Shown: positions 1 to 64,000 of the stretch, one piece after another | Layout: each line of letters starts with the position of its first letter | Numbering within the stretch: the first letter of the stretch is position 1 | NCBI GenBank assembly: GCA_017525855.1 | Contig: JAFXSE010000118.1 | Span: 124,001 to 188,000 of the forward strand | DNA from: Bacilli bacterium | GTDB lineage: Bacteria; Bacillota; Bacilli; RF39; UBA660 | Direction: 5' to 3' | DNA length: 64,000 nt | The notes under the pieces: model-generated | What the model was told of the DNA's origin: nothing | What the model saw: only the letters and a program-made list of their open reading frames with translations | Databases searched by the model: none | Position numbers and translations under genes: made by a program

Positions 1-891
1 TAAGTATTGAATGTATTGTAGAGTATCTCTTAACGTTTCATATCTATATCCTGATATTTCTAAGAATTCAGCAAGTTCTTCATCACTTTTAGCAATTTTT
101 TCTCTAGTTGGGATATATGTACTCATTTGTTTTATTCTTCCATCAATTAAGTTTATTGTTTTAGCATATCCTTCAAGTTTTGTTGTAAATTTAACTATAT
201 CTGAACCTTTAACCTTAGCATGTTCTTTGACTTCATCAATCTTTTCCCAAATAATTCTATGAAGATTTAAATATCTATGAAGTTGTCCTTTAAATTCACG
301 AATAAATACTTGTTCTTCTATATATCTTTCAATTTCATCAATTGATTTAGATTTATTATTAATAAAATAATATTTATCTCCACGAATAACATTATATTTA
401 TCATTTTTAAATTCAAAATATTTTTGTTTTTCTGTTTTTACAAGTAGATCTTGCATTTGTTCCTCTGTTGCTTTATCACAAACAATAAAATATGGATACA
501 CGTTTTTAATTCCAGCTAGCTCTTTAGGAACTGGTGCACCTAAACTAAATAAATAATTTAGTGCAGGTGATAAACTATTTTCATAATAATCTTGTACTTT
601 ATCAATATCTGAAAACAGTGTATCTTCTGTTACATTTTTATTATTTAATACAATTAATCCATCTTCAAATATCTTAACGCTTATTCCTACCCCAGTGGAA
701 AATGAAATAAATTCTTCTCCAGATACACCATATTCAATATTACCTATTTGAAGATTTTTTCTATGTTCATTCAACTCCTTTGAATCTAATTTTAATTCTG
801 ATTTAGAATCTCTTAAAAAATCATAAATTTCAGATAACTGTAACATAGTTCTCTGAAACCAACCACCTATATAAATATTACTAATTTTCAT
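1..891 (-). CDS. Hypothetical protein, C-terminus beyond window edge
   Basis: I do not recognise this protein. An uninterrupted reading frame of 297 codons runs from ATG at 891 off the left edge, so the C-terminus is missing. The start is supported by an AGGAAGG-type ribosome binding site, 12 bases after the stop of the upstream acetyltransferase gene, so the two are probably co-transcribed. The N-terminal half contains the beta-rich stretch 'GVGISVKIFEDGLIVL'. The second half is predominantly charged and helical, with 'HRIIWEKIDEVKEHAK' and 'KTINLIDGRIKQM'. The layout (beta N-terminal part, long helical pair) loosely recalls RMD1/YagE (DUF155) proteins, but that is only an impression. No signal peptide is seen. 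Confidence 0.7.
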   Translation of the reverse strand, partial: MKISNIYIGGWFQRTMLQLSEIYDFLRDSKSELKLDSKELNEHRKNLQIGNIEYGVSGEEFISFSTGVGISVKIFEDGLIVLNNKNVTEDTLFSDIDKVQDYYENSLSPALNYLFSLGAPVPKELAGIKNVYPYFIVCDKATEEQMQDLLVKTEKQKYFEFKNDKYNVIRGDKYYFINNKSKSIDEIERYIEEQVFIREFKGQLHRYLNLHRIIWEKIDEVKEHAKVKGSDIVKFTTKLEGYAKTINLIDGRIKQMSTYIPTREKIAKSDEELAEFLEISGYRYETLRDTLQYIQYL

Positions 892-903
892 TACTACACC
901 TTC

Positions 904-1344
904 CTAATCTATATTCTTGGTAAAAAATTTTGCATCCATAACTTCAAATCCATAGCTATGATAAAGTCCATGTGCTGCTTTTCTGAAATTCTTTGACCAT
1001 AATTCTACACATTTACAATTATGTTCTTTAGCAATTTTAAAACATTTATCTAGCATTCTTGTTCCAATATGTCCACGCCTTAATTCTGGTTTAACACATA
1101 CATGGTTTAATATTGCATAAGTATTCATATCCTCATAAATTGTTGGAATAATATTAATTTTTGCATGAGCAATAATTTCATTATTTAAAACACCTATAAT
1201 GTAAATCTGATTCTTGTCAGATTCATTTTCTTTATAAATTCTTTTAGCATATTCTAAATCAGTATTTTCATTAAAACATTCATTACACAATTGAATAATA
1301 CCTTCAACATCATCAAATGTAGCAATTTTAAATTCTACACTCAT
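904..1344 (-). CDS. GNAT family N-acetyltransferase
   Basis: This 146-residue protein is a single GNAT domain that transfers an acetyl group from acetyl-CoA to an unknown amine substrate. The acetyl-CoA binding motif A is clear at about residues 85-105: 'VCVKPELRRGHIGTRMLD' fits the R/Q-x-x-G-x-G/A loop. The C-terminal 'ALHLYxxYGFE' type motif appears as 'HGLYHSYGFE' near residue 128. The start has a strong AAAGGAGGG site 6 bases upstream. It is followed within 12 bases by the unknown gene that leaves the window. The substrate cannot be told from sequence. Confidence 0.9.
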   Translation of the reverse strand: MSVEFKIATFDDVEGIIQLCNECFNENTDLEYAKRIYKENESDKNQIYIIGVLNNEIIAHAKINIIPTIYEDMNTYAILNHVCVKPELRRGHIGTRMLDKCFKIAKEHNCKCVELWSKNFRKAAHGLYHSYGFEVMDAKFFTKNID

Positions 1345-1501
1345 AGTACCCTCCTTTAGCTTTACTTAATCTAATTATACTATAATTTTAAAAGCATTAA
1401 AATTTTTGTTAATTATTTTACATTTTTTTACGTATAAAACTATTATAAATTTTAAAAAATATTAGCCAAATTGTAGTATAAAAAATTTGCAGAAATATTA
1501 A

Positions 1502-1547
1502 CAAAAAATAATAAAAAATAGAGTAATACTATATACACTACTACTCT
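1502..1547 (-). terminator. Rho-independent terminator
   Basis: Read on the minus strand, a 9-bp stem (AGAGTAGTA / TATTACTCT, one G-T pair) at 1520-1547 is followed by a T-rich tract down to about 1502. It ends whatever is transcribed from the decayed gene at 1551-1785 and lies upstream of the acetyltransferase promoter region. Confidence 0.65.
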
Positions 1548-1550
1548 ACT

Positions 1551-1622
1551 TTAAAATATAAATAAACCACCTAGATATCCAGCGTGGCAATGGTAAGTGC
1601 AATAAAAAAATCCATATATCAT
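1551..1622 (-). other. Possible 23-residue Cys/His peptide ORF, doubtful
   Basis: An ATG directly after the TGA of the preceding broken frame opens a 23-codon frame reading MIYGFFYCTYHCHAGYLGGL plus three residues, ending just before a terminator. It has two Cys and two His. It has no convincing ribosome binding site of its own and sits in gene debris, so it may simply be a chance frame or the tail of the decayed gene next to it. Confidence 0.15.
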
Positions 1623-1785
1623 TCAGATTAATTTGATTTTGCGTAGCTTGTCTTTTTCTTCTTGAGTTATTGATAAATCTCCATTTTCTTCAAATCTTTA
1701 ATTTGTTCTCCTACTTTTTTATCAATAACACAACTCTACGATATATCACACAATTAAAAATATAGTCATTATCTTTCAAAATCAT
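1623..1785 (-). pseudogene. Decayed short gene of unknown function
   Basis: No intact frame crosses this stretch, but three overlapping minus-strand frames give protein-like text in order: MILKDNDYIFNCVIYRRV, then CVIDKKVGEQIKDLK, then ENGDLSITQEEKDKLRKIK. Two frameshifts (near 1735 and 1690) would join them into one protein of about 60-75 residues. A weak AAAAGG lies next to the first ATG. The family is not recognised. The neighbourhood (several hairpins, tRNAs on one side) suits a remnant of a small accessory gene. Confidence 0.4.
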
Positions 1786-1820
1786 CCTTTTACTTATAGT
1801 ATTACTTTTTGTAATACTAA

Positions 1821-1860
1821 AATAAAAGAAGCACCTAACTAAAACATAGCTAGGTGCCAA
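1821..1860 (-). terminator. Rho-independent terminator
   Basis: On the minus strand a 10-bp stem (GCACCTAGCT / AGTTAGGTGC with one G-T pair, positions 1831-1857) is followed by TTCTTTTATTTT. It is the second terminator-like hairpin downstream of the tRNA pair. Confidence 0.6.
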
Positions 1861-1876
1861 CCATTTATTGTTAACA

Positions 1877-1913
1877 CTGAACACTGCTAAATATTAAGTG
1901 TTCCTTTTTATTG
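1877..1913 (+). terminator. Hairpin with T-run on plus strand
   Basis: GAACACT (1879-1885) pairs with AGTGTTC (1897-1903), followed by CTTTTTATT on the plus strand. No plus-strand gene is visible upstream, so its role is unclear. It could equally be a leftover of rearranged sequence. Confidence 0.3.
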
Positions 1914-1940
1914 TATGCAAGTTTCCTTGACAAATACATA

Positions 1941-1971
1941 ATAAAATAAAAAAGAACTTTTTGCAAGTTCT
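1941..1971 (-). terminator. Terminator of the tRNA-Ile2/tRNA-Leu transcript
   Basis: On the minus strand AGAACTT (1971-1965) pairs with AAGTTCT (1959-1953) and is followed by TTTTTTATTTTAT. It lies about 40 bases downstream of tRNA-Leu and is the natural end of the tRNA operon. Confidence 0.75.
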
Positions 1972-2009
1972 CTATATTTAAAGTTCGAGCATTCGAACAG
2001 ATTTTTCAG

Positions 2010-2093
2010 TGGTGCGGGTAACAGGAGTTGAACCTGCATGTCATAGACACTAGATCCTAAGTCTAGCGCGTCTGCCAATTCCGCCATACCCGC
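2010..2093 (-). tRNA. tRNA-Leu (anticodon TAG)
   Basis: The minus strand folds into a cloverleaf with acceptor GCGGGTA / TACCCGC, a long class-II variable arm, T-loop GTTCAACTC and an encoded 3' CCA. The anticodon loop CTTAGGA has anticodon TAG, reading CUA/CUN leucine codons. The long variable arm confirms a leucine-type tRNA. It follows tRNA-Ile2 by four bases, so the two are co-transcribed. Confidence 0.95.
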
Positions 2094-2097
2094 ATCG

Positions 2098-2174
2098 TGG
2101 TGGACCCTATAGGACTTGAACCTATGACCGCCCGGTTATGAGCCGGATGCTCTAACCAACTGAGCTAAGGGTCC
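2098..2174 (-). tRNA. tRNA-Ile2 (anticodon CAT, lysidine type)
   Basis: Cloverleaf with acceptor GGACCCT / AGGGTCC and encoded CCA. The anticodon loop is CTCATAA, anticodon CAT. The acceptor start GGACC, the loop CTCATAA with A37-A38 and the GC-rich anticodon stem match Bacillus tRNA-Ile2, whose C34 is converted to lysidine by TilS so that it reads AUA. AUA codons are common here. Elongator tRNA-Met is the alternative but fits less well. Confidence 0.85.
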
Positions 2175-2217
2175 ATGACTACTTAATATTATCACATAAA
2201 TTTATAAGTTTCAAGAA

Positions 2218-3054
2218 CTATTTCAATTTTTTTTGAAAAATATTAGTAGTTTCTAAAGACTTAGTATCACCAGATAATTCACTATAAGTTTGACTCATAA
2301 TTTTTCTAGATTCCTTAATATCGTCTAAACACTTCATAAAAGCATATTCATCATGAGGATATGTGTATTGATAAACATCGTATCTATACTTATAAGCATC
2401 CTTCCTATCAATAGTTTCAAATTCATAATAATTATCACTACCAGGAAGCTTAATTAATTCAAATTGCGTATCAGTATCATAAACTCCTATAACAGCAACA
2501 GGACGTTCATCTACAAATCCCAATCTATAACCATATTGATATGTATCAGATAAAGCTTCAACTTCAGAAATATCATATCTATCTGGCATTTTCTCGAAAA
2601 TTAAAACACTCTTATGTTTCGGTATTTCCTTCTTTTTATTTGAATTATTATTCACAATAATACTTTTATCATATGAAACATTTAAAGCCCAATCCATTTT
2701 ATAAAATGAATTACTAATATGTTTTAACTCTTTCTTTTCCTCTTCTGTTTGTTTTACTAGTAATTTTTCTCTTTTAAGCTTTTCATAGCAATCACTAACA
2801 TTCTTCTTACTTTTAAAGTAGGAATAAAACAAATTATAAATTGGAAATGCCATCTTTACATGACTGTAATCTTTAGCGGTATCTTCAACATGACTATTAA
2901 TCATATCCCTTACCTGTTCACTATAATCTTTATCTACTCTATAACCATTATTTAAAATAGTTCTAATTATTTGTGAAATCTCATTTTCACGAAGAATAAG
3001 ACTCATAGATAAAGTAGTTATTTCTAAAAAACCACCAAGCATTAAATACATCAT
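2218..3054 (-). CDS. Hypothetical protein
   Basis: I do not recognise this roughly 278-residue protein. The N-terminus 'MMYLMLGGFLEITTLSMSL' is moderately hydrophobic. The middle (residues ~75-120) is highly charged and probably coiled coil. The C-terminal half is rich in Tyr/Asp, with 'YQYGYRLGFVDERPVAVIGV' suggesting beta strands. The ATG at 3054 is preferred because GGAG lies 7 bases upstream. An in-frame GTG one codon earlier is less likely. It follows a small membrane protein by about 12 bases, suggesting a two-gene operon. Confidence 0.75.
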   Translation of the reverse strand: MMYLMLGGFLEITTLSMSLILRENEISQIIRTILNNGYRVDKDYSEQVRDMINSHVEDTAKDYSHVKMAFPIYNLFYSYFKSKKNVSDCYEKLKREKLLVKQTEEEKKELKHISNSFYKMDWALNVSYDKSIIVNNNSNKKKEIPKHKSVLIFEKMPDRYDISEVEALSDTYQYGYRLGFVDERPVAVIGVYDTDTQFELIKLPGSDNYYEFETIDRKDAYKYRYDVYQYTYPHDEYAFMKCLDDIKESRKIMSQTYSELSGDTKSLETTNIFQKKLK

Positions 3055-3066
3055 CACAATTCTCCT

Positions 3067-3441
3067 TTAAAATATCGCCTTCATATAAGTAAATATTGAA
3101 GTTATTTGCCTATATTTTGCACTTTTATATTTGTTATCTTTAAAAATACCAGTTATTATCATTTCTTTATCTTTTATATTATATTTAGCTAAAGCAACTT
3201 CTTTTTCTTCAGCCATAAAAACTATTCCTTTATGATTAATATTAATTTTTCCCTTACTAATTATATTATTTTTAGTATATGTATAATCTATAGAATTATC
3301 TTTTCTGATAATAACAATCAATGAATCATCATTTTTATTATAAAACATATTTTTAAATGAAGTACTTGCCACTAAAGCAAACAACATAAAACTAATTAAT
3401 AATAAACTAAGTACAATCAATATAATCTTAAATATTTTCAT
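3067..3441 (-). CDS. Small membrane-anchored hypothetical protein
   Basis: A 124-residue protein with one N-terminal hydrophobic segment, residues 3-27 ('IILIVLSLLLISFMLFALVA'), followed by a mainly beta, Lys/Asn-rich extracytoplasmic part. It looks like a membrane-anchored surface protein with the tail outside. AAGGTGAG precedes the ATG. It is co-oriented and nearly contiguous with the unknown gene downstream. No family recognised. Confidence 0.75.
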   Translation of the reverse strand: MKIFKIILIVLSLLLISFMLFALVASTSFKNMFYNKNDDSLIVIIRKDNSIDYTYTKNNIISKGKININHKGIVFMAEEKEVALAKYNIKDKEMIITGIFKDNKYKSAKYRQITSIFTYMKAIF

Positions 3442-3484
3442 AACTCACCTTGTCATAAGAAGAAAAATAACTACCAATTGGTAA

Positions 3485-3913
3485 TTATTTATCAAGCATG
3501 TTCAACAAATTAATTTTAAACATATCTCTTTCAGGATTAGTTTTAGATATCATAACACCCTTATATGTAGAAAGTTCAGCTCTATGTCCCTCATCTAATA
3601 TACCCTCTGGTGTAATATTAGTAAGTAATATAATATGCTTATCTAAATATACAGTATAATGTAATCTAATTTCTCCATGAACCTTAGTAAATAACTCATC
3701 AGTTGGTAATTTTAACTCATAACTCTTAGTATTCAATTTACTATCCTCTTTTACAAGTTCACCTAAGAACTCTCCTTTACGAAGTCTTGGATAAAAATCA
3801 AATGTTAATTTTTTATAAGCTAACATGTTATACTTTCTTACAGATCTTTCTTTCTTTCTAAAATCATTTTCATCTAAGTATTCAAAAATATACATATTCT
3901 TTGCTTCAGTCAT
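3485..3913 (-). CDS. Hypothetical cytoplasmic protein
   Basis: A 142-residue soluble protein with no signal peptide or membrane segment. The sequence is mixed alpha/beta, with short motifs 'GEIRLHYTVYLDKHIILLT' near residue 82. The start is well supported by an AGGGGGC site. I do not recognise the family. It lies upstream of, and in the same direction as, the small membrane protein, and downstream of the gerM group, with no strong terminator seen between. Confidence 0.7.
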   Translation of the reverse strand: MTEAKNMYIFEYLDENDFRKKERSVRKYNMLAYKKLTFDFYPRLRKGEFLGELVKEDSKLNTKSYELKLPTDELFTKVHGEIRLHYTVYLDKHIILLTNITPEGILDEGHRAELSTYKGVMISKTNPERDMFKINLLNMLDK

Positions 3914-4009
3914 TTTAACGCCCCCTAACTCGTCTCATGCCTTGTATCTTCAAAGTAAACATATTATAGCACATTAACCGTATTTTGTCAACAAATGTCA
4001 AATATTTTT

Positions 4010-4957
4010 CTACTTTAAATCACTTAAAGACACCGTTTTTACATTTTCACCATCAACACTAAAAACAATACTAAGAACATCATAATTATCAAAAACAGAA
4101 TAACTGATACTATAAACAACTTCTTCCAAAATCTTATTATTCTTATCATAAAGATTGCTATTAAAGTCTAAAAAGAATACATTTTCTTCTTTATTATAAG
4201 AATTAAGTTTAACATCAGTATTTAAAAAACTCATAAGATTAGGTTCATAAATATAATTAGTAGTTAAAGAATCTATAATCACTTTAATTTTATCTTGATT
4301 ATCATTTACATACTTAGTAACAGGTACATAATAATTATTATTATCTATCTCTTCTAAATAATAAACCACTACTTTATGAATATCATTTCTTTTATCAAAA
4401 TTATATACTTTATTAATACCAATATTTTTAGTCAACGGATATTCTATTTTGTTTTTAGAATTAGGATATCTATCTAATAATTTACCCTCTACTTGTATAA
4501 AAATACCTTTTATATTTTTTAAACTAAATAGACTATATACAATACTTTCTATCTCTTTTTCTTCACTTTCCAAACCAACATTTAAAAACTCTTTTGAAAA
4601 ATTAATAGTTACATACTCTTCGTCATAATTAATATTTAATATTTTAGTCTTTCTAGGAATAGTACCTCTTAACTCATTAGGAAAAGAATTATTATTATGA
4701 ATTATTAAATTATTTAAAATGGCCTCTATTTCTTTTTCCTGACTATTTTCCGTTAATAAAATCTTACTCTTTACCAAATAGTTGTTTTTATTAAGTAAAT
4801 ATATATCATGCGTTCCAATACCAGTTACATATTCAAGTTCTAAATTAACATCCATCACATTTTCCTTATCAAAACAACCTATTATATATACAGTAAGAAA
4901 AACGAATAATGCTATAGATGTAATTAATATCTTTTTAAGAGCTTTTCTTCGTATCAC
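4010..4957 (-). CDS. gerM: GerM-like spore protein, lipoprotein with two GerMN domains
   Basis: This 315-residue lipoprotein matches GerM, a protein needed for normal sporulation and germination in Bacillus. An N-terminal hydrophobic segment ends in a lipobox-like 'VYIIGC' (Cys near residue 28). Two GerMN domains follow, at about residues 60-165 and 195-310. Each has the pattern of a helix-forming 'IEAILNNLI' or 'IKVIIDSLT' stretch, then 'VTINFSKEF' or 'VFFLDFNSNL', then a 'IVYSLFSLKNIKGIFIQVEG'-like closing strand. The start codon is GTG at 4957, 4 bases after AGGTGATT-type SD sequence. It sits directly downstream of gerE, the same pairing seen in Bacillus subtilis. Confidence 0.85.
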   Translation of the reverse strand: MIRRKALKKILITSIALFVFLTVYIIGCFDKENVMDVNLELEYVTGIGTHDIYLLNKNNYLVKSKILLTENSQEKEIEAILNNLIIHNNNSFPNELRGTIPRKTKILNINYDEEYVTINFSKEFLNVGLESEEKEIESIVYSLFSLKNIKGIFIQVEGKLLDRYPNSKNKIEYPLTKNIGINKVYNFDKRNDIHKVVVYYLEEIDNNNYYVPVTKYVNDNQDKIKVIIDSLTTNYIYEPNLMSFLNTDVKLNSYNKEENVFFLDFNSNLYDKNNKILEEVVYSISYSVFDNYDVLSIVFSVDGENVKTVSLSDLK

Positions 4958-5000
4958 AAAATCACCTACTAAATTGTATTCATAAAAATTTTTAATATTA

Positions 5001-5024
5001 CAAAAAAAAGAGAAAACTTCTCTT
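5001..5024 (-). terminator. Terminator at the end of gerE
   Basis: On the minus strand AAGAGAA (5024-5018) and TTCTCTT (5014-5008) form a 7-bp stem followed by TTTTTT. The stem overlaps the gerE stop codon. Confidence 0.75.
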
Positions 5025-5232
5025 AGTTAATGATTATTTCTCCTAATCTTATAAGCTCAACTACAGCACTTGCTCTTCCATTTACTCCAATCTTTTGCAT
5101 TACATTGGATATATGATTACGAACAGTTTTTTCACTAATCGAAAGTTCATCTGCTATCTCTTTAGTAGTCTTATTCTCTATAAGTTTAGAAAATATTTCA
5201 TTTTCTCTTGGTGTTAATATTTTCTTAGACAT
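5023..5232 (-). CDS. gerE: GerE-like LuxR-type HTH sporulation regulator
   Basis: GerE is a small DNA-binding protein that controls late mother-cell genes such as spore coat genes together with SigK. This 69-residue protein is a single LuxR/GerE-type helix-turn-helix with no receiver domain. The diagnostic block 'TTKEIADELSISEKTVRNHI' followed by 'SNVMQKIGVNGRASAVVELI' is close to Bacillus GerE along nearly its whole length (that protein is 74 residues). The start at 5232 is chosen because GAGGGG lies 8 bases upstream. An earlier in-frame ATG overlaps that site. Neighbours gerM and spoIIIAH fit sporulation. Confidence 0.9.
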   Translation of the reverse strand: MSKKILTPRENEIFSKLIENKTTKEIADELSISEKTVRNHISNVMQKIGVNGRASAVVELIRLGEIIIN

Positions 5233-5286
5233 AAAACATCCCCTCATACTTTTCTAATGTATTATATGAAAGGATAGATAAATAAG

Positions 5287-5787
5287 TTACTTTTTCTCAA
5301 ACTTAACAGTAATATACATCTTATTATCATATTCTGCTTGAATTAGTCTCATAACGTCATTAGCAAGCTTACTATCATGTTTAGAAGAAATACATACAGT
5401 ACTTACATTTGAATTATCTATTTTTACAAAACAACTTAGATTAAGTTTCTCTTTTAATTTCTTTTCAATACCCTCTTCCTTACCCTGTAATTCATTTAAA
5501 TATTTTAATTGTTCATATGCATTATTCTTTTCTTCAGTTGTTATTTTATCACTAGTTAATTGTTGTTGTAAGGCCGCCATTTTTTCAGTTCTTTCTTCTT
5601 CTAAACTTACCCTCATAGCTTCTATAGTTGATGAAGTACTTACTGTAGTTTTAACCTTTTCTTCAGTTTTCGTTGTTTTAGTTGCATCACTTCCTAGTAA
5701 TAATTCATTAGGCATTGTTACATAATAAATTCCTAGTACCAAAACCAAACTAAATAATGTTAAAAACCATAAATTATGTTTATTCAT
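5287..5787 (-). CDS. spoIIIAH: Stage III sporulation protein AH-like
   Basis: SpoIIIAH sits in the outer forespore (mother-cell) membrane and joins forespore SpoIIQ in the feeding-tube channel. This 166-residue protein has the expected layout: an N-terminal membrane segment (residues 7-26, 'LWFLTLFSLVLVLGIYYV'), a Ser/Thr/Lys-rich linker, then a YscJ/FliF-like domain from about residue 85 with 'CFVKIDNSNVSTVCI' and a final 'MYITVKFEKK' strand. A perfect GGAGGAAGAA site precedes ATG. The rest of the spoIIIA operon is not here; the gene stands alone next to gerE. Confidence 0.85.
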   Translation of the reverse strand: MNKHNLWFLTLFSLVLVLGIYYVTMPNELLLGSDATKTTKTEEKVKTTVSTSSTIEAMRVSLEEERTEKMAALQQQLTSDKITTEEKNNAYEQLKYLNELQGKEEGIEKKLKEKLNLSCFVKIDNSNVSTVCISSKHDSKLANDVMRLIQAEYDNKMYITVKFEKK

Positions 5788-5838
5788 TTCTTCCTCCTAT
5801 CATTTAATGATATGAAGAAAAAAAGTACTTTATGAATA

Positions 5839-7062
5839 CTATTTATTTAAATATTCTAAAGCACTAATTAAGGCAAGCTTTCCATATTCATATGTTAAAG
5901 ACCCTTGCATATATACAATATAAGGTTCTCTTAATGGACCATCACAACTAATTTCGATTGAAGATCCTTGAGTAAATGACCCAGATGCCATAACGACAGG
6001 ATCACTATATCCTGGCATATCCCATCCCTCAACTACTGAATTTGAGTCAATTGCACTAGCTTTTTGAATTCCAGAACAAAACTTAGTCATCTTAGAACTA
6101 TCACCAAAAGTAATATTTTGAACTATATCACTACGCAAATCACAATATCTAGGTTCAACACTATATCCCAATCTTTCCATGACTAAACTTGTAAGAATTG
6201 CAGTCTTTAAAGCACTACCAACAACACTAGGAGCCATAAATAAGCCTTGTAATATCTTCTTATTCATCCCCATTGAAGGACCTACTTCTAGTCCTTCACC
6301 AGGAAGAGTAAGTCTTTCTCCAACTAGCTCAATCAAATCACTTTTACCAGTAACATAAGCACCATTAGGAGTAATACCACCACCTAAATTTTTAATAAGA
6401 GACCCAACACAAATATCAGCACCAACCTCAATAGGCTCCCTATAATCAACAAACTCACAATAACAATTATCTACCATAATAATTACATCTTTTGAAACTT
6501 CTCGAATAACTTTTATTACTTTTTCTACTTTATCAATTGAAATACTCTTACGAGTAGAATAACCTTTAGATCTTTGTATTTCAATTACTTTAACTTTATG
6601 GTTAGAAAGATAATTCCTTATTTCATCATAATCAAAATCATCACGAACAAGTTCTATTTGATCAAAACTAATACCAAAACTCTTCAAAGATGAAGGATTA
6701 TCTTTAATACCAATAACTTCATCTAAAGTATCATAAGGTTTACCCGTTATACTCAAAAGTAAGTCCCCTGGTCTAAGAAGAGCAAAAAAGCAAACATTCA
6801 AAGCATGACTTCCAGATATAAACTGACCTCTAACTACACTCTTTTCAGATTTAAAAATATGTGAATAAATTCTTTCTATCTTATCCCTTCCAGTATCATT
6901 ATAACCATATCCAGTAGTTTCATTAAAATCACTCTCAACTACTTCTTCCTGATGAAAAGAATCAAGTACTTTCTTGCTATTAAAATAGACAATATCATCA
7001 ACACCCTTAAATTGTTCAGTTAATTCTTTTTCACATTCAGAAACAAAATCAACATAATTCAT
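5839..7062 (-). CDS. ynbB: YnbB-type PLP-dependent enzyme (Cys/Met lyase-like)
   Basis: A fold-type I PLP enzyme of the family annotated as cystathionine beta-lyase-like 'aluminum resistance' protein (Bacillus YnbB). The 407 residues are the usual length. The PLP lysine is in 'GSLIKNLGGG' near residue 225. Other family marks are the N-terminal 'TTGYGYNDTGRDKIERIYSH', the glycine-rich 'GSHALNVCFFALLRPGD' and the C-terminal 'GSFTQGSSIEISCDGPLR'. True function in this family is poorly established. The ATG at 7062 overlaps the stop of the SDR gene by one base (TAATG) and uses the GGAGG inside that gene's last codons, so translation is coupled. Confidence 0.9.
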   Translation of the reverse strand: MNYVDFVSECEKELTEQFKGVDDIVYFNSKKVLDSFHQEEVVESDFNETTGYGYNDTGRDKIERIYSHIFKSEKSVVRGQFISGSHALNVCFFALLRPGDLLLSITGKPYDTLDEVIGIKDNPSSLKSFGISFDQIELVRDDFDYDEIRNYLSNHKVKVIEIQRSKGYSTRKSISIDKVEKVIKVIREVSKDVIIMVDNCYCEFVDYREPIEVGADICVGSLIKNLGGGITPNGAYVTGKSDLIELVGERLTLPGEGLEVGPSMGMNKKILQGLFMAPSVVGSALKTAILTSLVMERLGYSVEPRYCDLRSDIVQNITFGDSSKMTKFCSGIQKASAIDSNSVVEGWDMPGYSDPVVMASGSFTQGSSIEISCDGPLREPYIVYMQGSLTYEYGKLALISALEYLNK

Positions 7063-7784
7063 TAACAACTACCTCCATCTACCCTTATTACACTTTGATT
7101 AATATATGAAGCATCATTACTACATAAGAATAAAACCACTTTACTAATCTCGTCAGGTTCTGCAAAACGTTTAAGAAGTATTTTTTCACTTTCTTCTTTA
7201 ATATAGTCTTCTCCTAAATCTTTATTCTTATCTGTCATAACCCAACCAGAAGCTACTGTATTTACCCTAATAGGAGCAAGTTCAACTGCTAAATTATTAG
7301 AAAGAGAAATTAAAGCAGCCTTAGAACAATCATAATCAGCACTATAAGTATAGAATGTATCTATTCCATTAGTTGAAGATATGTTTACAATTGATGAATC
7401 CTTAGACATTAATTTGGATGCGTATTTACAACATAAAAAAGCACCAACCAAATTAACATCATAAACTTTTATAAAATCATCTCGCATCTTATCAAGAAAC
7501 ACCCCATCATTATCAATACCAGCATTGTTAATTAAACAATCAAGACGTCCAAAATGACTTTTAACTTCTTCAAACATTTCTTTTACTTCATCTTCACGAG
7601 ATATATCACATTTAATAGAAATAGAATCCACTCCAAAACTCTTTATCTCATCAACCAATGATAAACTAACATCTACATTATTATGATAACAAACAACAAC
7701 ATCATAACCATTTTTTGCAAATTCTAGAGCAATACTTTTCCCAATACCCCCAGTAGCACCAGTAACTAAAACAACTTTATTCAT
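7062..7784 (-). CDS. SDR family oxidoreductase (FabG-like)
   Basis: A 240-residue NAD(P)H-dependent short-chain dehydrogenase/reductase. It shows the cofactor motif TGATGGIG (residues ~8-15), NNAG (~87), the catalytic Ser in 'IVNISST', and the YxxxK pair in 'YDCSK'. The closing 'YINQSVIRVDGGSC' is typical of FabG-like enzymes. The start at 7784 is chosen because GAGGG lies just upstream and SDR proteins begin a few residues before the glycine motif. Being translationally coupled to ynbB suggests they act on a common pathway. The substrate is unknown; it resembles Bacillus YmfI-type reductases rather than the fatty-acid operon FabG. Confidence 0.88.
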   Translation of the reverse strand: MNKVVLVTGATGGIGKSIALEFAKNGYDVVVCYHNNVDVSLSLVDEIKSFGVDSISIKCDISREDEVKEMFEEVKSHFGRLDCLINNAGIDNDGVFLDKMRDDFIKVYDVNLVGAFLCCKYASKLMSKDSSIVNISSTNGIDTFYTYSADYDCSKAALISLSNNLAVELAPIRVNTVASGWVMTDKNKDLGEDYIKEESEKILLKRFAEPDEISKVVLFLCSNDASYINQSVIRVDGGSC

Positions 7785-7825
7785 ATTATCCCTCATTTCT
7801 TGTATAATTATATCACAATAAACTA

Positions 7826-7863
7826 TAAATAAAAACACCTGAATAGTAAACCAATTCAGATGT
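7826..7863 (-). terminator. Terminator of the variable surface-protein gene
   Basis: On the minus strand ACATCTGAAT (7863-7854) pairs with ATTCAGGTGT (7844-7835), ten pairs with one G-T, then TTTTATTT. It ends the target gene and separates it from the SDR gene. Confidence 0.8.
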
Positions 7864-7898
7864 ATATTCATATAAACTTAACTAATAAATTAATATTT

Positions 7899-9299
7899 TT
7901 ATTCCAAAGATATATCAGTCTTTAGAACTTCAATGACAGGCCGAACGCCATTGGCAAAGTCCACGTGGTAATTCTCGAGATCTCTGCTGTCGCCATACAC
8001 CTCCCACACGGTGAAATCATTGGACACATAAGACGTTTCTAACCAATAATAGCATGCTCCCCCTGAACATCCTCCTGATGTCTTTGAATAAGCACTATCT
8101 TCCATTAGGTATTCGCAACTATCTAATTCTCCGTTTGTAAAACTTCCTACTGTTCCACCACAACTTTTATTTATTTCTTGTACTGTTAAGAGTCTAGCTA
8201 CTCTATCTGTATAGTTGAATGGATTCTCTATTGTATTTGAACCATAATCTGTAGTTGCAGCACCTTGTTCATTTACTATTGTTCTTGATGTACTCTTTAA
8301 ATTTATGTTTTCATTTGCCCATGTACTCCTTGTTGGAAGACTTGGTAAAAGTGTTACTGGTCCGTGCCAGTTTTCTATTGCGCTATTTTCATAGTAATAT
8401 GCTGTTCCTGATGTTCCTATATTTTTATGGTATATAAGTACTGCATAATTGCTATCAAACTGGTCTGTTCCATCAACTGTTCCTGTATATAAGTCTGATA
8501 CATAATAGAATCTCTCATAGTCACCATTTCCTGATACATCACAATCTAAGGCATATCCTCCGCTTTGACCATTTGTTAATTGTCCGTTTGTTAGTTTACT
8601 TGAATCTGTATGTCCATATGTTATAATCGCTCCTTGTGCATAGCCTTTTGCTCGGCAACCATAACCACTATTACTGTTACATGTTTCTGTATTTAGAGTT
8701 TCTGCTTTTTTACATACTGGATAATTATGTGCCACTTCTGTAATATTATTATCCGCTTGGACATAATTGATAGTAAAGTTCAAATTAAGTGTTACTTCTT
8801 CTACATCATTTTCTAAATTATCTCCATCTTTATATTTAATTTCAAATTTAATAGGTTCAGTTGTATTATGTTTTAAAACATCATTTACTGATATTTCTTC
8901 TCCAGCAGCTGGTTTATCATAATTTAGACTATATTCAACTACATCCTGATATGCAGCAGGTATTGTTATAGGTGTAATACTTCCAATTTTAGCATCTATT
9001 GTGCCACTGTTAACAGCATCCACTTTATACCAAAAGCTTTCACCTGGACTAAGTGTTACATTAAGGCTTACTTTTGTATCTCCAACTAAAGATACTTTAG
9101 TATTATCAGAACTTACTAAATTAGCGAAATGAACATTCCAACTATTCTTAGATATTTTAGTAGTACCAGTAATACTTAATACAGACTGTAAATAGGCATA
9201 ACCAAGTCCTATAGAAACAAGCAAAAAGAAAACTAAAACTAAATATAGTTTTCTCTTAGTACCTCTACTTTTATATCTACGTCTATTATATTTTTTCAT
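7899..9299 (-). CDS. Membrane-anchored surface protein, probable DGR target with C-terminal variable region
   Basis: A 466-residue exported protein. A basic N-terminus is followed by a membrane segment (residues ~17-38, ending 'SIGLGYAYLQS'), then a beta-sandwich-like region (residues ~40-180), then a Cys-containing domain (~190-466). The domain from 'VCKKAETL' onward is paralogous to the DGR target at 47238-48197, sharing 'ITYGHTDS', 'GYALDCD', 'ERFYYVSDL', 'DSNYAVLIY' and 'ENWHGP'. The last 50 residues, 'VWEVYGDSRDLENYHVDF' then 'GVRPVIEVLK', look like the variable edge of a C-type-lectin-fold DGR target. Base composition of this end is visibly GC-richer than the rest of the gene. Function is probably ligand binding at the cell surface. 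Confidence 0.85.
   Translation of the reverse strand: MKKYNRRRYKSRGTKRKLYLVLVFFLLVSIGLGYAYLQSVLSITGTTKISKNSWNVHFANLVSSDNTKVSLVGDTKVSLNVTLSPGESFWYKVDAVNSGTIDAKIGSITPITIPAAYQDVVEYSLNYDKPAAGEEISVNDVLKHNTTEPIKFEIKYKDGDNLENDVEEVTLNLNFTINYVQADNNITEVAHNYPVCKKAETLNTETCNSNSGYGCRAKGYAQGAIITYGHTDSSKLTNGQLTNGQSGGYALDCDVSGNGDYERFYYVSDLYTGTVDGTDQFDSNYAVLIYHKNIGTSGTAYYYENSAIENWHGPVTLLPSLPTRSTWANENINLKSTSRTIVNEQGAATTDYGSNTIENPFNYTDRVARLLTVQEINKSCGGTVGSFTNGELDSCEYLMEDSAYSKTSGGCSGGACYYWLETSYVSNDFTVWEVYGDSRDLENYHVDFANGVRPVIEVLKTDISLE
7936..8035 (-). repeat. DGR-type variable region VR1 (no cognate template in window)
   Basis: This GC-rich block at the 3' end of the surface-protein gene aligns at codon level with the variable repeat at 47275-47380. 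Shared landmarks are the TGGTTAGA.ACG lead-in, GTG..., TAT/TGG, GTN, GGC, ...AGC and the end CGN-CCT followed by ATTGAAGTTCTAAAG. It differs from the template at 46861-46966 at many silent and non-adenine positions and is one codon shorter, so that template is not its source. Boundaries are approximate. Confidence 0.7.
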
Positions 9300-9396
9300 A
9301 GTATCACCTATTTTATTATCTATTAAAATAATAACCCATTATTTAAATATAGTCAATTTATTTTATAACTTTTTATAATAACTATACAGTCAAAAT

Positions 9397-10368
9397 TTAT
9401 AAATCATATTTATAAAAACCTTCATTTACAGACTTTCCAATTTTACCTTCTTCTATATATTTATTAAGTATATCTAACATAGCATCATAATTATATGGTA
9501 ACATCATCTTTTTTAACAAAGGATCAAAAATATTAGGTACTTTTTGATATTGTAAAACTATATTTCTAGCAGTTTCTAAACCAACAGTATCTATAATTTG
9601 GAAAGGCCCTTTTGGTGCTCCTGTCCCTAAAGTCCATGCTTTATCTATAGTTTCCGGATCTGATACTCCATTAGCTACTAAATCCATTGCAGAAAGTAAA
9701 AATGGAACTAACATAGAATTTAATATATATCCTGATTTTTCTTCTTTAGCTACTAAAGGAATCATATTAATTTTTTTACTAAATTCTACCACTTCATCAA
9801 AATATTTTTGATCAGTTCCACTATGACCCATTATTTCTGTAATATTATTTTTCCAAATTGAATTAGCAAAATGCATAGCTAAAAACTTTTCTTTTCTTCC
9901 TGTATAAGTTGCTAATTTAGATGGTAACAATGTTGAAGAATTAGTAACTACTACTGTTTTTTCTTCAAGTAAAGGTGCTATCTGTTTATATAAAGCTATT
10001 TTAACATCAATATTTTCTGTAATTGATTCAATAACTAAATCTGTATTCTTTAAAGCTATCTCTTGCTCAGTTTCAATAACAATACTTTGATATGCTTTAT
10101 TAACTTTATCAATCAATTCATCTTTATTAAAGTTTTCACTCTCACTTATTCCTCTAGCCCAATTAACTGATTTTATTCCCTCTTTTGCCATTTGATTAAT
10201 TGTATCAATGTAAGTATTATGTAATTTTTCAAGTTTTTCTAAAACACTTTCTTTTGAGTCTTCTTTACGTATTAAAATAGTAACATCTACTCCACAATAA
10301 GCACTTTGAAAAGCAATTTGACTTCCAAGTATTCCTCCGCCTACTACTACAATCTTTTTATAATTCAT
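9397..10368 (-). CDS. 3-hydroxyacyl-CoA dehydrogenase
   Basis: NAD-dependent enzyme oxidising 3-hydroxyacyl-CoA (probably 3-hydroxybutyryl-CoA) or reducing acetoacetyl-CoA. The 323 residues hold an N-terminal Rossmann domain with 'VVGGGILGSQIAF' (residues 8-20) and a C-terminal helical domain. Family marks include 'TNSSTLLPSKLA', the catalytic His in 'AMHFANS' (near residue 170) and 'GAPKGPFQIIDTVGLET'. GGAGG precedes the ATG. It is monocistronic, with an upstream hairpin (10414-10439) and a TATAAT box in 'TGTGTTATAATATAA' upstream. No thiolase or crotonase is nearby, so its pathway is unclear. Confidence 0.9.
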   Translation of the reverse strand: MNYKKIVVVGGGILGSQIAFQSAYCGVDVTILIRKEDSKESVLEKLEKLHNTYIDTINQMAKEGIKSVNWARGISESENFNKDELIDKVNKAYQSIVIETEQEIALKNTDLVIESITENIDVKIALYKQIAPLLEEKTVVVTNSSTLLPSKLATYTGRKEKFLAMHFANSIWKNNITEIMGHSGTDQKYFDEVVEFSKKINMIPLVAKEEKSGYILNSMLVPFLLSAMDLVANGVSDPETIDKAWTLGTGAPKGPFQIIDTVGLETARNIVLQYQKVPNIFDPLLKKMMLPYNYDAMLDILNKYIEEGKIGKSVNEGFYKYDL

Positions 10369-10404
10369 TTAAAATATCCTCCTTATAATTATATCCAATT
10401 ATAT

Positions 10405-10439
10405 TATAACACAAATGAGACTAATTTCTTAGTCTCATT
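10405..10439 (-). terminator. Terminator of the CDF transporter gene
   Basis: An 11-bp perfect stem AATGAGACTAA / TTAGTCTCATT (10439-10429 and 10424-10414 on minus) with a GAAA loop lies just after the transporter stop. The following T-run is short (TTTGTGTT), so termination may be weak. Confidence 0.65.
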
Positions 10440-10449
10440 ATTATAAAAT

Positions 10450-11349
10450 TTAATGATGGTGATGATGATGATGTTTAATATCTACATTATCTATCAAACA
10501 TTCTCTATTGCTACACTTTTCTTTTTCTGTTTCTATTTCAATAGTAGAATGACATATATTATGTTCAATTAATTCATCTCTTACTTTATGTTTAACATAA
10601 TCATTATATTTATCTACAACAATATGCATAGTAGCAAAATTATTATAACCATCTATACTTCTTATATGTATATGATGAACATCAATTACTCCATCCACTT
10701 TTAAAATATGTTTTTTTAATTCTTCTATATCAATATCATTAGGAGTTATTTCTAAAAATATATCCATAATAGTTTTAAAATTCTTTAATGCATTATATAA
10801 GATAAATATTGCAACTCCAATAGATAATATTGGATCAATTAATGATATATTAGTAAACTTAATCAAAATAGAACCTATTAATACAACAATCCATCCTAAA
10901 ACATCTTCTAACATATGTAAATTAACAGATTTCTGATTTAATGAATCTCCATCTCTAGTAACATATGTTGCTATAAAGTTAACAATAACACCAAATATAG
11001 CAAATATAATCATCCCTTTATAATTTATCTCTATTGGATTAATTATTCTCTTTACAGCTTCATATATAACAAAGATAGAACCTATTATTAATATTATTGT
11101 TGTTATAATACTTCCTACAACAGAATATCTTATATAACCATAAGTATGATTCTTATCTATTTTCTTTTTACTTTTTCTTTCTAAAAAGTATGAAATTCCA
11201 ATACTTAAAGCATCACCTAAATCATGAATTGAATCAGATGTAATAGCAATACTTCCTGTTAATATTCCCCCAACAAACTCTATTATTGAAAACATTATAT
11301 TCAACAAAAACGCTATTAAAATATTTTGATCAGTCTTCATATTATTCAT
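10450..11349 (-). CDS. CDF family cation (zinc-type) efflux transporter
   Basis: A 299-residue cation diffusion facilitator that exports divalent metal, probably Zn, in exchange for protons. Six membrane segments span residues ~10-200. TM2 carries 'ITSDSIHDLGDALSIGISY' and TM5 'NLHMLEDVLGWIVV', giving the metal site Asp/His residues. A cytoplasmic C-terminal domain (residues ~205-275) ends in Cys 'CSNRECLID' and a run of seven His, a plausible metal sensor or buffer. The ATG at 11349 overlaps the end of the upstream ABC permease gene, so it is the last gene of the TetR-regulated operon. Confidence 0.92.
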   Translation of the reverse strand: MNNMKTDQNILIAFLLNIMFSIIEFVGGILTGSIAITSDSIHDLGDALSIGISYFLERKSKKKIDKNHTYGYIRYSVVGSIITTIILIIGSIFVIYEAVKRIINPIEINYKGMIIFAIFGVIVNFIATYVTRDGDSLNQKSVNLHMLEDVLGWIVVLIGSILIKFTNISLIDPILSIGVAIFILYNALKNFKTIMDIFLEITPNDIDIEELKKHILKVDGVIDVHHIHIRSIDGYNNFATMHIVVDKYNDYVKHKVRDELIEHNICHSTIEIETEKEKCSNRECLIDNVDIKHHHHHHH

Positions 11350-13633
11350 TACCTTTTAAACTTGTAACCATATCTATATTTTTAATCTTTCTTGCTAAAA
11401 ATCTTGACACAAGATATGAAACTACAAAAGTTCCTACAGCTGATATAATATAACTTTTAATATCAATAGCTGCTCCAAAATCATAATGTTCTTCAATTGC
11501 TGTTTTAAACAACCAATCTGTTAAATAAAAACCAAGTGGTAATCCAATAATAATAGATACTATTGCTATCCAATTATTTTGTTTAATAAATATATTTTTA
11601 ATACTTTGATCATTAAAACCTAATACTTTTAATGTAGCAAATTGATATTGTTTTTCTGTATATGAAAGTATTCCTAAATTATAGATAATAATTCCTCCTA
11701 ATAATACTGCTATCCCTATAATTAAAACTAACATAGTCTTCATCATTGAAAGCATTCCTTCCATGCCTTCTTTTAAATTAGAAATATCTTGAATTGTTTC
11801 AATATTTTTAATTTCTTTAGTTTTACTTAAATTAATATTAGTATACAAAGAATCTGGCTTATACTCTATACCTAAACTTTCTAAATATTTTCTTGTCATT
11901 GTTACATTTTGATTTTGTGGGTCTTTATTAAATCCTATTATTTTTGATGTATAGTATGTATTATCACCATATATATGCCATGTTATCTTATCACCTATTT
12001 TATATCCCTTTGTTTCTGCAAGTTTATATGTTACATATACACCATTATCATTAGGTTTTTTAATAATATTATTCTTTTTATCTACAAATCTTATATAATT
12101 AGACGCATCATGAACAAATATATTATTTGCTTCTCTATTATCATCTTTATCTTTAATTTCAATACCTAAACTCTGTGATGTATAATTACCATATTTACTA
12201 TATAAAGTATCTAATTCTTCTGAAGATATATTTTCTTTAATATTTAATTTATAATCAAAATTATATAATGTTTCAAATTGTAGTTTAACAAAGAAATTCA
12301 TTGAATCTAACATACCTAATGCACATACAATAAGCATACAACAGCCAACTACTCCTGCTAGTCCCATAAATGTTCTAATTTTATTTCTTAGTATATCTCT
12401 TATATTCCATTTTGAAGAGAATTTAAGTTTTTTAAATGCACTCTTCTTTGTAATATTTATTGCACTACTTTTAACACTTGGAATCTTATTTCTAAGAGTT
12501 TCTGCAGGATTTTCTTTTAAGATACTTCTTCCTATTATATATGTAATAATTGCCACTATTAAAATAACAATTATTGCAACTAAATAACTTGTAACATTCA
12601 TAGATGGTTTACCATTAGGTATTTCAAAGAAAGCCATCTCTAAATCTATAAAAACATTACCTATAAATAAATAACCTAATAATAGTCCTACAATAGATGC
12701 AAAAATACCAACCCAAACTCCATATCCTATATAATGAAATAGTATTTTTCTATTACTAAATCCTAATGCTTTTAATGTACCAATTTGAGTTCTTTGATTT
12801 TTAACTACTCTTGTCATTGTAGTTATAACAGATAACATTGCTATAAATAAGAATATACCTGAAAATACTCCTACATATGTCTTACCCTCATCTATTTCAC
12901 CTTGATATGTAACATAAGATGCAGTATCTTCTATTTTTACTATAGCTTTCGCATTCTCAATATTATCTTCAATACTTGTTTTTACTTTACTAACATTCTT
13001 TTTATTATTAACATCTACCATAATACTATTAAAAGCTATATTATTGCTATCTATTTCATTAATAGACATATATGCAAATCCAAACTCTTTTCTATCTGGA
13101 TATAGTTCTGATTCATCTCTTACATCATATAAGTGATCTGGAACATTTATAAGTCCCAATACTTTTTCGTGAAGTTCAATACCCTCATACTTCACAAGAA
13201 TACTATCTCCTACTTTAATATTATTTTCCATTGCATAAAATCTATCTAACCAAACACCTGATTTATTCTTATCAAACTTTTCTCCTTCAAATATATAAAA
13301 CTTTGAAATTTTATTTGATTCAATACAATTTAACAATAAAGTTTTATCATTATCAGTAATAGCTGTAATAGATAATTTTAATTCTGCATCTGAAACATTA
13401 TCTATTTTCTTAATTTTATCTAAATCATCATGATTTAAAAGTCCCATTACATTTAAATCTTGTAAATTGTTTTCAGTATAAAACTTATCTGCTGTTTTAC
13501 TCATACCATCCATATATGCTTCAATTCCAGAATAAGCCATTACACCAATCATTATCATTAAAAAAATTGTTATAAATTGAGATAAATTTTTCTTAATATC
13601 TCTAAACATTTTTCTTCTTAACATAATTACCAT
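11342..13633 (-). CDS. ABC transporter permease, FtsX/MacB-type with two FtsX domains
   Basis: A 763-residue permease. It has an N-terminal membrane segment after '[18 protein letters not shown]', a large extracytoplasmic domain (~45-250), three membrane segments (~255-370), a second N-type segment ('[15 protein letters not shown]'), a second extracytoplasmic domain and three final segments. The coupling motif '[20 protein letters not shown]' is repeated as '[20 protein letters not shown]', the two FtsX units. Such permeases work with a MacB/LolD-type ATPase in export or envelope stress. The partner ATPase just upstream is frameshifted, so the complex may be inactive unless another ATPase serves it. 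The first codons overlap the ATPase stop. Confidence 0.9.
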
Positions 13634-14327
13634 TTAACCTCATCTATATTTTTTGGATGGTTATTTAATTGATTAGATTCAACTTTACCATTTTTTACTT
13701 TTATAACTCTATCTGCTATTTCAGCTATTAATGAATTATGTGTAACTATGATAACTGTTGTATCTTGATCACTTTGTTCTCTTAAAAGTTTTAATACTTC
13801 TACTCCAGTTTTTGAATCAAGTGCCCCTGTTGGTTCATCGCAAAGAAGTATTTTAGGATTTTTCATTACTGCTCTGGCAATAGAAACTCTTTGTTGTTCT
13901 CCTCCTGATAATTCTTGTGGGAATTTATCAGCATGTCTTAAAAGTCCCACACTTTTTAATACTTCTTTAGAATCTTTATCTGTATTAGTTACATCTTTTA
14001 TTAAATTAACATTTTCATCTACTGTTAATGTAGGCATTATATTATAAAATTGAAAATAAATCCTACATCATTTGCTCTATATCTAGTTAGTTGCTTATCA
14101 TTATATTTAGCAATATTATTTTCACCAATATAAATATCTCCAGATGTTACTTTATCCATTCCTCCAAGCAAATTTAAAAGTGTTGACTTTCCCGCTCCAG
14201 ATGGTCCAAGTATTACAACAAAATCTCCTTGATTAATACTTAAATCAACCCCATCTAAAGCATTAAATTTTTGTTCACCGACTACATAAGTCTTCTTTAC
14301 ATTTTTTAATTCTATAAAACTTTTCAT
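13627..14327 (-). pseudogene. ABC transporter ATP-binding protein, frameshifted at the Q-loop
   Basis: Two adjoining frames together make one MacB/LolD-type ATPase. The first (14327-14037) has Walker A 'GPSGAGKSTLLNLLGG' and ends '[13 protein letters not shown]'. The second (14037-13627) begins '[12 protein letters not shown]' and has the signature '[14 protein letters not shown]', Walker B 'ILLCDEP' and the switch His in 'IIVTHN'. Restoring one C near 14052 gives '[15 protein letters not shown]', the expected Q-loop, so a single base deletion hits exactly the Q-loop Gln. Either the gene is newly inactivated or the assembly carries an indel. The permease and regulator around it are intact, which favours a recent event or error. 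Confidence 0.85.
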
Positions 14328-14345
14328 TATATTTCCTTCTTTCTA

Positions 14346-14365
14346 ATATGAAACATATTTCATAT
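14346..14365. promoter_or_regulatory. TetR-family operator O1
   Basis: A perfect dyad ATATGAAA-N4-TTTCATAT lies immediately downstream of the -10 box of the minus-strand ABC operon promoter. The same half-sites with the same spacing recur at 14401. A repressor bound here would block transcription start. The binding protein is inferred to be the divergent TetR regulator. Confidence 0.8.
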
Positions 14366-14367
14366 TT

Positions 14368-14396
14368 ATTATATTGCCATCTTATTTATTAGTCAA
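14368..14396 (-). promoter_or_regulatory. Sigma-A promoter of the ABC/CDF operon
   Basis: On the minus strand TTGACT (14396-14391) and TATAAT (14373-14368) are separated by 17 bases, a near-consensus vegetative promoter. It is bracketed by the two operators, and the ATPase start lies about 40 bases downstream. Confidence 0.8.
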
Positions 14397-14400
14397 TAGA

Positions 14401-14420
14401 ATATGAAAAATATTTCATAT
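14401..14420. promoter_or_regulatory. TetR-family operator O2
   Basis: Second copy of the dyad ATATGAAA-N4-TTTCATAT, 35 bases from the end of the first. It lies just upstream of the -35 box of the ABC promoter and overlaps the -35 region of the plus-strand regulator gene (TATAAT at 14436-14441). One repressor could therefore control both directions. Confidence 0.8.
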
Positions 14421-14461
14421 TTTTTTAAAATATGTTATAATACTTCTAGGAAGTGATCTAA

Positions 14462-15073
14462 ATGGATGAAAATGTAAGAGAGCCAAAACAAAAAAGAGCT
14501 ATTGAAAAGAAAGAAAAAATAATCGATGCTGGATTTGAGCTTATTTGCAAAAACGGTTATTATAATACTAATACTGCTGAAATAGCAAAAAAAGCTGGTG
14601 TTTCCACTGGAATTATATATCAATATTTCAAAGATAAACACGATATATTTATGGAAGGTCTTGAAAAATATGGAGATGAAATATTCTTCCCTATGTTAAA
14701 TATTGATATCAAGAACTTCTCCATAAATAATTTTGAAAAGTCTTTAAATGATATGATAAAAGCATATATAAAAGATCACAAAGTATCGCAAACAGCCCAT
14801 GAAGAAATAACGGCAATGGTTCATTCAAATAAAGATGTTGCCCAGTTTTTTTACAAAAGAGAATTACTTATGACAGAAACAATTAAAGACATTTTAATTA
14901 AAAATAATTTTAAAGATAATAATCTAAATGAAAAAGTTCACGTCATGATTGGTTTAATTGATAATTTATGTCACGAAGTAACCTATCATAAGCACAGTAA
15001 TATGAACTATGATATTATGACTACTATTGTTATTAATAGTATCAAAGATCTATTTAAAAATGATATAAAATAA
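14462..15073 (+). CDS. TetR/AcrR family transcriptional regulator
   Basis: A 203-residue repressor divergent from the ABC/CDF operon. The N-terminal helix-turn-helix (residues ~15-60) has the typical 'TAEIAKKAGVSTGIIYQYFK' stretch. The remaining helical ligand-binding domain (70-200) is not specific enough to predict the inducer. The intergenic region carries two identical operators that overlap both promoters, so it most likely represses itself and the exporter operon until an inducer, perhaps a drug, peptide or metal, is bound. It ends in a strong two-way terminator. Confidence 0.92.
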   Translation: MDENVREPKQKRAIEKKEKIIDAGFELICKNGYYNTNTAEIAKKAGVSTGIIYQYFKDKHDIFMEGLEKYGDEIFFPMLNIDIKNFSINNFEKSLNDMIKAYIKDHKVSQTAHEEITAMVHSNKDVAQFFYKRELLMTETIKDILIKNNFKDNNLNEKVHVMIGLIDNLCHEVTYHKHSNMNYDIMTTIVINSIKDLFKNDIK

Positions 15074-15106
15074 AAATATATTCAAATGAATATATTTTTA
15101 TTTTTT
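15072..15106. terminator. Bidirectional terminator between regulator and flavin reductase
   Basis: A perfect 12-bp stem AAAAATATATTC (15072-15083) / GAATATATTTTT (15088-15099) with an AAAT loop has a T-run on the plus strand (TATTTTTT) and the complementary T-rich run on the minus strand, serving both convergent genes. Confidence 0.8.
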
Positions 15107-15662
15107 ACTTTTTTAATTGTAAACCATCTTTAAAAGCATCTCCAACTCTTTCAGACACTTTATAATATCCATGTGTATAAGGATCAAAAGCAATTGCTTC
15201 TAATAGATTAATATCTACATTATCTCCATTCATTACTTCCTCATCTGCAGACACTCCTACAACCTTACCTACAATTCCCCAATTACTTTCACTATCTAAT
15301 AGTTCACATTCCATACAAACTGGAAATTCATTAATAATTGGTGCATCAACCTTTTCACTTCTAATTGCAGTTAAACCACTATGTTCAAATTTATCCTGAA
15401 TATTATTTCCAGATACAACCCCAAAATAATCAGCTTCTTTAACATGTTTACTATCAGCAATACTAATTGTAAACGCTTTTCTTTCTTTAATATTTTTTAC
15501 TGTTTTATGAGATTCAGTTAGATTTAGAATTACTTCATCTCTTTCAAACATTGTTCCCCAAGCAGCATTCATAACGTTTATTGTCCCATCTTCATTATAA
15601 GTAGCAATCATCAACACCGGCATTGGAAATATTGCTTCACGAATTTTAATATTCTTCTTCAT
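15105..15662 (-). CDS. Flavin reductase domain protein (FMN-binding)
   Basis: A 185-residue protein of the flavin reductase-like, FMN-binding split-barrel family, close to the DIM6/NTAB type. Visible are 'FPMPVLMIATYNEDGTINVM' (residues ~9-28), 'AAWGTMFERDEVILNL' and 'TFSISIADSK'-like 'AFTISIADSKHVKEADYFG'. The substrate is not known; it is probably a flavin-dependent redox enzyme. The start at 15662 is chosen because GGAGG lies 8 bases upstream. A TATAAT -10 box (15687-15682) lies so close that earlier start codons would not be in the transcript. Confidence 0.85.
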   Translation of the reverse strand: MKKNIKIREAIFPMPVLMIATYNEDGTINVMNAAWGTMFERDEVILNLTESHKTVKNIKERKAFTISIADSKHVKEADYFGVVSGNNIQDKFEHSGLTAIRSEKVDAPIINEFPVCMECELLDSESNWGIVGKVVGVSADEEVMNGDNVDINLLEAIAFDPYTHGYYKVSERVGDAFKDGLQLKK

Positions 15663-15689
15663 TTTCTCATCCTCCATAATTATTATAAC

Positions 15690-15718
15690 ACAAAAAAAGA
15701 TTGAGTATTTACTCAATC
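15690..15718 (-). terminator. Terminator of the YdcF-like gene
   Basis: Minus-strand stem GATTGAGT / ACTCAATC (15718-15711 and 15706-15699) followed by TTTTTTT, directly after the stop of the upstream gene. Confidence 0.8.
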
Positions 15719-15725
15719 AAATTAT

Positions 15726-16949
15726 TTAGTTAATAATATTAATAAAGTTAAAGTATTTACCAATTCCAATTAAGACTATTAATGAAAAATTAATCATTAA
15801 TATAAGAATAATATGGCTTTTTCTTTCTTGAACAATATTAGCAATAAACTCCCTAATTAATGCATTAGTATAAAAATACCACTTTGTTTTACTACCTATT
15901 CCTTCACAATTGATACCTTCATTATTTGCTATAACACCACTTCTAAATACATGATAATTAGTAGTTGCAAAAACAATATTCCCTTCATTGTTAATCTCAT
16001 CAATTTTTTTCTTAGAATATTTCATATTTTCTTTTGTACTTGTTGATTCACTTTCAATTATTATCTGTTTTTCATCTACCCCTTGTTCAATTAAATATTT
16101 TTTTATAGCTTCAGCTTCTGATATTACCTCATCATGTCCTTTTCCACCAGATGGTACATAAACAATCTTTTTCTTTGTAGTATCATACTGCTTTTTAGCA
16201 AACTCAATTGCTTTATCAGCCCTACCCTTTAATAAAGGCGTTAATGTTCCATCACCATTTATTTTTGATCCTAATATTATAATAAAATCTTTATCATATT
16301 CAGGAACATGATATGCGGCTCTAAAATTACAATATAACGTAGCAATAATTAATGTATAAAAATATGACAAAGTAGCATTCACACAAACATCTAAAGCATA
16401 TTTAATAAAGGCTTTATTCGTTCCTAAAAATATTTTAGTAATAATATAATATAACGTTTGACTTCCAATTGTTCCTATTAATGCGAATAATCCTAAAAGA
16501 ATGCCTAACATTTTTCTAGGAGAAAAACCCTCCTTTTTGATTAAAATAATATTAGTAATGACACTATATGATGCAAGAATAATAACACAAGGTAAAGTTA
16601 ACATTGTAAAAAAGGAAAATGATTTTAAAGTATTATTGTAAATATCAACAATACTTAATATATTCCAGTTTTGTATTAATAAGTTAATTTGCCTTAATAT
16701 ATTAATATTAATAAATATTAAAAGTCCTAAATTTAAAACTATACTATAAGAGTATTTCTTCTTATCATATTGACCTTTTATATACAAAGTACAACCAATA
16801 GCTACTCTAATTAAAAACAATATTAATATTATTTGAATCGATTTACTTAGCAAAACGTTATTAGACATGTCTGTTTTTTTCAAAATAAAGATAGTTAATA
16901 CAACAAATAACAAAGTAATAAATAAATATAGTATTCTTCTTTTTTTCAT
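15726..16949 (-). CDS. YdcF/SanA-like membrane protein (DUF218)
   Basis: A 407-residue membrane protein with about five or six N-terminal segments (residues 5-205), then a DUF218 domain (~220-365), then a last membrane segment. The DUF218 domain is recognised by 'FIIILGSKINGDGTLTPLLK', 'GRADKAIEFA', 'YVPSGGKGHDEVISEAEAI' and 'ATTNYHVFRSG'. Members (YdcF, SanA, ElyC) affect cell envelope or lipid carrier metabolism, but the reaction is not established. It is likely a single-gene transcript, between a clear terminator downstream and a short AT-rich gap upstream. Confidence 0.88.
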   Translation of the reverse strand: MKKRRILYLFITLLFVVLTIFILKKTDMSNNVLLSKSIQIILILFLIRVAIGCTLYIKGQYDKKKYSYSIVLNLGLLIFININILRQINLLIQNWNILSIVDIYNNTLKSFSFFTMLTLPCVIILASYSVITNIILIKKEGFSPRKMLGILLGLFALIGTIGSQTLYYIITKIFLGTNKAFIKYALDVCVNATLSYFYTLIIATLYCNFRAAYHVPEYDKDFIIILGSKINGDGTLTPLLKGRADKAIEFAKKQYDTTKKKIVYVPSGGKGHDEVISEAEAIKKYLIEQGVDEKQIIIESESTSTKENMKYSKKKIDEINNEGNIVFATTNYHVFRSGVIANNEGINCEGIGSKTKWYFYTNALIREFIANIVQERKSHIILILMINFSLIVLIGIGKYFNFINIIN

Positions 16950-17026
16950 AATATCACACTCATAAATTGATTATAACATAAACATAGTTTTATTAATATA
17001 ATAATTATTTTCTCTTTCTTTTCTAT

Positions 17027-17776
17027 CTATAACAAAGTTAAATACACACATAAAAAATGAAATAATGTTCCTAACAAACAAAAGATATGAAAAATACTAT
17101 GCATATACTTTTTTTTACGACCAATTCCATAAAGAACAGATCCAATAGTATACATAATACCACCTAATATTAATAGAATAATACCACTAAGTCCTATCGT
17201 ACTAGAAAGTGGCTTTATAAAAAATAATATTCCCCATCCACTTAATAAATGACATATTACCTGAAGAGAACTAGTCTTATCTATCTTAATTGCAGTTGCA
17301 GTAATTCCCACTGATATAATAATGGTAATCCCTAAAAATATCATTAATCCGAGGACTCCACCTACGCCTACCAAAGAAATTGGAATATATGTACCATAAA
17401 CAAGTAAAAAGACATTACAATGATCTATAACTCTAAGTACTTTTTTTCCTTCCAAATTACGAGATAACGCATGATAAACACATGAAATAGTATATAAAAT
17501 AATCATAGTAGCACCAAATAAAGCTACTGTAGTCTCTTTCAAAGCACCATTTGCTTTAATAACCATTAAAATAAGAGCCACTATAGATAAAGCAGCACCA
17601 AAGCCATGAGAAATAGCATTAAATAATTCTTCACCTAATGTATAAACTGGAATTCTAATATTTAACTTTTTCTTACTTTTAGTACTTTCATATTTTTCTA
17701 ATGCAGCTATTATCTTATCAGCTTCATTCTTTGATATATTAATTTCATTCATCAAATATCTGTCAAGTTCCACCAT
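17027..17776 (-). CDS. trhA: Hemolysin III / TrhA family seven-TM protein
   Basis: A 250-residue member of the PAQR/hemolysin-III family. Seven membrane segments follow a short soluble N-terminus. Conserved features include 'ELFNAISHGFGAALSIVAL' with the first family His, 'YTISCVYHALSRN' and 'VIDHCNVFLLVYGTYIPI', and the final 'IFHIFCLLGTLFHFLCVY', giving the metal-binding Ser/His/Asp set. Bacterial members are linked to membrane fluidity or energetics rather than proven haemolysis. The ATG at 17776 has GGAG 5 bases upstream. The preceding in-frame GTG is less likely. Confidence 0.9.
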   Translation of the reverse strand: MVELDRYLMNEINISKNEADKIIAALEKYESTKSKKKLNIRIPVYTLGEELFNAISHGFGAALSIVALILMVIKANGALKETTVALFGATMIILYTISCVYHALSRNLEGKKVLRVIDHCNVFLLVYGTYIPISLVGVGGVLGLMIFLGITIIISVGITATAIKIDKTSSLQVICHLLSGWGILFFIKPLSSTIGLSGIILLILGGIMYTIGSVLYGIGRKKKYMHSIFHIFCLLGTLFHFLCVYLTLL

Positions 17777-17799
17777 TATCACTCCATAAATATTATAAC

Positions 17800-17827
17800 A
17801 TATAAAAAAGACTAATTTTTAGTCTTT
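17800..17827 (-). terminator. Terminator of the BRO-domain gene
   Basis: Minus-strand stem AAAGACTAA / TTAGTCTTT (17827-17819 and 17815-17807) then TTT. It overlaps the stop codon. Its sequence resembles the other GACTAG-type terminators between here and 24048. Confidence 0.75.
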
Positions 17828-18649
17828 TATTTGTTTTAGATTTTTATTATTTATATTTGTTACTATTTTTTTACCCGTCTTAGCTTCAATTTGCTCTCTT
17901 GTGTTTTTAGCTATTGTACTTCCTTCTATTACTGACTCTTTTGCATTTTCTTTACTCTTTACATCACTTGATTTAGATATTTCAGTTGATGATACCTCTG
18001 CAAGCATATTAAGTACTAATTCCATATTAGTCATATTATCTCTTAAGTTTTCTTTAGTAAGTCTCTTATATGATTTATATTCTTTTACAGAATAACCACT
18101 CCAAGTTTTCGTTAGAAGATTTGTTAAATCTGCAAAATCTTTACTACTTTCTACTCCATTATTCTTTAATTCATCAGTAAATTCTTTTCTAGCATCAATT
18201 GCCTTTAATCTTTGATTAATCCAGTCATCTGAGTATCCTTTTCTTCTATAGGTATCAAGTGCTCTATTAATAGTAATCTCCGGATCATATTCTTCATCTA
18301 TTCTTTCTTTACCTAAGCTAGCAAGCCATAACTTTATTGGTTCTGCTTTCTTACTAGGAATCGATTCAATTATACGAAACATTCCTTCTAAATCAACAAC
18401 ATCAGTTAGTCTATTCTTTCCATCTTTAGCTAACATTTTCAAAGCGTGACAATTTGTCACGGTTTCATTTCCTTCTTCTTTTAACCTTTGCTTTAATTTT
18501 CTCCAATATGCAGTAGAATCTTTACTTTCAGTTAAGATAGAAACAATATCAATAACACTAATATAATATTTTTCTTCATCAGAATTCCAAACTGTTCTTA
18601 CTTTTTTATTTTCAAATGTTTTATTTAATAGTTGTAATTCATTATTCAT
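17819..18649 (-). CDS. BRO N-terminal domain protein (DinD/antirepressor-like)
   Basis: A 276-residue protein with an N-terminal BRO/antirepressor domain (residues ~5-110), marked by 'NKKVRTVWNSDEEKYYISVI', 'DIVSILTESKDSTAYWRKLK' and 'LADKNRLTDVVDLEGMFRII'-type text. This is followed by the DinD-like middle 'KLWLASLGKERIDEEYDPE' and 'RRKGYSDDWINQRLKAIDAR'. Such proteins occur in phages and as chromosomal damage-inducible genes; a role in regulating DNA-binding partners is inferred. The start at 18649 has AGGAGGGTG upstream and overlaps the end of the XRE gene by 8 bases, so the two are a coupled pair. Confidence 0.85.
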   Translation of the reverse strand: MNNELQLLNKTFENKKVRTVWNSDEEKYYISVIDIVSILTESKDSTAYWRKLKQRLKEEGNETVTNCHALKMLAKDGKNRLTDVVDLEGMFRIIESIPSKKAEPIKLWLASLGKERIDEEYDPEITINRALDTYRRKGYSDDWINQRLKAIDARKEFTDELKNNGVESSKDFADLTNLLTKTWSGYSVKEYKSYKRLTKENLRDNMTNMELVLNMLAEVSSTEISKSSDVKSKENAKESVIEGSTIAKNTREQIEAKTGKKIVTNINNKNLKQIKD

Positions 18650-18890
18650 TTTCACCCTCCTTTTTGACAATTTCTAATTTGTATCCTAAAGCAGATAATA
18701 ACTTACAAAAATTACCAACTGACATAGAATGCATATTTTTTTCCATTCTAGCAATAGTAGACTGTGCTATTCCTATTCTATTTGCTAACTCTCTTTGACT
18801 TAAATTTGATTCATATCTAATTTTTAAATATTTACAAATTAAATCAAATTCATCATTATTAATTACGTCTTTACTGATATTTTTCATCAT
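18642..18890 (-). CDS. XRE-family helix-turn-helix protein
   Basis: An 82-residue HTH_3 protein: 'SQRELANRIGIAQSTIARME' is the recognition unit (residues ~31-50), with a C-terminal 'LLSALGYKLEIVKK' strand as in HigA/MqsA-type antitoxins and short regulators. It precedes and overlaps the BRO-domain gene, so it probably regulates this two-gene operon. Whether the pair is a toxin-antitoxin or an abortive module cannot be said. Confidence 0.85.
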   Translation of the reverse strand: MMKNISKDVINNDEFDLICKYLKIRYESNLSQRELANRIGIAQSTIARMEKNMHSMSVGNFCKLLSALGYKLEIVKKEGENE

Positions 18891-18939
18891 GTATCACCTC
18901 TAATTTAACAATAGCAAATATGCATCATACTGTCAATAG

Positions 18940-18962
18940 AAAAAGACTAGATTTTTCTAGTC
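18940..18962 (-). terminator. Terminator attached to ppdK 3'-end copy C
   Basis: Minus-strand stem GACTAGA / TCTAGTC (18962-18956 and 18951-18945) followed by TTTTTC. It closely matches the ppdK terminator in sequence and follows the decayed ppdK tail copy. Confidence 0.7.
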
Positions 18963-18972
18963 CTTTATTTGG

Positions 18973-19025
18973 TTACTTTGACCCCTTACTTTTAATTGCA
19001 GCTTGTGCAGTAATATTACTCGCAA
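18973..19025 (-). repeat. Decayed copy C of the ppdK 3' end
   Basis: On the minus strand an open tail reads 'CVASNITAQAAIKSKGSK' then TAA, matching the pyruvate phosphate dikinase C-terminus 'ARLAASQAAIKAKKN'. At DNA level the shared core is GCTGCAATTAAA. It has no start codon in frame and is followed by a GACTAG-type terminator, as in ppdK. It is the most diverged of the three copies. It lies between the lipoprotein gene and the XRE gene. Confidence 0.6.
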
Positions 19026-19116
19026 CACATGTACCATACACTATGAGCAAACTATATGTACATAAAAAATGAAATTCTTCAAGCATTCAAAAAGAAGATT
19101 AATCATAGTTTATAAT

Positions 19117-19455
19117 TTATTTAACTTTTTTATATAATGTATCTTCGTTATTAGAATCTTTTACATTTAATGTATCTCCATCAATGCTGAATGTTGTATC
19201 TAAAGTTTCCATATCTTCATCTGTGTACTTGAAAGATATTTTGTTTCCATCTATAGTGTATTTAAATTTCACAATTGTTCCGGCTGCATCATATTCTCCA
19301 GTTCCATCTGCATTAAACTTATAGATAAAATCATAACCTGTTTCATCATTCTTCCATTGCCCTACTATTTCTTTGTTAGAATTAGCTTTACCACAACCTA
19401 CTAATGCAAAACATATAACTACTGCAAAAAGACCTAAAATTAATTTCCTTTTCAT
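19117..19455 (-). CDS. Small lipoprotein, lipocalin-like
   Basis: A 112-residue secreted lipoprotein. The signal peptide has 'LILGLFAVVICFALVGC', with lipobox LVGC and the lipid-modified Cys at residue 21. The mature part is a short beta-rich domain: 'IVGQWKNDETGYDFIYKFNA', 'DGTGEYD' and 'YTIDGNKISFKYTD'. This resembles the small lipocalin-like/DUF5640-type domains common in Clostridia and gut Bacilli. The role is unknown. GGAGGAA lies upstream. It sits alone between ppdK-tail copies B and C, as if inserted as a unit. Confidence 0.85.
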   Translation of the reverse strand: MKRKLILGLFAVVICFALVGCGKANSNKEIVGQWKNDETGYDFIYKFNADGTGEYDAAGTIVKFKYTIDGNKISFKYTDEDMETLDTTFSIDGDTLNVKDSNNEDTLYKKVK

Positions 19456-19569
19456 CTAAATTCCTCCTTCTAAATTAAATTATATCATACTTTTTTTATT
19501 TTATAATTCTATTTTGTATTATTTATTGAAATAAGTAATTGTTCGCAAAAATTTATATTTTCTAACAAA

Positions 19570-19591
19570 ATAAAAACTAGATTTCTCTAGT
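19570..19591 (-). terminator. Terminator attached to ppdK 3'-end copy B
   Basis: Minus-strand stem ACTAGA / TCTAGT (19591-19586 and 19581-19576) followed by TTTTATTTT. Same family as the ppdK terminator. Confidence 0.65.
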
Positions 19592-19605
19592 CATTATCTA
19601 TTTAA

Positions 19606-19655
19606 TTACTTATTGTTTTTTGCTTTGATTGTAGCTTGCACAACTGCTCTATTAG
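19606..19655 (-). repeat. Decayed copy B of the ppdK 3' end
   Basis: The minus strand reads 'ITIPNRAVVQATIKAKNNK' then TAA, compared with the ppdK end 'VPVARLAASQAAIKAKKN'. DNA identity is strongest in CAAGCTACAATCAAAGCAAA against CAAGCTGCAATTAAAGCAAA. No start codon or ribosome site is present. It lies just downstream of the ADP-ribosyltransferase-like gene. The remaining DNA between 19656 and 19814 is AT-rich, with nothing else seen. Confidence 0.65.
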
Positions 19656-19814
19656 GAATGGTGATATTTATACTGCTTTTTAATACTTTTTTACCTCTTG
19701 CGCATCCATTCTATTACAGTTGTATATACTTAAATATATTTAATACTAATAAAGTTAAAACAATTTGTATTATATATTGTTTTTAGTAAAAAACAATACG
19801 AGCGTTTATTTGTA

Positions 19815-21815
19815 TTATCTACTTATTTTTTTACTATCATTTTTTTGTCTTTCAACAATTTTCCCTTTAGGAATAATGGTCATTTCATATACAATATAGT
19901 CCATTCCTCTTCTAAGTTGATTATCATGACAAATATGATAATCATATATTTGGTACTTGCTCATACTTCCCGGTTCCATTTCATAATCATTCATATTTAA
20001 CATTATCTCCAAAACAGGTTTTTCACTAGTTAAATCATCTACTATAACTTTTCCTGCAGGAGTATTCACTACCTTTTGAGGAAATATCGCTGTTATAGGT
20101 GTACCTTTTTTAATTTTTATTTTATACATTACTGGTTTTTTATAGTCAGTAGTCTGATAATATCTTTTAGCTGCTTCACTTGATAATGATGTTGACAAAA
20201 AACTTCCAATAACTGGTTTTTCGTTTGGATTATCCGTACTAATACATCTATAAACAGTTATATCTTCTGGCAATACTATATCACATCTAATATTATTTAA
20301 TATTTTTATAATATCAAGTATTCGTTTAATATAATGTTTATTAAATATTATTTCTTTTATGTATTTTCCAAATTCAGTTTGTTCATATTGATATGGTATT
20401 CTTAAAATTTCTTGAAAATAGTATAATGTAGTATCACATCCTTTAGGATAAAACATTTCTGATAATTCAAGTGATTTTCTAAATTGATCAGAAAGAACAT
20501 TTTTAATTTCTTCCTCAGTCATATTTTCATAATTTGGAATACTAGTAATAACATTTATTATAAGAAATAAAGCGGAATTGTATGCTAAAAGTGCCATTTT
20601 CTCATCATATGTTAATGAACTATTTTCATATTGTTGAATCAAGTCTAAATATATTCTTTTCTTCTCATCTAAAGCACTTTGGGTTACCTTTATTTTTTTT
20701 TGGCTTTTTTCTTGCTGTAATTTAAAACATTCATCCCGCTTTGCTAAAATCTTTTTACAATATAAATCTATATTGTCTTTTCCTTCCTCATAGTTTACAC
20801 CTAAGCATAATTTTACAAACATAAGATCATCTAAATAAAAATCATCAAATATATTAGCATTTATTTCTCTTTGTTTATCTTCAAAATATGAATATAGCAA
20901 GTTTAATTTGTTGGCACAGTCACTTATTTCTTCTATCGATAAAAAATGATATTTGTTTGAAATATTTTTCAACTCTTTTTTAATATTTTTTCTATTAAGT
21001 AAAATCCATGCTCTTGATTTTTGCTTTAATGTTAATAGATATTTAATTTTTTCTATATACATTTTAGCCTTTTTATATTTTTCTTCATTTTCTATATATT
21101 TATAAAAATAACCATGATTATATATATCTAGTAAAAATGTATTACTTTTAAAATCTTTATATAGTTGTCTTCTTTCTTTCTCCTTAGATAATAATTTTAG
21201 GTCTGGTAATTTATCCGCCAAAATCTCTATATCCGATTCACTAAAATCAATACTGCATTCATTAATTGGTTTGAAAATATACACTTCTAGTGACTTTTCA
21301 TCAAAATCAAATTTACCTGGAGGTATACTAAATACACTAGTTTCTAAACTTAAAAAAATATTTTCAAGTGAAGTTATATCTAAACTGTTAATAAATTTAA
21401 AATACGCTATCTTGTTTTCTATACATAAGTAATCTTCTTTTAATAAACTAATATACTCTTGTTTAATAGTACTAATTTGATTATTCTTATTTTCTATCTC
21501 ATATACAAGATCAGAATACGTAAACTCCTTGCCATCTCTTATAAAACGATACTTTTGAGTTATAAAATTTTCCAAATCAGTAATCTCTAGCTTTATTAAT
21601 TCTTTATGTTGTAACATATATATATATAATTCTAAAAATTCTTTCATTTTTTCAACACTATTAAATATAAACAATCTATACATTTCTCTATCAGTCGAAT
21701 CTTGTATTCCACAATTAACAATTAATCCAGATTGTTTATCGTCTTTATATGCTTTAACATTTGGAAGATATCCATAATCTTGCATAATACTTTCTATAAC
21801 TTCAAAATCAATCAC
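19815..21815 (-). CDS. Large protein with C-terminal ADP-ribosyltransferase-like domain
   Basis: A 666-residue protein without signal peptide or membrane segment. Residues 1-~480 are helical and charged and match nothing I know. The C-terminal ~180 residues look like an ADP-ribosyltransferase of the exotoxin/actin-toxin type: 'LPEDITVYRCISTDN' supplies the motif Arg, 'SFLSTSLSS' the Ser-Thr-Ser motif, and 'KPVLEIMLN' a candidate catalytic Glu, though the residue two before it is Val rather than Glu/Gln. 'IPKGKIVERQK' follows. The start is GTG with AAGGTG upstream. It could be an intracellular effector or a phage-defence or toxin protein; secretion is not indicated. It is flanked by ppdK-tail copies A and B. 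Confidence 0.7.
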   Translation of the reverse strand: MIDFEVIESIMQDYGYLPNVKAYKDDKQSGLIVNCGIQDSTDREMYRLFIFNSVEKMKEFLELYIYMLQHKELIKLEITDLENFITQKYRFIRDGKEFTYSDLVYEIENKNNQISTIKQEYISLLKEDYLCIENKIAYFKFINSLDITSLENIFLSLETSVFSIPPGKFDFDEKSLEVYIFKPINECSIDFSESDIEILADKLPDLKLLSKEKERRQLYKDFKSNTFLLDIYNHGYFYKYIENEEKYKKAKMYIEKIKYLLTLKQKSRAWILLNRKNIKKELKNISNKYHFLSIEEISDCANKLNLLYSYFEDKQREINANIFDDFYLDDLMFVKLCLGVNYEEGKDNIDLYCKKILAKRDECFKLQQEKSQKKIKVTQSALDEKKRIYLDLIQQYENSSLTYDEKMALLAYNSALFLIINVITSIPNYENMTEEEIKNVLSDQFRKSLELSEMFYPKGCDTTLYYFQEILRIPYQYEQTEFGKYIKEIIFNKHYIKRILDIIKILNNIRCDIVLPEDITVYRCISTDNPNEKPVIGSFLSTSLSSEAAKRYYQTTDYKKPVMYKIKIKKGTPITAIFPQKVVNTPAGKVIVDDLTSEKPVLEIMLNMNDYEMEPGSMSKYQIYDYHICHDNQLRRGMDYIVYEMTIIPKGKIVERQKNDSKKISR

Positions 21816-21841
21816 ATTATCACACCTTAAAATAATTATAC

Positions 21842-21873
21842 CATAAAAAAGACCATATTTATCATCTAGTCTT
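21842..21873 (-). terminator. Terminator attached to ppdK 3'-end copy A
   Basis: Minus-strand stem AAGACTA / TGGTCTT (21873-21867 and 21855-21849, one G-T) followed by TTTT. Same family as the ppdK terminator but with a longer loop. Confidence 0.6.
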
Positions 21874-21886
21874 AAATTTATTTTTA

Positions 21887-21930
21887 TTAGTTCTTCTTTG
21901 CTTTAATAGCAGCTTGTACTATAGGCAAGT
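21887..21930 (-). repeat. Near-intact copy A of the ppdK 3' end
   Basis: The minus strand ends 'QAAIKAKKN' then TAA, identical at protein level to the last nine residues of pyruvate phosphate dikinase. Against 24063-24092, one base in about 30 differs around CAAGCTGCTATTAAAGCAAA. Upstream the text becomes 'VLIAPNLPIV', unlike ppdK. No start codon. The 140 bases between this and the next gene (21931-22074) hold nothing recognisable. Confidence 0.75.
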
Positions 21931-22074
21931 TTGGGGCGATTAAGACTAAAATGACTTATTTTCTATAATTTGTAAATCTTATTTATTATCAATTTTTTTA
22001 TTATCATCTATATATTTATAATTTAAATTATTCTCAGACGTTATTACTGACTGACCCAAATAACTTAACTAAAA

Positions 22075-22512
22075 TTAATTATATTGCTTTAGAAATTCTT
22101 CTAATTCTGTATCATCTTTAAAGATGATATCAAAAATATTATATAGTGAATCTGTAGCATCAAATTCACCTATTGCATAACATTTTTTACCCATGCCATA
22201 AGCTATTCCTGCTTCGATATGTCCTGATTTTCCTGCAGGTAATACTAGCAATAGATTTTTACAAGCTTTTTCATTATCTAAATCTTGTTTAAAAATATTC
22301 AAAACAATATCACTTTTTAATCCTAGATTTTCAAATACTTGCATTTTTTCTTCTTCAGTTTGGCCTTTTTTGCCATAACTATTCATAGTGTCATCATTTT
22401 TTAAAAAACAATAATAAGAAATATTATATTTATCAAAAATATCACATATTCTTAAAATGCTATCTTTGTTTCTAGTTTTACCTGCTATAAAGAATTCATA
22501 TTTTGTATTCAT
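22075..22512 (-). CDS. Nucleoside 2-deoxyribosyltransferase-like protein
   Basis: A 145-residue protein resembling the nucleoside 2-deoxyribosyltransferase/TIR-like (DUF4406-type) fold. It opens with 'YEFFIAGKTRN', a beta strand and glycine loop. The best mark is 'LLLVLPAGKSGHIEAGIAYG', where the Glu in 'GHIEAG' corresponds to the catalytic Glu of the family, followed by 'MGKKCYAIGEFD'. The activity could be on nucleosides or on NAD-like molecules. It lies between the HTH/P-loop/CYTH gene and ppdK-tail copy A. Confidence 0.75.
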   Translation of the reverse strand: MNTKYEFFIAGKTRNKDSILRICDIFDKYNISYYCFLKNDDTMNSYGKKGQTEEEKMQVFENLGLKSDIVLNIFKQDLDNEKACKNLLLVLPAGKSGHIEAGIAYGMGKKCYAIGEFDATDSLYNIFDIIFKDDTELEEFLKQYN

Positions 22513-22540
22513 ATTATCACTTCCGTTCTAATTGTAACAT

Positions 22541-22564
22541 AAAAAAGACTAGATTAATCTAGTC
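22541..22564 (-). terminator. Terminator of the HTH/P-loop/CYTH gene
   Basis: Minus-strand perfect stem GACTAGATT / AATCTAGTC (22564-22556 and 22555-22547) followed by TTTTTT. Another member of the GACTAG terminator family. Confidence 0.75.
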
Positions 22565-22566
22565 AT

Positions 22567-23898
22567 TTATTTCTTTTTAATTAATTGTTTAGGCATATTA
22601 CTTGCCAAACTATAATTTTTATAACTTTCATCTTCAGTTACTTCCTTAAATACATTAATAAACGAAGGTGTTTGTATCTTTTCATTTTCATCTGATAGTT
22701 CTATTTCCATTATTGCTTGTTTATCCCATTCAGGATATATATCTATTTCAAAATATTGATTATTTTCAGATAAACAATATCTAATTTTATGGATTGGATG
22801 TAATCTATTATCTGCTTCCATTAGATATTGAATATATTCATCCTGAGTAATTCTTTTTTCTACTTCAATTCTTTTAATATCTGATACTTTTCTTTTCTCA
22901 GTTAATGTGTACATATAATCTCCATCTATACCTCTTGCTCTAACTCTTCTTTCAGTATCATCTACACTTTTTAAATATGTTTGTACTATATCTACTTTCG
23001 TACAATTAGGCATACTTTCAAGTTCTTTTATATCAGGAAAATATATAATAAATTTTCTTTCTATTTCATAAGGTACAGGTTCTCCCATAAATGTTGTAAT
23101 CTCCTTTAATAGTCTTTCTAATTTTTCTTCAAAGTCAGTACTATTATCTATAATTCTAAAATGCGGATGTCCTGTCCAAGCAGATATAACTTTATCATCT
23201 AATACTCTAGCTTGTTCAGGTGTTTCAGTTCTAGCTGCATTATTAGATAATGTATAAGCTACTTCAGCTCCTTTAGCTGCTGTTGCTAAATGGAATACAG
23301 CATCATACTCATCTCTTTCTTTAATCTCTGTAGTATTTAATGCTTTTAATATCTTTTTAAATTCAACATCTTTAACATATGCTTTTGAATCTAACATACC
23401 ACGATCACATACTATTAACACTTTTTCATTATTCATTGTTCTAGCAGCTGCTTCATATAATTGTTCTTTACATTTTTGTAATTTCATTTGTGTTACTTGA
23501 AAATCAACACTTGTTCCACATGTCCATGGTGCAACACCATTAGTGATTAATTCTGTTGCAGTTTCAGGAACAAATAGTACTGTATAACCTCTATTAGTAA
23601 AATAATTATTGATCCAACTTAATGCTGTAGTTTTTCCAGCACATGGACCTCCTGTTAAAACTATTTTTGTTATTTTAACTTGCTTTTTATCTGAATCAAA
23701 ACTTAACAATTCATCTAGAGATACATTATATAAAGCTGCTAATGATTTAAGTTTATCTAAATCAGGTTTGGATTTACCCATTTCCCATTTACTAACCGCT
23801 TTATCACTTACTTCCAATTGATAAGCAACATATCTCTGAGTTAGTTTATTACTTTTTCTTAATTGATATAAATAATTTCCAAAATTAATATTTTTCAT
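22567..23898 (-). CDS. XRE HTH - P-loop kinase/NTPase - CYTH fusion protein
   Basis: A 443-residue three-part protein. Residues ~1-65 are an XRE helix-turn-helix ('TQRYVAYQLEVSDKAVSKWE'). Residues ~75-260 are a P-loop NTPase of the AAA_28/NadR-like type, with Walker A 'GGPCAGKTTAL' and 'VLIVCDRGMLDSKAYV'. Residues ~268-440 are a CYTH (triphosphate tunnel) domain with the ExExK signature in 'YEIERKF', plus 'RRVRARG' and 'FEIDIYPEW'. CYTH enzymes act on triphosphorylated small molecules or RNA ends. The combination suggests a nucleotide- or polyphosphate-sensing regulator that also phosphorylates something, which is inference. It is the first gene after ppdK in the accessory stretch. Confidence 0.85.
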   Translation of the reverse strand: MKNINFGNYLYQLRKSNKLTQRYVAYQLEVSDKAVSKWEMGKSKPDLDKLKSLAALYNVSLDELLSFDSDKKQVKITKIVLTGGPCAGKTTALSWINNYFTNRGYTVLFVPETATELITNGVAPWTCGTSVDFQVTQMKLQKCKEQLYEAAARTMNNEKVLIVCDRGMLDSKAYVKDVEFKKILKALNTTEIKERDEYDAVFHLATAAKGAEVAYTLSNNAARTETPEQARVLDDKVISAWTGHPHFRIIDNSTDFEEKLERLLKEITTFMGEPVPYEIERKFIIYFPDIKELESMPNCTKVDIVQTYLKSVDDTERRVRARGIDGDYMYTLTEKRKVSDIKRIEVEKRITQDEYIQYLMEADNRLHPIHKIRYCLSENNQYFEIDIYPEWDKQAIMEIELSDENEKIQTPSFINVFKEVTEDESYKNYSLASNMPKQLIKKK

Positions 23899-24016
23899 AA
23901 TTCCACCTCACTACATCTTAATTATACAATAGATTATTGAATTATAATACAAATTCTTCTCTACTGTTGGTAGAGTTTTTAGTATTAAAACTATATATAC
24001 CTCCATACTATTTATA

Positions 24017-24048
24017 ACACAAAAAAGACTAGTTTTGCCTAGTCTTTT
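24017..24048 (-). terminator. Terminator of ppdK
   Basis: Minus-strand stem AAAAGACTAG / CTAGTCTTTT (24048-24039 and 24032-24023) followed by T residues. This is the presumed parent of the copies at 18945, 19576 and 21849. Confidence 0.85.
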
Positions 24049-24060
24049 ACTTATTTTATA

Positions 24061-24104
24061 TTAGTTCTTCTTTGCTTTAATTGCAGCTTGACTAGCAGCA
24101 AGTC
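24061..24104 (-). repeat. ppdK 3' end, parent of copies A-C
   Basis: The last codons of ppdK ('ASQAAIKAKKN' and stop) with the following GACTAG terminator are repeated at 21887, 19606 and 18973, each downstream of an accessory gene. This arrangement resembles an attachment site at the 3' end of a housekeeping gene, but no integrase is present. Confidence 0.6.
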
Positions 24105-26688
24105 TAGCAACTGGCACTCTATATGGAGAACAAGAAACATAGTTAAGTCCTATTTTGTTACAAAAAGCAATAGATTTAGGATCAGCTCCATGTTCACCGC
24201 AAATTCCAAGTTCAATATTTTCTCTTACTCCTCTTGCAAGAATTTCTGATATAGCCATTAATTTACCAACACCATCTTCATCAATAGATTCAAAAGGATC
24301 TTGAGTAAATATCTTCTTTTTATAATAATCATTTAAAAACTTAGTAGCATCATCCCTAGAAAAACCATAAGTCATCTGTGTTAAATCATTAGTACCATAA
24401 CTAAAGAATTCAGCCTCTTTTGCAATTTCATCAGAATTAAGTGCTGCCCTTGGTATTTCAATCATTGTACCTATTTTATAATCTATTTTAATATTTTGTT
24501 CACTAAATACCTTATTTGCCTCTTCAACAACTAATTCCTTAACAAACCTAAATTCATTAACATCACCAACTAAAGGTATCATAATCTCCGGAACCGGTTT
24601 AACACCTTTTCTTAAAACATTAATTGCAGCCTCTATGACAGCCCTTGTCTGCATTTTAGCAATTTCAGGATAAGTAACATCTAATCTACATCCTCTATGT
24701 CCCATCATAGGATTAAACTCTTTTAAAGAATCAACTTTACTTTTTATAACTTGATAATCTACATCAAGGCTTTCAGCAAGTTTTACCATATCATCTTTTT
24801 CTTTAGGTAAAAACTCATGTAAAGGTGGATCTAAAAAGCGAATGATTACAGGAAGATTATCCATCTCAGTAAATAGTTTTTCAAAATCATTTCTTTGAAA
24901 TGGTAATATTTTATTTAAAGCATCAATTCTAGATTCCAAAGTTGGAGCTATAATCATTTTTCTAAAATTAAATATTCTTTCTTCATCAAAAAACATGTGT
25001 TCTGTACGGCAAAGACCGATTCCTTGTGCTCCAAATATATGAGCGACTCTTGCATCTTTTGGATTATCAGCATTAGCTCTAATTTCAAGATTTCTCTTAC
25101 TATCAGCCCACTTCATAAACGTTTCAAACTCACCGCTTATAACAGGATCTAACATTTTAATTTGTCCTTCATAAACATTACCATTTGCCCCATCCAAGCT
25201 AATATAATCACCTTCATGAAGTACAAGTCCTTCATTTGTTGTAAGTATTTTTCTTTTTTGATCTACTTTTAAGCTTTCACAACCACTTACACATGTTGTA
25301 CCCATACCACGTGCAACAACAGCAGCATGTGAAGTCATTCCACCTCTAACAGTAAGTATTCCATGAGCAACGTTCATTCCTTCTATATCTTCTGGCGAAG
25401 TTTCTTCACGAGCCAAAATAATATCTTTTACACCATCTTCATAAGCTTTTAATGCATCACTCGCGCTAAAATACAATTTACCACAAGCAGCTCCAGGAGA
25501 TGCTGCAAGACCTGTAGTAATGATTTTTTTAGTCTTAACATCATCCAAATCAAACACAGGATGTAATAATTGTTCTAAATCTTTAGCTTCTACTCTAAGT
25601 AAAGCTTCTTCTTCAGTAATTAAACCTTCATTTACTAAATCAACTGCAATCTTAATAGCTGCTTTAGCAGTTCTTTTTCCATTTCTAGTTTGTAACATAT
25701 AAAGCTTTTTATTTTCAATAGTAAATTCCATATCTTGCATATCTTTATAATGTTTTTCAAGAATATCACATATCGTTAAAAATTGCTGATAACAATCTGG
25801 TAATATTTCTTTTAATGTATCAATACTTTGAGGAGTCCTAATACCAGCAACTACATCTTCACCCTGAGCATTCATTAAAAACTCACCAAATAAGCCTTTT
25901 TCACCAGTTGAAGGATTACGAGTAAAACATACACCAGTACCAGAATCATCTCCCATATTTCCATACACCATTTCTTGAACATTAACAGCAGTACCCCACT
26001 CTTCAGGTATTTCATTTAATCTTCTATAAGTTTTTGCTCTATCTGTATTCCAACTTCTAAATACTGCTTTTATAGCCTCTAACAATTGTATTTTAGGATC
26101 ACTCGGAAACTCTTCTCCAACAAGTTTTAAATACTCACCTTTATATCTTTTTATAATCTCTTCTAAATCCAAAACAGTAAGTTCAGTATCCAAAGAAACA
26201 TTAACTTCTTTTTTATATTCATCAAATAATCCTTCAAAAGACTCTTTTGGCAAATTCATAACAACATCACTATACATCTGAATTAAACGTCTATAACTAT
26301 CTAAAACGAATCTTGGATTATTTGTTTTAACACTAAGCTTCTTACAAATCTCATCATTCATTCCCAAATTCAAAATAGTATCCATCATACCAGGCATACT
26401 AGCACGAGCACCACTTCTTACAGATACTAAAAGAGGTTTATCTACGTCCCCAAACTTTTTACCAGTTATTTCTTCTAACTCTTCTAATTTTTCAAATATT
26501 TGTATTTTAATTTCATCTGCTATTTCCTGATTATTTGAATAATAACTACTACAAACTTCAGTTGATACTGTAAACCCCTGTGGTACAGGAAGCCCTAAAT
26601 TAGTCATTTCAGCAAGATTAGCTCCTTTTCCACCAAGGATTTCTCTCATATCCTTGTTTCCTTCTTTAAATGAATAAACGTATTTCAT
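24061..26688 (-). CDS. ppdK: Pyruvate, phosphate dikinase
   Basis: PPDK interconverts pyruvate + ATP + Pi and PEP + AMP + PPi, usually giving ATP from PEP in fermentative gut bacteria. The 875 residues are full length. The N-terminal ATP-grasp domain has 'GGKGANLAEMTNLGLPVPQG' and 'MMDTILNLGMND'. The phosphohistidine domain has the catalytic His in 'VRGGMTSHAAVVARGMGT' (~residue 455). The C-terminal TIM barrel has 'GLCRTEHMF', 'MMGHRGCRL' and 'FSYGTNDLTQM', with the catalytic Cys in 'LGICGEHGAD'. It has its own promoter region upstream and terminator downstream. Its last ~40 bases recur as decayed copies further down. Confidence 0.97.
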   Translation of the reverse strand: MKYVYSFKEGNKDMREILGGKGANLAEMTNLGLPVPQGFTVSTEVCSSYYSNNQEIADEIKIQIFEKLEELEEITGKKFGDVDKPLLVSVRSGARASMPGMMDTILNLGMNDEICKKLSVKTNNPRFVLDSYRRLIQMYSDVVMNLPKESFEGLFDEYKKEVNVSLDTELTVLDLEEIIKRYKGEYLKLVGEEFPSDPKIQLLEAIKAVFRSWNTDRAKTYRRLNEIPEEWGTAVNVQEMVYGNMGDDSGTGVCFTRNPSTGEKGLFGEFLMNAQGEDVVAGIRTPQSIDTLKEILPDCYQQFLTICDILEKHYKDMQDMEFTIENKKLYMLQTRNGKRTAKAAIKIAVDLVNEGLITEEEALLRVEAKDLEQLLHPVFDLDDVKTKKIITTGLAASPGAACGKLYFSASDALKAYEDGVKDIILAREETSPEDIEGMNVAHGILTVRGGMTSHAAVVARGMGTTCVSGCESLKVDQKRKILTTNEGLVLHEGDYISLDGANGNVYEGQIKMLDPVISGEFETFMKWADSKRNLEIRANADNPKDARVAHIFGAQGIGLCRTEHMFFDEERIFNFRKMIIAPTLESRIDALNKILPFQRNDFEKLFTEMDNLPVIIRFLDPPLHEFLPKEKDDMVKLAESLDVDYQVIKSKVDSLKEFNPMMGHRGCRLDVTYPEIAKMQTRAVIEAAINVLRKGVKPVPEIMIPLVGDVNEFRFVKELVVEEANKVFSEQNIKIDYKIGTMIEIPRAALNSDEIAKEAEFFSYGTNDLTQMTYGFSRDDATKFLNDYYKKKIFTQDPFESIDEDGVGKLMAISEILARGVRENIELGICGEHGADPKSIAFCNKIGLNYVSCSPYRVPVARLAASQAAIKAKKN

Positions 26689-26784
26689 AAGTCACCCTTC
26701 CTATTCTATATAATTATATCAAACATAAAAAAAATACGCCATAGTAATTACTCACTTGACATATTAAATTTTACAAAATAAATA

Positions 26785-27462
26785 TTACTTATTTTCTAAA
26801 GTACTTTTTATCAAATTAATCTCTTTTTTTAATTTTAGTTTTCTAAATGAAAAACCTTTTGGAAGAAGACTTAAAATTATTTCTCTAGATTTTAACTCTT
26901 TAGTATAATACATATTAAACATCATATCTTTATTTAATAAAAGTTTAGGTCCAAAAAATATTTCTTTTTTAGAATACTTTCTTTTTCCTTTTTTAAACTT
27001 CATAATCTGATAAATATGTTTACCATCTTTTATTAATATTTCATCTTCTATATAATAATTAACACTTATTAAATATTTCCTAACATCCATTTGATAATTA
27101 TTAGGCGAAAGTATTAAAGTATCAATTGTTTTAAAACATTCTGGATGACTTTTAAATATTCCTATTATATTTCTACCACCCATGCCTGATATTATTATAG
27201 TATCTAAATCATTAGTATATACGTCTAATCCATTACCCATTCTTAGTTCTATTTTGTCTTTTAGTTTGTGCTGATTAATATTATTTTTTGCTTGTTCTAA
27301 TGGTCCTTCTTTATTATCACTTGCAACTATTTTTTTAAATTTTTTATTTTTATCTTGAGCTAAATATATATCTAAAAATGCATGATCACAACCAATATCT
27401 AAAAAAGAGGAACCATTATCTACTAAATTTCCTACTTCTTTTAATCTTTTATTAATTATCAT
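26785..27462 (-). CDS. trmK: tRNA (adenine22-N1)-methyltransferase TrmK
   Basis: S-adenosylmethionine-dependent enzyme that methylates N1 of A22 in tRNA. The 225 residues begin with 'RLKEVGNLVDNGSSFLDIGC', the SAM-binding motif 'DIGCDHAFLDIYLAQ', then 'VASDNKEGPLEQAKNNI' and 'DTIIISGMGGRNI', all family marks. Its ATG overlaps the rpoD stop (TAATG), so it is translationally coupled, as in the conserved dnaG-sigA-trmK group of Bacilli. Confidence 0.93.
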   Translation of the reverse strand: MIINKRLKEVGNLVDNGSSFLDIGCDHAFLDIYLAQDKNKKFKKIVASDNKEGPLEQAKNNINQHKLKDKIELRMGNGLDVYTNDLDTIIISGMGGRNIIGIFKSHPECFKTIDTLILSPNNYQMDVRKYLISVNYYIEDEILIKDGKHIYQIMKFKKGKRKYSKKEIFFGPKLLLNKDMMFNMYYTKELKSREIILSLLPKGFSFRKLKLKKEINLIKSTLENK

Positions 27463-28556
27463 TAATCTATCATGAAATCCTTTAATTTTCTTGAACGAGA
27501 TGGATGACGAAGTTTACGTAATGCTTTAGCTTCGATTTGACGAATACGTTCTCTTGTTACTCCAAATATTTGACCAACTTCTTCTAATGTTCTACATTGA
27601 CCATCATCAAGCCCAAATCTTAAACGTAATACTTTTTCTTCCCTATCAGTAAGAGTTAAAAGAACACCATCTAATTCTTCTTTTAACATCTCTTGAGTTG
27701 TATACTCTTCTGGCCCCATAGTCCTTTCATCTGGTAAGAAATCACCCAAATGAGAGTCTTCCTCTTCACCTATTGGTGTTTCAAGTGACACTGGATCTTG
27801 ACTAATTTTATATACTTCACGTACTTTTTCTACAGGAATACCAAGTTTTTCAGCTATTTCTTCATCAGTTGGTTCACGATTTAACTCTTGAGTTAATTGT
27901 CTTTGAACACGTGATAATTTATTAATAGTTTCAACCATATGAACAGGAACCCTAATTGTTCTTGCTTGATCAGCTATTGCACGAGTAATAGCTTGTCTTA
28001 TCCACCAAGTTGCATAAGTTGAAAATTTATATCCTTTAGTTGGATCAAACTTATCTACAGCTTTCATTAAACCAATATTTCCTTCTTGAATTAAATCCAA
28101 AAAAGCCATACCACGACCTACATATCTTTTAGCAATACTAACTACTAAACGCAAATTAGATTCAGCAAGCATTCTTTTAGCTTCTTCATCGCCCTCTAAT
28201 GCCCTATTTGCATATTCAAACTCTTCATCAGATGTAAGTAAGTTAATACGTCCAATCTCTTTTAAATACATTCTAACAGGATCATTTATTTTTACATCTT
28301 TAGTAAGTGTTAAATCTTCTACTTCTACATCTTGAATTCCAGATTGATCACCAGAAGTATCATCACTACCATCTTCAGCAACGACATCTATTCCCATTTC
28401 TACTAGTGTATTATATAAATCATCAAGAGCATCACTATCTATTTCTAATCCCTTTAATTCTTCAGCTAATTGTTCATATGTAATAAATCCTTGCTTTTTT
28501 CCTAAAGTAACTAATTTGTTTTTTCTTTCATCCATTGTCTTAATTTCTTCAACCAT
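27462..28556 (-). CDS. rpoD: RNA polymerase primary sigma factor
   Basis: The housekeeping sigma factor (SigA). The 364 residues comprise region 1.1 (~10-75), region 1.2-2 with '[20 protein letters not shown]', the highly conserved '[19 protein letters not shown]' and '[20 protein letters not shown]', region 3, and region 4 with '[20 protein letters not shown]'. The start overlaps the dnaG stop (TAATG). An internal Met at residue 8 is a possible alternative. It sits in the macromolecular synthesis operon with dnaG. Confidence 0.98.
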
Positions 28557-30289
28557 TACACAACGTCTCCTATTCGTAACTTTCTTATTTCTTCGGCAAG
28601 TTTTGCTTGTTCAAGAGGATCAACTTCATTTTTCATTTTCTCCTCTATATGTTTTCTTTGTTTTTCTTTACTATATTCTCTAATAACTTTAAAATAAGTA
28701 AATAAAACATCTTGAGTAACTTCATCAACATAATTATTATTTAATATACTATCAAGTGAAGTAATTAACTCTTTTTTATTTTGCATATAAGTATAAAAAT
28801 CAGCAATATTTATCATCCCATATGTTTTATAATAATATATTATTTCTTGTACTAGTATTCTCACATCTTCATCTGGTAAAAGAAGTCTTTCTCTTTCTAC
28901 TTCACTTATAACCCATTCATTAGTAAGCATATAATATATTACTTGTTCTATAGCTTGCCTATACTTATTTTTTCTTGCTTGCTTTTTTATGCTTTTAACT
29001 TCAATTATCTCTTTTGGCTTAGCATTTTTCTTTAGCTCTAAAAACTTTTTGTCCAAGGTATTATACCCTAAATCAAATTCTTTTGCAAGTCTTTTCAAAA
29101 TTATTTCAATACGAATTTCATCATTTACATTAAGTAATTCTTCTAATACTTTATTAATATAATTTGCCTTTTCTATGTCACTTTGAAAATTAACATTATT
29201 ACGCATAACTCTAATTTTGTAATCATTATAATTTTCTGCTTGTTCAATATAACTTAAAAAACGAGTCTTTCCCTCTTTTAATATAAAACTATCAGGATCA
29301 TCATCATTAGGCAAAGTCACTACTTTAACTTCTATGTTTTCTTTAAGAAATTCCTCTCCTATTTTATATGCCGCATTCTGCCCTGGTTTATCGCCATCTA
29401 AACATAAAACAATATTTGTTGAAAGCCTTTTTATAAGTTTCATCTGTTCATGAGTTAGAGCCGTTCCCATCAAAGCAATAGAATTATCTAGCCCTATTGT
29501 ACTTGCTCTTATAACATCCATGAACCCTTCCATTACAATTAAATATTTATTCAATCTAACAGCTTCTTTTGCTATATGATAATTATATAATTGTTCACCT
29601 TTAATAAATATTGGAGTCTCTTTAGTATTTACATATTTACTTTCAGAACTATCTTTATATATTCTTCCAGAAAACCCAACAACTTTACCAGCTATATCAA
29701 ACAAAGGGAACATAATTCTATCTTTATATATATCATTATTATTAGTAGACAAGCCTATCTTATTAAGATCCACAATATCATATTTCTTTTTTATCAACAA
29801 TTGAGTTAAATCATTAACATTAGGTAAAGATAACCCTATCTGAAACTTTCTAATAACTTCTTTATCAAGTCCTCTTTTTTCTAAATAACTTCTTGCCTCT
29901 ATACCTGCTTGAGACAATAAATTATTCTGATAATACTTACTAGATAACTCATATGCTTCATAAAATTTAGTATATTTAGTATTTTCCTTTTTTAATTTTA
30001 CTGTTTTAGTATCTACTCCTACTCTATCACCTAAGTACTTAAGCGCTTCATTAAAACTCATTTTATCATAGTCCATCAAAAACCTAAAAACATTACCAGT
30101 CGCGTGACATGTAAAACAAGTATAAATCTGCTTTTCACGGGAAACAGACATAGAAGGATTAGTATCATCATGAAATGGACAAATACCAAAAAAGTTTTTA
30201 CCTCTTTTAATAAGAGATATTCTTTCACCAATAATATCAACTATATCTGTTTTGCTACGTATTAAATTACTTAGTGATTGTTCATTCAT
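28556..30289 (-). CDS. dnaG: DNA primase
   Basis: Makes RNA primers at the replication fork. The protein has about 577 residues. The N-terminal CHC2 zinc-binding domain has 'CPFHDD' and '[11 protein letters not shown]'. The TOPRIM catalytic core has '[11 protein letters not shown]' and '[19 protein letters not shown]'. The C-terminal helical domain contacts the replicative helicase. The start at 30289 is preferred because GGAG lies 8 bases upstream and the protein then begins as other primases do ('[10 protein letters not shown]'). An ATG 18 bases earlier is less likely. Confidence 0.97.
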
Positions 30290-30340
30290 ACCATTATCTC
30301 CAAACATACCTATTATGTCATATTTTACTTAATATTTCAA

Positions 30341-32227
30341 TTAATTTAATGATTTTATCTTATTATTTAAACTACTCTTTAATATTTGAATATCAGAATG
30401 TGATAAATAAGAATTATAAATTAAAGAATTAAATAATTTATCTTGATTACTAATACTATAACAATCTAGTGCTGTTAAACATCTCAAAACTTTATTTCTA
30501 GATATTAATACTCCACCAATATTATATTTATTATCATCTTGATAATTTTTATCAAGTTCCTTAATCATATCACATTCTAAAACATCATTAGAAATACTTA
30601 ACATAAATGAATCATCTAAATATTTCTTTATATCTTTATTCTGATATTTATCAGTCTCAGAACAACAACTATCATCTAGATATTTATCTTTAATAAAGAA
30701 TGAATTCTCACTTAATAACTCTTCATTTATTTTTTTTACATTAACATCATCTAAAATTAGATTACTAATATGAATTCTTTTAACCAGTGTATTTCCATAT
30801 TGTATATAATTATCATGTTTAATAATAATATCACTACAATCTTCTTCTATGTAATGATCTATAATATCTAAACTCTTAAAATCTAAAAGATAAGGCACAT
30901 TCTTATGATTAATTTTTATACCATAGTAACTATACATATTTAATAATTTATCTAAATAATCATTATTTATAAATAATATTTGATAATTAATATCAATAAG
31001 ACTAACTATATCTACATCATATTTACAAAGTAAATCAACATTCTTTAAGTAATTATTTAAAACTGTATTATCTATTAAAATATCAATATTATAATTTATA
31101 ATATCATTATTTAAATAATCTTTATGTAATAAAGAAACAACACTTGATAAATCTAGACTCTTACATAAATATATAATTCTTTTTAGATTATTACTAGATA
31201 AATATATATTATTATTAGAAAGTAATTTCATATTATTTTCTAAAATATCAAAATTAATACTATTAATATTATCCATTTTTTCTAATAATTCATAATGATA
31301 TTCTCTCATTATATATTTTAATTTTTCTAATGGACCATACTTAATAGTTTTATTTAGTGCTAAATGTGCACTTCTTCTTGCAATTGACTCAATAATATCT
31401 AGATCATCATTTTTAAATAAGTACTCAATACTGTTACTAGGTATAAATTCTTTGTTTAGTTTTCTTTCTAACTCAGACATTTTTTGAATTTCAGGAATCA
31501 AAGTATTATTTTCTTTTCTAAGTCTATTTATTTCAGATTTAACTTCCTTTATTTTTTTCTCAAGATGTACAAAAAGTCCTCTTTCAACTATTAGTGCAGC
31601 AGTAGCTCTTTGATATTTATCTTGGTAATACTCAGCAAGATTAAACCATCCCTCAACTGCATTATATAACATAAGTACAATAGATCTATGTTTACTATCT
31701 ACTTCGTGTAATAAAGAGGCATAATAAGTTTCATAAATAAACCAAGATAAAAATGCAAAATCATGAGATAAATCAAAATAATTTTCAAAATCCTTATGAT
31801 TAAAATGCTCTTTAAAAGTGGGTAAAAACTTAAACTCAAAATCATTTTTTTGCTCTTCAGTTAGAGTTTTACTAAGTTCATCATTATTTTTAACATGATT
31901 ATACTCATAAAAAGCCATGATCTCACAATAGTTATATTCTTTATCTTTTAATCTATCACAATCCCTAATTAAATTACTTAATAAAGATATATATTTTTCA
32001 TGAACTTCTTTACTTTGAAAAAAATCATGTGATATAGCTATAGCTTTTCTTAATTCCATAATATCTAAATTTTTCAAAGTGTTAATAGAATCCACTAACC
32101 TAGATTGTCCAAACTGACTATCAGCTTTTTCAAGTATTTTTTCAACCCTTACTAATAAATCATAATTATCAATATAATATTGATTATAAGCAACTTTCTT
32201 TTTCAAAGAATCAATATACTTACTCAT
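30341..32227 (-). CDS. Hypothetical helical protein
   Basis: I do not recognise this protein of about 628 residues. It has no signal or membrane segment. The first half is helical, with a probable coiled coil around residues 205-255 ('KKIKEVKSEINRLRKENNTL'). The second half (~300-620) is a run of short Asn/Leu/Ile-rich units such as 'NNIYLSSNNLKRIIYLCKSL' that look repeat-like, possibly a solenoid. The start at 32227 is chosen by the AGGTG site 6 bases upstream. It overlaps the upstream gene by 8 bases and lies just before dnaG, so both may be expressed with the dnaG-rpoD operon. Confidence 0.75.
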   Translation of the reverse strand: MSKYIDSLKKKVAYNQYYIDNYDLLVRVEKILEKADSQFGQSRLVDSINTLKNLDIMELRKAIAISHDFFQSKEVHEKYISLLSNLIRDCDRLKDKEYNYCEIMAFYEYNHVKNNDELSKTLTEEQKNDFEFKFLPTFKEHFNHKDFENYFDLSHDFAFLSWFIYETYYASLLHEVDSKHRSIVLMLYNAVEGWFNLAEYYQDKYQRATAALIVERGLFVHLEKKIKEVKSEINRLRKENNTLIPEIQKMSELERKLNKEFIPSNSIEYLFKNDDLDIIESIARRSAHLALNKTIKYGPLEKLKYIMREYHYELLEKMDNINSINFDILENNMKLLSNNNIYLSSNNLKRIIYLCKSLDLSSVVSLLHKDYLNNDIINYNIDILIDNTVLNNYLKNVDLLCKYDVDIVSLIDINYQILFINNDYLDKLLNMYSYYGIKINHKNVPYLLDFKSLDIIDHYIEEDCSDIIIKHDNYIQYGNTLVKRIHISNLILDDVNVKKINEELLSENSFFIKDKYLDDSCCSETDKYQNKDIKKYLDDSFMLSISNDVLECDMIKELDKNYQDDNKYNIGGVLISRNKVLRCLTALDCYSISNQDKLFNSLIYNSYLSHSDIQILKSSLNNKIKSLN

Positions 32228-33194
32228 TATAATCACCTGTTTTCACTAAAACTTTATCACCACTATCAAAACTCTTTATAATATTATCTATCTCAATTTG
32301 TGCATTCAAAAACTCATCTGTTTCAAGGTGTTTTTTTAGTTCTTTTTTCATCCTACGATACTTATTCATTCTAGTTATTAACTCATGTCTATATTTCTTA
32401 TCACTATCTACTTTTTTAGTAAATAAAGAACATATAATAACAACATTAGGAGTTAAAAAATGAAACACTACTCTTTGCTGATTAGATCTAAGTTCATAAA
32501 ACTCAGACAACTCATTACTAAATCTTTTTAATCCCTTAAACTCCTGTGTTTTAATAGAATTAATCATATTAATTAAAGTCTGCTGTTGTTTATTTTTTCT
32601 CATATCTTTTATTATAGGAGATAAATTAAGAGAATCTGTAAAATCTAATCCTTCAGGAAGATAAAAAACACAAAAATCATCAGTTTTAGGAATTTCTATT
32701 TCTTCAATTTCATAAGTATTATAATCAACTAACAATTCAAATAAATTCTCTAATTGTTCAATATCATTATCAAAAGTACCTTCATTATCCTCAAGACGAA
32801 TATCATAATATGACTCTAATTCTCTTCTTACAGCAAACAATATTTTTTTAATTTCCCTATTATGTTCAATGCTATCTTTTTTAGGTAATAACCTTAACTC
32901 TATCATCTCATCAATTGTTTTACAATGAAGTAAAGCCGAAATATTAATAGAAAAATTATTTTTTTCTTGATGAACACTCTCTTCTTCATTATCATGTTTT
33001 AATTCAGCATATGAATAATTTACTGGAACAATATTTCTATTATTATCTATACTATTTTGATAATTAGTATCCATAATCTTCATTAAAACCACTTTCTTCT
33101 CTTCTAAAGATAAGGCTTTATATTCTTGACTATCAAGTATTCTATCTACATTAGCAATATATCCATATTGATTAATATAACTTAAAACATCCAT
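32220..33194 (-). CDS. Hypothetical protein with C-terminal RelE/HigB-like region
   Basis: A 324-residue cytoplasmic protein. The N-terminal ~200 residues are helical and unfamiliar. The region around residues 225-300 resembles phage Gp49/HigB-like toxins of the RelE fold: 'ELSEFYELRSNQQRVVFHFL' then 'NVVIICSLFTKKVDSD' and 'HELITRMNKYRR' follow the family pattern of 'yElR... Rv.yff... ivll.gF.KK'. No separate antitoxin gene is next to it; the N-terminal part or the coupled downstream gene might serve. The start at 33194 has GGGGG 7 bases upstream. Confidence 0.6.
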   Translation of the reverse strand: MDVLSYINQYGYIANVDRILDSQEYKALSLEEKKVVLMKIMDTNYQNSIDNNRNIVPVNYSYAELKHDNEEESVHQEKNNFSINISALLHCKTIDEMIELRLLPKKDSIEHNREIKKILFAVRRELESYYDIRLEDNEGTFDNDIEQLENLFELLVDYNTYEIEEIEIPKTDDFCVFYLPEGLDFTDSLNLSPIIKDMRKNKQQQTLINMINSIKTQEFKGLKRFSNELSEFYELRSNQQRVVFHFLTPNVVIICSLFTKKVDSDKKYRHELITRMNKYRRMKKELKKHLETDEFLNAQIEIDNIIKSFDSGDKVLVKTGDYNE

Positions 33195-33248
33195 AATTAT
33201 CCCCCTTAAATACTTCACATATTATATCATACTTTATTTAACATTTCA

Positions 33249-33278
33249 ACAAAAAAAGAGTAACATAAAGTCACTCTT
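33249..33278 (-). terminator. Terminator of the yqeG-yqeH operon
   Basis: Minus-strand stem AAGAGTGAC / GTTACTCTT (33278-33270 and 33264-33256, one G-T) followed by TTTTT. Confidence 0.8.
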
Positions 33279-33299
33279 AATGTTTATCATAATATCCAC

Positions 33300-34304
33300 C
33301 TATATCAAATTATCTCGTATAAATGTATCAACTCTTTGATTTAAATATATATCAACTTCACCCCTATTTACAACTTTTATAAACCCTAATCCCTTAATAA
33401 CAATATCTTGATTAAAAGGTAATTGATAAGTTCTTTTAAACATATTCTTTAAATCATCATGACGTGATGAAATAATTCTTTTAGTCTTAATATCATTAGA
33501 TAAATACAAAGTAAAACTATTCTTTTCACCATCTATATAATCAAGTCTTAATAAATCACCAACAATAATTGATTGCCCTCGTCTTAACTGATAAGTTTTT
33601 GCTTTAATCTCCTTCTTAGGAGTTATTAACTTCAATGTTTTTTCATCTACATAATTAGTAATTGAGCCCTCATCTATTAAACCGGGAGTATCTATTATAG
33701 TTAAATAATCATTTATTTCAATATTAATTAAATTCAAAGTAGTAGATGGAAGTGGTGAAATAGTAAGTTCTTGTTTACTATCAGAATAATTCTTTATAAG
33801 CTTATTTATTAAGCTACTTTTACCAGCATTAGTATGCCCACAAACATAGACATTTTTAGTTACCTGAAAATACTTAATTCTTTTCAAAAGATAATCTATA
33901 TTGATATTCTTTTCACTACTTACAACAACTATGTCATTAAAAAAATCATACTTATCCTTAAAATACTTAATTAATTTTTCATCTTTTACACTTTTAGGTA
34001 TAACATCACGTTTATTTAAAACTAAAAGTATTTTATTAGGTAAAAACTTTCTAATATCAAATAAATCTTGTTCTATATTTAAAAGATCTGTAACATATAT
34101 AACTAAATCCTTAGTCTTACCAACTACTTCTAATATTTCCTGATACTCTTCATTTGTTTTAGTAGTAGCTTGATACTCTCCATAATTCTTTAATCTAAAA
34201 CATCTTTGACATAAATCATTTTCAATATTAACTGTATAACCTTCCAGGAGCATATTTTCATCTTGTAAAACTACTCCACAGCCTAAACATTTTTTCTCAT
34301 TCAT
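33300..34304 (-). CDS. yqeH: Ribosome biogenesis GTPase YqeH
   Basis: Circularly permuted GTPase needed for assembly of the 30S subunit. The 334 residues begin with a treble-clef zinc site, 'KCLGCGVVLQDEN' and 'LCQRCFRLKNYG'. The GTPase motifs come in permuted order: G4 'VLNKRDVI' first, then G1 'GHTNAGKSSLINKLI', then G3 'IIDTPGLIDE'. A C-terminal RNA-binding domain follows. The start at 34304 has AGAGG upstream and overlaps the end of yqeG by 8 bases (ATGAATGA). Confidence 0.95.
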   Translation of the reverse strand: MNEKKCLGCGVVLQDENMLLEGYTVNIENDLCQRCFRLKNYGEYQATTKTNEEYQEILEVVGKTKDLVIYVTDLLNIEQDLFDIRKFLPNKILLVLNKRDVIPKSVKDEKLIKYFKDKYDFFNDIVVVSSEKNINIDYLLKRIKYFQVTKNVYVCGHTNAGKSSLINKLIKNYSDSKQELTISPLPSTTLNLINIEINDYLTIIDTPGLIDEGSITNYVDEKTLKLITPKKEIKAKTYQLRRGQSIIVGDLLRLDYIDGEKNSFTLYLSNDIKTKRIISSRHDDLKNMFKRTYQLPFNQDIVIKGLGFIKVVNRGEVDIYLNQRVDTFIRDNLI

Positions 34305-34812
34305 AGTATTTACCTCTTTCAAACACATTTCTCTTCTTATATTTTTTCAGTTTTCTATTTTCAAACACTCTATTAATCTTAGTAACCCATAAATCCTTTT
34401 CTTTAATAGGATCAACCAAAATAGTCATAATACCAAATCTAGTACCAGCATAAATATCAGTTACTAATTGATCACCTATAATAACCATTTCATCTTTTTT
34501 AAAGTTATATTTTTTACTAATCTTTCTAATACCACGAGTAAAAGGTTTTAAAGCTTTACCAACAGCATCGCAATCTAAGGAGTTCTTATATTTTACTATT
34601 CTTGAGCCATTATTATTGCTTACTATAAATACATGAAATCTTTTCTTTAAATCATTAATTAATTTAATAACTTTATCATTTGGGTACTCTTCATCAATTC
34701 CACCCAAAGTATTATCAAGATCAAATAATAAACACTTAATATTATTTTTTTCTAACTTGTTATAAGGTATATCAAAAATAGATTTTCTATACATTTTGGG
34801 TACGTATTTCAT
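34297..34812 (-). CDS. yqeG: YqeG family HAD IIIA-type phosphatase
   Basis: A 171-residue HAD-superfamily phosphatase of the YqeG/GEP4 group. HAD motif I is 'CLLFDLDNTLGG', motif II 'FIVSNNNGSRI', and motif III/IV 'MVIIGDQLVTDIYAGTRFGI'. Members dephosphorylate phosphatidylglycerol phosphate or have related roles; the bacterial function is not settled. The start at 34812 has AGGTGG upstream. Overlap with yqeH matches the conserved yqeG-yqeH order. Confidence 0.93.
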   Translation of the reverse strand: MKYVPKMYRKSIFDIPYNKLEKNNIKCLLFDLDNTLGGIDEEYPNDKVIKLINDLKKRFHVFIVSNNNGSRIVKYKNSLDCDAVGKALKPFTRGIRKISKKYNFKKDEMVIIGDQLVTDIYAGTRFGIMTILVDPIKEKDLWVTKINRVFENRKLKKYKKRNVFERGKYYE

Positions 34813-34845
34813 CAAATCACCACCTATATTATACATTAAATGTCT

Positions 34846-34875
34846 AAAAAAGGAAATATCAGAAGTATTTCCTTT
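34846..34875 (-). terminator. Terminator of the polysaccharide deacetylase gene
   Basis: Minus-strand stem AAAGGAAATA / TATTTCCTTT (34875-34866 and 34858-34849), 10 perfect pairs, followed by TTT. It begins at the stop codon. Confidence 0.8.
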
Positions 34876-36280
34876 AATTATTTACACGTTGTCTTATCAT
34901 TTCCGTTGACTCAGTAATTCTAGAAAAAGTATAACCATTTTCTTTTCCATACTGAATAATTCTTCTTAACGCATCTCTTGTATACCACTTAATATCATGC
35001 ATTAATACCATATTTACTTTATCATGAGAAAGTTGACCAACAACATTATTATAAACAGTATCAGCACTTCTTGCACGTCCTGCATCATCGCTATCAACAT
35101 TCCAATCATAATATTTATATCCACTTGATAATAAACTTTGAGTAAGTGTTGACATAATTCCCACGGAATATCTACGGCTTACAGTATTACTACTTCCACC
35201 AGGAAAACGTACAAGCATACTAGTCTCTCCTGTTATTCTCTTAATTCTATCCTGAACTAATTTTAAATCACTCCAATATGCATCAACTGATCTATAAACA
35301 ACTGCATAATCATGACTTGCTGTATGAATAGCAACAGTATGTCCTTCATCATACTCACGCTTTACAAGTGAATCATCACCTTTATTAGTAATAAAGAATG
35401 TTGCTTTTACACCTTCTTCTTTTAAAATATCTAAAATAACATCAGTAGTACCAGTTTGAGGCCCATCATCAAAAGTTAAATAAATAGTTCCTTTACCATC
35501 AGCCTCTTTTACATAAACCGTCTGTTCAGCTGTAGCAGTATTACCAGCTTTATCGCTTACTTCATACTTAAGAGTATATTTACCAATAACATTAGTATTA
35601 ACCTCTCCACTTATCTTTACAGAAGAATCTAAATCACTATCACAATTATCTACAACACTATAATTCTTTGAAAAACTCTGTCCAACAACAACATATACAA
35701 CACTACTAAGGTTTATTACAGGTTTTTCTTTATCTTTATATATTAATTTACGAGTGACAACAGAAGAATTACCACTACTATCTGAAACAGAATAAACAAT
35801 CGCATCTTCATCTTTTCTTACTTCAATTTTATTTGTTATATCACCATCATAATTATCAAAAGCACGAGCCCCATCATCTTTATATACAGAATTAGGACAC
35901 ACATATGTATTAACATCACCCACTAAAGTTATCTTAGGAGATGAATTATCTACTACCTTTACTTTTCTTATTACAGAAGACTTAAAACCACCAAAAGAAA
36001 CACTATATTTTATCTTATATATACCAATTTTTTTACTATTTACTTTTCCAACTACACTTACCTTATCAGTTAAATCCTTACCAATTATTTTAGCAGTATA
36101 GCCAGGTTCATTAAATTTTTGTTTATAATTTAAAACAATAGTTTCTCCCTTCTTTAATTCTATTTTTGGAAAGAATATAGAATATACAATAGTTATAATT
36201 GATAAAACTAATAAAGAAACTCTAACTATTGTTCTTAAAACACACCAAAACTTATTACTCCCATCACTTACTAAAAGCAT
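34874..36280 (-). CDS. Membrane-anchored polysaccharide deacetylase with Ig-like repeats
   Basis: A 468-residue cell-surface enzyme, probably deacetylating peptidoglycan or another N-acetylated glycan. An N-terminal membrane anchor (residues ~12-33) is followed by three DUF5011/HYR-like beta domains (~40-260; repeated 'GEVNTNVIGKYTLKYEVSDK' type text). The NodB domain (~265-465) has all motifs: MT1 'TFDDGPQ', MT2 'HTASH', MT3 'RFPGGSSN', MT4 'DWNVDSDD' and MT5 'VLMHD'. The active-site Asp-His-His metal triad is intact. It is monocistronic, with its own terminator. Confidence 0.93.
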   Translation of the reverse strand: MLLVSDGSNKFWCVLRTIVRVSLLVLSIITIVYSIFFPKIELKKGETIVLNYKQKFNEPGYTAKIIGKDLTDKVSVVGKVNSKKIGIYKIKYSVSFGGFKSSVIRKVKVVDNSSPKITLVGDVNTYVCPNSVYKDDGARAFDNYDGDITNKIEVRKDEDAIVYSVSDSSGNSSVVTRKLIYKDKEKPVINLSSVVYVVVGQSFSKNYSVVDNCDSDLDSSVKISGEVNTNVIGKYTLKYEVSDKAGNTATAEQTVYVKEADGKGTIYLTFDDGPQTGTTDVILDILKEEGVKATFFITNKGDDSLVKREYDEGHTVAIHTASHDYAVVYRSVDAYWSDLKLVQDRIKRITGETSMLVRFPGGSSNTVSRRYSVGIMSTLTQSLLSSGYKYYDWNVDSDDAGRARSADTVYNNVVGQLSHDKVNMVLMHDIKWYTRDALRRIIQYGKENGYTFSRITESTEMIRQRVNN

Positions 36281-36344
36281 AATACCACCTAATAATATTT
36301 TACATTTATATTATCCCTTTGTAAATAATAAAGTATACGCATTT

Positions 36345-37037
36345 TTAATCTAACTGTCTATTTTTAATAAATTCCCTTAATATTTTAGTAAGAGCTCTTT
36401 TCTCTATTCTAGATACATAACTTCTAGATATTTTTAAAGACTTAGCAATTTGTTTTTGAGTCTGTTCTAAAGTATCAAATAAACCATATCTTCTAATTAA
36501 AATCTCTTTTTCTCTTTCAGTTAAAACATTAAAATACTTTTTCAAAAGAACAATATTATCCTTAAGTGCAATATTTTCAAAGAAATCCTCCTTTTGTGTC
36601 TTTAACACATCTAAAATAGCTATTTCATTACCATCTTTATCATATCCAATTGCATCATTTAAACTTACATTCTTATTATTTTTATTATTTGCCCTAAAAT
36701 ACATTAATATTTCATTTTCAATACAGCGAGCACAATATGTAGTAAGTTTTACATTCTTTGAAATCGAATATGTATCTACACCCTTAATTAATCCAATAGT
36801 TCCAATACTAATAAGATCATCTTGCTCGCCTTCTTTAAAATCAAACTTTTTAACTATATGTGCAACTAATCTTAAATTATGTTCAATTAGTTTATTACGA
36901 GAATTTCTATTTCCTTCTAACATTTCTTTAATATATTTCTCTTCTTCTTCACTTTGTAATGGTTCTGGAAAGACTTGGTTTGAATAACTACCTGTAAAAA
37001 AAAGATGATGAACCATTTCAAACATATGAAAAAACAT
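36345..37037 (-). CDS. sigK: RNA polymerase sporulation sigma factor SigK (pro-form)
   Basis: Late mother-cell sigma factor. The 230-residue protein starts with a short hydrophobic pro-sequence ('FHMFEMVHHLFFTGSYSNQ'), then region 2 with 'RNKLIEHNLRLVAHIVKKF' and 'DDLISIGTIGLIKGVDTYS', 'TYCARCIENEILMYFR', and region 4 'QKQIAKSLKISRSYVSRIEK'. These match SigK more closely than SigE. Here the gene is continuous, with no skin-type insertion. The ATG at 37037 has GAGGTGG upstream. With gerE, gerM and spoIIIAH it supports a sporulating ancestor or organism. Confidence 0.9.
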   Translation of the reverse strand: MFFHMFEMVHHLFFTGSYSNQVFPEPLQSEEEEKYIKEMLEGNRNSRNKLIEHNLRLVAHIVKKFDFKEGEQDDLISIGTIGLIKGVDTYSISKNVKLTTYCARCIENEILMYFRANNKNNKNVSLNDAIGYDKDGNEIAILDVLKTQKEDFFENIALKDNIVLLKKYFNVLTEREKEILIRRYGLFDTLEQTQKQIAKSLKISRSYVSRIEKRALTKILREFIKNRQLD

Positions 37038-37088
37038 ATAAACCACCTCAGTAATTTATATGTCAAAATTAGTCACTTTTTTACAACT

Positions 37089-37634
37089 TTATACTGTCAA
37101 AAGATCCTGTTCTTTAACTTTTAAAGCTTCCTCAATTTTTTTATTATAAGTATTTACTAAATCCTGAATTCTATTTTCTAAACCTTTTAGACTATCTTCA
37201 GAAAGTTCTAATTCTTTAGCATCCTCCAAAGCTTCATGTCTAATATTTCTAATTGTAACCTTACTCTCTTCAGCTAATGCTTTAACTTGTTTAGTAAGTT
37301 CACGTCTTCTTTCTTCTGTTAAAGCAGGTACAATGATTCTAATTGTTTCACCATCATTTGTTGGATTATATCCTAAATTAGAAGCATTAATTGCTTTTTC
37401 AATTGCAGATAAACTACTCTTATCAAAAGGTTTAATTAATAATTGATTACCTTCAGGAACTGATATAATAGCAAGCTGCTTAAGTGGAGTCATAACACCA
37501 TAATATTCAGCTTGTACTCCATCCAAACTAGAAGGATTAGCACGTCCAGCTCTAACAGTTGCCATTTTTTTATCTAAGTTTTCTAGACATTTCTCCATTT
37601 TTTCTTTTGTTTCACTTAATAGTTCATTTTCCAT
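37089..37634 (-). CDS. frr: Ribosome recycling factor
   Basis: Releases ribosomes after termination together with EF-G. The 181 residues (usual ~185) include 'MATVRAGRANPSSLDGVQAE', 'YYGVMTPLKQLA', 'NPTNDGETIRIIVPALTEER' and 'VRNIRHEALEDAK'-type 'TIRNIRHEALEDAKELE'. AAAGGAG precedes ATG. Unusually it is not next to pyrH; rpsB-tsf lie about 3 kb away on the same strand. Confidence 0.97.
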   Translation of the reverse strand: MENELLSETKEKMEKCLENLDKKMATVRAGRANPSSLDGVQAEYYGVMTPLKQLAIISVPEGNQLLIKPFDKSSLSAIEKAINASNLGYNPTNDGETIRIIVPALTEERRRELTKQVKALAEESKVTIRNIRHEALEDAKELELSEDSLKGLENRIQDLVNTYNKKIEEALKVKEQDLLTV

Positions 37635-37747
37635 TTAAATTCTCCTTTTTAATTAATTTTACTATAAACTTCAACCTAAAACAAGTAGTAGTTTCTAACT
37701 TGAACAAATTTATATAATATGATATTTTTAATAAGAAAGGATGGTTT

Positions 37748-38332
37748 ATGAAAAAGAAATTTAGTTTAATTTTTATTATTTTATTATCATGCTTTATTTT
37801 AACAGGATGTAATAGAAAGGATGATGGCTTGTTGAGTGGAAAAATTAATGCTGAAATAACAATAAAAGATTATGGTGTTATCAAACTCGAATTGGATGCT
37901 GATACAGCACCTATTACAGTTACTAACTTTGTAAACTTAGCAAACAATAAGTTTTACGATGGTCTTACATTCCATAGAATCATAAAAGGTTTTATGATTC
38001 AAGGAGGAGATCCAGAAGGAAATGGAACTGGAGGAAGTTCTAAAACTATTAGAGGTGAATTTGAAAATAATGGTGTAAAAAACAATATTAAACATATAAG
38101 AGGAGTTATTTCAATGGCCAGAAGCCAAGCAAATGATAGTGCCTCAAGTCAATTCTTTATAGTTCAAGAAGATAGTAACTATTTAGATGGACAATATGCA
38201 GGTTTTGGTCATGTAACAAGTGGCATGGAAATTGTAGATAAAATATGTGATGATGTAAAAACAGAAGATAATAATGGCACAGTATTAAAAGAAAACCAAC
38301 CAATAATAGAAAAAATTAGAATTATAAAATAA
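37748..38332 (+). CDS. Lipoprotein peptidyl-prolyl cis-trans isomerase (cyclophilin)
   Basis: A 194-residue cyclophilin anchored outside the membrane. The signal peptide ends in lipobox 'ILTGC' (Cys at 21). The cyclophilin domain has 'TVTNFVNLANNKFYDGLTFH', 'IIKGFMIQGGDPEGNGTGG', 'ISMARSQANDSASSQFFI' and 'YAGFGHVTSGMEIVDKI', including the catalytic Arg and the FFI motif. It probably assists folding of exported proteins. It is one of few plus-strand genes, divergent from frr, and ends in a bidirectional terminator. Confidence 0.93.
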   Translation: MKKKFSLIFIILLSCFILTGCNRKDDGLLSGKINAEITIKDYGVIKLELDADTAPITVTNFVNLANNKFYDGLTFHRIIKGFMIQGGDPEGNGTGGSSKTIRGEFENNGVKNNIKHIRGVISMARSQANDSASSQFFIVQEDSNYLDGQYAGFGHVTSGMEIVDKICDDVKTEDNNGTVLKENQPIIEKIRIIK

Positions 38333-38359
38333 AAAAGCGTTTCAAATGAAACGTTTTTA
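38331..38359. terminator. Bidirectional terminator after the cyclophilin gene
   Basis: Stem CGTTTC (38338-38343) / GAAACG (38348-38353) extended by A-T pairs, with an AAAT loop and T-runs on both strands. It serves the convergent cyclophilin and unknown membrane-protein genes. Confidence 0.8.
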
Positions 38360-39190
38360 TTTTACTAATTCAACACTCTCAAAAACATAATTAGAAGTAT
38401 CACTATCATACTTAAAACTATATTTATACTGATTTAAATCATCCTTACTTTTATTAATATCAAAATCTTTTTTATCTACATCTTTTAACTTATCACTTAA
38501 ATTATTAGAACCATCTATCTTTTTGTATACACCATCACCATTAACAAAAGCAACTACTTCATATATATAAATATAATTATTATTCTGAACAGCCTTTAAA
38601 GTAGTATAAACTACCTCAATATCATTTGTTAAACTACAACTATCATCAGACATAGTATATTCTCTATTCTCTACATTATAATTAAATACAGGACAATTAC
38701 CAACTTCCTTATCAGTTGGAATAACTACTTCATAGTTTTTACCAAATAAATTAATACGTGCTTTTTCTAATTCCTCAATAGATACAGAACTAGAAAAACT
38801 ACTCTTATTTCTATAAGCTTCCTTTAATAATAGATTTTCCAAATATGAAGAATCTAAATTCTCTGCCTTTGTCTTATCTTCAAGATATAACGTTCTCTCA
38901 CTAATAGATCCATCTTTAAAATGAATACCCCTCATTAATTTTTCTACATCATAACTATTAACACTTAATTCCTTATCTTTTGAAGTGTTACTTTCTTTTT
39001 TATCTTCTTTTTTAGAATTACTTTGTTTTGAATCATTTTCTTTTAAATAATAATTATTATAACAATAAAAGCCCCCAACCCCAACTAAAACTCCTATAAG
39101 AAAACCAATAGAAACCCTTAACCAAACTCTTTTCTTTTTAGGTTTAAGTCTTGGTGCTCCAACTGTAACTTCATCTTTTCCTCTAGCCAT
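38357..39190 (-). CDS. Single-pass membrane protein of unknown function
   Basis: A 277-residue protein with a basic cytoplasmic N-terminus ('RLKPKKKRVWLRVS'), one membrane segment (~residues 25-44, 'IGFLIGVLVGVGGFYCYNNY'), a Lys/Ser/Asn-rich linker and an extracytoplasmic domain from ~75. Three Cys in the outer domain might pair. I do not recognise the family. The start at 39190 has GGAGG 5 bases upstream. It lies downstream of the LRR gene, in the same direction but with a terminator between. Confidence 0.75.
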   Translation of the reverse strand: MARGKDEVTVGAPRLKPKKKRVWLRVSIGFLIGVLVGVGGFYCYNNYYLKENDSKQSNSKKEDKKESNTSKDKELSVNSYDVEKLMRGIHFKDGSISERTLYLEDKTKAENLDSSYLENLLLKEAYRNKSSFSSSVSIEELEKARINLFGKNYEVVIPTDKEVGNCPVFNYNVENREYTMSDDSCSLTNDIEVVYTTLKAVQNNNYIYIYEVVAFVNGDGVYKKIDGSNNLSDKLKDVDKKDFDINKSKDDLNQYKYSFKYDSDTSNYVFESVELVK

Positions 39191-39227
39191 AACTACCTCC
39201 ATCTTATATTCCTATTATATAACAATA

Positions 39228-39252
39228 AGAAAAAAAAACAAGAATTTTCTTG
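39228..39252 (-). terminator. Terminator of the LRR-like gene
   Basis: Minus-strand stem CAAGAA / TTCTTG (39252-39247 and 39244-39239) followed by nine T. Confidence 0.75.
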
Positions 39253-39271
39253 CTTTTAATACCATCAGACT

Positions 39272-40681
39272 TTAACTAATTTTTCTTAAAACGAGTGGAC
39301 TCTTTTTCACAGAACAATCAAATTCTTCAATAGGCTTAACTTTTCCTAACTCATCTATCATCATATTATTTCCAAAAGAACCATAAGTTAAAAACTCTAA
39401 ACTATCTAAATCTACACTCTCTAAAGATGTATACTTATTTCTAATAAAGAAAACTCCTGTATTCTTTAATTTTGGCATTCTTAAAGTATTTATAAAACTA
39501 TTATTAGGTATAAAATAATCACCACAAACTTCAACATTAGGAAGATTTAACTCTTCCATATTATAATTCCAAAATAAGAAGTTATCACCAATCTTTTTAA
39601 CATTAGGTAAGTATAAACTGCGAAGTTCCATATTATACTTTAAAAAATCATTATCTATCTCTTCCAAATTAGGATTATAATAACCAACTATTTGATTAGT
39701 CTTATCAATAACAACAACTAAGTTATTGCCATTCTTTAAAGTAATATAAATTGTTCTTTCTAAGGTATTATTATCCTTAGTAACAGATATTTTATCTATA
39801 TCACAAAACCCATCAACAAAGCTATCATGAATTCTCTCATCATAAGTTCTAATACATTTATTCTCAAGATCTAAAATAAAATAATCCATTACGATATATT
39901 TTTCTTTCTCTTGATATTTATCAACTACATTATTATTATCAATTATTGTATTATAAGGTCCATATCCAATACCATTAATAAACATATTATACTGATAGAA
40001 TTTTTTATCATTTGCTTTTAAATAATTAAGCATTTGAAAATCAGTAATATAATTATCACAAATATTTAATCCATATTGAGCTTCAAAACTCTTAGTTAAA
40101 CCAGGATTAATATTTTCTAAATTACTATCAAATGTATTATCAGCATATTTAACATTAGTATTATACCTATTCTTAATAGATATAATATTTACATCCCCCT
40201 TAGTAAACTGAATACTAATAACACTAGTACCATATTTATCATCACGTGTAGGAATAGCCTCTCTTTTTATATCATCTACATTCTTTTTAACAGCAAAGAA
40301 AACATGATGAGTTTCAAGTCTACCACCTCTAAAAGTACATATTAATTCATCTGGTCTATAATACTTTCTAAACTTTTCAATATCTTCTTCACTCTTACAC
40401 AGATATATTCTATATCCAGCCTCATCCATTAATTCTTCAACTGTCTTATTAGACTCTTTAAAAAATATCTCTCTCCCAAATAAACTATGAATAAATACAT
40501 TAAAATCATTAAGTTTTTTATTCATTACCAAATTAGAATATAATAATTTAGAAAAAGAAAAATTCTCTGATAATAACTTATATAAAAGCCCTTCTCTTTC
40601 TAATATAGTAGGAAAAGCACTCTTACAATAATGCATCATATCTTCTCCATACTTATTTTTTATCATCTTCAACTCTCTCAT
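39272..40681 (-). CDS. Protein with C-terminal leucine-rich repeats
   Basis: A 469-residue cytoplasmic protein. The first ~330 residues are mixed alpha/beta and unfamiliar. The last ~110 contain BspA/LRR_5-type repeats: 'NMELRSLYLPNVKKIGDNFL', 'NMEELNLPNVEVCGDYFI', 'FINTLRMPKLKNTGVFFI' and 'SLESVDLDSLEFLTYGSF', one unit per ~23 residues. There is no signal peptide, so unlike most BspA proteins it should be intracellular. The ATG at 40681 follows AGGGGTG. The role is unknown. Confidence 0.8.
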   Translation of the reverse strand: MRELKMIKNKYGEDMMHYCKSAFPTILEREGLLYKLLSENFSFSKLLYSNLVMNKKLNDFNVFIHSLFGREIFFKESNKTVEELMDEAGYRIYLCKSEEDIEKFRKYYRPDELICTFRGGRLETHHVFFAVKKNVDDIKREAIPTRDDKYGTSVISIQFTKGDVNIISIKNRYNTNVKYADNTFDSNLENINPGLTKSFEAQYGLNICDNYITDFQMLNYLKANDKKFYQYNMFINGIGYGPYNTIIDNNNVVDKYQEKEKYIVMDYFILDLENKCIRTYDERIHDSFVDGFCDIDKISVTKDNNTLERTIYITLKNGNNLVVVIDKTNQIVGYYNPNLEEIDNDFLKYNMELRSLYLPNVKKIGDNFLFWNYNMEELNLPNVEVCGDYFIPNNSFINTLRMPKLKNTGVFFIRNKYTSLESVDLDSLEFLTYGSFGNNMMIDELGKVKPIEEFDCSVKKSPLVLRKIS

Positions 40682-40757
40682 CACTAAACACCCCTGCTTT
40701 ATTAATGGAACCCATCTACAAATGCATGCATATTATACACCATTTTCAAAAAAAAAG

Positions 40758-40782
40758 CAAGAAAAAAGAACCATTAAGGTTC
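40758..40782 (-). terminator. Terminator of rpsB-tsf
   Basis: Minus-strand stem GAACC / GGTTC (40782-40778 and 40772-40768) followed by TTTTTTCTT, just after tsf. Confidence 0.75.
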
Positions 40783-40790
40783 AATTTTAA

Positions 40791-41669
40791 CTAAGCTGCA
40801 TTTACTTGACTCATTACTTCTTCAGCAAAGTTCTCTTCTTTTTTCTCTATTCCTTCGCCAACTTCATATCTTACAAATTTAATGATTTCTCCACCATTAT
40901 TTTTAACATATGTATTAACATTAACACTAGAATCCTTAATAAATTCTTGTTCACTTAAACAAATTTCTTTATAGTATTTATTAATTCTACCATTAACCAT
41001 CTTTTCAGCAATATCAGCAGGTTTTCCTTCATTCATAACTTGTTCTTTAATTACTGATTTTTCATGTTCTAACATTTCTTCTGGAACATCTTCCTTATTT
41101 AAGCAAACAGGATTCATTGCAGCAATATGCATAGCAACATCTCTAGCAACATCTCTATCTGCACCCTTTAAAACAACAACTGAAGTAATCTTACCACCCA
41201 TATGAGAGTAAATTCCAAATACTTCGTCATCATTCTTAGTAATCTTTTCAAAACGTCTTAAAGAAATCTTTTCTCCTATTGTTGCTGTTGCTTCAATAAT
41301 TCTTTCAGCAACAGTTTTACCATCCCCTAATTTAACTTCACGAGCCTCATCAAGTGTATTACAACTATTAAATAATAAAGCACCTCTTAATTCAGTTAAT
41401 AGATCTTTAAACTTATCATTTTGAGTTACAAAGTCAGTTTCACAATTTACTTCAAAAATTATCGCATCATTATCATTAGCTGCACCAACAGTTAATCCCT
41501 CAGATGCTATTCTTCCTTCTTTTTTAGCTGCTTTAGCAATACCCTTTTCTCTTAGCCAATCAATTGACTTATCCATATCACCACTACAAGCCTCTAATGC
41601 TTTCTTACAATCAAGCATTCCAGCACCAGTACGTTCTCTTAACTCTTTTACATCACTAGCTTTAAACAT
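40791..41669 (-). CDS. tsf: Elongation factor Ts
   Basis: Nucleotide exchange factor for EF-Tu. The 292 residues start with the UBA-like 'VKELRERTGAGMLDCKKALE', followed by 'WLREKGIAKAAKKEGRIASE' and 'VEVNCETDFVTQNDKF'-type 'IFEVNCETDFVTQNDKFKDL'. The two-part core domain ends 'VNVNTYVKNNGGEIIKFVRY'. AAGGAG lies 6 bases before ATG. It follows rpsB by 16 bases, the usual pairing. Confidence 0.97.
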   Translation of the reverse strand: MFKASDVKELRERTGAGMLDCKKALEACSGDMDKSIDWLREKGIAKAAKKEGRIASEGLTVGAANDNDAIIFEVNCETDFVTQNDKFKDLLTELRGALLFNSCNTLDEAREVKLGDGKTVAERIIEATATIGEKISLRRFEKITKNDDEVFGIYSHMGGKITSVVVLKGADRDVARDVAMHIAAMNPVCLNKEDVPEEMLEHEKSVIKEQVMNEGKPADIAEKMVNGRINKYYKEICLSEQEFIKDSSVNVNTYVKNNGGEIIKFVRYEVGEGIEKKEENFAEEVMSQVNAA

Positions 41670-41685
41670 ATTAATCTCCTTATAA

Positions 41686-42663
41686 TTATTTTTCTAATGC
41701 TTCAATTATTTCAGCTTTCTTCATTGTAGAATATCCTTTAATACCAGCCTCTTTAGCCTTTGCTTTTAAATCAGCTAATGTTAAAGCATTTAAATCTTCC
41801 TTAACTACTTCTTTTTCTTTAACTTTTTTATCTTCTTTTTTATCTTCTTTTACTACCTTTTTAGTTTCTTTCTTTTCTTCTTTTACTTCTGATTTAACTT
41901 CAGATACTTCCTTTTCTTCAACTTTACCAGCTTTCTTATTACCAGCCTTATCCTCTTCTGAAATATAATCAATAACTTCATTACCATTTACTTCAGCAAT
42001 AGCATTAGTTAAAACACCAATAACAAGTTTAACAGCTCTAACAGCATCATCATTACCAGGAATAACATAATCAACTAAATCAGGATCACAGTTAGTATCT
42101 ACAACACCAAACACAGGTATTCCTAAAATATGTGCTTCTTTAATTGCATTTTCTTCCTTACGAGGATCAACAATAACCAAAGCTTGTGGTAACTTCTTCA
42201 TTTCACGAATACCACGTAAATTCTTATTTAACTTTTCATATTCTTTTTTAATTTGAATAACTTCTTTTTTAGGTAAAAGATTGAATGTACCATCACTTTC
42301 CATTTTGTCAATTTCATCCATTCTACGAACTCTTGAACGAATTGTTTTAAAATTAGTAAGTGTACCACCTAACCATCTTTCAGTAATAAAATAATTATCA
42401 GTTCTTAAAGCAGATTCTTCAGCTGCTTCTTGAGCTTGTTTCTTAGTTCCAACAAATAGAACTTTTCCACCTTCTTCAGCAATTTTTTTCATTGCTTCAT
42501 AAGCTTCTTCTAACTTCTTTACTGTTTTAGTTAAATCTATAATGTAAATATCATCTCTTGCAGTATAGATGTACTCCTTCATTTTTGGATTCCATCTTCT
42601 TCTTTGATGTCCAAAATGAACACCAGCTTCTAATAAATAATTCATTGATACAATTGTACTCAT
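41686..42663 (-). CDS. rpsB: Ribosomal protein S2 with C-terminal SAP/Rho_N-like extension
   Basis: Small-subunit protein S2. Residues 1-~235 are canonical: '[20 protein letters not shown]', '[20 protein letters not shown]', '[20 protein letters not shown]' and '[20 protein letters not shown]'. The protein is 325 residues, ~75 more than usual. After a Lys/Glu-rich linker (~240-290) it ends in '[20 protein letters not shown]' and '[15 protein letters not shown]', a small helical nucleic-acid-binding unit of the SAP/Rho_N/HeH type. L20 in this window has the same kind of tail. A structured leader lies upstream. Confidence 0.97.
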
Positions 42664-42690
42664 ATTTTTTCTCCTTTTGTTTTAATTCTT

Positions 42691-42748
42691 CTATAAGTCT
42701 TGAATCTTACCACCACTTAGGCACTAGGCAAGAAAATATAACTTATAT
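42691..42748 (-). ncRNA. Possible autoregulatory leader of rpsB
   Basis: The 95 bases between rplT and rpsB fold on the minus strand into two stacked helices: outer TATAAGT / ACTTATA and inner TCTTGCC / GGTAAGA (42733-42727 with 42711-42705, one G-T). The terminal loop TAGTGCCTAAGTGGT separates the inner arms. No T-run follows, so it is not a terminator. A leader that binds free S2 is the likely role, since r-protein operons are often controlled this way; I cannot match it to a named family. Confidence 0.4.
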
Positions 42749-42758
42749 GTCTATTTTT

Positions 42759-43376
42759 TTATTTGTTTAAAGCTTCAATAATTTCAGCTTTCTTTAATCC
42801 AGTTACTGAAATACCTTTTTCTTTAGCAACTTCTTTTAATTCAGCTACAGTCATCTTACTATAATCAACTGTTTCTTTCTTAGTCTCTTTTTTAGACTCC
42901 TTCTTTTCCTCTTTTACTTCTTCTTTTACTACCTTTTTTTCTTCCTTCTTTGCAGTTTTTTTAGAAGCACCTTTTACTGTAACCTCAGTTGTATTTTCAA
43001 CTTTACTAGCAACAACCTTACCATCTAGTCCTTTTTTTGCAACACTAACTAATTCACTAAATGCTTTAGGATCATTTATAGCAATTTCAGATAACATCTT
43101 ACGATTTACTTCAACTCCTGCTTTTGAAAGACCATTAATAAATCTTGAATAACTAATTTCATTTTCACGACATGCAGCATTAATTCTAGTAATCCATAGT
43201 TTTCTAAAATCTCTCTTCTTTTGTTTTCTATCTCTAAAAGCATATTGACCAGAATGCATTAATTGTTCTTTTGCTGATTTATATAATCTATGCTTACTAC
43301 CAAAATAACCTTTAGCAGCTTTTAACACTTTTTTATGACGAGCTTTAGTAACAGCTCCATTTTTTACTCTTGCCAT
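42759..43376 (-). CDS. rplT: Ribosomal protein L20 with C-terminal SAP/Rho_N-like extension
   Basis: Large-subunit assembly protein L20. Residues 1-~118 are canonical: '[20 protein letters not shown]', '[20 protein letters not shown]' and '[20 protein letters not shown]'. The protein is 205 residues where ~118 is usual. The extra 85 residues are a Lys/Glu-rich linker and a final unit '[20 protein letters not shown]' then '[11 protein letters not shown]', matching the S2 tail in this window. GAGGAGGAA precedes ATG. It is the third gene of infC-rpmI-rplT. Confidence 0.97.
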
Positions 43377-43401
43377 TTTTCTTCCTCCTCTTAATTTACT
43401 A

Positions 43402-43590
43402 TTAGATTAAGTTCTTTAATCTATTATGATCAGCTTTACTTAATTCATTACCTTTTCTATTTTTTCTATTAAATTTAGATGATTTACTTCCAGTATTATG
43501 ACGACTTCCTGGGCAATAAATCTTTACTTTACCACTTTTTCTAACTTTTAGAACTTTACTTGTTCCTTTATGTGTTTTAATTTTTGGCAT
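43402..43590 (-). CDS. rpmI: Ribosomal protein L35
   Basis: A 62-residue basic large-subunit protein of the usual size. It begins '[20 protein letters not shown]' and has '[20 protein letters not shown]'. AGGAGGAA lies before ATG. It lies between infC (15 bases) and rplT (25 bases). Confidence 0.95.
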
Positions 43591-43604
43591 AACTATTCCT
43601 CCTA

Positions 43605-44138
43605 TTATTTTTTATCTTTTTTTGGTACTAGTAGCATTGTCATCTGTCTACCATCTAGTTTTGGCTTTTCTTGTACATCTGCGTAATCTTCAAGTTTTGA
43701 AGCAAAACGATTAAGTACTTCTTCACCAAGTTCAGTATGAGCCATCTGACGTCCTTTAAATCGCACAGAAACTTTTATTCTGTCACCCTTTTCTAGGTAT
43801 TTAATGACATTACGAAGTTTTGTTTCAAAGTCACCTACATCAATTGTTGGAGATAAACGATATTCTTTAAGTTGTGACATATTAGCCTTTTGCTTCTTTA
43901 ATGATTCCTTTTGCCTTTTTTGTTTTTCATAACGGTATTTATTATAATCCATTATTTTACAAACTGGCGGATTAGCATTTGGGCTAATAAGCACCAAATC
44001 ATATGATGCATAACTTGCGAGTGTCAAAGCATCACTTAAACTCTTTACTCCTAACTGTTCACCCTTAGGTCCAACTACTAAAACTTCACGAGCTCTGATC
44101 TGTTCATTAATTAACAAATCATTTTTACTGTTTGCGAT
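43605..44138 (-). CDS. infC: Translation initiation factor IF-3
   Basis: IF-3 checks start codons and keeps ribosomal subunits apart. The protein has about 177 residues. The N-terminal domain has 'LLINEQIRAREVLVVGPKGE', the linker 'NPPVCKIMDYNKYRYEKQKR', and the C-terminal domain 'KVSVRFKGRQMAHTELGEEV' and 'DGRQMTMLLVPK'. I place the start at an ATC codon (44138-44136): the only nearby ATG (44153) is part of ATGGAGGTG, the ribosome binding site itself, and the ATC lies 8 bases after GGAGG. Rare ATT/ATC starts are typical of infC and allow self-control. If ATG is used, add five residues. Confidence 0.93.
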   Translation of the reverse strand: MANSKNDLLINEQIRAREVLVVGPKGEQLGVKSLSDALTLASYASYDLVLISPNANPPVCKIMDYNKYRYEKQKRQKESLKKQKANMSQLKEYRLSPTIDVGDFETKLRNVIKYLEKGDRIKVSVRFKGRQMAHTELGEEVLNRFASKLEDYADVQEKPKLDGRQMTMLLVPKKDKK

Positions 44139-44156
44139 AACTAACACCTCCATAAA

Positions 44157-44284
44157 ATAAGAAAAGTGAGTATATTTATACCCACTTAAAAACCATAAGA
44201 AATAATTTTCTAACTTGGCTTTTTACCTATTACTATTCGTAATCAGGTGGATATAAATCTCTTTCCATTTCTTAACTGTTATTA
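44157..44284 (-). promoter_or_regulatory. infC-rpmI-rplT leader with attenuator (L20-leader-like)
   Basis: About 130 bases of transcribed leader separate the promoter from infC. It ends in a strong hairpin, AAGTGGGTATA / TATACTCACTT (44187-44177 and 44174-44164), followed by TTCTTATTTT. The terminator sits upstream of infC and must be passed for expression. Firmicute infC operons are controlled by L20 binding a leader that terminates transcription, so this is probably the same device. I did not verify the L20-binding junction. Confidence 0.65.
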
Positions 44285-44313
44285 ATTATATTCCAAATTA
44301 TTAACAAAGTCAA
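44285..44313 (-). promoter_or_regulatory. Sigma-A promoter of the infC operon
   Basis: On the minus strand TTGACT (44313-44308) and TATAAT (44290-44285) are separated by 17 bases, a near-consensus vegetative promoter, located between the dUTPase stop and the leader RNA. Confidence 0.85.
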
Positions 44314-44324
44314 CACTTTTTTTC

Positions 44325-44801
44325 TTATTTACTAGTAGAACCAATTCCACCAGCTCTTACATTAGTAATTTCCTCTTCATTGTCTACTGTTAAAAACTTA
44401 GTAAATATACCCTGACATAGTCTATCACCCTTTTTAACTATAAAATCTTCATTACCCTCATTTTGTAAACATATAAAAGCATGACCTTCATTACTAGGAT
44501 TATTATAATAATCACATTCAAATACCCCTATTTGATTACACATTCTAACATTATGTTTTATACCAGTACTACTTCTTACAACTATTAAAAACATCTCATC
44601 ACTATTCATATTTACCTTAAAACCAGTTGGTATCTTTTTAATCTCTTTAGGCCTCATAGTAAAATCAAATAAACTCTTTATATCATATCCAGCACTATAC
44701 TTAGTACTTCTTTTAGGTAATTCATACTCTAAATATAAATCTTTATCATCACATACATCTTTTTTAAACTGTTCAAAACTAATTTTCTCAAAATATCTCA
44801 T
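44325..44801 (-). CDS. dut: dUTP diphosphatase (trimeric dUTPase family)
   Basis: Hydrolyses dUTP to dUMP and PPi, keeping uracil out of DNA. The 158 residues show the five trimeric dUTPase motifs: 1 'KYSAGYDIKS', 2 'IVVRSSTGI', 3 'NQIGVFECDYYNN' (usually G-x-I-D-x-D-Y), 4 'KKGDRLCQGIF', 5 'RAGGIGSTSK'. In motif 3 the usual first Asp is Glu, so activity or preference may differ slightly. It follows the PAP2 gene by two bases. Confidence 0.88.
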   Translation of the reverse strand: MRYFEKISFEQFKKDVCDDKDLYLEYELPKRSTKYSAGYDIKSLFDFTMRPKEIKKIPTGFKVNMNSDEMFLIVVRSSTGIKHNVRMCNQIGVFECDYYNNPSNEGHAFICLQNEGNEDFIVKKGDRLCQGIFTKFLTVDNEEEITNVRAGGIGSTSK

Positions 44802-44803
44802 AT

Positions 44804-45448
44804 TTACTCCCAGTCTACCAAAGTATAAAAATAACTTAATAACATAGAAGATATAATTAATCCACCAACAATATCACTTAACCAATGTACTCCAGATATT
44901 AAACGGCCAAATATTACTAATAACATTAATATAAATAGAAAAGAGTTTACTATATTTAAATATGATTTATTCTTAATATAATCTTTATTAACATATATAG
45001 CACTCATACATACACAAATAGAAAGCATAGTATGACTAGATGGGAAAGATGCCTCTAAAACACCCTCTAAAATAACAGGTCTATAATTTATTATTACTTT
45101 TTCAAATAATAAATAAAAAGCAAGAACAACTACATAAAAAACACCCAATATAATAATCTTTCTATCCACCTTAAATAAACTTTTTCTTTTAATTAACTGT
45201 ATTAATCCAACAAGACCATATATTCCTACAACAATCAAAACAATAAACCCAAGTATTTCAGTTATTTTATATAAAGAACTATTATACCCAGTTAAACTAT
45301 GAAAAGACTTATTAATACTAGATAAACCAACTCTACTTCCCTTAGGTCCAATACTATCAACATCTACACATTTAACAATAAATATATATACTATTGAAAA
45401 AACACTTAACATTAAAGATAACAAAATATTTCTCTTATTCTTAATCAT
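44804..45448 (-). CDS. PAP2 family membrane phosphatase
   Basis: A 214-residue protein with about six membrane segments and the lipid-phosphatase motif set: 'EKVIINYRP' (KxxxxxxRP), 'SFPSSHTM' (PSGH type) and 'GRLISGVHWLSDIVGG' (SRxxxxxHxxxD type). It probably dephosphorylates undecaprenyl pyrophosphate or phosphatidylglycerol phosphate on the outer side of the membrane. GGAGG precedes ATG. It is co-transcribed with dut. Confidence 0.9.
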   Translation of the reverse strand: MIKNKRNILLSLMLSVFSIVYIFIVKCVDVDSIGPKGSRVGLSSINKSFHSLTGYNSSLYKITEILGFIVLIVVGIYGLVGLIQLIKRKSLFKVDRKIIILGVFYVVVLAFYLLFEKVIINYRPVILEGVLEASFPSSHTMLSICVCMSAIYVNKDYIKNKSYLNIVNSFLFILMLLVIFGRLISGVHWLSDIVGGLIISSMLLSYFYTLVDWE

Positions 45449-45505
45449 AACTACCTCCTAAAAAATACTATGTTATTAACCATAACTATTGTATCAAAAA
45501 TAGAT

Positions 45506-45534
45506 AAAAAAAGAAACACCTATTACAATGTTTC
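45506..45534 (-). terminator. Terminator at the Rpn-type gene end
   Basis: Minus-strand stem GAAACA / TGTTTC (45534-45529 and 45518-45513) with the stop codon in the loop, followed by TTTTTTT. Confidence 0.65.
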
Positions 45535-46437
45535 TATTTCCTCTTTTGTAAGTCCAGTTGATTTAGATATTATTTCTATATCTACACCATTATCCTTGAA
45601 ATTCTTAGCAACTTCTAATCTAGCCAAGTGTTCACCTTCAGCTCTTCCTTCAGCTCTTCCTTCAGCTCTTCCCTCAGCTCTTCCCTCAGCCCTTCCTTCA
45701 GCTAATCCTTCTTTTCTAAATTGAGCTCTTAAAGAGTTCTCTATAAATTCATTATCTTGCTCCGCTGTTACAAATTCATAGAATTCAGGATCTTCATTTA
45801 TTTTTTTTACTTCTTCCATAAACTTACTTATCACCTTATCCTTCTTTGATAGATTATTTAACTCTTCAGGTTTTAAATCAAGCATTATTAAATACTTATA
45901 CTTATCTATCAATTTTTCATCTTTAGAATACCATAAGTTAAGGTAATAATCCATATTTAATTCATATATAATAAAGTTATTTACAAAATTTTTACCTTTA
46001 TCATCCCTTACTTTATATATCCGTAAAGCCTCTTCATCATGAAACCTATTTTTTTCTTTATATAAATTAATCATATTGTATGTAAGATTAATCTGAATAA
46101 ACTCCATCTCCTCATCATATTGTTTTCCCCTTAACACTTCTCTTGAATAAGAATTACATATAAAAGCCATATTCCTAGGTCTTACAAAATCTTGCAAATA
46201 ATTATTTACTTCTATATGTATATTTTCTTTATCAGTCTTTACATGAAAATCAAAATGTTTTCTCCTAATATAAATATTACCATTATTCTTCTCTAAATTT
46301 AGATATATTATTTCTTTTATTTTAATATTTAATATACTTTCTATTAAAGCTATAAGTAAATCTTTATTCTCCTCCTTCATAAATACTTCCTTAAAAGTAA
46401 TATCATATCTACACGTATAAAACTCTTTTTCCTCCAT
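45523..46437 (-). CDS. Rpn/PD-(D/E)XK nuclease family transposase-like protein
   Basis: A 304-residue protein of the PD-(D/E)XK 'putative transposase' (Rpn, PDDEXK_2) family, linked to DNA breakage and recombination. The nuclease core is near the N-terminus: 'YDITFKEVFMKEENKDLLIA' and 'HFDFHVKTDKENIHIEVNNY', where Asp and the 'HIEVN' Glu form the active site. The tail has a run of 'RAEG' units from a 12-bp repeat, then 'ARLEVAKNFKDNGVDIEIIS'. It lies exactly where a DGR reverse transcriptase would be expected. A remnant of the same tail occurs at 50889. Confidence 0.85.
   Translation of the reverse strand: MEEKEFYTCRYDITFKEVFMKEENKDLLIALIESILNIKIKEIIYLNLEKNNGNIYIRRKHFDFHVKTDKENIHIEVNNYLQDFVRPRNMAFICNSYSREVLRGKQYDEEMEFIQINLTYNMINLYKEKNRFHDEEALRIYKVRDDKGKNFVNNFIIYELNMDYYLNLWYSKDEKLIDKYKYLIMLDLKPEELNNLSKKDKVISKFMEEVKKINEDPEFYEFVTAEQDNEFIENSLRAQFRKEGLAEGRAEGRAEGRAEGRAEGRAEGEHLARLEVAKNFKDNGVDIEIISKSTGLTKEEIETL
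45636..45707. repeat. Six tandem 12-bp repeats in the Rpn-type gene
   Basis: Plus-strand unit CTTCAGCTCTTC repeated six times with small changes (CCTCAGCTCTTC, CCTCAGCCCTTC, last unit CTTCAGCTAATC). It encodes the in-frame Gly-Arg-Ala-Glu run. Units are a multiple of three, so copy number can change by slippage without breaking the gene. Confidence 0.9.
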
Positions 46438-46498
46438 ATCTCTCCTTCCTAGTGAAATTCCCTGTCATATAAATTATTCGAAACCTATTCTACTTTTT

Positions 46499-46660
46499 CT
46501 AGAAAAAGAGAAATTTTAAATATTTTATTTTATAATGAAATAAAGAATACATAATAGCAATGTCATCATTAAAAACATCATAAAATATTCCAGACTTAAT
46601 TACTACTACATATTCTTTATATTTTATTTTATAACTATTGTAGGTGTCTATAATTTTCAT
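46499..46660 (-). pseudogene. Truncated MutS domain-I-like (MSL-type) DGR accessory gene
   Basis: A 53-residue frame with a good AGAGGTG ribosome site. 'KEYVVVIKSGIFYDVFNDD' and 'IAIMYSLFHYKIK' match the start of the MutS mismatch-binding domain I, where the pattern is '...R.G.FYE.F..DA...'. Stand-alone MutS-like N-domain proteins are known accessory proteins of some DGRs, placed near template and reverse transcriptase. The domain should run on for another 50-plus residues, but here it stops after 'YLKFLFF', and only ~60 bases remain before the next gene. I read it as the 5' stub left after a deletion that also removed the reverse transcriptase. Confidence 0.7.
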
Positions 46661-46860
46661 ATACTACACCTCTATTTAATTTTTTTTGTTATAGGCATAG
46701 GGAATCTTCACTTTTCAGATATCTTACTAACCAAATCATCCCATCTATAACTATATTTCATCACGAAGATGAGGACAATACTTGTTTTCCCAGGCTTTTC
46801 ATTTTTAAGTTCTGTACTACTCTTATACTCCTCCAAAAATTCATAGTTTCAGGGAAAGAT
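46661..46860. other. Template-repeat flank, no gene
   Basis: Between the template repeat and the MutS-like stub there are 200 bases with no believable gene. In other DGRs this stretch belongs to the template RNA. A frame crossing the template (46761-47042) continues here but is not supported. Confidence 0.5.
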
Positions 46861-46966
46861 GCGGGACGGAGCCCATAGTTCGTCGAGTTGGAAGCATTGT
46901 TATTGTTCAGGTTGCGGTTGTTGCCATTGACGTTATACACGTTGTTGGAATTAGACGAGTTGGGCG
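46861..46966 (-). repeat. DGR template repeat (TR)
   Basis: A 106-bp block, GC-richer than its surroundings, whose minus strand is dense in AAC/AAT codons, for example 'AATGGCAACAACCGCAACC'. It aligns gap-free with the variable repeat at 47275-47380. Of 19 differences, 16 are at template adenines; 16 of 33 adenines differ but only 3 of 73 other bases. The exceptions are one C to A, one T to G, and one C to T in the 3' GGGCTCCGTCCCGC segment, the presumed initiation-of-mutagenic-homing (IMH*) part. This is the standard signature of adenine-specific mutagenic retrohoming. No RT gene adjoins it. Confidence 0.93.
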
Positions 46967-47111
46967 ACAGAAAGAATCCGTCATTATATATTAGTATTAC
47001 CCTAGAAATATTTTCCAAATATTTCCAATTACATATTATCAAAAGATATATTATTATTCAGTCTTTTCATTATATTTTTTTGCATTTTACACTCAATATT
47101 GTAAATTGCTT

Positions 47112-47172
47112 ACAAAAAAATCGGTCTTCTGTCGTCCGATATTTTCCTTAGGAAAATTCGCCCTCCTGAAGA
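47112..47172 (-). terminator. Structured 3' end downstream of the variable repeat
   Basis: On the minus strand, ~100 bases after the variable repeat, GTCTTC (47172-47167) can pair with GAAGAC (47129-47124), enclosing a near-perfect inverted repeat ATTTTCCT-N-AGGAAAAT (47141-47157). The alternative hairpin CGGAC...GACCG is followed directly by ATTTTTTT, giving a terminator for the target gene. DNA hairpins just downstream of VR are known to help DGR retrohoming, so this may have a double role. Confidence 0.55.
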
Positions 47173-47237
47173 CATTGTACTCTTCGTTTGAGTATTCCTG
47201 GTTTTCCTTTTTTCTACCCTTATTATATTGTAGATAT

Positions 47238-48197
47238 TTATTCTAGTGAGATATTAGACTTTAGAACTTCAATTGCAGGACGGAGCCCACCGTTCGACGA
47301 GTTGGAAGCATAGCTAACGCTCAGGTAGCGGCTGTGGCCATCGACGTAATACACGATTCTGGAATAAGACGAGTAGGGCGTGTCTAACCAATATCCGTAT
47401 GGTCCACTACCTACTTCATATCTAGTATTCTCCATTAGAAATTCACATTTTGTATGAAGAGCAGAAGTTGAACCACATCCTGTTACTACTTCTTGATATG
47501 TTAATAGTCTTCCACCATATGATGTATAGTCATAGTTTGCATATGTGTTTCCGTCTCCTGATGTTGCACCAATATCATCTACTAATTGTCTAAAGCTATT
47601 ACCACTACCATCTCTTTTTAATGTGTTTTTCCAATCAGTACTTAATGGCATATTGCTCATAAAATCTGAACTAGGTCCATGCCAGTTTTCATTTGATGAA
47701 TAATAAGCAAGTGTTGAAGAAGGTGTAGCAACTTTATTTGCTACATTACTATAATAGATTAACACTGCATAATTACTATCATAGGCAACAGTACTATTTG
47801 TTGTATCATAGTACATTAAATCACTGACATAATAGAACCTCTCATTATAATTGGTTCCTGTTCCTGTTAAATCACAATCTAAAGCATATCCAGTACTTGT
47901 TCCACTTGTTAACTCTCCATTTACTAGTTTAGTTGAATCAGTATGTCCATATGTTATTGGTGAACCAGATGAATAGCCTGTAGCTGAATTTAGACAACCA
48001 CTAGTTCCTGAAGTATATTGACATGTTGTTTGATGTAGAGTTTCTGCCTTTTTACATACTGTTGTTGCTTTAGTATAACTATTTAGTTTTACATTATTTT
48101 CCATTGTTAAATCTTGATTTAAATAAGCATAACCTATACCTGATATTAAAACTATTGCACATATTATATATAATATTATTCTTTTATTTTTGCCCAT
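47238..48197 (-). CDS. DGR target protein, membrane-anchored, C-type-lectin-fold-like
   Basis: A 319-residue exported protein. A short basic start and a membrane segment ('IICAIVLISGIGYAYLNQ') are followed by a Cys-containing domain. This domain shares 'VCKKAETL', 'ITYGHTDSTKL', 'GYALDCD', 'ERFYYVSDL', 'DSNYAVLIYY' and 'ENWHGP' with the protein at 7899-9299. The C-terminus 'YSRIVYYVDGHSRYLSVSY' and 'GGLRPAIEVLK' is encoded by the variable repeat. Substitution of template Asn codons to Tyr, Ser, Asp, His and Val matches known DGR binding proteins. It probably displays a variable ligand-binding surface. GGAGAGAGG precedes ATG. Confidence 0.92.
   Translation of the reverse strand: MGKNKRIILYIICAIVLISGIGYAYLNQDLTMENNVKLNSYTKATTVCKKAETLHQTTCQYTSGTSGCLNSATGYSSGSPITYGHTDSTKLVNGELTSGTSTGYALDCDLTGTGTNYNERFYYVSDLMYYDTTNSTVAYDSNYAVLIYYSNVANKVATPSSTLAYYSSNENWHGPSSDFMSNMPLSTDWKNTLKRDGSGNSFRQLVDDIGATSGDGNTYANYDYTSYGGRLLTYQEVVTGCGSTSALHTKCEFLMENTRYEVGSGPYGYWLDTPYSSYSRIVYYVDGHSRYLSVSYASNSSNGGLRPAIEVLKSNISLE
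47275..47380 (-). repeat. DGR variable repeat (VR2), cognate to the template at 46861
   Basis: The 106 bases at the 3' end of the target gene match the template without gaps apart from 19 substitutions, 16 at template A. On the coding strand AAC has become TAC, AGC, CAC, ATC or AGA, and AAT has become TAT, GAT or GTT. The 3' part GGGCTCCGTCC is unchanged, as expected for the IMH end. Confidence 0.93.
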
Positions 48198-48251
48198 AGC
48201 CTCTCTCCTATTTTACTAATATAAGTTTACTACAAAATAGAAATTAGTGCA

Positions 48252-48276
48252 ATAAAAAAGAGAACAATTAGTTCTC
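48252..48276 (-). terminator. Terminator of the pyrophosphatase gene
   Basis: Minus-strand stem GAGAAC / GTTCTC (48276-48271 and 48265-48260) followed by TTTTTT; it spans the stop codon. Confidence 0.8.
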
Positions 48277-49887
48277 AAAAGCATCCATTATAAGTGGTAT
48301 TACATTTTTCTTACGTGATACACATTTATCAATAAAGTCACCAACATGTATCTCTTTATCATATGTTTGATTAATTATATCTTGTCCTTTATCATTAAAG
48401 ATTATATAACTACCATTTTTAATAATATCTGTTACATATAATACTACTAAACTATAATTATTTGATTCAGCTGCATCATTCATTACTTTAATATATTTAT
48501 CTATATCTTTATTAATATCTTCAAAATTCATTGTAAAGAATTGTCCAACTGCAAATGTTTTATCTCCTACTGTATATAATTTATAATCATTATAAAGTAC
48601 ATCTTCTATACTCATTCCCTCAAGTGAAGTTCCAGCTTTTAACATTTCTAATCCATATTCTTGATAATTAACCTGAGCAATCTTAGAAAGTTCTTCTACT
48701 GCTTCTCTATCTTTATCAGTAGTAGTTGGACTCTTTAATATTAAAGTATCAGAAAGTATTCCAGATAACATCATACCAGCAATATCTTTAGGTATTTCTA
48801 CATTTCTTTCTTCATATAACGTATATATTACTGTATTAGATGATCCAACTGCCATATTTCTATAATTAATTGGAGCATCTGTTGTAATACTACCAATATT
48901 ATGGTGATCTACTATTTCTACTACTTTAGCTTGCTCTATACCATCAGCACTTTGTAGTTTTTCACTATGATCTACTAATATTACTTTTTTAGGACTCTTA
49001 TCATTTAAATCTGTAATTCTTAAAAGTCCTAAACATTTATTATCTTTATCTACTACTGGATAATTAGTATGACGTAATTTATTATTAACATCAAGTACTG
49101 TATCAACATAATCAGTATCTTCAAACTTAGTAGGATTATAACTACATACCATTGTTTTTAAATAACTACTTAATGAAATTAATTTAGATATATGATATGA
49201 ATCAAATGGACTTTTAATTATATTAACTTTATTCTTTCTTGCTATATCAATTAAGTTATCATTAATATTACCATTACCAGCAACTACTATTAATAAAACT
49301 CCTTCTTTAATTGAATACTCTAAAATATCTTGTCTATCTCCAACAATAAGAATAATCTCTTTATCAAGTTCAACTTTTTCTTTAAATGTTTCAGTTGAAT
49401 ATGCACTAACTAAAAGTTTTCCTTTTATTTCTTCATCACATTTTATTACTTCTTCACCATCTAAAACTTTTATAATATTTTCATATGAAGTATGAATATC
49501 ATTATCATGAGCATTAAGTAAAGATTTTGATAAATCTTTAATAGTTAAAAGTCCAACAAAACTATTATCATCTTTAACAATAGGTACTCCTGTTAAACCT
49601 TCTCTAATCATATATTGATATCCATCATAAATGGTTTCTTTTTCATTTAATATGAAATCTCTATGATAATTAATATCTTTTAATTGTAATTTTACATCAT
49701 TAAGATATTTAGGTTCTTGAACATTAAAATACTTTAAAGCATATTTTGTTTCTTTATTTAAAGATCCAAGTGCTCTTGGTTCTGTATCATCACCTAATTG
49801 ATTTTTTAAATATGATAATGTAATACTTGCCGTAATAGCGTCAGTATCTGGTTTTTTATGTCCAAATACAAATGTTTTCTTATTCAT
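48268..49887 (-). CDS. ppaC: Mn-dependent inorganic pyrophosphatase with CBS/DRTGG domains
   Basis: Family II pyrophosphatase hydrolysing PPi to phosphate. The 539 residues are the long, nucleotide-regulated form. The DHH catalytic domain has 'FVFGHKKPDTDAITASITLS' and, after an insert, 'KVVEIVDHHNIGSITTDAPI'. The insert (~70-305) contains two CBS motifs ('GLTGVPIVKDDNSFVGLLTI', 'HTNYPVVDKDNKCLGLLRI') around a DRTGG domain. The C-terminal DHHA2 domain holds 'SRKKNVIPLI'. CBS domains of this type bind AMP/ADP or diadenosine polyphosphates. It removes PPi made by PPDK running in reverse and by biosynthesis. Confidence 0.96.
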   Translation of the reverse strand: MNKKTFVFGHKKPDTDAITASITLSYLKNQLGDDTEPRALGSLNKETKYALKYFNVQEPKYLNDVKLQLKDINYHRDFILNEKETIYDGYQYMIREGLTGVPIVKDDNSFVGLLTIKDLSKSLLNAHDNDIHTSYENIIKVLDGEEVIKCDEEIKGKLLVSAYSTETFKEKVELDKEIILIVGDRQDILEYSIKEGVLLIVVAGNGNINDNLIDIARKNKVNIIKSPFDSYHISKLISLSSYLKTMVCSYNPTKFEDTDYVDTVLDVNNKLRHTNYPVVDKDNKCLGLLRITDLNDKSPKKVILVDHSEKLQSADGIEQAKVVEIVDHHNIGSITTDAPINYRNMAVGSSNTVIYTLYEERNVEIPKDIAGMMLSGILSDTLILKSPTTTDKDREAVEELSKIAQVNYQEYGLEMLKAGTSLEGMSIEDVLYNDYKLYTVGDKTFAVGQFFTMNFEDINKDIDKYIKVMNDAAESNNYSLVVLYVTDIIKNGSYIIFNDKGQDIINQTYDKEIHVGDFIDKCVSRKKNVIPLIMDAFEN

Positions 49888-50001
49888 TAAAACTCCTTCT
49901 TTCTACTTGAAAAGTATAACACAAATATAATTCAAAATAAACAAATACTTTACAAAAATACCTTTTTTTGATAACATATATCACCTAAGGAGACACATTA
50001 T

Positions 50002-50844
50002 ATGATAGAAAAACTACTAGAATTTTTAGAAGCATTAATAAAGAGTTTACTTAAAAAACTATTTAATCATATAAAAAGAAGAACTATTCAAATTTCAAAA
50101 TGGTTTTTAAAACATTTTATAAGTTTATTTAAAAGAATAACTAATAAAGTAAGTAATAAAATAGATTTTATAAAAGATAGATTTAAATGGTTCTTTAATG
50201 AATATATTATAAATAAAGTTTTGCTACTAAAAAAAGTAAAACATAAAAAACTAATTTTAGGAATGCTTTCTGTTTTAGTTTTTTCATTTTTTATAACTGG
50301 TTTTTTATACTTTAAACCTATTATATTTAAAGGTAACACTAAGGATAATAATAGTTTAACTTTTGTTGAATATAATACTCATACTGAAACACCAACTATT
50401 GAAGAGTCTAAACCTGAACAAGAAAGTATATCTCCAACACCAGTAAATAATTCAACACCAGCTGTTGATAATAGTTATCGATGGCCAACAGAAGCAGGAT
50501 ATTATATTACTACTTATTTTTCTTGGTATCATGATGGTATAGATATTGCTGGTTGCTACTACAATTCTAATATATATGCAATATATGGAGGAGAAGTAGT
50601 AACTTCAAGTTATACATATACAAACGGAAACTATATTATTATAAGAGATGATAAAGGAGTTTACTCAATGTATGCCCATCTTGCAAATAGATATGTAGTA
50701 AGTGGACAAAGAGTTGAAAAAGGTACTGTAATTGGAGGTATGGGATCAACTGGTAGAGCAACAGGCGTACATCTTCACTTTTCTACTTGGTATGGTTACC
50801 CATATTATGGAGGTACACCATTTAATCCATATAATCTATATTAA
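50002..50844 (+). CDS. M23 family (LytM-type) metallopeptidase, membrane-anchored
   Basis: A 280-residue cell-wall peptidase or its regulator. A basic, helical cytoplasmic part (~1-85) is followed by one membrane segment (~88-110), a Thr/Pro/Glu linker and the M23 domain (~155-280). The zinc ligands are present: 'WYHDGIDIAG' (HxxxD), 'MYAHLANRYV' and 'GVHLHFSTWYG' (HxH). An active peptidoglycan endopeptidase is therefore likely. In sporulating relatives SpoIIQ is M23-like, but it usually lacks ligands, so this is probably a separate enzyme. AAGGAG precedes ATG; it is divergent from ppaC. Confidence 0.9.
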   Translation: MIEKLLEFLEALIKSLLKKLFNHIKRRTIQISKWFLKHFISLFKRITNKVSNKIDFIKDRFKWFFNEYIINKVLLLKKVKHKKLILGMLSVLVFSFFITGFLYFKPIIFKGNTKDNNSLTFVEYNTHTETPTIEESKPEQESISPTPVNNSTPAVDNSYRWPTEAGYYITTYFSWYHDGIDIAGCYYNSNIYAIYGGEVVTSSYTYTNGNYIIIRDDKGVYSMYAHLANRYVVSGQRVEKGTVIGGMGSTGRATGVHLHFSTWYGYPYYGGTPFNPYNLY

Positions 50845-50880
50845 AAAATTAAAACGACACATCTGTGTCATTTTAATTTT
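50845..50880. terminator. Bidirectional terminator after the M23 gene
   Basis: A long stem AAAATTAAAA-C-GACAC (50845-50860) / GTGTC-ATTTTAATTTT (50865-50880) with an ATCT loop and T-rich ends on both strands. Confidence 0.8.
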
Positions 50881-50888
50881 AACTAATA

Positions 50889-51035
50889 CTATAGTTTTTC
50901 TATTTCTTCTTTAGAAACACCTGTACATTCACTAATCATATCAATATCTATACCTTTGTCTTTTAATCTTCTTGCTACCTCTAGTACTCCCATTTTTTGT
51001 CCTTCTTTTATTCCTTTATCTTCTTCCATTAACAT
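50889..51035 (-). pseudogene. C-terminal remnant of an Rpn-type transposase-like gene
   Basis: About 48 codons: 'KGIKEGQKMGVLEVARRLKD' then 'KGIDIDMISECTGVSKEEIE'. This matches the tail of the gene at 45523-46437 ('RLEVAKNFKDNGVDIEIIS', 'STGLTKEEIETL') but lacks the nuclease domain. An AAGGAG site precedes ATG, so a short peptide could still be made. It is most likely the leftover of an internally deleted copy. Upstream DNA to 51197 holds nothing recognisable. Confidence 0.7.
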
Positions 51036-51197
51036 CATCTCCTTCTTTTTGAAAACGATGTTGTTATACAATGGACTTTATCAATTGTAAAATGGATAAC
51101 TTTTAAAATTCAAAATTAAAAGTGTCTAAATTATACAAAATTCCCATAATGATTTTAACAATTTCAGATAAAAAATATACTCTCATAAGTAAAATTG

Positions 51198-54100
51198 TTA
51201 TATTACTTCTTCAAAACTTTCACCAATAATAGAATACAAATAAAGTTTTATAGGTTTATTTATTATTTTACCAATCTGTTCTTTATATCCATTAAGTTGT
51301 TTCACATAAGCATCATCTAAAACATTATTTAATTTATAATCAATAATTATTACCTCATCATTATTTTCAATAATTAAATCAACAATACCTCTTTTCATCT
51401 CATCATCAGAATCAGTAATAAATTCATATTCTTTATACATTTTACTATTAATATTATTTTTAATAATATCACTGTTTAAGAACTTACTTATTTTATTTTT
51501 CATAAAACTATTTATATCTAAATTATCTAAATTAGGATTCTTAAAATCTATCTCTTCTAAAATTTGATGAATCTTAGTACCAACTTCCATTATTTCTTTT
51601 TCTTCTTTTTCTATCAAAGAAATATGAGTTTTTGAAAAATGACTTTCTTCTTTATTTTGAATATTAAATTCTAATGGTTTTACACTAATTTTATCTTCTT
51701 TAAATAATTCTAAATCATTATCTTTAAAACTATATAAATAATCATTTGTATATTCCACATCTTTTTTTAATTCTTGATAAGGTTTCAAAAGAGATATAAT
51801 ACTTTGTATAATACTTCCAAAAGATATATATTTATCTTTCTTAACATTAGATACAACATCATGTAATAAAACATCATCATCTTGTTCTTTAGTAACTAGT
51901 ATTATTTCTTCTTTTGCTCTAGTTAAAGCTACATAAAATAATCTTATTCTTTCACTAATATCTTCTCTCTTAGACTTTATTCTAAATAGTTTCATCCTTA
52001 TAGTAGGTATAGTCTCTTCATCAATTTGAGGAAGCATAATACCATAATTATTATCAAAGCTTATTTTTTCTTTTAAATCCATTTGGTTAAACCTATTATC
52101 AAATCCTGCAAAATAACATATAGGAAATTCTAATCCCTTAGATGTATGAATAGACATAATCTTAACACTATTAACACTTTCTTGAAAAGGTTTATATTTA
52201 ATACTTAATTCATTTTCTATTACTTGTTCTAAATAATATGATAAATCATATAAAGTATACCCTTTATTAGAAAAATCACTTAGTAAATTAGTAAAATATT
52301 CAATTCTTTTTTCTTTTTCTTGAATATCAGTTGTAGAAAGTATCTTCTCATCATAATTAAATACTTCTAATATCTCATAAAATAATTCTTCTAATGGTAA
52401 AAAATCAACTTTAGAACTAATCTTCAAAGCAAGTTTATATATTTGGCTTTCTTTAAAACTATTATCTTTAAAAGTATCAAAAATATCACTATCACTATAA
52501 TTAAATAAGAAACTACGAGCAAGTGACATATAACAGTATTTAAAGTTTACAGAATAATCATTATCATGAATTAAAAGAATAAATTTAACTAGATTTTTTA
52601 AAACATATATATCATCTGATAACACAAGATCAGTATCACTATATAAAAGAAGTGGTATATTTAAATACTCAAATATTTGTTTATACAACACAAAATTCTT
52701 TTTAACATCTAATAGTATGGCAAAATCACTATAACAAGCATCCCTTAACTCTTTTTTATCTTTATCGAATATTTTATAATGATTCAAAACTTTTGTTTTA
52801 ATATCATTACCGATAATAAAAGCTTCTTTAACTGCATTAGAATAATCATTACCTTCTTCATAAGTTAATACTTTCATGTTATATCCTTGAGTAGTATTTC
52901 CTTCTTCACTATAAGATTTATTTCCAAATATCATCTTATGATCTTTTATATAATTTGCTCCACCTATATCATCTGTCATAATAGATGAAAATATTAAATT
53001 AATATTATCTAACACTTCAAAACGGGATCTAAAGTTTTTATTTAAATCTATCTTTATACCTTTATTATTATCTTTAGAATATGTATCATATTTTTCTTTA
53101 AATATATATGGATTAGCATTTCTAAATCTATAAATTGATTGTTTTATATCTCCAACCATATATACATTATGGTTTGCTATCTCATTTATAAATAATTCTT
53201 GAGTATCACTAGTATCTTGATATTCATCTATTAGTATTTCTTGGAAACTATATTTTAATTCATCTCTTACTTCACTATTTTCTTTTACTAATTTAATAGC
53301 TAGATGACTTATATCATTAAAATCATATAAACCTTCTTTTTGTTTAATATCTTCAAATTCATCATTAAGTCTTAAAACAATATCTACTATTTCTAATGTA
53401 TCATCGCGACTTAAAATAATACTATTTTTTATTTCATTTAAATCTTTATATATAAGTAAATCTTTTAAATCAGTAATTAAACTTTTAATCTCATCTTTTA
53501 AAACTACTGCCTCTGTAGTATAGCTTTTATTTTTTCTAGGCATAACAAAACTATCTACTGCTTGTTTTAAACTATCATAACTACTACAATTAATTATCTT
53601 ATTTAATTCTATATTAAATTTTTCTAAAGTATCTCCCTCTAAATATGAACTAATCTCATTTACTAATTCTTTAATACCTTCTTGTTTTTCTTTTATTATA
53701 TCCAAATACTCATTTACTGAAGAGTTAACACTTTTTTCACTATATAAATTTTCTTCATAATGTTTTAAATACTCTTTTTTATCATATTTTAAATCTAATT
53801 TGCTATTTACTGATAAAATCATTCTTTTTAATTCTGTATCATCTTTTAAAGCAAAGTGAGTTACTAAATTGCCAAAACTATTTTGTCCTTCTTGATACTT
53901 TTTATTCATTATTTTATCAAGTATTTCTTTTTTACGAATATCAATAATAGTCTGATCTGTTATTTTAATATTTTTATCAACATTTATATATGTATGATAC
54001 TTTTTTACTACTGATAAACTAAAACTATCAAATGTTGTAATATATGAAGAATCTATTAATTTTAATTGCTCTAAATATCCTTCTTTTTTTAGTGCTCTTC

Positions 54101-54305
54101 TAATCCTATCTTTCATCTCTTTAGCAGCAGCTTTAGTAAATGTTAAAATAAGTAATTGATTAATACTAATACCATCTTTTACTTTTCTTAAAACTCTTTC
54201 GGTTAAGACAGCAGTTTTACCACTTCCAGCACCAGCAGAAACTATAACATTATTACCTTCTACGTTTATAGCTTGCATCTGTTCATCAGTCCATCTATTT
54301 GCCAT
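51198..54305 (-). CDS. addA: ATP-dependent helicase/nuclease subunit A
   Basis: AddA is the UvrD-type helicase and nuclease subunit of AddAB, which resects double-strand breaks for recombination in Bacillota. The 1035 residues contain 'WTDEQMQAINVEGNNVIVSA', Walker A 'GAGSGKTAVL', 'LILTFTKAAAKEMKDRI', motif II 'EILIDEYQDTSDTQE', 'VGDIKQSIYRFRNANP', motif V 'VKIMSIHTSKGLEFPICYFA' and 'FYVALTRAKEEIILV'. The C-terminal nuclease has 'GIVDLIIENNDEVIIIDYKL'. The ATG at 54305 is separated by one base from the addB stop, with AGGAGGTG inside addB. Confidence 0.95.
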   Translation of the reverse strand: MANRWTDEQMQAINVEGNNVIVSAGAGSGKTAVLTERVLRKVKDGISINQLLILTFTKAAAKEMKDRIRRALKKEGYLEQLKLIDSSYITTFDSFSLSVVKKYHTYINVDKNIKITDQTIIDIRKKEILDKIMNKKYQEGQNSFGNLVTHFALKDDTELKRMILSVNSKLDLKYDKKEYLKHYEENLYSEKSVNSSVNEYLDIIKEKQEGIKELVNEISSYLEGDTLEKFNIELNKIINCSSYDSLKQAVDSFVMPRKNKSYTTEAVVLKDEIKSLITDLKDLLIYKDLNEIKNSIILSRDDTLEIVDIVLRLNDEFEDIKQKEGLYDFNDISHLAIKLVKENSEVRDELKYSFQEILIDEYQDTSDTQELFINEIANHNVYMVGDIKQSIYRFRNANPYIFKEKYDTYSKDNNKGIKIDLNKNFRSRFEVLDNINLIFSSIMTDDIGGANYIKDHKMIFGNKSYSEEGNTTQGYNMKVLTYEEGNDYSNAVKEAFIIGNDIKTKVLNHYKIFDKDKKELRDACYSDFAILLDVKKNFVLYKQIFEYLNIPLLLYSDTDLVLSDDIYVLKNLVKFILLIHDNDYSVNFKYCYMSLARSFLFNYSDSDIFDTFKDNSFKESQIYKLALKISSKVDFLPLEELFYEILEVFNYDEKILSTTDIQEKEKRIEYFTNLLSDFSNKGYTLYDLSYYLEQVIENELSIKYKPFQESVNSVKIMSIHTSKGLEFPICYFAGFDNRFNQMDLKEKISFDNNYGIMLPQIDEETIPTIRMKLFRIKSKREDISERIRLFYVALTRAKEEIILVTKEQDDDVLLHDVVSNVKKDKYISFGSIIQSIISLLKPYQELKKDVEYTNDYLYSFKDNDLELFKEDKISVKPLEFNIQNKEESHFSKTHISLIEKEEKEIMEVGTKIHQILEEIDFKNPNLDNLDINSFMKNKISKFLNSDIIKNNINSKMYKEYEFITDSDDEMKRGIVDLIIENNDEVIIIDYKLNNVLDDAYVKQLNGYKEQIGKIINKPIKLYLYSIIGESFEEVI

Positions 54306-54306
54306 C

Positions 54307-56640
54307 TTAATCACCTCCTAAAAAGTCTAAGTCTTCTACCTTTTCTAGTTCAACATTATCACCAATATCTCTATAACATAAATCTCTATATTTACAATGA
54401 AGACATGATTTCATTTTCTTATCAATTACTTTAGGACTAATGTCAAACTTAGCATTTATTATATTATCAGCACTTTCTTTAATTATTTTATCAGTATAAT
54501 TAACTAATCCTAGAACTTGATTACTATTAAGTACCCTCGCAAATCTATTAAATCCCTTGTCATTAACACTCATTCCACTAATTATATTACTCTTAGTATA
54601 AGTATGATCAAAATGTCCTAAAATAATTTCATCTATAGTACTGTAACCCCTTAATTTTAATTTATTATTTATCTCATCTTGTATAGACTTCATATTATTT
54701 TTAGTAATATTACCTAATAACGTTTTTTGAAAATAACATCCAACAAAAATAGGATTAGTAAATAAGTTACTTTTTTCTATTAAATAAATATAAGTAGCCA
54801 ACTGCATATCAAGTCCATATTTCATATTATTTAAAGATGTTGGAAAACTACCAGTTTTATAATCAATAACAGCATAATAAGTATCATTCATATTTTTATA
54901 ATACATTATCTTATCAATAATACCCTTAAAAATAGCATCCACTTCAAAATTATTTAATGGTATTTCTAACTCTTTTTCAAAAAATGCTTCTTTAAAATCA
55001 GTATACTTCTTTTGTATCTTCAGAACATCAATAATCATAAGAAGTTCTTTTTTTAATCTCTTAAGTAAAAATTCTTCTTTTGCATTTAATACTCTTTTTT
55101 CTAAATAACTATTAAAACTCTTTTCAAAATCAAAATCTTCATAGAAACAAAGCGAAAACAATTGATGATATAAACTACCTATAAAAGCCTGAAAAGTATC
55201 TTCATATGGATCTACTTTTAAAACATATTTAACATAATAACTAAAAGGACATAAATTATAAGCATTTAAACTTGTATATGATAATTTCAATGGTTTATCA
55301 ATATATTCAAGATAACTCATCTTTTTAATCCCTTTAAACTTATGATTATATGTATTATAATCAACGTTTTTATATGTATTAAGTAATAAATTCAAATCCT
55401 TATGTACAGTTTTATATTTATAATAATCATCAAGCATAATACTTAGTTTTCTTTTATTATATTTATCAGAATAATTATATAACTCACGATTGTTTTCTAT
55501 CACTTGCATATTATAATCTTCTACCATACTACTAGGATAAAACTCTTCACTAAATCCATGTAATTTATAACTAATATTTAAATTCTTAATACTAGTCATT
55601 TTATTATAAACAAATTGTCTCATAATAGAATTATAATTAACACTATCCAAAACACCTAAAATATTCTTCTCTTTATCACTTAAATAATCTTCATCTTTTT
55701 TTAAACTTGGGAAAACACCTTCATTAAAATTTAAAAGGAAAACATAATCATCATCACTATTTTCTAAATCAATAAAATCTACAACTTTAACACTTTGATT
55801 ATATTTAATTGGAGAAATATTAGTATTCTTTAATTCTTCTTTTATAATTTGTTTATAATACTTACTATCTTTTATATCTACAAAACTATTTAATAAATTA
55901 ATAAACTTCTTAACTATATTTTTATTCTCTTCATCTATATCAGGTATCTTATTTGTAATAAAATATTCATTAACAAATAATACTGTATTTAAAGAGATAT
56001 TTTCATCTAATTCTAAAGGTATATTATATAATTTAAATATTTTCTTAAGTGCATAAAAATATTCATTATCAACATTTGCTATATATATATTATTAAGAGA
56101 TATACCTTTATTGATTAAATCTATTATTTTTAAAACTATACCTTCTACTTCATCAAATATAGAACTATATTTTTCTACTATTAAACTTTTATTATTAACT
56201 TCTTGTTCTACATAAAAAGAATTATATTTATCAAAGATACTCTTCATATATGGATCAATAAAACTATAATCAATTATTATTTTTTTTCTTTTTAAATATT
56301 GTTTAAAAGTAGAATTAAAGATTAAAAGCTTATTATCAATTAAATCTTTCTTAATCTTTTTTAAATCTTCAATTCTTTTATTTTCATAATTTTTATCTAT
56401 ATCAATATAATATAAATTATTTAAATATTCTTTTGAAACAGAATATGAAACATTATAATTCTCCATTACATAGGGATATATATTAGAATTATATGTATAA
56501 AAATATTCTTTTTTAAACTCATCTATTGTCATAAACTTAATATTATAAAGTTTATTTACTTTAGATAATTGTTTTAATAATAATTCCTTTTTATTATTAG
56601 AACATATATATAATGTTTCCTGGTCAATGCTTTCTAACAT
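54307..56640 (-). CDS. addB: AddB/RexB-like nuclease subunit, short form
   Basis: The partner of AddA. The C-terminal PD-(D/E)XK nuclease has 'LSYTSLNAYNLCPFSYYVKY' (first cluster Cys), 'IIDKIMYYKNMNDTYYAVID' with 'YKTG', and the closing 'KSCLHCKYRDLCY', which together with the first Cys gives the four-Cys iron-sulfur staple. At 777 residues it is much shorter than Bacillus AddB (~1160), and the N-terminal degenerate helicase part is poorly conserved, with no Walker A. It overlaps operationally with addA, so AddAB is probably still functional. Confidence 0.85.
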   Translation of the reverse strand: MLESIDQETLYICSNNKKELLLKQLSKVNKLYNIKFMTIDEFKKEYFYTYNSNIYPYVMENYNVSYSVSKEYLNNLYYIDIDKNYENKRIEDLKKIKKDLIDNKLLIFNSTFKQYLKRKKIIIDYSFIDPYMKSIFDKYNSFYVEQEVNNKSLIVEKYSSIFDEVEGIVLKIIDLINKGISLNNIYIANVDNEYFYALKKIFKLYNIPLELDENISLNTVLFVNEYFITNKIPDIDEENKNIVKKFINLLNSFVDIKDSKYYKQIIKEELKNTNISPIKYNQSVKVVDFIDLENSDDDYVFLLNFNEGVFPSLKKDEDYLSDKEKNILGVLDSVNYNSIMRQFVYNKMTSIKNLNISYKLHGFSEEFYPSSMVEDYNMQVIENNRELYNYSDKYNKRKLSIMLDDYYKYKTVHKDLNLLLNTYKNVDYNTYNHKFKGIKKMSYLEYIDKPLKLSYTSLNAYNLCPFSYYVKYVLKVDPYEDTFQAFIGSLYHQLFSLCFYEDFDFEKSFNSYLEKRVLNAKEEFLLKRLKKELLMIIDVLKIQKKYTDFKEAFFEKELEIPLNNFEVDAIFKGIIDKIMYYKNMNDTYYAVIDYKTGSFPTSLNNMKYGLDMQLATYIYLIEKSNLFTNPIFVGCYFQKTLLGNITKNNMKSIQDEINNKLKLRGYSTIDEIILGHFDHTYTKSNIISGMSVNDKGFNRFARVLNSNQVLGLVNYTDKIIKESADNIINAKFDISPKVIDKKMKSCLHCKYRDLCYRDIGDNVELEKVEDLDFLGGD

Positions 56641-56688
56641 AATATCACCTTCATTTTATATTATACTTCACTAAATAAAGCAGAACAA

Positions 56689-56712
56689 GAAAAAAGAAGC
56701 TTATTCAGCTTC
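56689..56712 (-). terminator. Terminator of yceD-rpmF
   Basis: Minus-strand stem GAAGCT / AGCTTC (56712-56707 and 56701-56696) followed by TTTTTTC, across the rpmF stop codon. Confidence 0.8.
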
Positions 56713-56910
56713 TTTTGTTGCTACTACTTCTTTACCTTTATAACTTCCACATTTTGGACAAACTCTATGTGGCTTAATTACTTCTCCACAAGTACTACAC
56801 TTAGTAACACCAGGCATTTCCATAGCATTATGAGCTCTTCTCATTCTTTTTCTTGTTTTTGAAACTTTACGGAATGGTACAGCAAATAATTGTATATCTA
56901 ATTTCATCAT
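56701..56910 (-). CDS. rpmF: Ribosomal protein L32 with L27-like N-terminal leader
   Basis: Large-subunit protein L32. The canonical body starts at '[19 protein letters not shown]' and carries a zinc ribbon, '[20 protein letters not shown]' (CxxC...CxxC). Ahead of it sits an extra 'MMKLDIQLF', which resembles the leader of Bacillota L27 ('LxLxxQFF' before Ala) removed by the Prp protease. Cleavage after Phe would leave exactly AVPFRK, the normal mature L32 end. I chose ATG at 56910 because GAGGAG lies 8 bases upstream; the neighbouring ATG codons (56916, 56907) are alternatives that keep the motif. It is coupled to yceD. Confidence 0.92.
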
Positions 56911-56915
56911 CTTCA

Positions 56916-57386
56916 TCACTCCTCTTCTTCATTTTCTAATAATTCTTTAAATGGATTATTTTTAGTGGTTGCATCTTCTTCACTAACAAGTTTCCAACCA
57001 TCTCCATGGAATTTACTGAGATCCTCGACCTTAGTAAACTTCAAGGGCATCTCTAGAACAATATTTTCCCACAAAAGTTGCAAAATATCAAGAGAATTTT
57101 CTAAATTTGTTACAAATTCTTCTAAATCTCCTTCAATTTTAAATGAAAATGGGTAATTCTCATCCTTCAAAGAAATAGAATCTTGTAAAATCATAGTACC
57201 TGTAACATCAATATCAATATAATCAATATCATCGGTCTCTCTTTTTATACTACCTACTACACTAATCTTTGAAAGGCCACGTATATCAGTATCTTTATAA
57301 AAACTCTCTGGTATCTCAAATAAATCATCAATTATAATTTTTTTATTTACATTACTATGTAACAAAGATAAATCTATTTCCTGCAT
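56916..57386 (-). CDS. yceD: YceD family (DUF177) protein
   Basis: A 156-residue protein of the YceD/DUF177 family, connected with 23S rRNA accumulation and nearly always encoded before rpmF. Family marks include '[20 protein letters not shown]', '[13 protein letters not shown]' and the acidic tail. The start at 57386 is chosen because a consensus promoter (57434-57406) lies over the earlier in-frame start codons. The visible ribosome site is weak (GGATG). The gene ends in TGA, overlapping the rpmF start region. Confidence 0.88.
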
Positions 57387-57405
57387 CTGATCACATCCGT
57401 ACATA

Positions 57406-57434
57406 ATTATATACTTCTTTATACATTTTTTCAA
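57406..57434 (-). promoter_or_regulatory. Sigma-A promoter of yceD-rpmF
   Basis: TTGAAA (57434-57429) and TATAAT (57411-57406) on the minus strand with a 17-base spacer, about 20 bases before the yceD ATG. Confidence 0.8.
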
Positions 57435-57448
57435 GCATTATTTTAGTT

Positions 57449-57469
57449 TAAAAAAAGAACTGAAGTTCT
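57449..57469 (-). terminator. Terminator of the zinc-ribbon membrane-protein gene
   Basis: Minus-strand stem AGAACT / AGTTCT (57469-57464 and 57461-57456) followed by TTTTT. Confidence 0.7.
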
Positions 57470-57920
57470 AAACTCCAGAAACTATATAAATAATACAAGC
57501 AATACTTGTAAAAACTGCACAACAGCCCATTATAATTCCTGAAATAGCCTTCCCATTCTTTTGCTTAGAATTACCTACTATTCCTAAAATCAAGCTAATG
57601 ATTCCAGGGGCAAGAGAAAATAAAGTATAACCAATACAAAATCCTATAATTGCGCCTAATCTTTCCTCATCAGTTGTAAATTGTAACAATTCCTTCTGTA
57701 AAGTTGGAATGCTTTTTGAAATACTAAGTAACATAGAAAACGTCCAAAATACAGCGATTATGCCAAGAATCATACTAGCCATTGATATGCCATTAGACTT
57801 TTTAGGAGCTTCTTGCATTGTTTGATTTATAGAAACTTCACCACTAAGTTTACTTCCACATTGAACACAAAACTTAGCACCTTCTTCTAATTTACTTCCA
57901 CATTGTGGACAAAACCCCAT
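57468..57920 (-). CDS. Zinc-ribbon DUF4190-type membrane protein
   Basis: A 150-residue protein. The N-terminal zinc ribbon 'GFCPQCGSKLEEGAKFCVQC' is followed by a linker, and then two to three membrane segments (~45-70, ~95-115, ~125-148) with Gly-rich 'GIISLILGIVGNSKQKNGKA' and 'ISGIIMGCCAVF', the usual DUF4190 layout. Function unknown. The start at 57920 has GAGGTG upstream. Confidence 0.85.
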   Translation of the reverse strand: MGFCPQCGSKLEEGAKFCVQCGSKLSGEVSINQTMQEAPKKSNGISMASMILGIIAVFWTFSMLLSISKSIPTLQKELLQFTTDEERLGAIIGFCIGYTLFSLAPGIISLILGIVGNSKQKNGKAISGIIMGCCAVFTSIACIIYIVSGV

Positions 57921-57929
57921 ATAAAACAC

Positions 57930-58369
57930 CTCACTTCATCTTAAGTGTACCATAAATTATTTTAAAAAATAAATAAAAAAAACATCTTGCCTGTCAAACA
58001 AGATATTCTTTGTGTGGTAAACCATTTATATTTATACTTGACAGGTATAAACATAAAAGTAATCAAGATCCCACAAAATGTACATTTCAGTTAATAGCTT
58101 GATTTACGATAGTATAAAATACTCTAACACAAATCATCCTCGAGAACTATCACCCACGAAAGATTACACATTCCCGAAAAAATATTAGAGTTAATAAGGA
58201 TGTACTATAATAACATTTTACTATTACTATAATACGAAAGATATATAATTAAAGTCAATTTATACAACTAACCTACCTTACACATCTATAAAAAAAACTA
58301 TCTCTATTAACTAATAACATATTAACATATATAATTTAATAATGCAATACTTTTTTAATATTTTTTATA
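57930..58369. other. 440-base intergenic region
   Basis: I see no gene. On the minus strand there are only frames of under 20 codons (for example MICVRVFYTIVNQAIN). Sequence around 58010-58200 is somewhat less AT-rich than the flank, so a small RNA is conceivable, but no known RNA family is recognised. A terminator hairpin lies at 57983-58004. Confidence 0.4.
57973..58004 (-). terminator. Terminator in the 57.9-58.4 kb intergenic region
   Basis: Minus-strand stem ATCTTG / CAAGAT (58004-57999 and 57989-57984) followed by GTTTTTTTT. It would end transcripts from the acyltransferase gene or from an unseen small RNA. Confidence 0.7.
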
Positions 58370-60559
58370 TTAATTTACTAAAGCTTTATTTAATATTCTA
58401 AGTAAAGCTTTATTACCTTCACTAGTTAAATGAACCCCATCAAATTTAACATAATTATTATTATTTTTAATTTCTTTATAAAAATTAATTACTGTAACAA
58501 ACTCACTATTTAAAGAAATACTATTATTCATATCAATTATATAAATTTTATGATTATTACATAATTTTACTATTTCATTATAACTATTATTGTTTAACTT
58601 TGTTTTTGAATTAAACACTAGCACAACATTATAAGCTAAAGATTTATCTAAAATTTTCTTATTTATAATCTTTTTTAATGAATTATAATTAAAACTTTCA
58701 TCAACAATAAATTCATCATTTGAATACTTATTTTCTAAATCATCATATATTCCTAGTAAAAGATCATCTCCAATAAAGGTAATCCTATTTTTTTCTTGTT
58801 CCTCATGTTCTTTTATCTTCTTTGCTTTTTGTTCGTTGAATTCACTTAAATACTCTTCGCATATTGCATTATATATAGTTTCTGCATAAACTTTACCACC
58901 TAATGAAGTTGGATGTACTTGATCTTTGCTTAAATACTCAGGATGCCCTTTAGCAACACTTACCCAATCAATTATATGTACATTACTATGTTCCTTAGCA
59001 AATGATTCTAATTGAGAATTAAAAGTATCATAATCAGCATGTGTCGCATTAACCCAAAAGACTTTTCTATCCCCCACAGTTTCCATAATTGCATCTGTAT
59101 ATTTTTTATAAAATTCACCATTAGTTCCTATGTTAAACAAAACTACATCACTAAGTAAATTTTTATTTTTAATTTCCAACAATACATCATTAGTTTGGCG
59201 AGTTGTACGATTAACCTTTCCATCAAAATAACCATTAGGAAAAGTTTTATATAATTGGTTTATAGTTCCTAACATAATAGAATCTCCAACTCCAACAATA
59301 TTTAAGTTCTTAACACGTTCTCTAATACTTTCTTCACTACTATTTAAATCATTTAAAGTATTATTCCATTCATCCTCATCATTTTTCCTTTTGTTTTCAT
59401 AATCTTTTTGTTTCTTTTCAACTAACAACCTATTTTCATTTAATTTCTTCTCTAATTTTTTCATTTCTTTTGAATAATCATCAGCCATCAAATATCTAAC
59501 AAAACCAATAAGACTAAGTATTAATATTAAAAATCTAACTATATTATACTTATCACCTTTTTTAATATTAACAGTCTTATAAAGAATATATGACACTACA
59601 AAAACAATTATAATTATTAAAGGAACTTTAAAAAAACTACTTATATTAATCTTTTGAAACAAAAATATAACAGGATATTGACACAAATAAACTTCATAAC
59701 TTAATTTAGATAAACTAAATACTTTTCTATCCAACTTATTAAAACTATTATCATCAAATATTGCATAATCGATTAAACGCATACTTATAAGAGAAGTAAT
59801 AAGCATTGAACTACTGAATAAAATAGATTTATCATTTATGAATAAGAACATAATAACAAGCCCTATTAAATATAGCCAAAACAACAAATTACTAATAATT
59901 CTAGAATTAAATTTTATTGGCCTATAATAAACATGAACAAAGCCTAAAAGCATACCAAGCAATAACGAAAATGATCTAGCAAAAGTTCCATAATAAGCAA
60001 ACATAACATTTTTATTCATAACTTTAATAAATAATATATAACTAGTTATAGCAAATATTAATAATATGAAACACGGTAATACTTTACCTATATATTTTCC
60101 AAGCCACCTAAGAAACAAGTATACAACAGGAAATATTAATTCAAATTGAAACAAAATTGAAATATACCAAAGATGAATAAACGGTGAAGAAATACTTCTA
60201 ACAAAATAATCTAAATTAGCATTTAACTGCCAATAATTATTATATCCAAATAATATTGATTTTACTTCAGGTTTCAAATTCATCCAATTATTATTTGGTA
60301 ATAACAACATAATAAAAACAGATATAAAAACTACTATTAACAGCGGTATATATAGTTTTTTAAATCTACTTATATAATAATCTTTTAATGAAAAATGCAT
60401 CTTTTTAAAACTTGATACAACAGCTAAATAACCACTCAATAAAAAAAAGGTACAAACTGCTAAATAACCACCTTTTAATATTGACAAATGATATAACAAG
60501 ACAGCAAAACAAGAAACTACTCTAATTAAATCAATCCTTTTATAATACTTAGAATTCAT
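58370..60559 (-). CDS. OatA-like acyltransferase with two SGNH domains
   Basis: A 729-residue envelope enzyme. Residues 1-~370 form an acyltransferase-3 membrane domain with about ten segments and 'RIDLIRVVSCFAVLLYHLSI' containing the catalytic His. After a coiled linker (~375-430), a first SGNH domain has 'VVGVGDSIMLG' (Ser), 'LFNIGTNGEF' (Asn) and 'DQVHPTSLGG' (Asp/His). A second SGNH-like domain (~600-729) has 'TFIGDDLLLG', with Asp where the nucleophile Ser should be, and 'DGVHLTSEGNKAL'. OatA-type proteins O-acetylate peptidoglycan or other wall polymers. The second domain is probably inactive, perhaps glycan binding. Confidence 0.9.
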   Translation of the reverse strand: MNSKYYKRIDLIRVVSCFAVLLYHLSILKGGYLAVCTFFLLSGYLAVVSSFKKMHFSLKDYYISRFKKLYIPLLIVVFISVFIMLLLPNNNWMNLKPEVKSILFGYNNYWQLNANLDYFVRSISSPFIHLWYISILFQFELIFPVVYLFLRWLGKYIGKVLPCFILLIFAITSYILFIKVMNKNVMFAYYGTFARSFSLLLGMLLGFVHVYYRPIKFNSRIISNLLFWLYLIGLVIMFLFINDKSILFSSSMLITSLISMRLIDYAIFDDNSFNKLDRKVFSLSKLSYEVYLCQYPVIFLFQKINISSFFKVPLIIIIVFVVSYILYKTVNIKKGDKYNIVRFLILILSLIGFVRYLMADDYSKEMKKLEKKLNENRLLVEKKQKDYENKRKNDEDEWNNTLNDLNSSEESIRERVKNLNIVGVGDSIMLGTINQLYKTFPNGYFDGKVNRTTRQTNDVLLEIKNKNLLSDVVLFNIGTNGEFYKKYTDAIMETVGDRKVFWVNATHADYDTFNSQLESFAKEHSNVHIIDWVSVAKGHPEYLSKDQVHPTSLGGKVYAETIYNAICEEYLSEFNEQKAKKIKEHEEQEKNRITFIGDDLLLGIYDDLENKYSNDEFIVDESFNYNSLKKIINKKILDKSLAYNVVLVFNSKTKLNNNSYNEIVKLCNNHKIYIIDMNNSISLNSEFVTVINFYKEIKNNNNYVKFDGVHLTSEGNKALLRILNKALVN

Positions 60560-60593
60560 ACCATCACTACTTTCAAAAATATTATATCATATA

Positions 60594-60636
60594 AAAGAAA
60601 AAAATGCTTTGAAAACTATATAATTTCAAAGCATTT
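60594..60636 (-). terminator. Terminator of tRNA-Arg
   Basis: Minus-strand stem AAATGCTTTGAAA / TTTTCAAAGCATTT (60636-60624 and 60615-60602) followed by TTTTTCTTTT. Confidence 0.85.
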
Positions 60637-60645
60637 ACTTTTTAA

Positions 60646-60722
60646 TGGCGTCCTTGGGCAGATTTGAACTGCCGACTTATCGCTTAGGAGGCGATTACTC
60701 TATCCTACTGAGTTACAAGGAC
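60646..60722 (-). tRNA. tRNA-Arg (anticodon CCT)
   Basis: Minus-strand cloverleaf with acceptor GTCCTTG / CAAGGAC, anticodon stem ATCGC / GCGAT, loop CTCCTAA giving anticodon CCT, T-loop GTTCAAATC and encoded CCA after discriminator G. It reads AGG arginine codons. It is a single-gene transcript followed by a strong terminator. Confidence 0.95.
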
Positions 60723-60776
60723 ATCACAAAAAATAATATACCACAAAAATATAAAAACTCAAACTATATAAATTAA

Positions 60777-61289
60777 TTATTTAAACTTAAGTAATAAAAT
60801 AATAAAAATAAAATTAATAGCAGTCCTAAACTCATTCCTAAAACTATAAGTTCTTTCATATACACTAGCAATATCATCAACTATATCTACAATAACGCTT
60901 TCCCTATATTTAGGAAATTCAAGTGTTATAGGAAACATATGCTTAAGAATAATATCTTCTTGTAATTTTGATATATCAAAATATTTTTTAGCATTTTTTA
61001 AAGCTATTTTAGGATGACTAGTTAATGCTTTAAATCCTCCCATATCGTCTGTCTCATCAGTAAAAAAGTCATGAAGAAGAGCAGCCCTTGTTGCTTCTAT
61101 ATAATTAAGTTTTAATTTTTTGGTAATTAAAAACGTATAATAAGAAACTCTTAAAGAATGATTATATCTTGTAATACCATGGTGCCTAACATTCATAATT
61201 TCAAGAAAATGTTCATTTTGAATAATATCATCAATGATTAAATAAAACTCTTCATTTTCATAAAAGCTCTGTTCTTTTAAAGACTTCAT
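60777..61289 (-). CDS. HD domain phosphohydrolase-like protein
   Basis: A 170-residue protein of the HD superfamily. 'ITRYNHSLRVSYYTFLI' supplies the first His, 'ATRAALLHDFFTDE' the HD pair and 'ADIVDDIASVYE'-like 'IVDIVDDIASVYERTYSF' the last Asp. These bind metal for phosphate ester hydrolysis; the substrate is unknown. The tail 'INFIFIILLLKF' is hydrophobic and may touch the membrane. The start at 61289 is chosen for AAAGGA upstream. A promoter, TTGAAT (61352-61347) and TAGAAT (61329-61324) 17 bases apart, excludes the longer frame. Confidence 0.82.
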   Translation of the reverse strand: MKSLKEQSFYENEEFYLIIDDIIQNEHFLEIMNVRHHGITRYNHSLRVSYYTFLITKKLKLNYIEATRAALLHDFFTDETDDMGGFKALTSHPKIALKNAKKYFDISKLQEDIILKHMFPITLEFPKYRESVIVDIVDDIASVYERTYSFRNEFRTAINFIFIILLLKFK

Positions 61290-61384
61290 TAACTCATCCT
61301 TTCTATTTTTACACACTAATAATTCTAACATAACTCGAGTGTTAATTCAACAATATAAAAAGATGGAGTGTAAACTACAACTCT

Positions 61385-62695
61385 TTAACTTATCTCTTCT
61401 AATAGTTTACTCATCTCATCTTGTTCTTCAGTACTAATTTCCTCTTTTTCTAGTTCTTTATCAAACCATGCAGGTACTGGTTCTTCTTTTTTTACTTTCG
61501 TTACTCTAGAATTATCCTTTTTATCTTTATTAATAATCTTCTTTAACTTTTTATGCTCTTTTTCTGTAACTTTCATAGCATCCTCAACAGTTTCAACATT
61601 TAGTCTTTTCCATTGGCCAACTATTGTTTCAATATAACTCTTACTTAACTTTTGATTATTAATTTTTAAAACATAACTAATTAAAACATTAACAACACCA
61701 GGATTTAATTTTTGATCTATTAAGAGATTTTCTATTAGCCTTAAATCTCTATTTGTAGGTTCACTACCTTTATATTGTGCCTTCAAATAATTATATGGTG
61801 TAGTATTTTCAAAAGTATATACCATTTTTGCCCATTTTGAATTATCTCCTATCGGTTTTTTCAAATAATCCGGTTGCTTACTATAAACTAATGTAGGTAA
61901 ACTACCAGAATGATCAAGCTGATAAACATTACGACAACTTTTTCTTAAATTATTCTTATCAATAAGACCTTTCTCGTTAATTGAGTCTCTTACAAGCATC
62001 TGCATGCTAAACTCATCTATATTATATGTAAAAGCAAGCGAATTAATAAGTTCCCTAACATCATTAGTAAAACATTTTTCATGAACCATATTCTTAGGAA
62101 TACTAGATATCAATAAATTAAAATCTATGCTATTATTTAAAATAAATCTACTAGTACTTTTAGATACAATATCATTTACAACAAACTCACTTCTACCAGG
62201 AACAGATGTAAAAACATCACCAAAATTTTGTGTAATTTCTTCGTAATCTTTTAGATTTAAATGTGGTACTTTAAAATAATTTAGTAATTTGTTATATTCA
62301 ACTTTACCCAAATTATTATATAAAACTACATTTAATATTGGATGGTTAAAAAATTCATTTGGAGATATAGGAGAATATATTAAATATACATAGTTGTTAA
62401 TATTTCCCTGTTTGATATAAGTCTTTAATAAACCAACAGCTTCTAATTTTTCTCTAGCAATTACTATATCATCTAATCTCAATTGCATTGTACTCATCAA
62501 ATGATGATGTGTAATATCTTCACTCATCATCATATTTTTATTTAAATCATCAATTAAAGTTAAATACAAGCTTACAGCAGTATATCCAATTATAGGCTGA
62601 TATAACATAGTTATTATTTTTCTATCTTCTTCATTAATAGTAGTTTTATTAACAACAACATATGTATCAGCAGGTAAAATTGTTACACTTCTCAT
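61385..62695 (-). CDS. dnaB: Replication initiation and membrane attachment protein (DnaB, Bacillus type)
   Basis: A helicase-loading protein of the DnaB/DnaD family, used in Bacillota to load the replicative helicase at the origin and restart sites. It is not the DnaB helicase of E. coli. The 436 residues have an N-terminal winged-helix part ('RKIITMLYQPIIGYTAVSLY', residues ~25-45, and 'MQLRLDDIVIAREKLEAVGL') and a C-terminal DnaB_2 domain (~300-375; 'NPGVVNVLISYVLKINNQKL', 'YIETIVGQWKRLNVETVEDA'), with a charged tail. The start at 62695 has AGGTG 8 bases upstream. Confidence 0.9.
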   Translation of the reverse strand: MRSVTILPADTYVVVNKTTINEEDRKIITMLYQPIIGYTAVSLYLTLIDDLNKNMMMSEDITHHHLMSTMQLRLDDIVIAREKLEAVGLLKTYIKQGNINNYVYLIYSPISPNEFFNHPILNVVLYNNLGKVEYNKLLNYFKVPHLNLKDYEEITQNFGDVFTSVPGRSEFVVNDIVSKSTSRFILNNSIDFNLLISSIPKNMVHEKCFTNDVRELINSLAFTYNIDEFSMQMLVRDSINEKGLIDKNNLRKSCRNVYQLDHSGSLPTLVYSKQPDYLKKPIGDNSKWAKMVYTFENTTPYNYLKAQYKGSEPTNRDLRLIENLLIDQKLNPGVVNVLISYVLKINNQKLSKSYIETIVGQWKRLNVETVEDAMKVTEKEHKKLKKIINKDKKDNSRVTKVKKEEPVPAWFDKELEKEEISTEEQDEMSKLLEEIS

Positions 62696-62762
62696 AAGCA
62701 TCACCTACCAATTATATTACAACAAATAATTTAAAAAAAAAAGAAAAATATAATTATTTTTC

Positions 62763-63524
62763 CTATGTCAATAAATTAATAAGATCATTAGTATTAATAC
62801 CACTATAAAAAAGTAAAATAAACGCAAGAAGAAGAAAAGGTCCAAATGGAATCATATTATTTTTACTTTTTAACAATACAATAAGTGATATAGGAAGAGC
62901 AATTATACTAGCAAGAAATATTGTTACCATTCCAACCATTGGTTCAAGTACAAGTCCAAAAACAAATAGCAACTTTACATCCCCGCCACCTAAACTTTCT
63001 TTCTTAAACGCTTTTTCTCCTAATATCATAGTTAAATACATTAACAAAAACAAAAATATTCCAGTTAATATATGATACCCAACTGATATTACTCCACCCT
63101 TCAAAAATTGAAGTAAAATTAAAACTAGACTAAAAGTAACAATTACCTCATCAGGAATAATATAATATGTTATATCTGTTACTAAAACCACAATAAACAA
63201 ATTAGCTATAGTAATAGCAATTAAATAATCATATGAAAAACCAAACCTATAATATGAAAAGCCAAAAAGTAAACCTCCTATTATTTCACATATAGGTATA
63301 ATAACTGGTATTTTGCATTTACAATATCTACATCTACCACCTTGAAGAAAATATGATAAAAGCGGTATTAATTCAAACCATTTTAATTCATGTTTACATG
63401 TATCACATCTAGACTTGCCTTTTATAAAAGTAACCTTTTGTGGAAGCCTCATTCCAACAACACATAAAAATGAACTAATTACCATTCCAAAAACAAATGA
63501 AACAATCAAATATATACTTTGCAT
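62763..63524 (-). CDS. pilD: Prepilin leader peptidase (type IV, A24)
   Basis: Aspartic membrane protease that cleaves and N-methylates prepilins; it acts in competence or type IV pilus assembly. The 253 residues have the N-terminal methyltransferase part with four Cys ('SRCDTCKHELKWFELIPLLS', 'GRCRYCKCKIP') and about seven membrane segments. Catalytic Asp residues are in 'VTDITYYIIPDE' and 'LGGGDVKLLFVF'. It lies 15 bases after a pilC-like gene, so it belongs to a pilus/competence operon that continues past the window edge. Confidence 0.94.
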   Translation of the reverse strand: MQSIYLIVSFVFGMVISSFLCVVGMRLPQKVTFIKGKSRCDTCKHELKWFELIPLLSYFLQGGRCRYCKCKIPVIIPICEIIGGLLFGFSYYRFGFSYDYLIAITIANLFIVVLVTDITYYIIPDEVIVTFSLVLILLQFLKGGVISVGYHILTGIFLFLLMYLTMILGEKAFKKESLGGGDVKLLFVFGLVLEPMVGMVTIFLASIIALPISLIVLLKSKNNMIPFGPFLLLAFILLFYSGINTNDLINLLT

Positions 63525-63539
63525 TTTATTAAATACCTC

Positions 63540-64000
63540 TTAATTAATTTGATTATAAATATCAAACATTGGTGTTATGATTGAAAGTAATAATACTCCA
63601 ACAATACCCGCTAAAATAATTATCATTGCAGGTTCTATCATACTCTTTAACTGATCAACTGATGTTTTATGAAGCATTTGATAATGTTCAGATACTTTCT
63701 CCATCATAAGACCTAACTGTCCTGTATTCTCCCCTGTAACTAACATTTGATATGCAATTTCAGGGAAAGCCCATTCACCCTTAAATGATTCAGAAACAGT
63801 ATTACCTTTAGCCAAATTAACCATTGTCTTATTTATTATTTTTTTATAAATCTCATTATTTGTTATCTTAGATAATATCTCCATTGAATCTGTAATAAAT
63901 ACACCATGATTCAATAAAGACGCAAAAGTTTTAGTAAAATTATATACTTCTTTATATATAATGATATTACCAATTACAGGAATTCGCATTAAAATAACTT
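63540..64000 (-). CDS. pilC: Type II secretion/pilus platform protein PilC/GspF (C-terminal part)
   Basis: Inner-membrane platform protein of type IV pilus or competence systems. The frame is open past the right edge of the window, so only the last ~153 of roughly 350-400 residues are present. It shows the T2SSF domain: 'YNFTKTFASLLNHGVFITDS', 'KGEWAFPEIAYQMLVTGENT', 'GQLGLMMEKVSEHYQML', and the final membrane segment 'MIIILAGIVGVLLLSIITPM'. The Met at 63989 is internal, not the start. pilD follows directly. Confidence 0.92.
   Translation of the reverse strand, partial: VILMRIPVIGNIIIYKEVYNFTKTFASLLNHGVFITDSMEILSKITNNEIYKKIINKTMVNLAKGNTVSESFKGEWAFPEIAYQMLVTGENTGQLGLMMEKVSEHYQMLHKTSVDQLKSMIEPAMIIILAGIVGVLLLSIITPMFDIYNQIN

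What the first reader, a model, noticed from the sequence alone, without database searches (positions are those of the whole stretch)
46861..47380. Diversity-generating retroelement: template and variable repeat with adenine-specific differences
Two 106-bp blocks in the same orientation, about 300 bp apart, align gap-free. On the coding (minus) strand 16 of 19 differences are at template adenines: 16 of 33 adenines changed against 3 of 73 non-adenines. The variable copy is the exact 3' end of an exported protein gene, and the template is packed with AAC/AAT codons. The unchanged GGGCTCCGTCC 3' end looks like the IMH/IMH* segment, with a C/T difference just after it. This is seen directly; mutagenic retrohoming as the cause follows from established DGR biology.
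Basis: partly seen in the sequence, partly recalled or inferred. Interest (0 to 1): 0.95.

Follow-up and report, generated by a model that had tools for sequence, protein, structure and literature searches.

The report
Gene-rewriting retroelement missing its reverse transcriptase
A bacterial gene for a predicted surface protein ends in a stretch that differs from a nearby template copy almost only at adenines, the mark of a diversity-generating retroelement, but the reverse transcriptase that would do the rewriting is absent from the surrounding 64,000 bases and was likely lost by a deletion.

Summary
It is a genuine DGR template/variable pair: all 33 template A lie at codon positions 1-2, and two homologous proteins from other assemblies differ from this one at 15 of 18 and 16 of 18 template-A codons and at 0 of 16 A-free codons.

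Close relatives carry VR gene - TR - spacer - msl - bAvd - RT. The window has VR, TR, a conserved post-TR spacer and only the first ~46 residues of msl, then a PD-(D/E)XK gene; no bAvd or RT was found in the 64 kb. So this is a 3'-truncated DGR that likely no longer diversifies by itself. RT supplied in trans is not excluded: no genome is held, and the window has a second target-family gene without a template. Two more RT-less TR/VR cassettes turned up in relatives. RT-less remnants and trans action are in print: a new member, not a new kind.

The parts
47238..48197 (-). Target gene: 319 aa, N-terminal helix (likely membrane or signal anchor), likely C-type-lectin-like body; weak DUF6273 match
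   Evidence: ORF; PF19789 E 2.8e-4, 21.2 bits, under the cut-off of 23.5; model pLDDT 87.3; C-type-lectin-like matches of middling Z
47275..47380 (-). Variable repeat (VR), residues 274-307 of the target, 57% G+C in a gene that is otherwise 31%
47278..47288 (-). GGGCTCCGTCC at the VR 3' end, IMH-like (label recalled from DGR biology, not tested)
46861..46966 (-). Template repeat (TR): 33 A, all at codon positions 1 and 2, mostly in AAC/AAT codons
46864..46874 (-). GGGCTCCGTCC at the TR 3' end, followed by C (T in the VR): IMH*-like (label recalled)
46661..46860 (-). Post-TR spacer; its inner part matches the spacer of a complete DGR (L068) at 86 of 123 columns; likely the RNA that an RT-Avd complex binds
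   Evidence: (z 10.9, 0 of 300 shuffles reach the score)
46499..46660 (-). Truncated msl: 53-aa ORF whose first ~46 residues are the N-terminus of the MutS-I-like protein of these DGRs (132-138 aa in L067 and L068)
   Evidence: 49% over 43 aa, E 2e-11; PF01624 E 0.0025, under the cut-off; tblastn 2.7e-7; clade HMM 2.9e-16; keeps 7 of 7 invariant columns that lie in the kept part; 5 more lie in the missing part
45523..46437 (-). PD-(D/E)XK (PDDEXK_2, Rpn-like) gene standing where bAvd and RT stand in relatives
   Evidence: PF12784 2.7e-14; no bAvd or RT found
7899..9299 (-). Second gene of the same target family (466 aa, P0029), with a G+C-rich 3' end (about 7935-8055, 48%) and no template copy found in the window

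Best explanation
The 3' end of this predicted surface-protein gene carries the adenine-specific signature of a diversity-generating retroelement whose reverse transcriptase and bAvd genes are absent from the window and were likely deleted, so the cassette likely can no longer rewrite its target by itself. How it likely worked (inferred from established DGR biology): TR plus spacer was transcribed, an RT-bAvd complex copied it with random bases opposite A, and the cDNA replaced the VR, changing up to 18 codons of a likely C-type-lectin-like binding face. How it now stands: TR, VR, spacer and the first ~46 codons of msl are shown to be there; the rest of msl, bAvd and RT were not found in the 64 kb, where close relatives carry them in that order. 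The current VR is then likely a frozen variant, unless an RT elsewhere in the genome serves it in trans.
For: A-specific gap-free pair, 16/33 A against 3/73 other bases. All template A at codon positions 1-2. P0003 and P0002 differ from the target at 15/18 and 16/18 template-A codons, 0/16 A-free codons, against 24/241 and 20/241 in the rest of residues 45-319. Near relatives G008 and G021 (helicase of 1038 aa 69% and 59-66% identical) hold complete VR-TR-msl-bAvd-RT. 22 RT-bearing DGR pairs of such genomes: 347/709 A and 15/1571 other bases changed. The msl fragment keeps 7 of 7 columns that are invariant in 13 relatives and lie in the kept part, and ends before the other 5. None of 144 RT proteins nor 4 bAvd proteins gives a credible hit in the window (best tblastn E 0.14 and 0.034); clade HMMs of RT and bAvd find nothing, msl 2.9e-16. 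RT-less pairs carry more non-A differences (window 3/73, L191 2/57, L200 1/66) than RT-bearing ones (15/1571, Fisher 0.022; 17/1834 with three pairs found later, 0.019), as expected once rewriting stops.
Against: Only 64 kb seen; no genome held, so an RT elsewhere is not excluded. The spacer is conserved and the target ORF is intact, which a long-dead element need not be. The non-A excess is small (window alone p 0.042; 0.17 if the C/T just past the G+C block is left out), and 4 of 22 RT-bearing pairs also reach 2.5% or more. Both sets were found by asking for A-specific differences, the RT-less ones at a looser threshold. An assembly join at about 46,500 cannot be excluded without reads.
Confidence: 0.8

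Rival explanations
1. Satellite cassette: TR, spacer and VR are still in use, driven in trans by the RT-bAvd of another DGR in the same genome.
For: Spacer kept (z 10.9 against L068; hits just after other DGR templates). A second target-family gene in the window without a template there suggests a template elsewhere. 116 of 243 genomes searched in the family of G008 hold a relative of the DGR RT at E 0.001 or better (not each shown to be a DGR RT). L200 in G121 is VR-msl-TR without RT while L201 in the same genome is complete. Trans action is reported for Thiohalocapsa (PMC10907252, passages).
Against: No RT known for this genome. Four genomes with many target-family genes have no DGR-type RT found (G002, G010, G011, G013; G002 and G011 have RTs of other types). 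Slight excess of non-A differences. The cluster of this protein holds 2 member sequences from 7 contigs, little variety for an active target, though the contigs may be repeat assemblies of the same samples.
Confidence: 0.33
2. Complete, active DGR, with the RT next to the template.
For: The pair itself.
Against: bAvd and RT found neither downstream nor elsewhere in the window; the msl gene is cut.
Confidence: 0.04
3. Not a DGR: two diverged paralogous segments or gene conversion, with adenine bias by chance or composition.
For: The window is 26% G+C and the target family has many paralogs.
Against: Probability of 16 or more of 19 mismatches on 33 of 106 positions 1.7e-7; one-sided direction (1/18 VR A); DGR-type spacer and msl start after the template; same pattern in 22 RT-bearing loci; relatives vary at the predicted codons.
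Confidence: 0.01

Closest known systems
Complete DGRs of uncultured Bacilli (L067 in G008/UBA7476, L068 in G021/RUG13689)
   Same: VR at the 3' end of the target gene, TR about 210 nt after it on the same strand, conserved spacer, msl next; A-only differences (21/40 and 20/41 A, 0/68 and 0/64 others)
   Different: They go on with full msl, bAvd and RT; here msl is cut after ~46 residues and bAvd and RT are missing. Their target proteins are at best remote relatives of this one (profile A1: L068 16.7 bits, mostly the last 40 columns; L067 no match).
Remnant TR-VR of Nostoc all3226 without a nearby RT (PMC7517822, passages) and incomplete DGR 3 and 7 of Thiohalocapsa PB-PSB1 (PMC10907252, passages)
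   Same: TR/VR homology or diversity kept where the RT is missing or disrupted
   Different: Other phyla; here the msl stump and spacer show where the element was cut
Treponema denticola target genes in isolates that lack core DGR parts (PMC4891356, passages)
   Same: Gain and loss of the DGR core with targets left behind
   Different: There RT and TR are both gone; here TR stays beside the VR
Bordetella phage BPP-1 DGR (established knowledge, recalled; gene order and spacer role of the bRT-Avd system from PMC12875486, passages)
   Same: A-to-N templated change of the 3' end of a C-type-lectin-fold gene; structured spacer after TR
   Different: Phage tail protein, avd before TR, RT present

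Membership tests
Diversity-generating retroelement | TR/VR near-repeat with differences confined to template adenines | tested here: met
   16/33 A, 3/73 non-A
Diversity-generating retroelement | VR in frame near the 3' end of a target gene, A at codon positions 1-2 | tested here: met
   residues 274-307 of 319; 33/33 template A at positions 1-2
Diversity-generating retroelement | DGR-type reverse transcriptase at the locus | tested here: not met
   none found in 64 kb by tblastn with 144 RTs and by clade HMM; so filed as an RT-less DGR remnant, not as a complete DGR
Diversity-generating retroelement | DGR-type reverse transcriptase elsewhere in the genome | not testable with these tools
   no genome held for the window
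Diversity-generating retroelement | Avd/bAvd accessory gene | tested here: not met
   no bAvd found in the window; present in relatives (PF22296 at about its cut-off)
Diversity-generating retroelement | Structured spacer after the TR | tested here: met
   sequence conserved with L068 (86/123 columns, z 10.9); structure from 3 sequences only: 10 of 43 pairs with changes on both sides
Diversity-generating retroelement | IMH/IMH* function | not testable with these tools
   identical 11-nt block followed by C/T; function untested
Diversity-generating retroelement | Ongoing site-specific variation of the VR | tested here: inconclusive
   two homologous proteins vary at template-A codons, but they are other genes; no reads at hand
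C-type lectin fold of DGR variable proteins | Structural match to known variable proteins | tested here: inconclusive

The most novel reading that the evidence does not exclude
In this family of uncultured gut Bacilli, RT-less DGR cassettes (VR, TR and spacer, with or without msl) are satellites: they recur (window, L191, L200) and parasitise or share the RT-bAvd of one complete DGR in the same genome, so one enzyme diversifies a dispersed set of lectin-like surface genes through several private templates.
Probability: 0.25. Interest if true: 0.65.

Novelty: new member of a known kind. Interest (0 to 1): 0.42.

Why it matters
It shows a DGR caught after losing its engine, with template, variable repeat, spacer and an accessory-gene stump still readable. 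That makes a concrete test case for whether RT-less TR/VR cassettes are fossils that fix a useful variant or satellites served in trans, a question on which the passages I saw give single examples. It also points to a target family with 26 copies of its variable end in one MAG as a place to look for remote targets, which a large contig-based survey says it would miss (PMC8144416, passage).

Tried and rejected
RT in the window: of the ORFs with a YxDD-like motif, 30347-32242 has no Pfam match, 34880-36310 is a deacetylase with Ig domains, 28562-30328 is DnaG; the rest were covered by the RT searches only. Phage origin: no confirmed relative of the target in viral contigs in two scans (5 and 19 pattern matches, none confirmed); neighbours are chromosomal housekeeping genes (rpsB, tsf and infC named from recall of the sequences; DnaG and DHH-DHHA2 by Pfam). 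Rfam: only three tRNAs. PHROGs: nothing firm for the target (best E 0.022).

Template for the second family gene (P0029) or for the 26 copies in G002: not found in the window nor in the G002 loci; a degenerate TR pattern gave 0 hits in G002, hits with 3 mismatches in 2 of 20 genomes and hits with 2 mismatches in 2 of 243 (where the backward control also hit once). In G002 the third bases of the variable codons are mostly C/T, in keeping with AAC/AAT templates, but synonymous changes are frequent, so one single template is not shown. The only RT of G002 over the Pfam cut-off reads as a group II intron type (QGGIISP motif, type recalled).

Spacer against L069: no similarity (score 18, shuffle mean 19.7). 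The pre-TR stretch gives only weak local scores (z 3.5-3.7) and scattered hits. A literature search with poor terms gave nothing useful. In one search the row L071 was read on the wrong strand; the totals printed there are void and were replaced.

Rows dropped before counts: four repeat fetches of the same loci (L135, L136, L137, L140) and the second pairs of L150 and L167; in the RT-less count the second pair of L191. Three RT-bearing pairs found later (L201, L202, L205) are added only. The finder demands at least 70% of mismatches on one base, so the baseline leans to A-specific pairs; it ran with p below 1e-4 and below 1e-3. The 20 loci were picked by hand because no RT was listed near their msl, 3 of the 20 do have an RT (L201, L202, L205), 1 has a fused RT end (L191), and several lie at contig ends where the RT may merely be cut off; 2 of the 20 (L191, L200) are RT-less with a pair.

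Full report
Observation. On the minus strand, 46966-46861 and 47380-47275 align without a gap over 106 nt, with 19 mismatches; 16 of 33 template adenines and 3 of 73 other bases differ, Fisher 1.7e-7. In the other direction only 1 of 18 variable-copy adenines differs. All 33 template adenines stand at codon positions 1 (16) or 2 (17) of the target's frame. The variable copy encodes residues 274-307 of a 319-residue protein, so 12 residues follow it. VR and TR are 57% and 50% G+C in a gene that is otherwise 31%.

Independent support from relatives. A search of 5.8 billion proteins gave 905 homologs of the target, 120 listed. The two closest others, P0002 and P0003, differ from the target at 16 of 18 and 15 of 18 codons whose template codon contains A, at 0 of 16 codons without template A, and at 20 of 241 and 24 of 241 residues in the rest of residues 45-319 (P0002 has one inserted residue in the VR, not counted). 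The template was read from the window alone, so the window's TR predicts which residues vary in other assemblies.

Complete elements in related genomes. One scan of genome contigs gave 51 loci with relatives of the target, in 22 genomes by handle. Pfam RVT_1 was over its cut-off in 8 of the 22; 5 of the 11 RT loci printed an IG...SQ motif before a Y/F-x-DD (L056, L057, L058, L061, L062), the DGR-type motif as recalled. By a 1038-aa helicase of the window (AddA-type by recall), G008 is the nearest of 20 genomes (69%), with G021 (59-66% in two pieces) and G002 (60%) next. G008 and G021 hold the order VR gene, about 210 nt, TR, 213-245 nt, msl (132-138 aa), bAvd (127 aa), RT (378-382 aa); Pfam names the small proteins MutS_I (1.1e-7, 2.6e-9) and bAvd-like (6.5e-10, 4e-10, just under and just over the cut-off). 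Over 22 RT-bearing loci with a pair, 347 of 709 template A and 15 of 1571 other bases differ; with three more found later, 398 of 814 and 17 of 1834. In 243 genomes drawn from the family of G008, 116 have a relative of this RT and 67 a relative of the target at E 0.001 or better, many of them weak.

What is missing here. After the TR the window has the spacer and a 53-aa ORF, 46499-46660, whose first ~46 residues are the N-terminus of msl: 49% over 43 residues to L067's (E 2e-11), MutS_I E 0.0025, clade HMM 2.9e-16. Of 12 columns invariant in 13 other msl proteins, 7 lie in the kept part and all 7 are kept; 5 lie in the missing part. Then comes a PDDEXK_2 gene. tblastn with 144 RT proteins gives nothing better than E 0.14, with 4 bAvd proteins 0.034 at an unrelated place; clade HMMs find neither in any window ORF of 30 aa or more. 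The standing of msl as a DGR accessory protein in the literature is recalled; the survey paper was not held.

The spacer. 46661-46860 matches the post-TR spacer of L068 at 86 of 123 columns, score 49 against a shuffle mean of 19.5 and maximum of 29 in 300 (z 10.9); L067 z 4.6 with one or more shuffles as high (maximum 35 against 34); L069 none. BLAST over all fetched loci gives L068 E 7.6e-10, L148 1.1e-4 (also just after its TR), L145 2.9e-4 and L174 7.9e-4 (RT loci where no pair was found) and L067 7.9e-4. A three-sequence fold gives 43 pairs, 10 with changes on both sides, suggestive only. In the bRT-Avd system the spacer recruits the complex and primes cDNA synthesis (PMC12875486, passages).

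Frozen or served in trans? For frozen: no RT found in the window; non-A differences are higher in three RT-less cassettes (window 3/73, L191 2/57, L200 1/66) than in RT-bearing ones (p 0.022, 0.019), a small and partly selected sample; four genomes with many target-family genes have no DGR-type RT found (G002, G010, G011, G013). L191 in G184, a genome not among the matches listed, has VR, TR and an msl start fused in frame to an RT end, a second deletion of the same kind. I take truncated and inactive by itself as best supported, trans service as the main rival.

Known or new. Remote targets, trans action and TR-VR remnants without RT are in print: Nostoc all3226 (PMC7517822, passages), Thiohalocapsa (PMC10907252, passages), Treponema denticola isolates (PMC4891356, passages). 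Roux et al. state that their survey would not detect targets remote from the RT (PMC8144416, passages). I make no claim that this locus is unpublished; by title and start of abstract, the listings show no paper on RT-less DGRs of Bacilli.

Noticed in passing
window 7899-9299 (-): Second gene of the target family (P0029, 466 aa) with a G+C-rich, VR-like 3' end but no template copy found in the window.
   Followed up: partly
L002-L011, L014, L015, L017, L020, L022, L026, L029, L032, L042 (MAG Lapin-016 bin61, G002): 26 distinct copies of the target family's variable end in one 1.2-Mb MAG (rabbit by its isolate name), hypervariable mostly at NNC/NNT codons, with no DGR-type RT or template found in the bin.
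   Followed up: partly
L191 (G184:C9): DGR with an internal deletion: VR, TR, then an msl start fused in frame to an RT C-terminal end (171 aa).
   Followed up: partly
L200 and L201 (G121): An RT-less VR-msl-TR cassette and a complete VR-msl-TR-bAvd-RT element in the same genome, about 75% identical over 1 kb of the target-gene region.
   Followed up: partly
window 45523-46437 and 50889-51071 (-): PD-(D/E)XK (Rpn-like) gene with a run of EGRA repeats, and a 60-aa ORF that resembles its C-terminal end by eye. A similar-looking gene follows the RT in L067 (9835-10812).
   Followed up: no
G089, G235, G239, G247: RT relatives interrupted by several stop codons, so decay of such RTs is not rare in this family.
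   Followed up: no
G080, G082, G102, G103, G112, G113, G131, G161, G210: Single open frames of 490-596 aa match both the RT and the msl profile, suggesting RT-msl fusion proteins in this clade.
   Followed up: no
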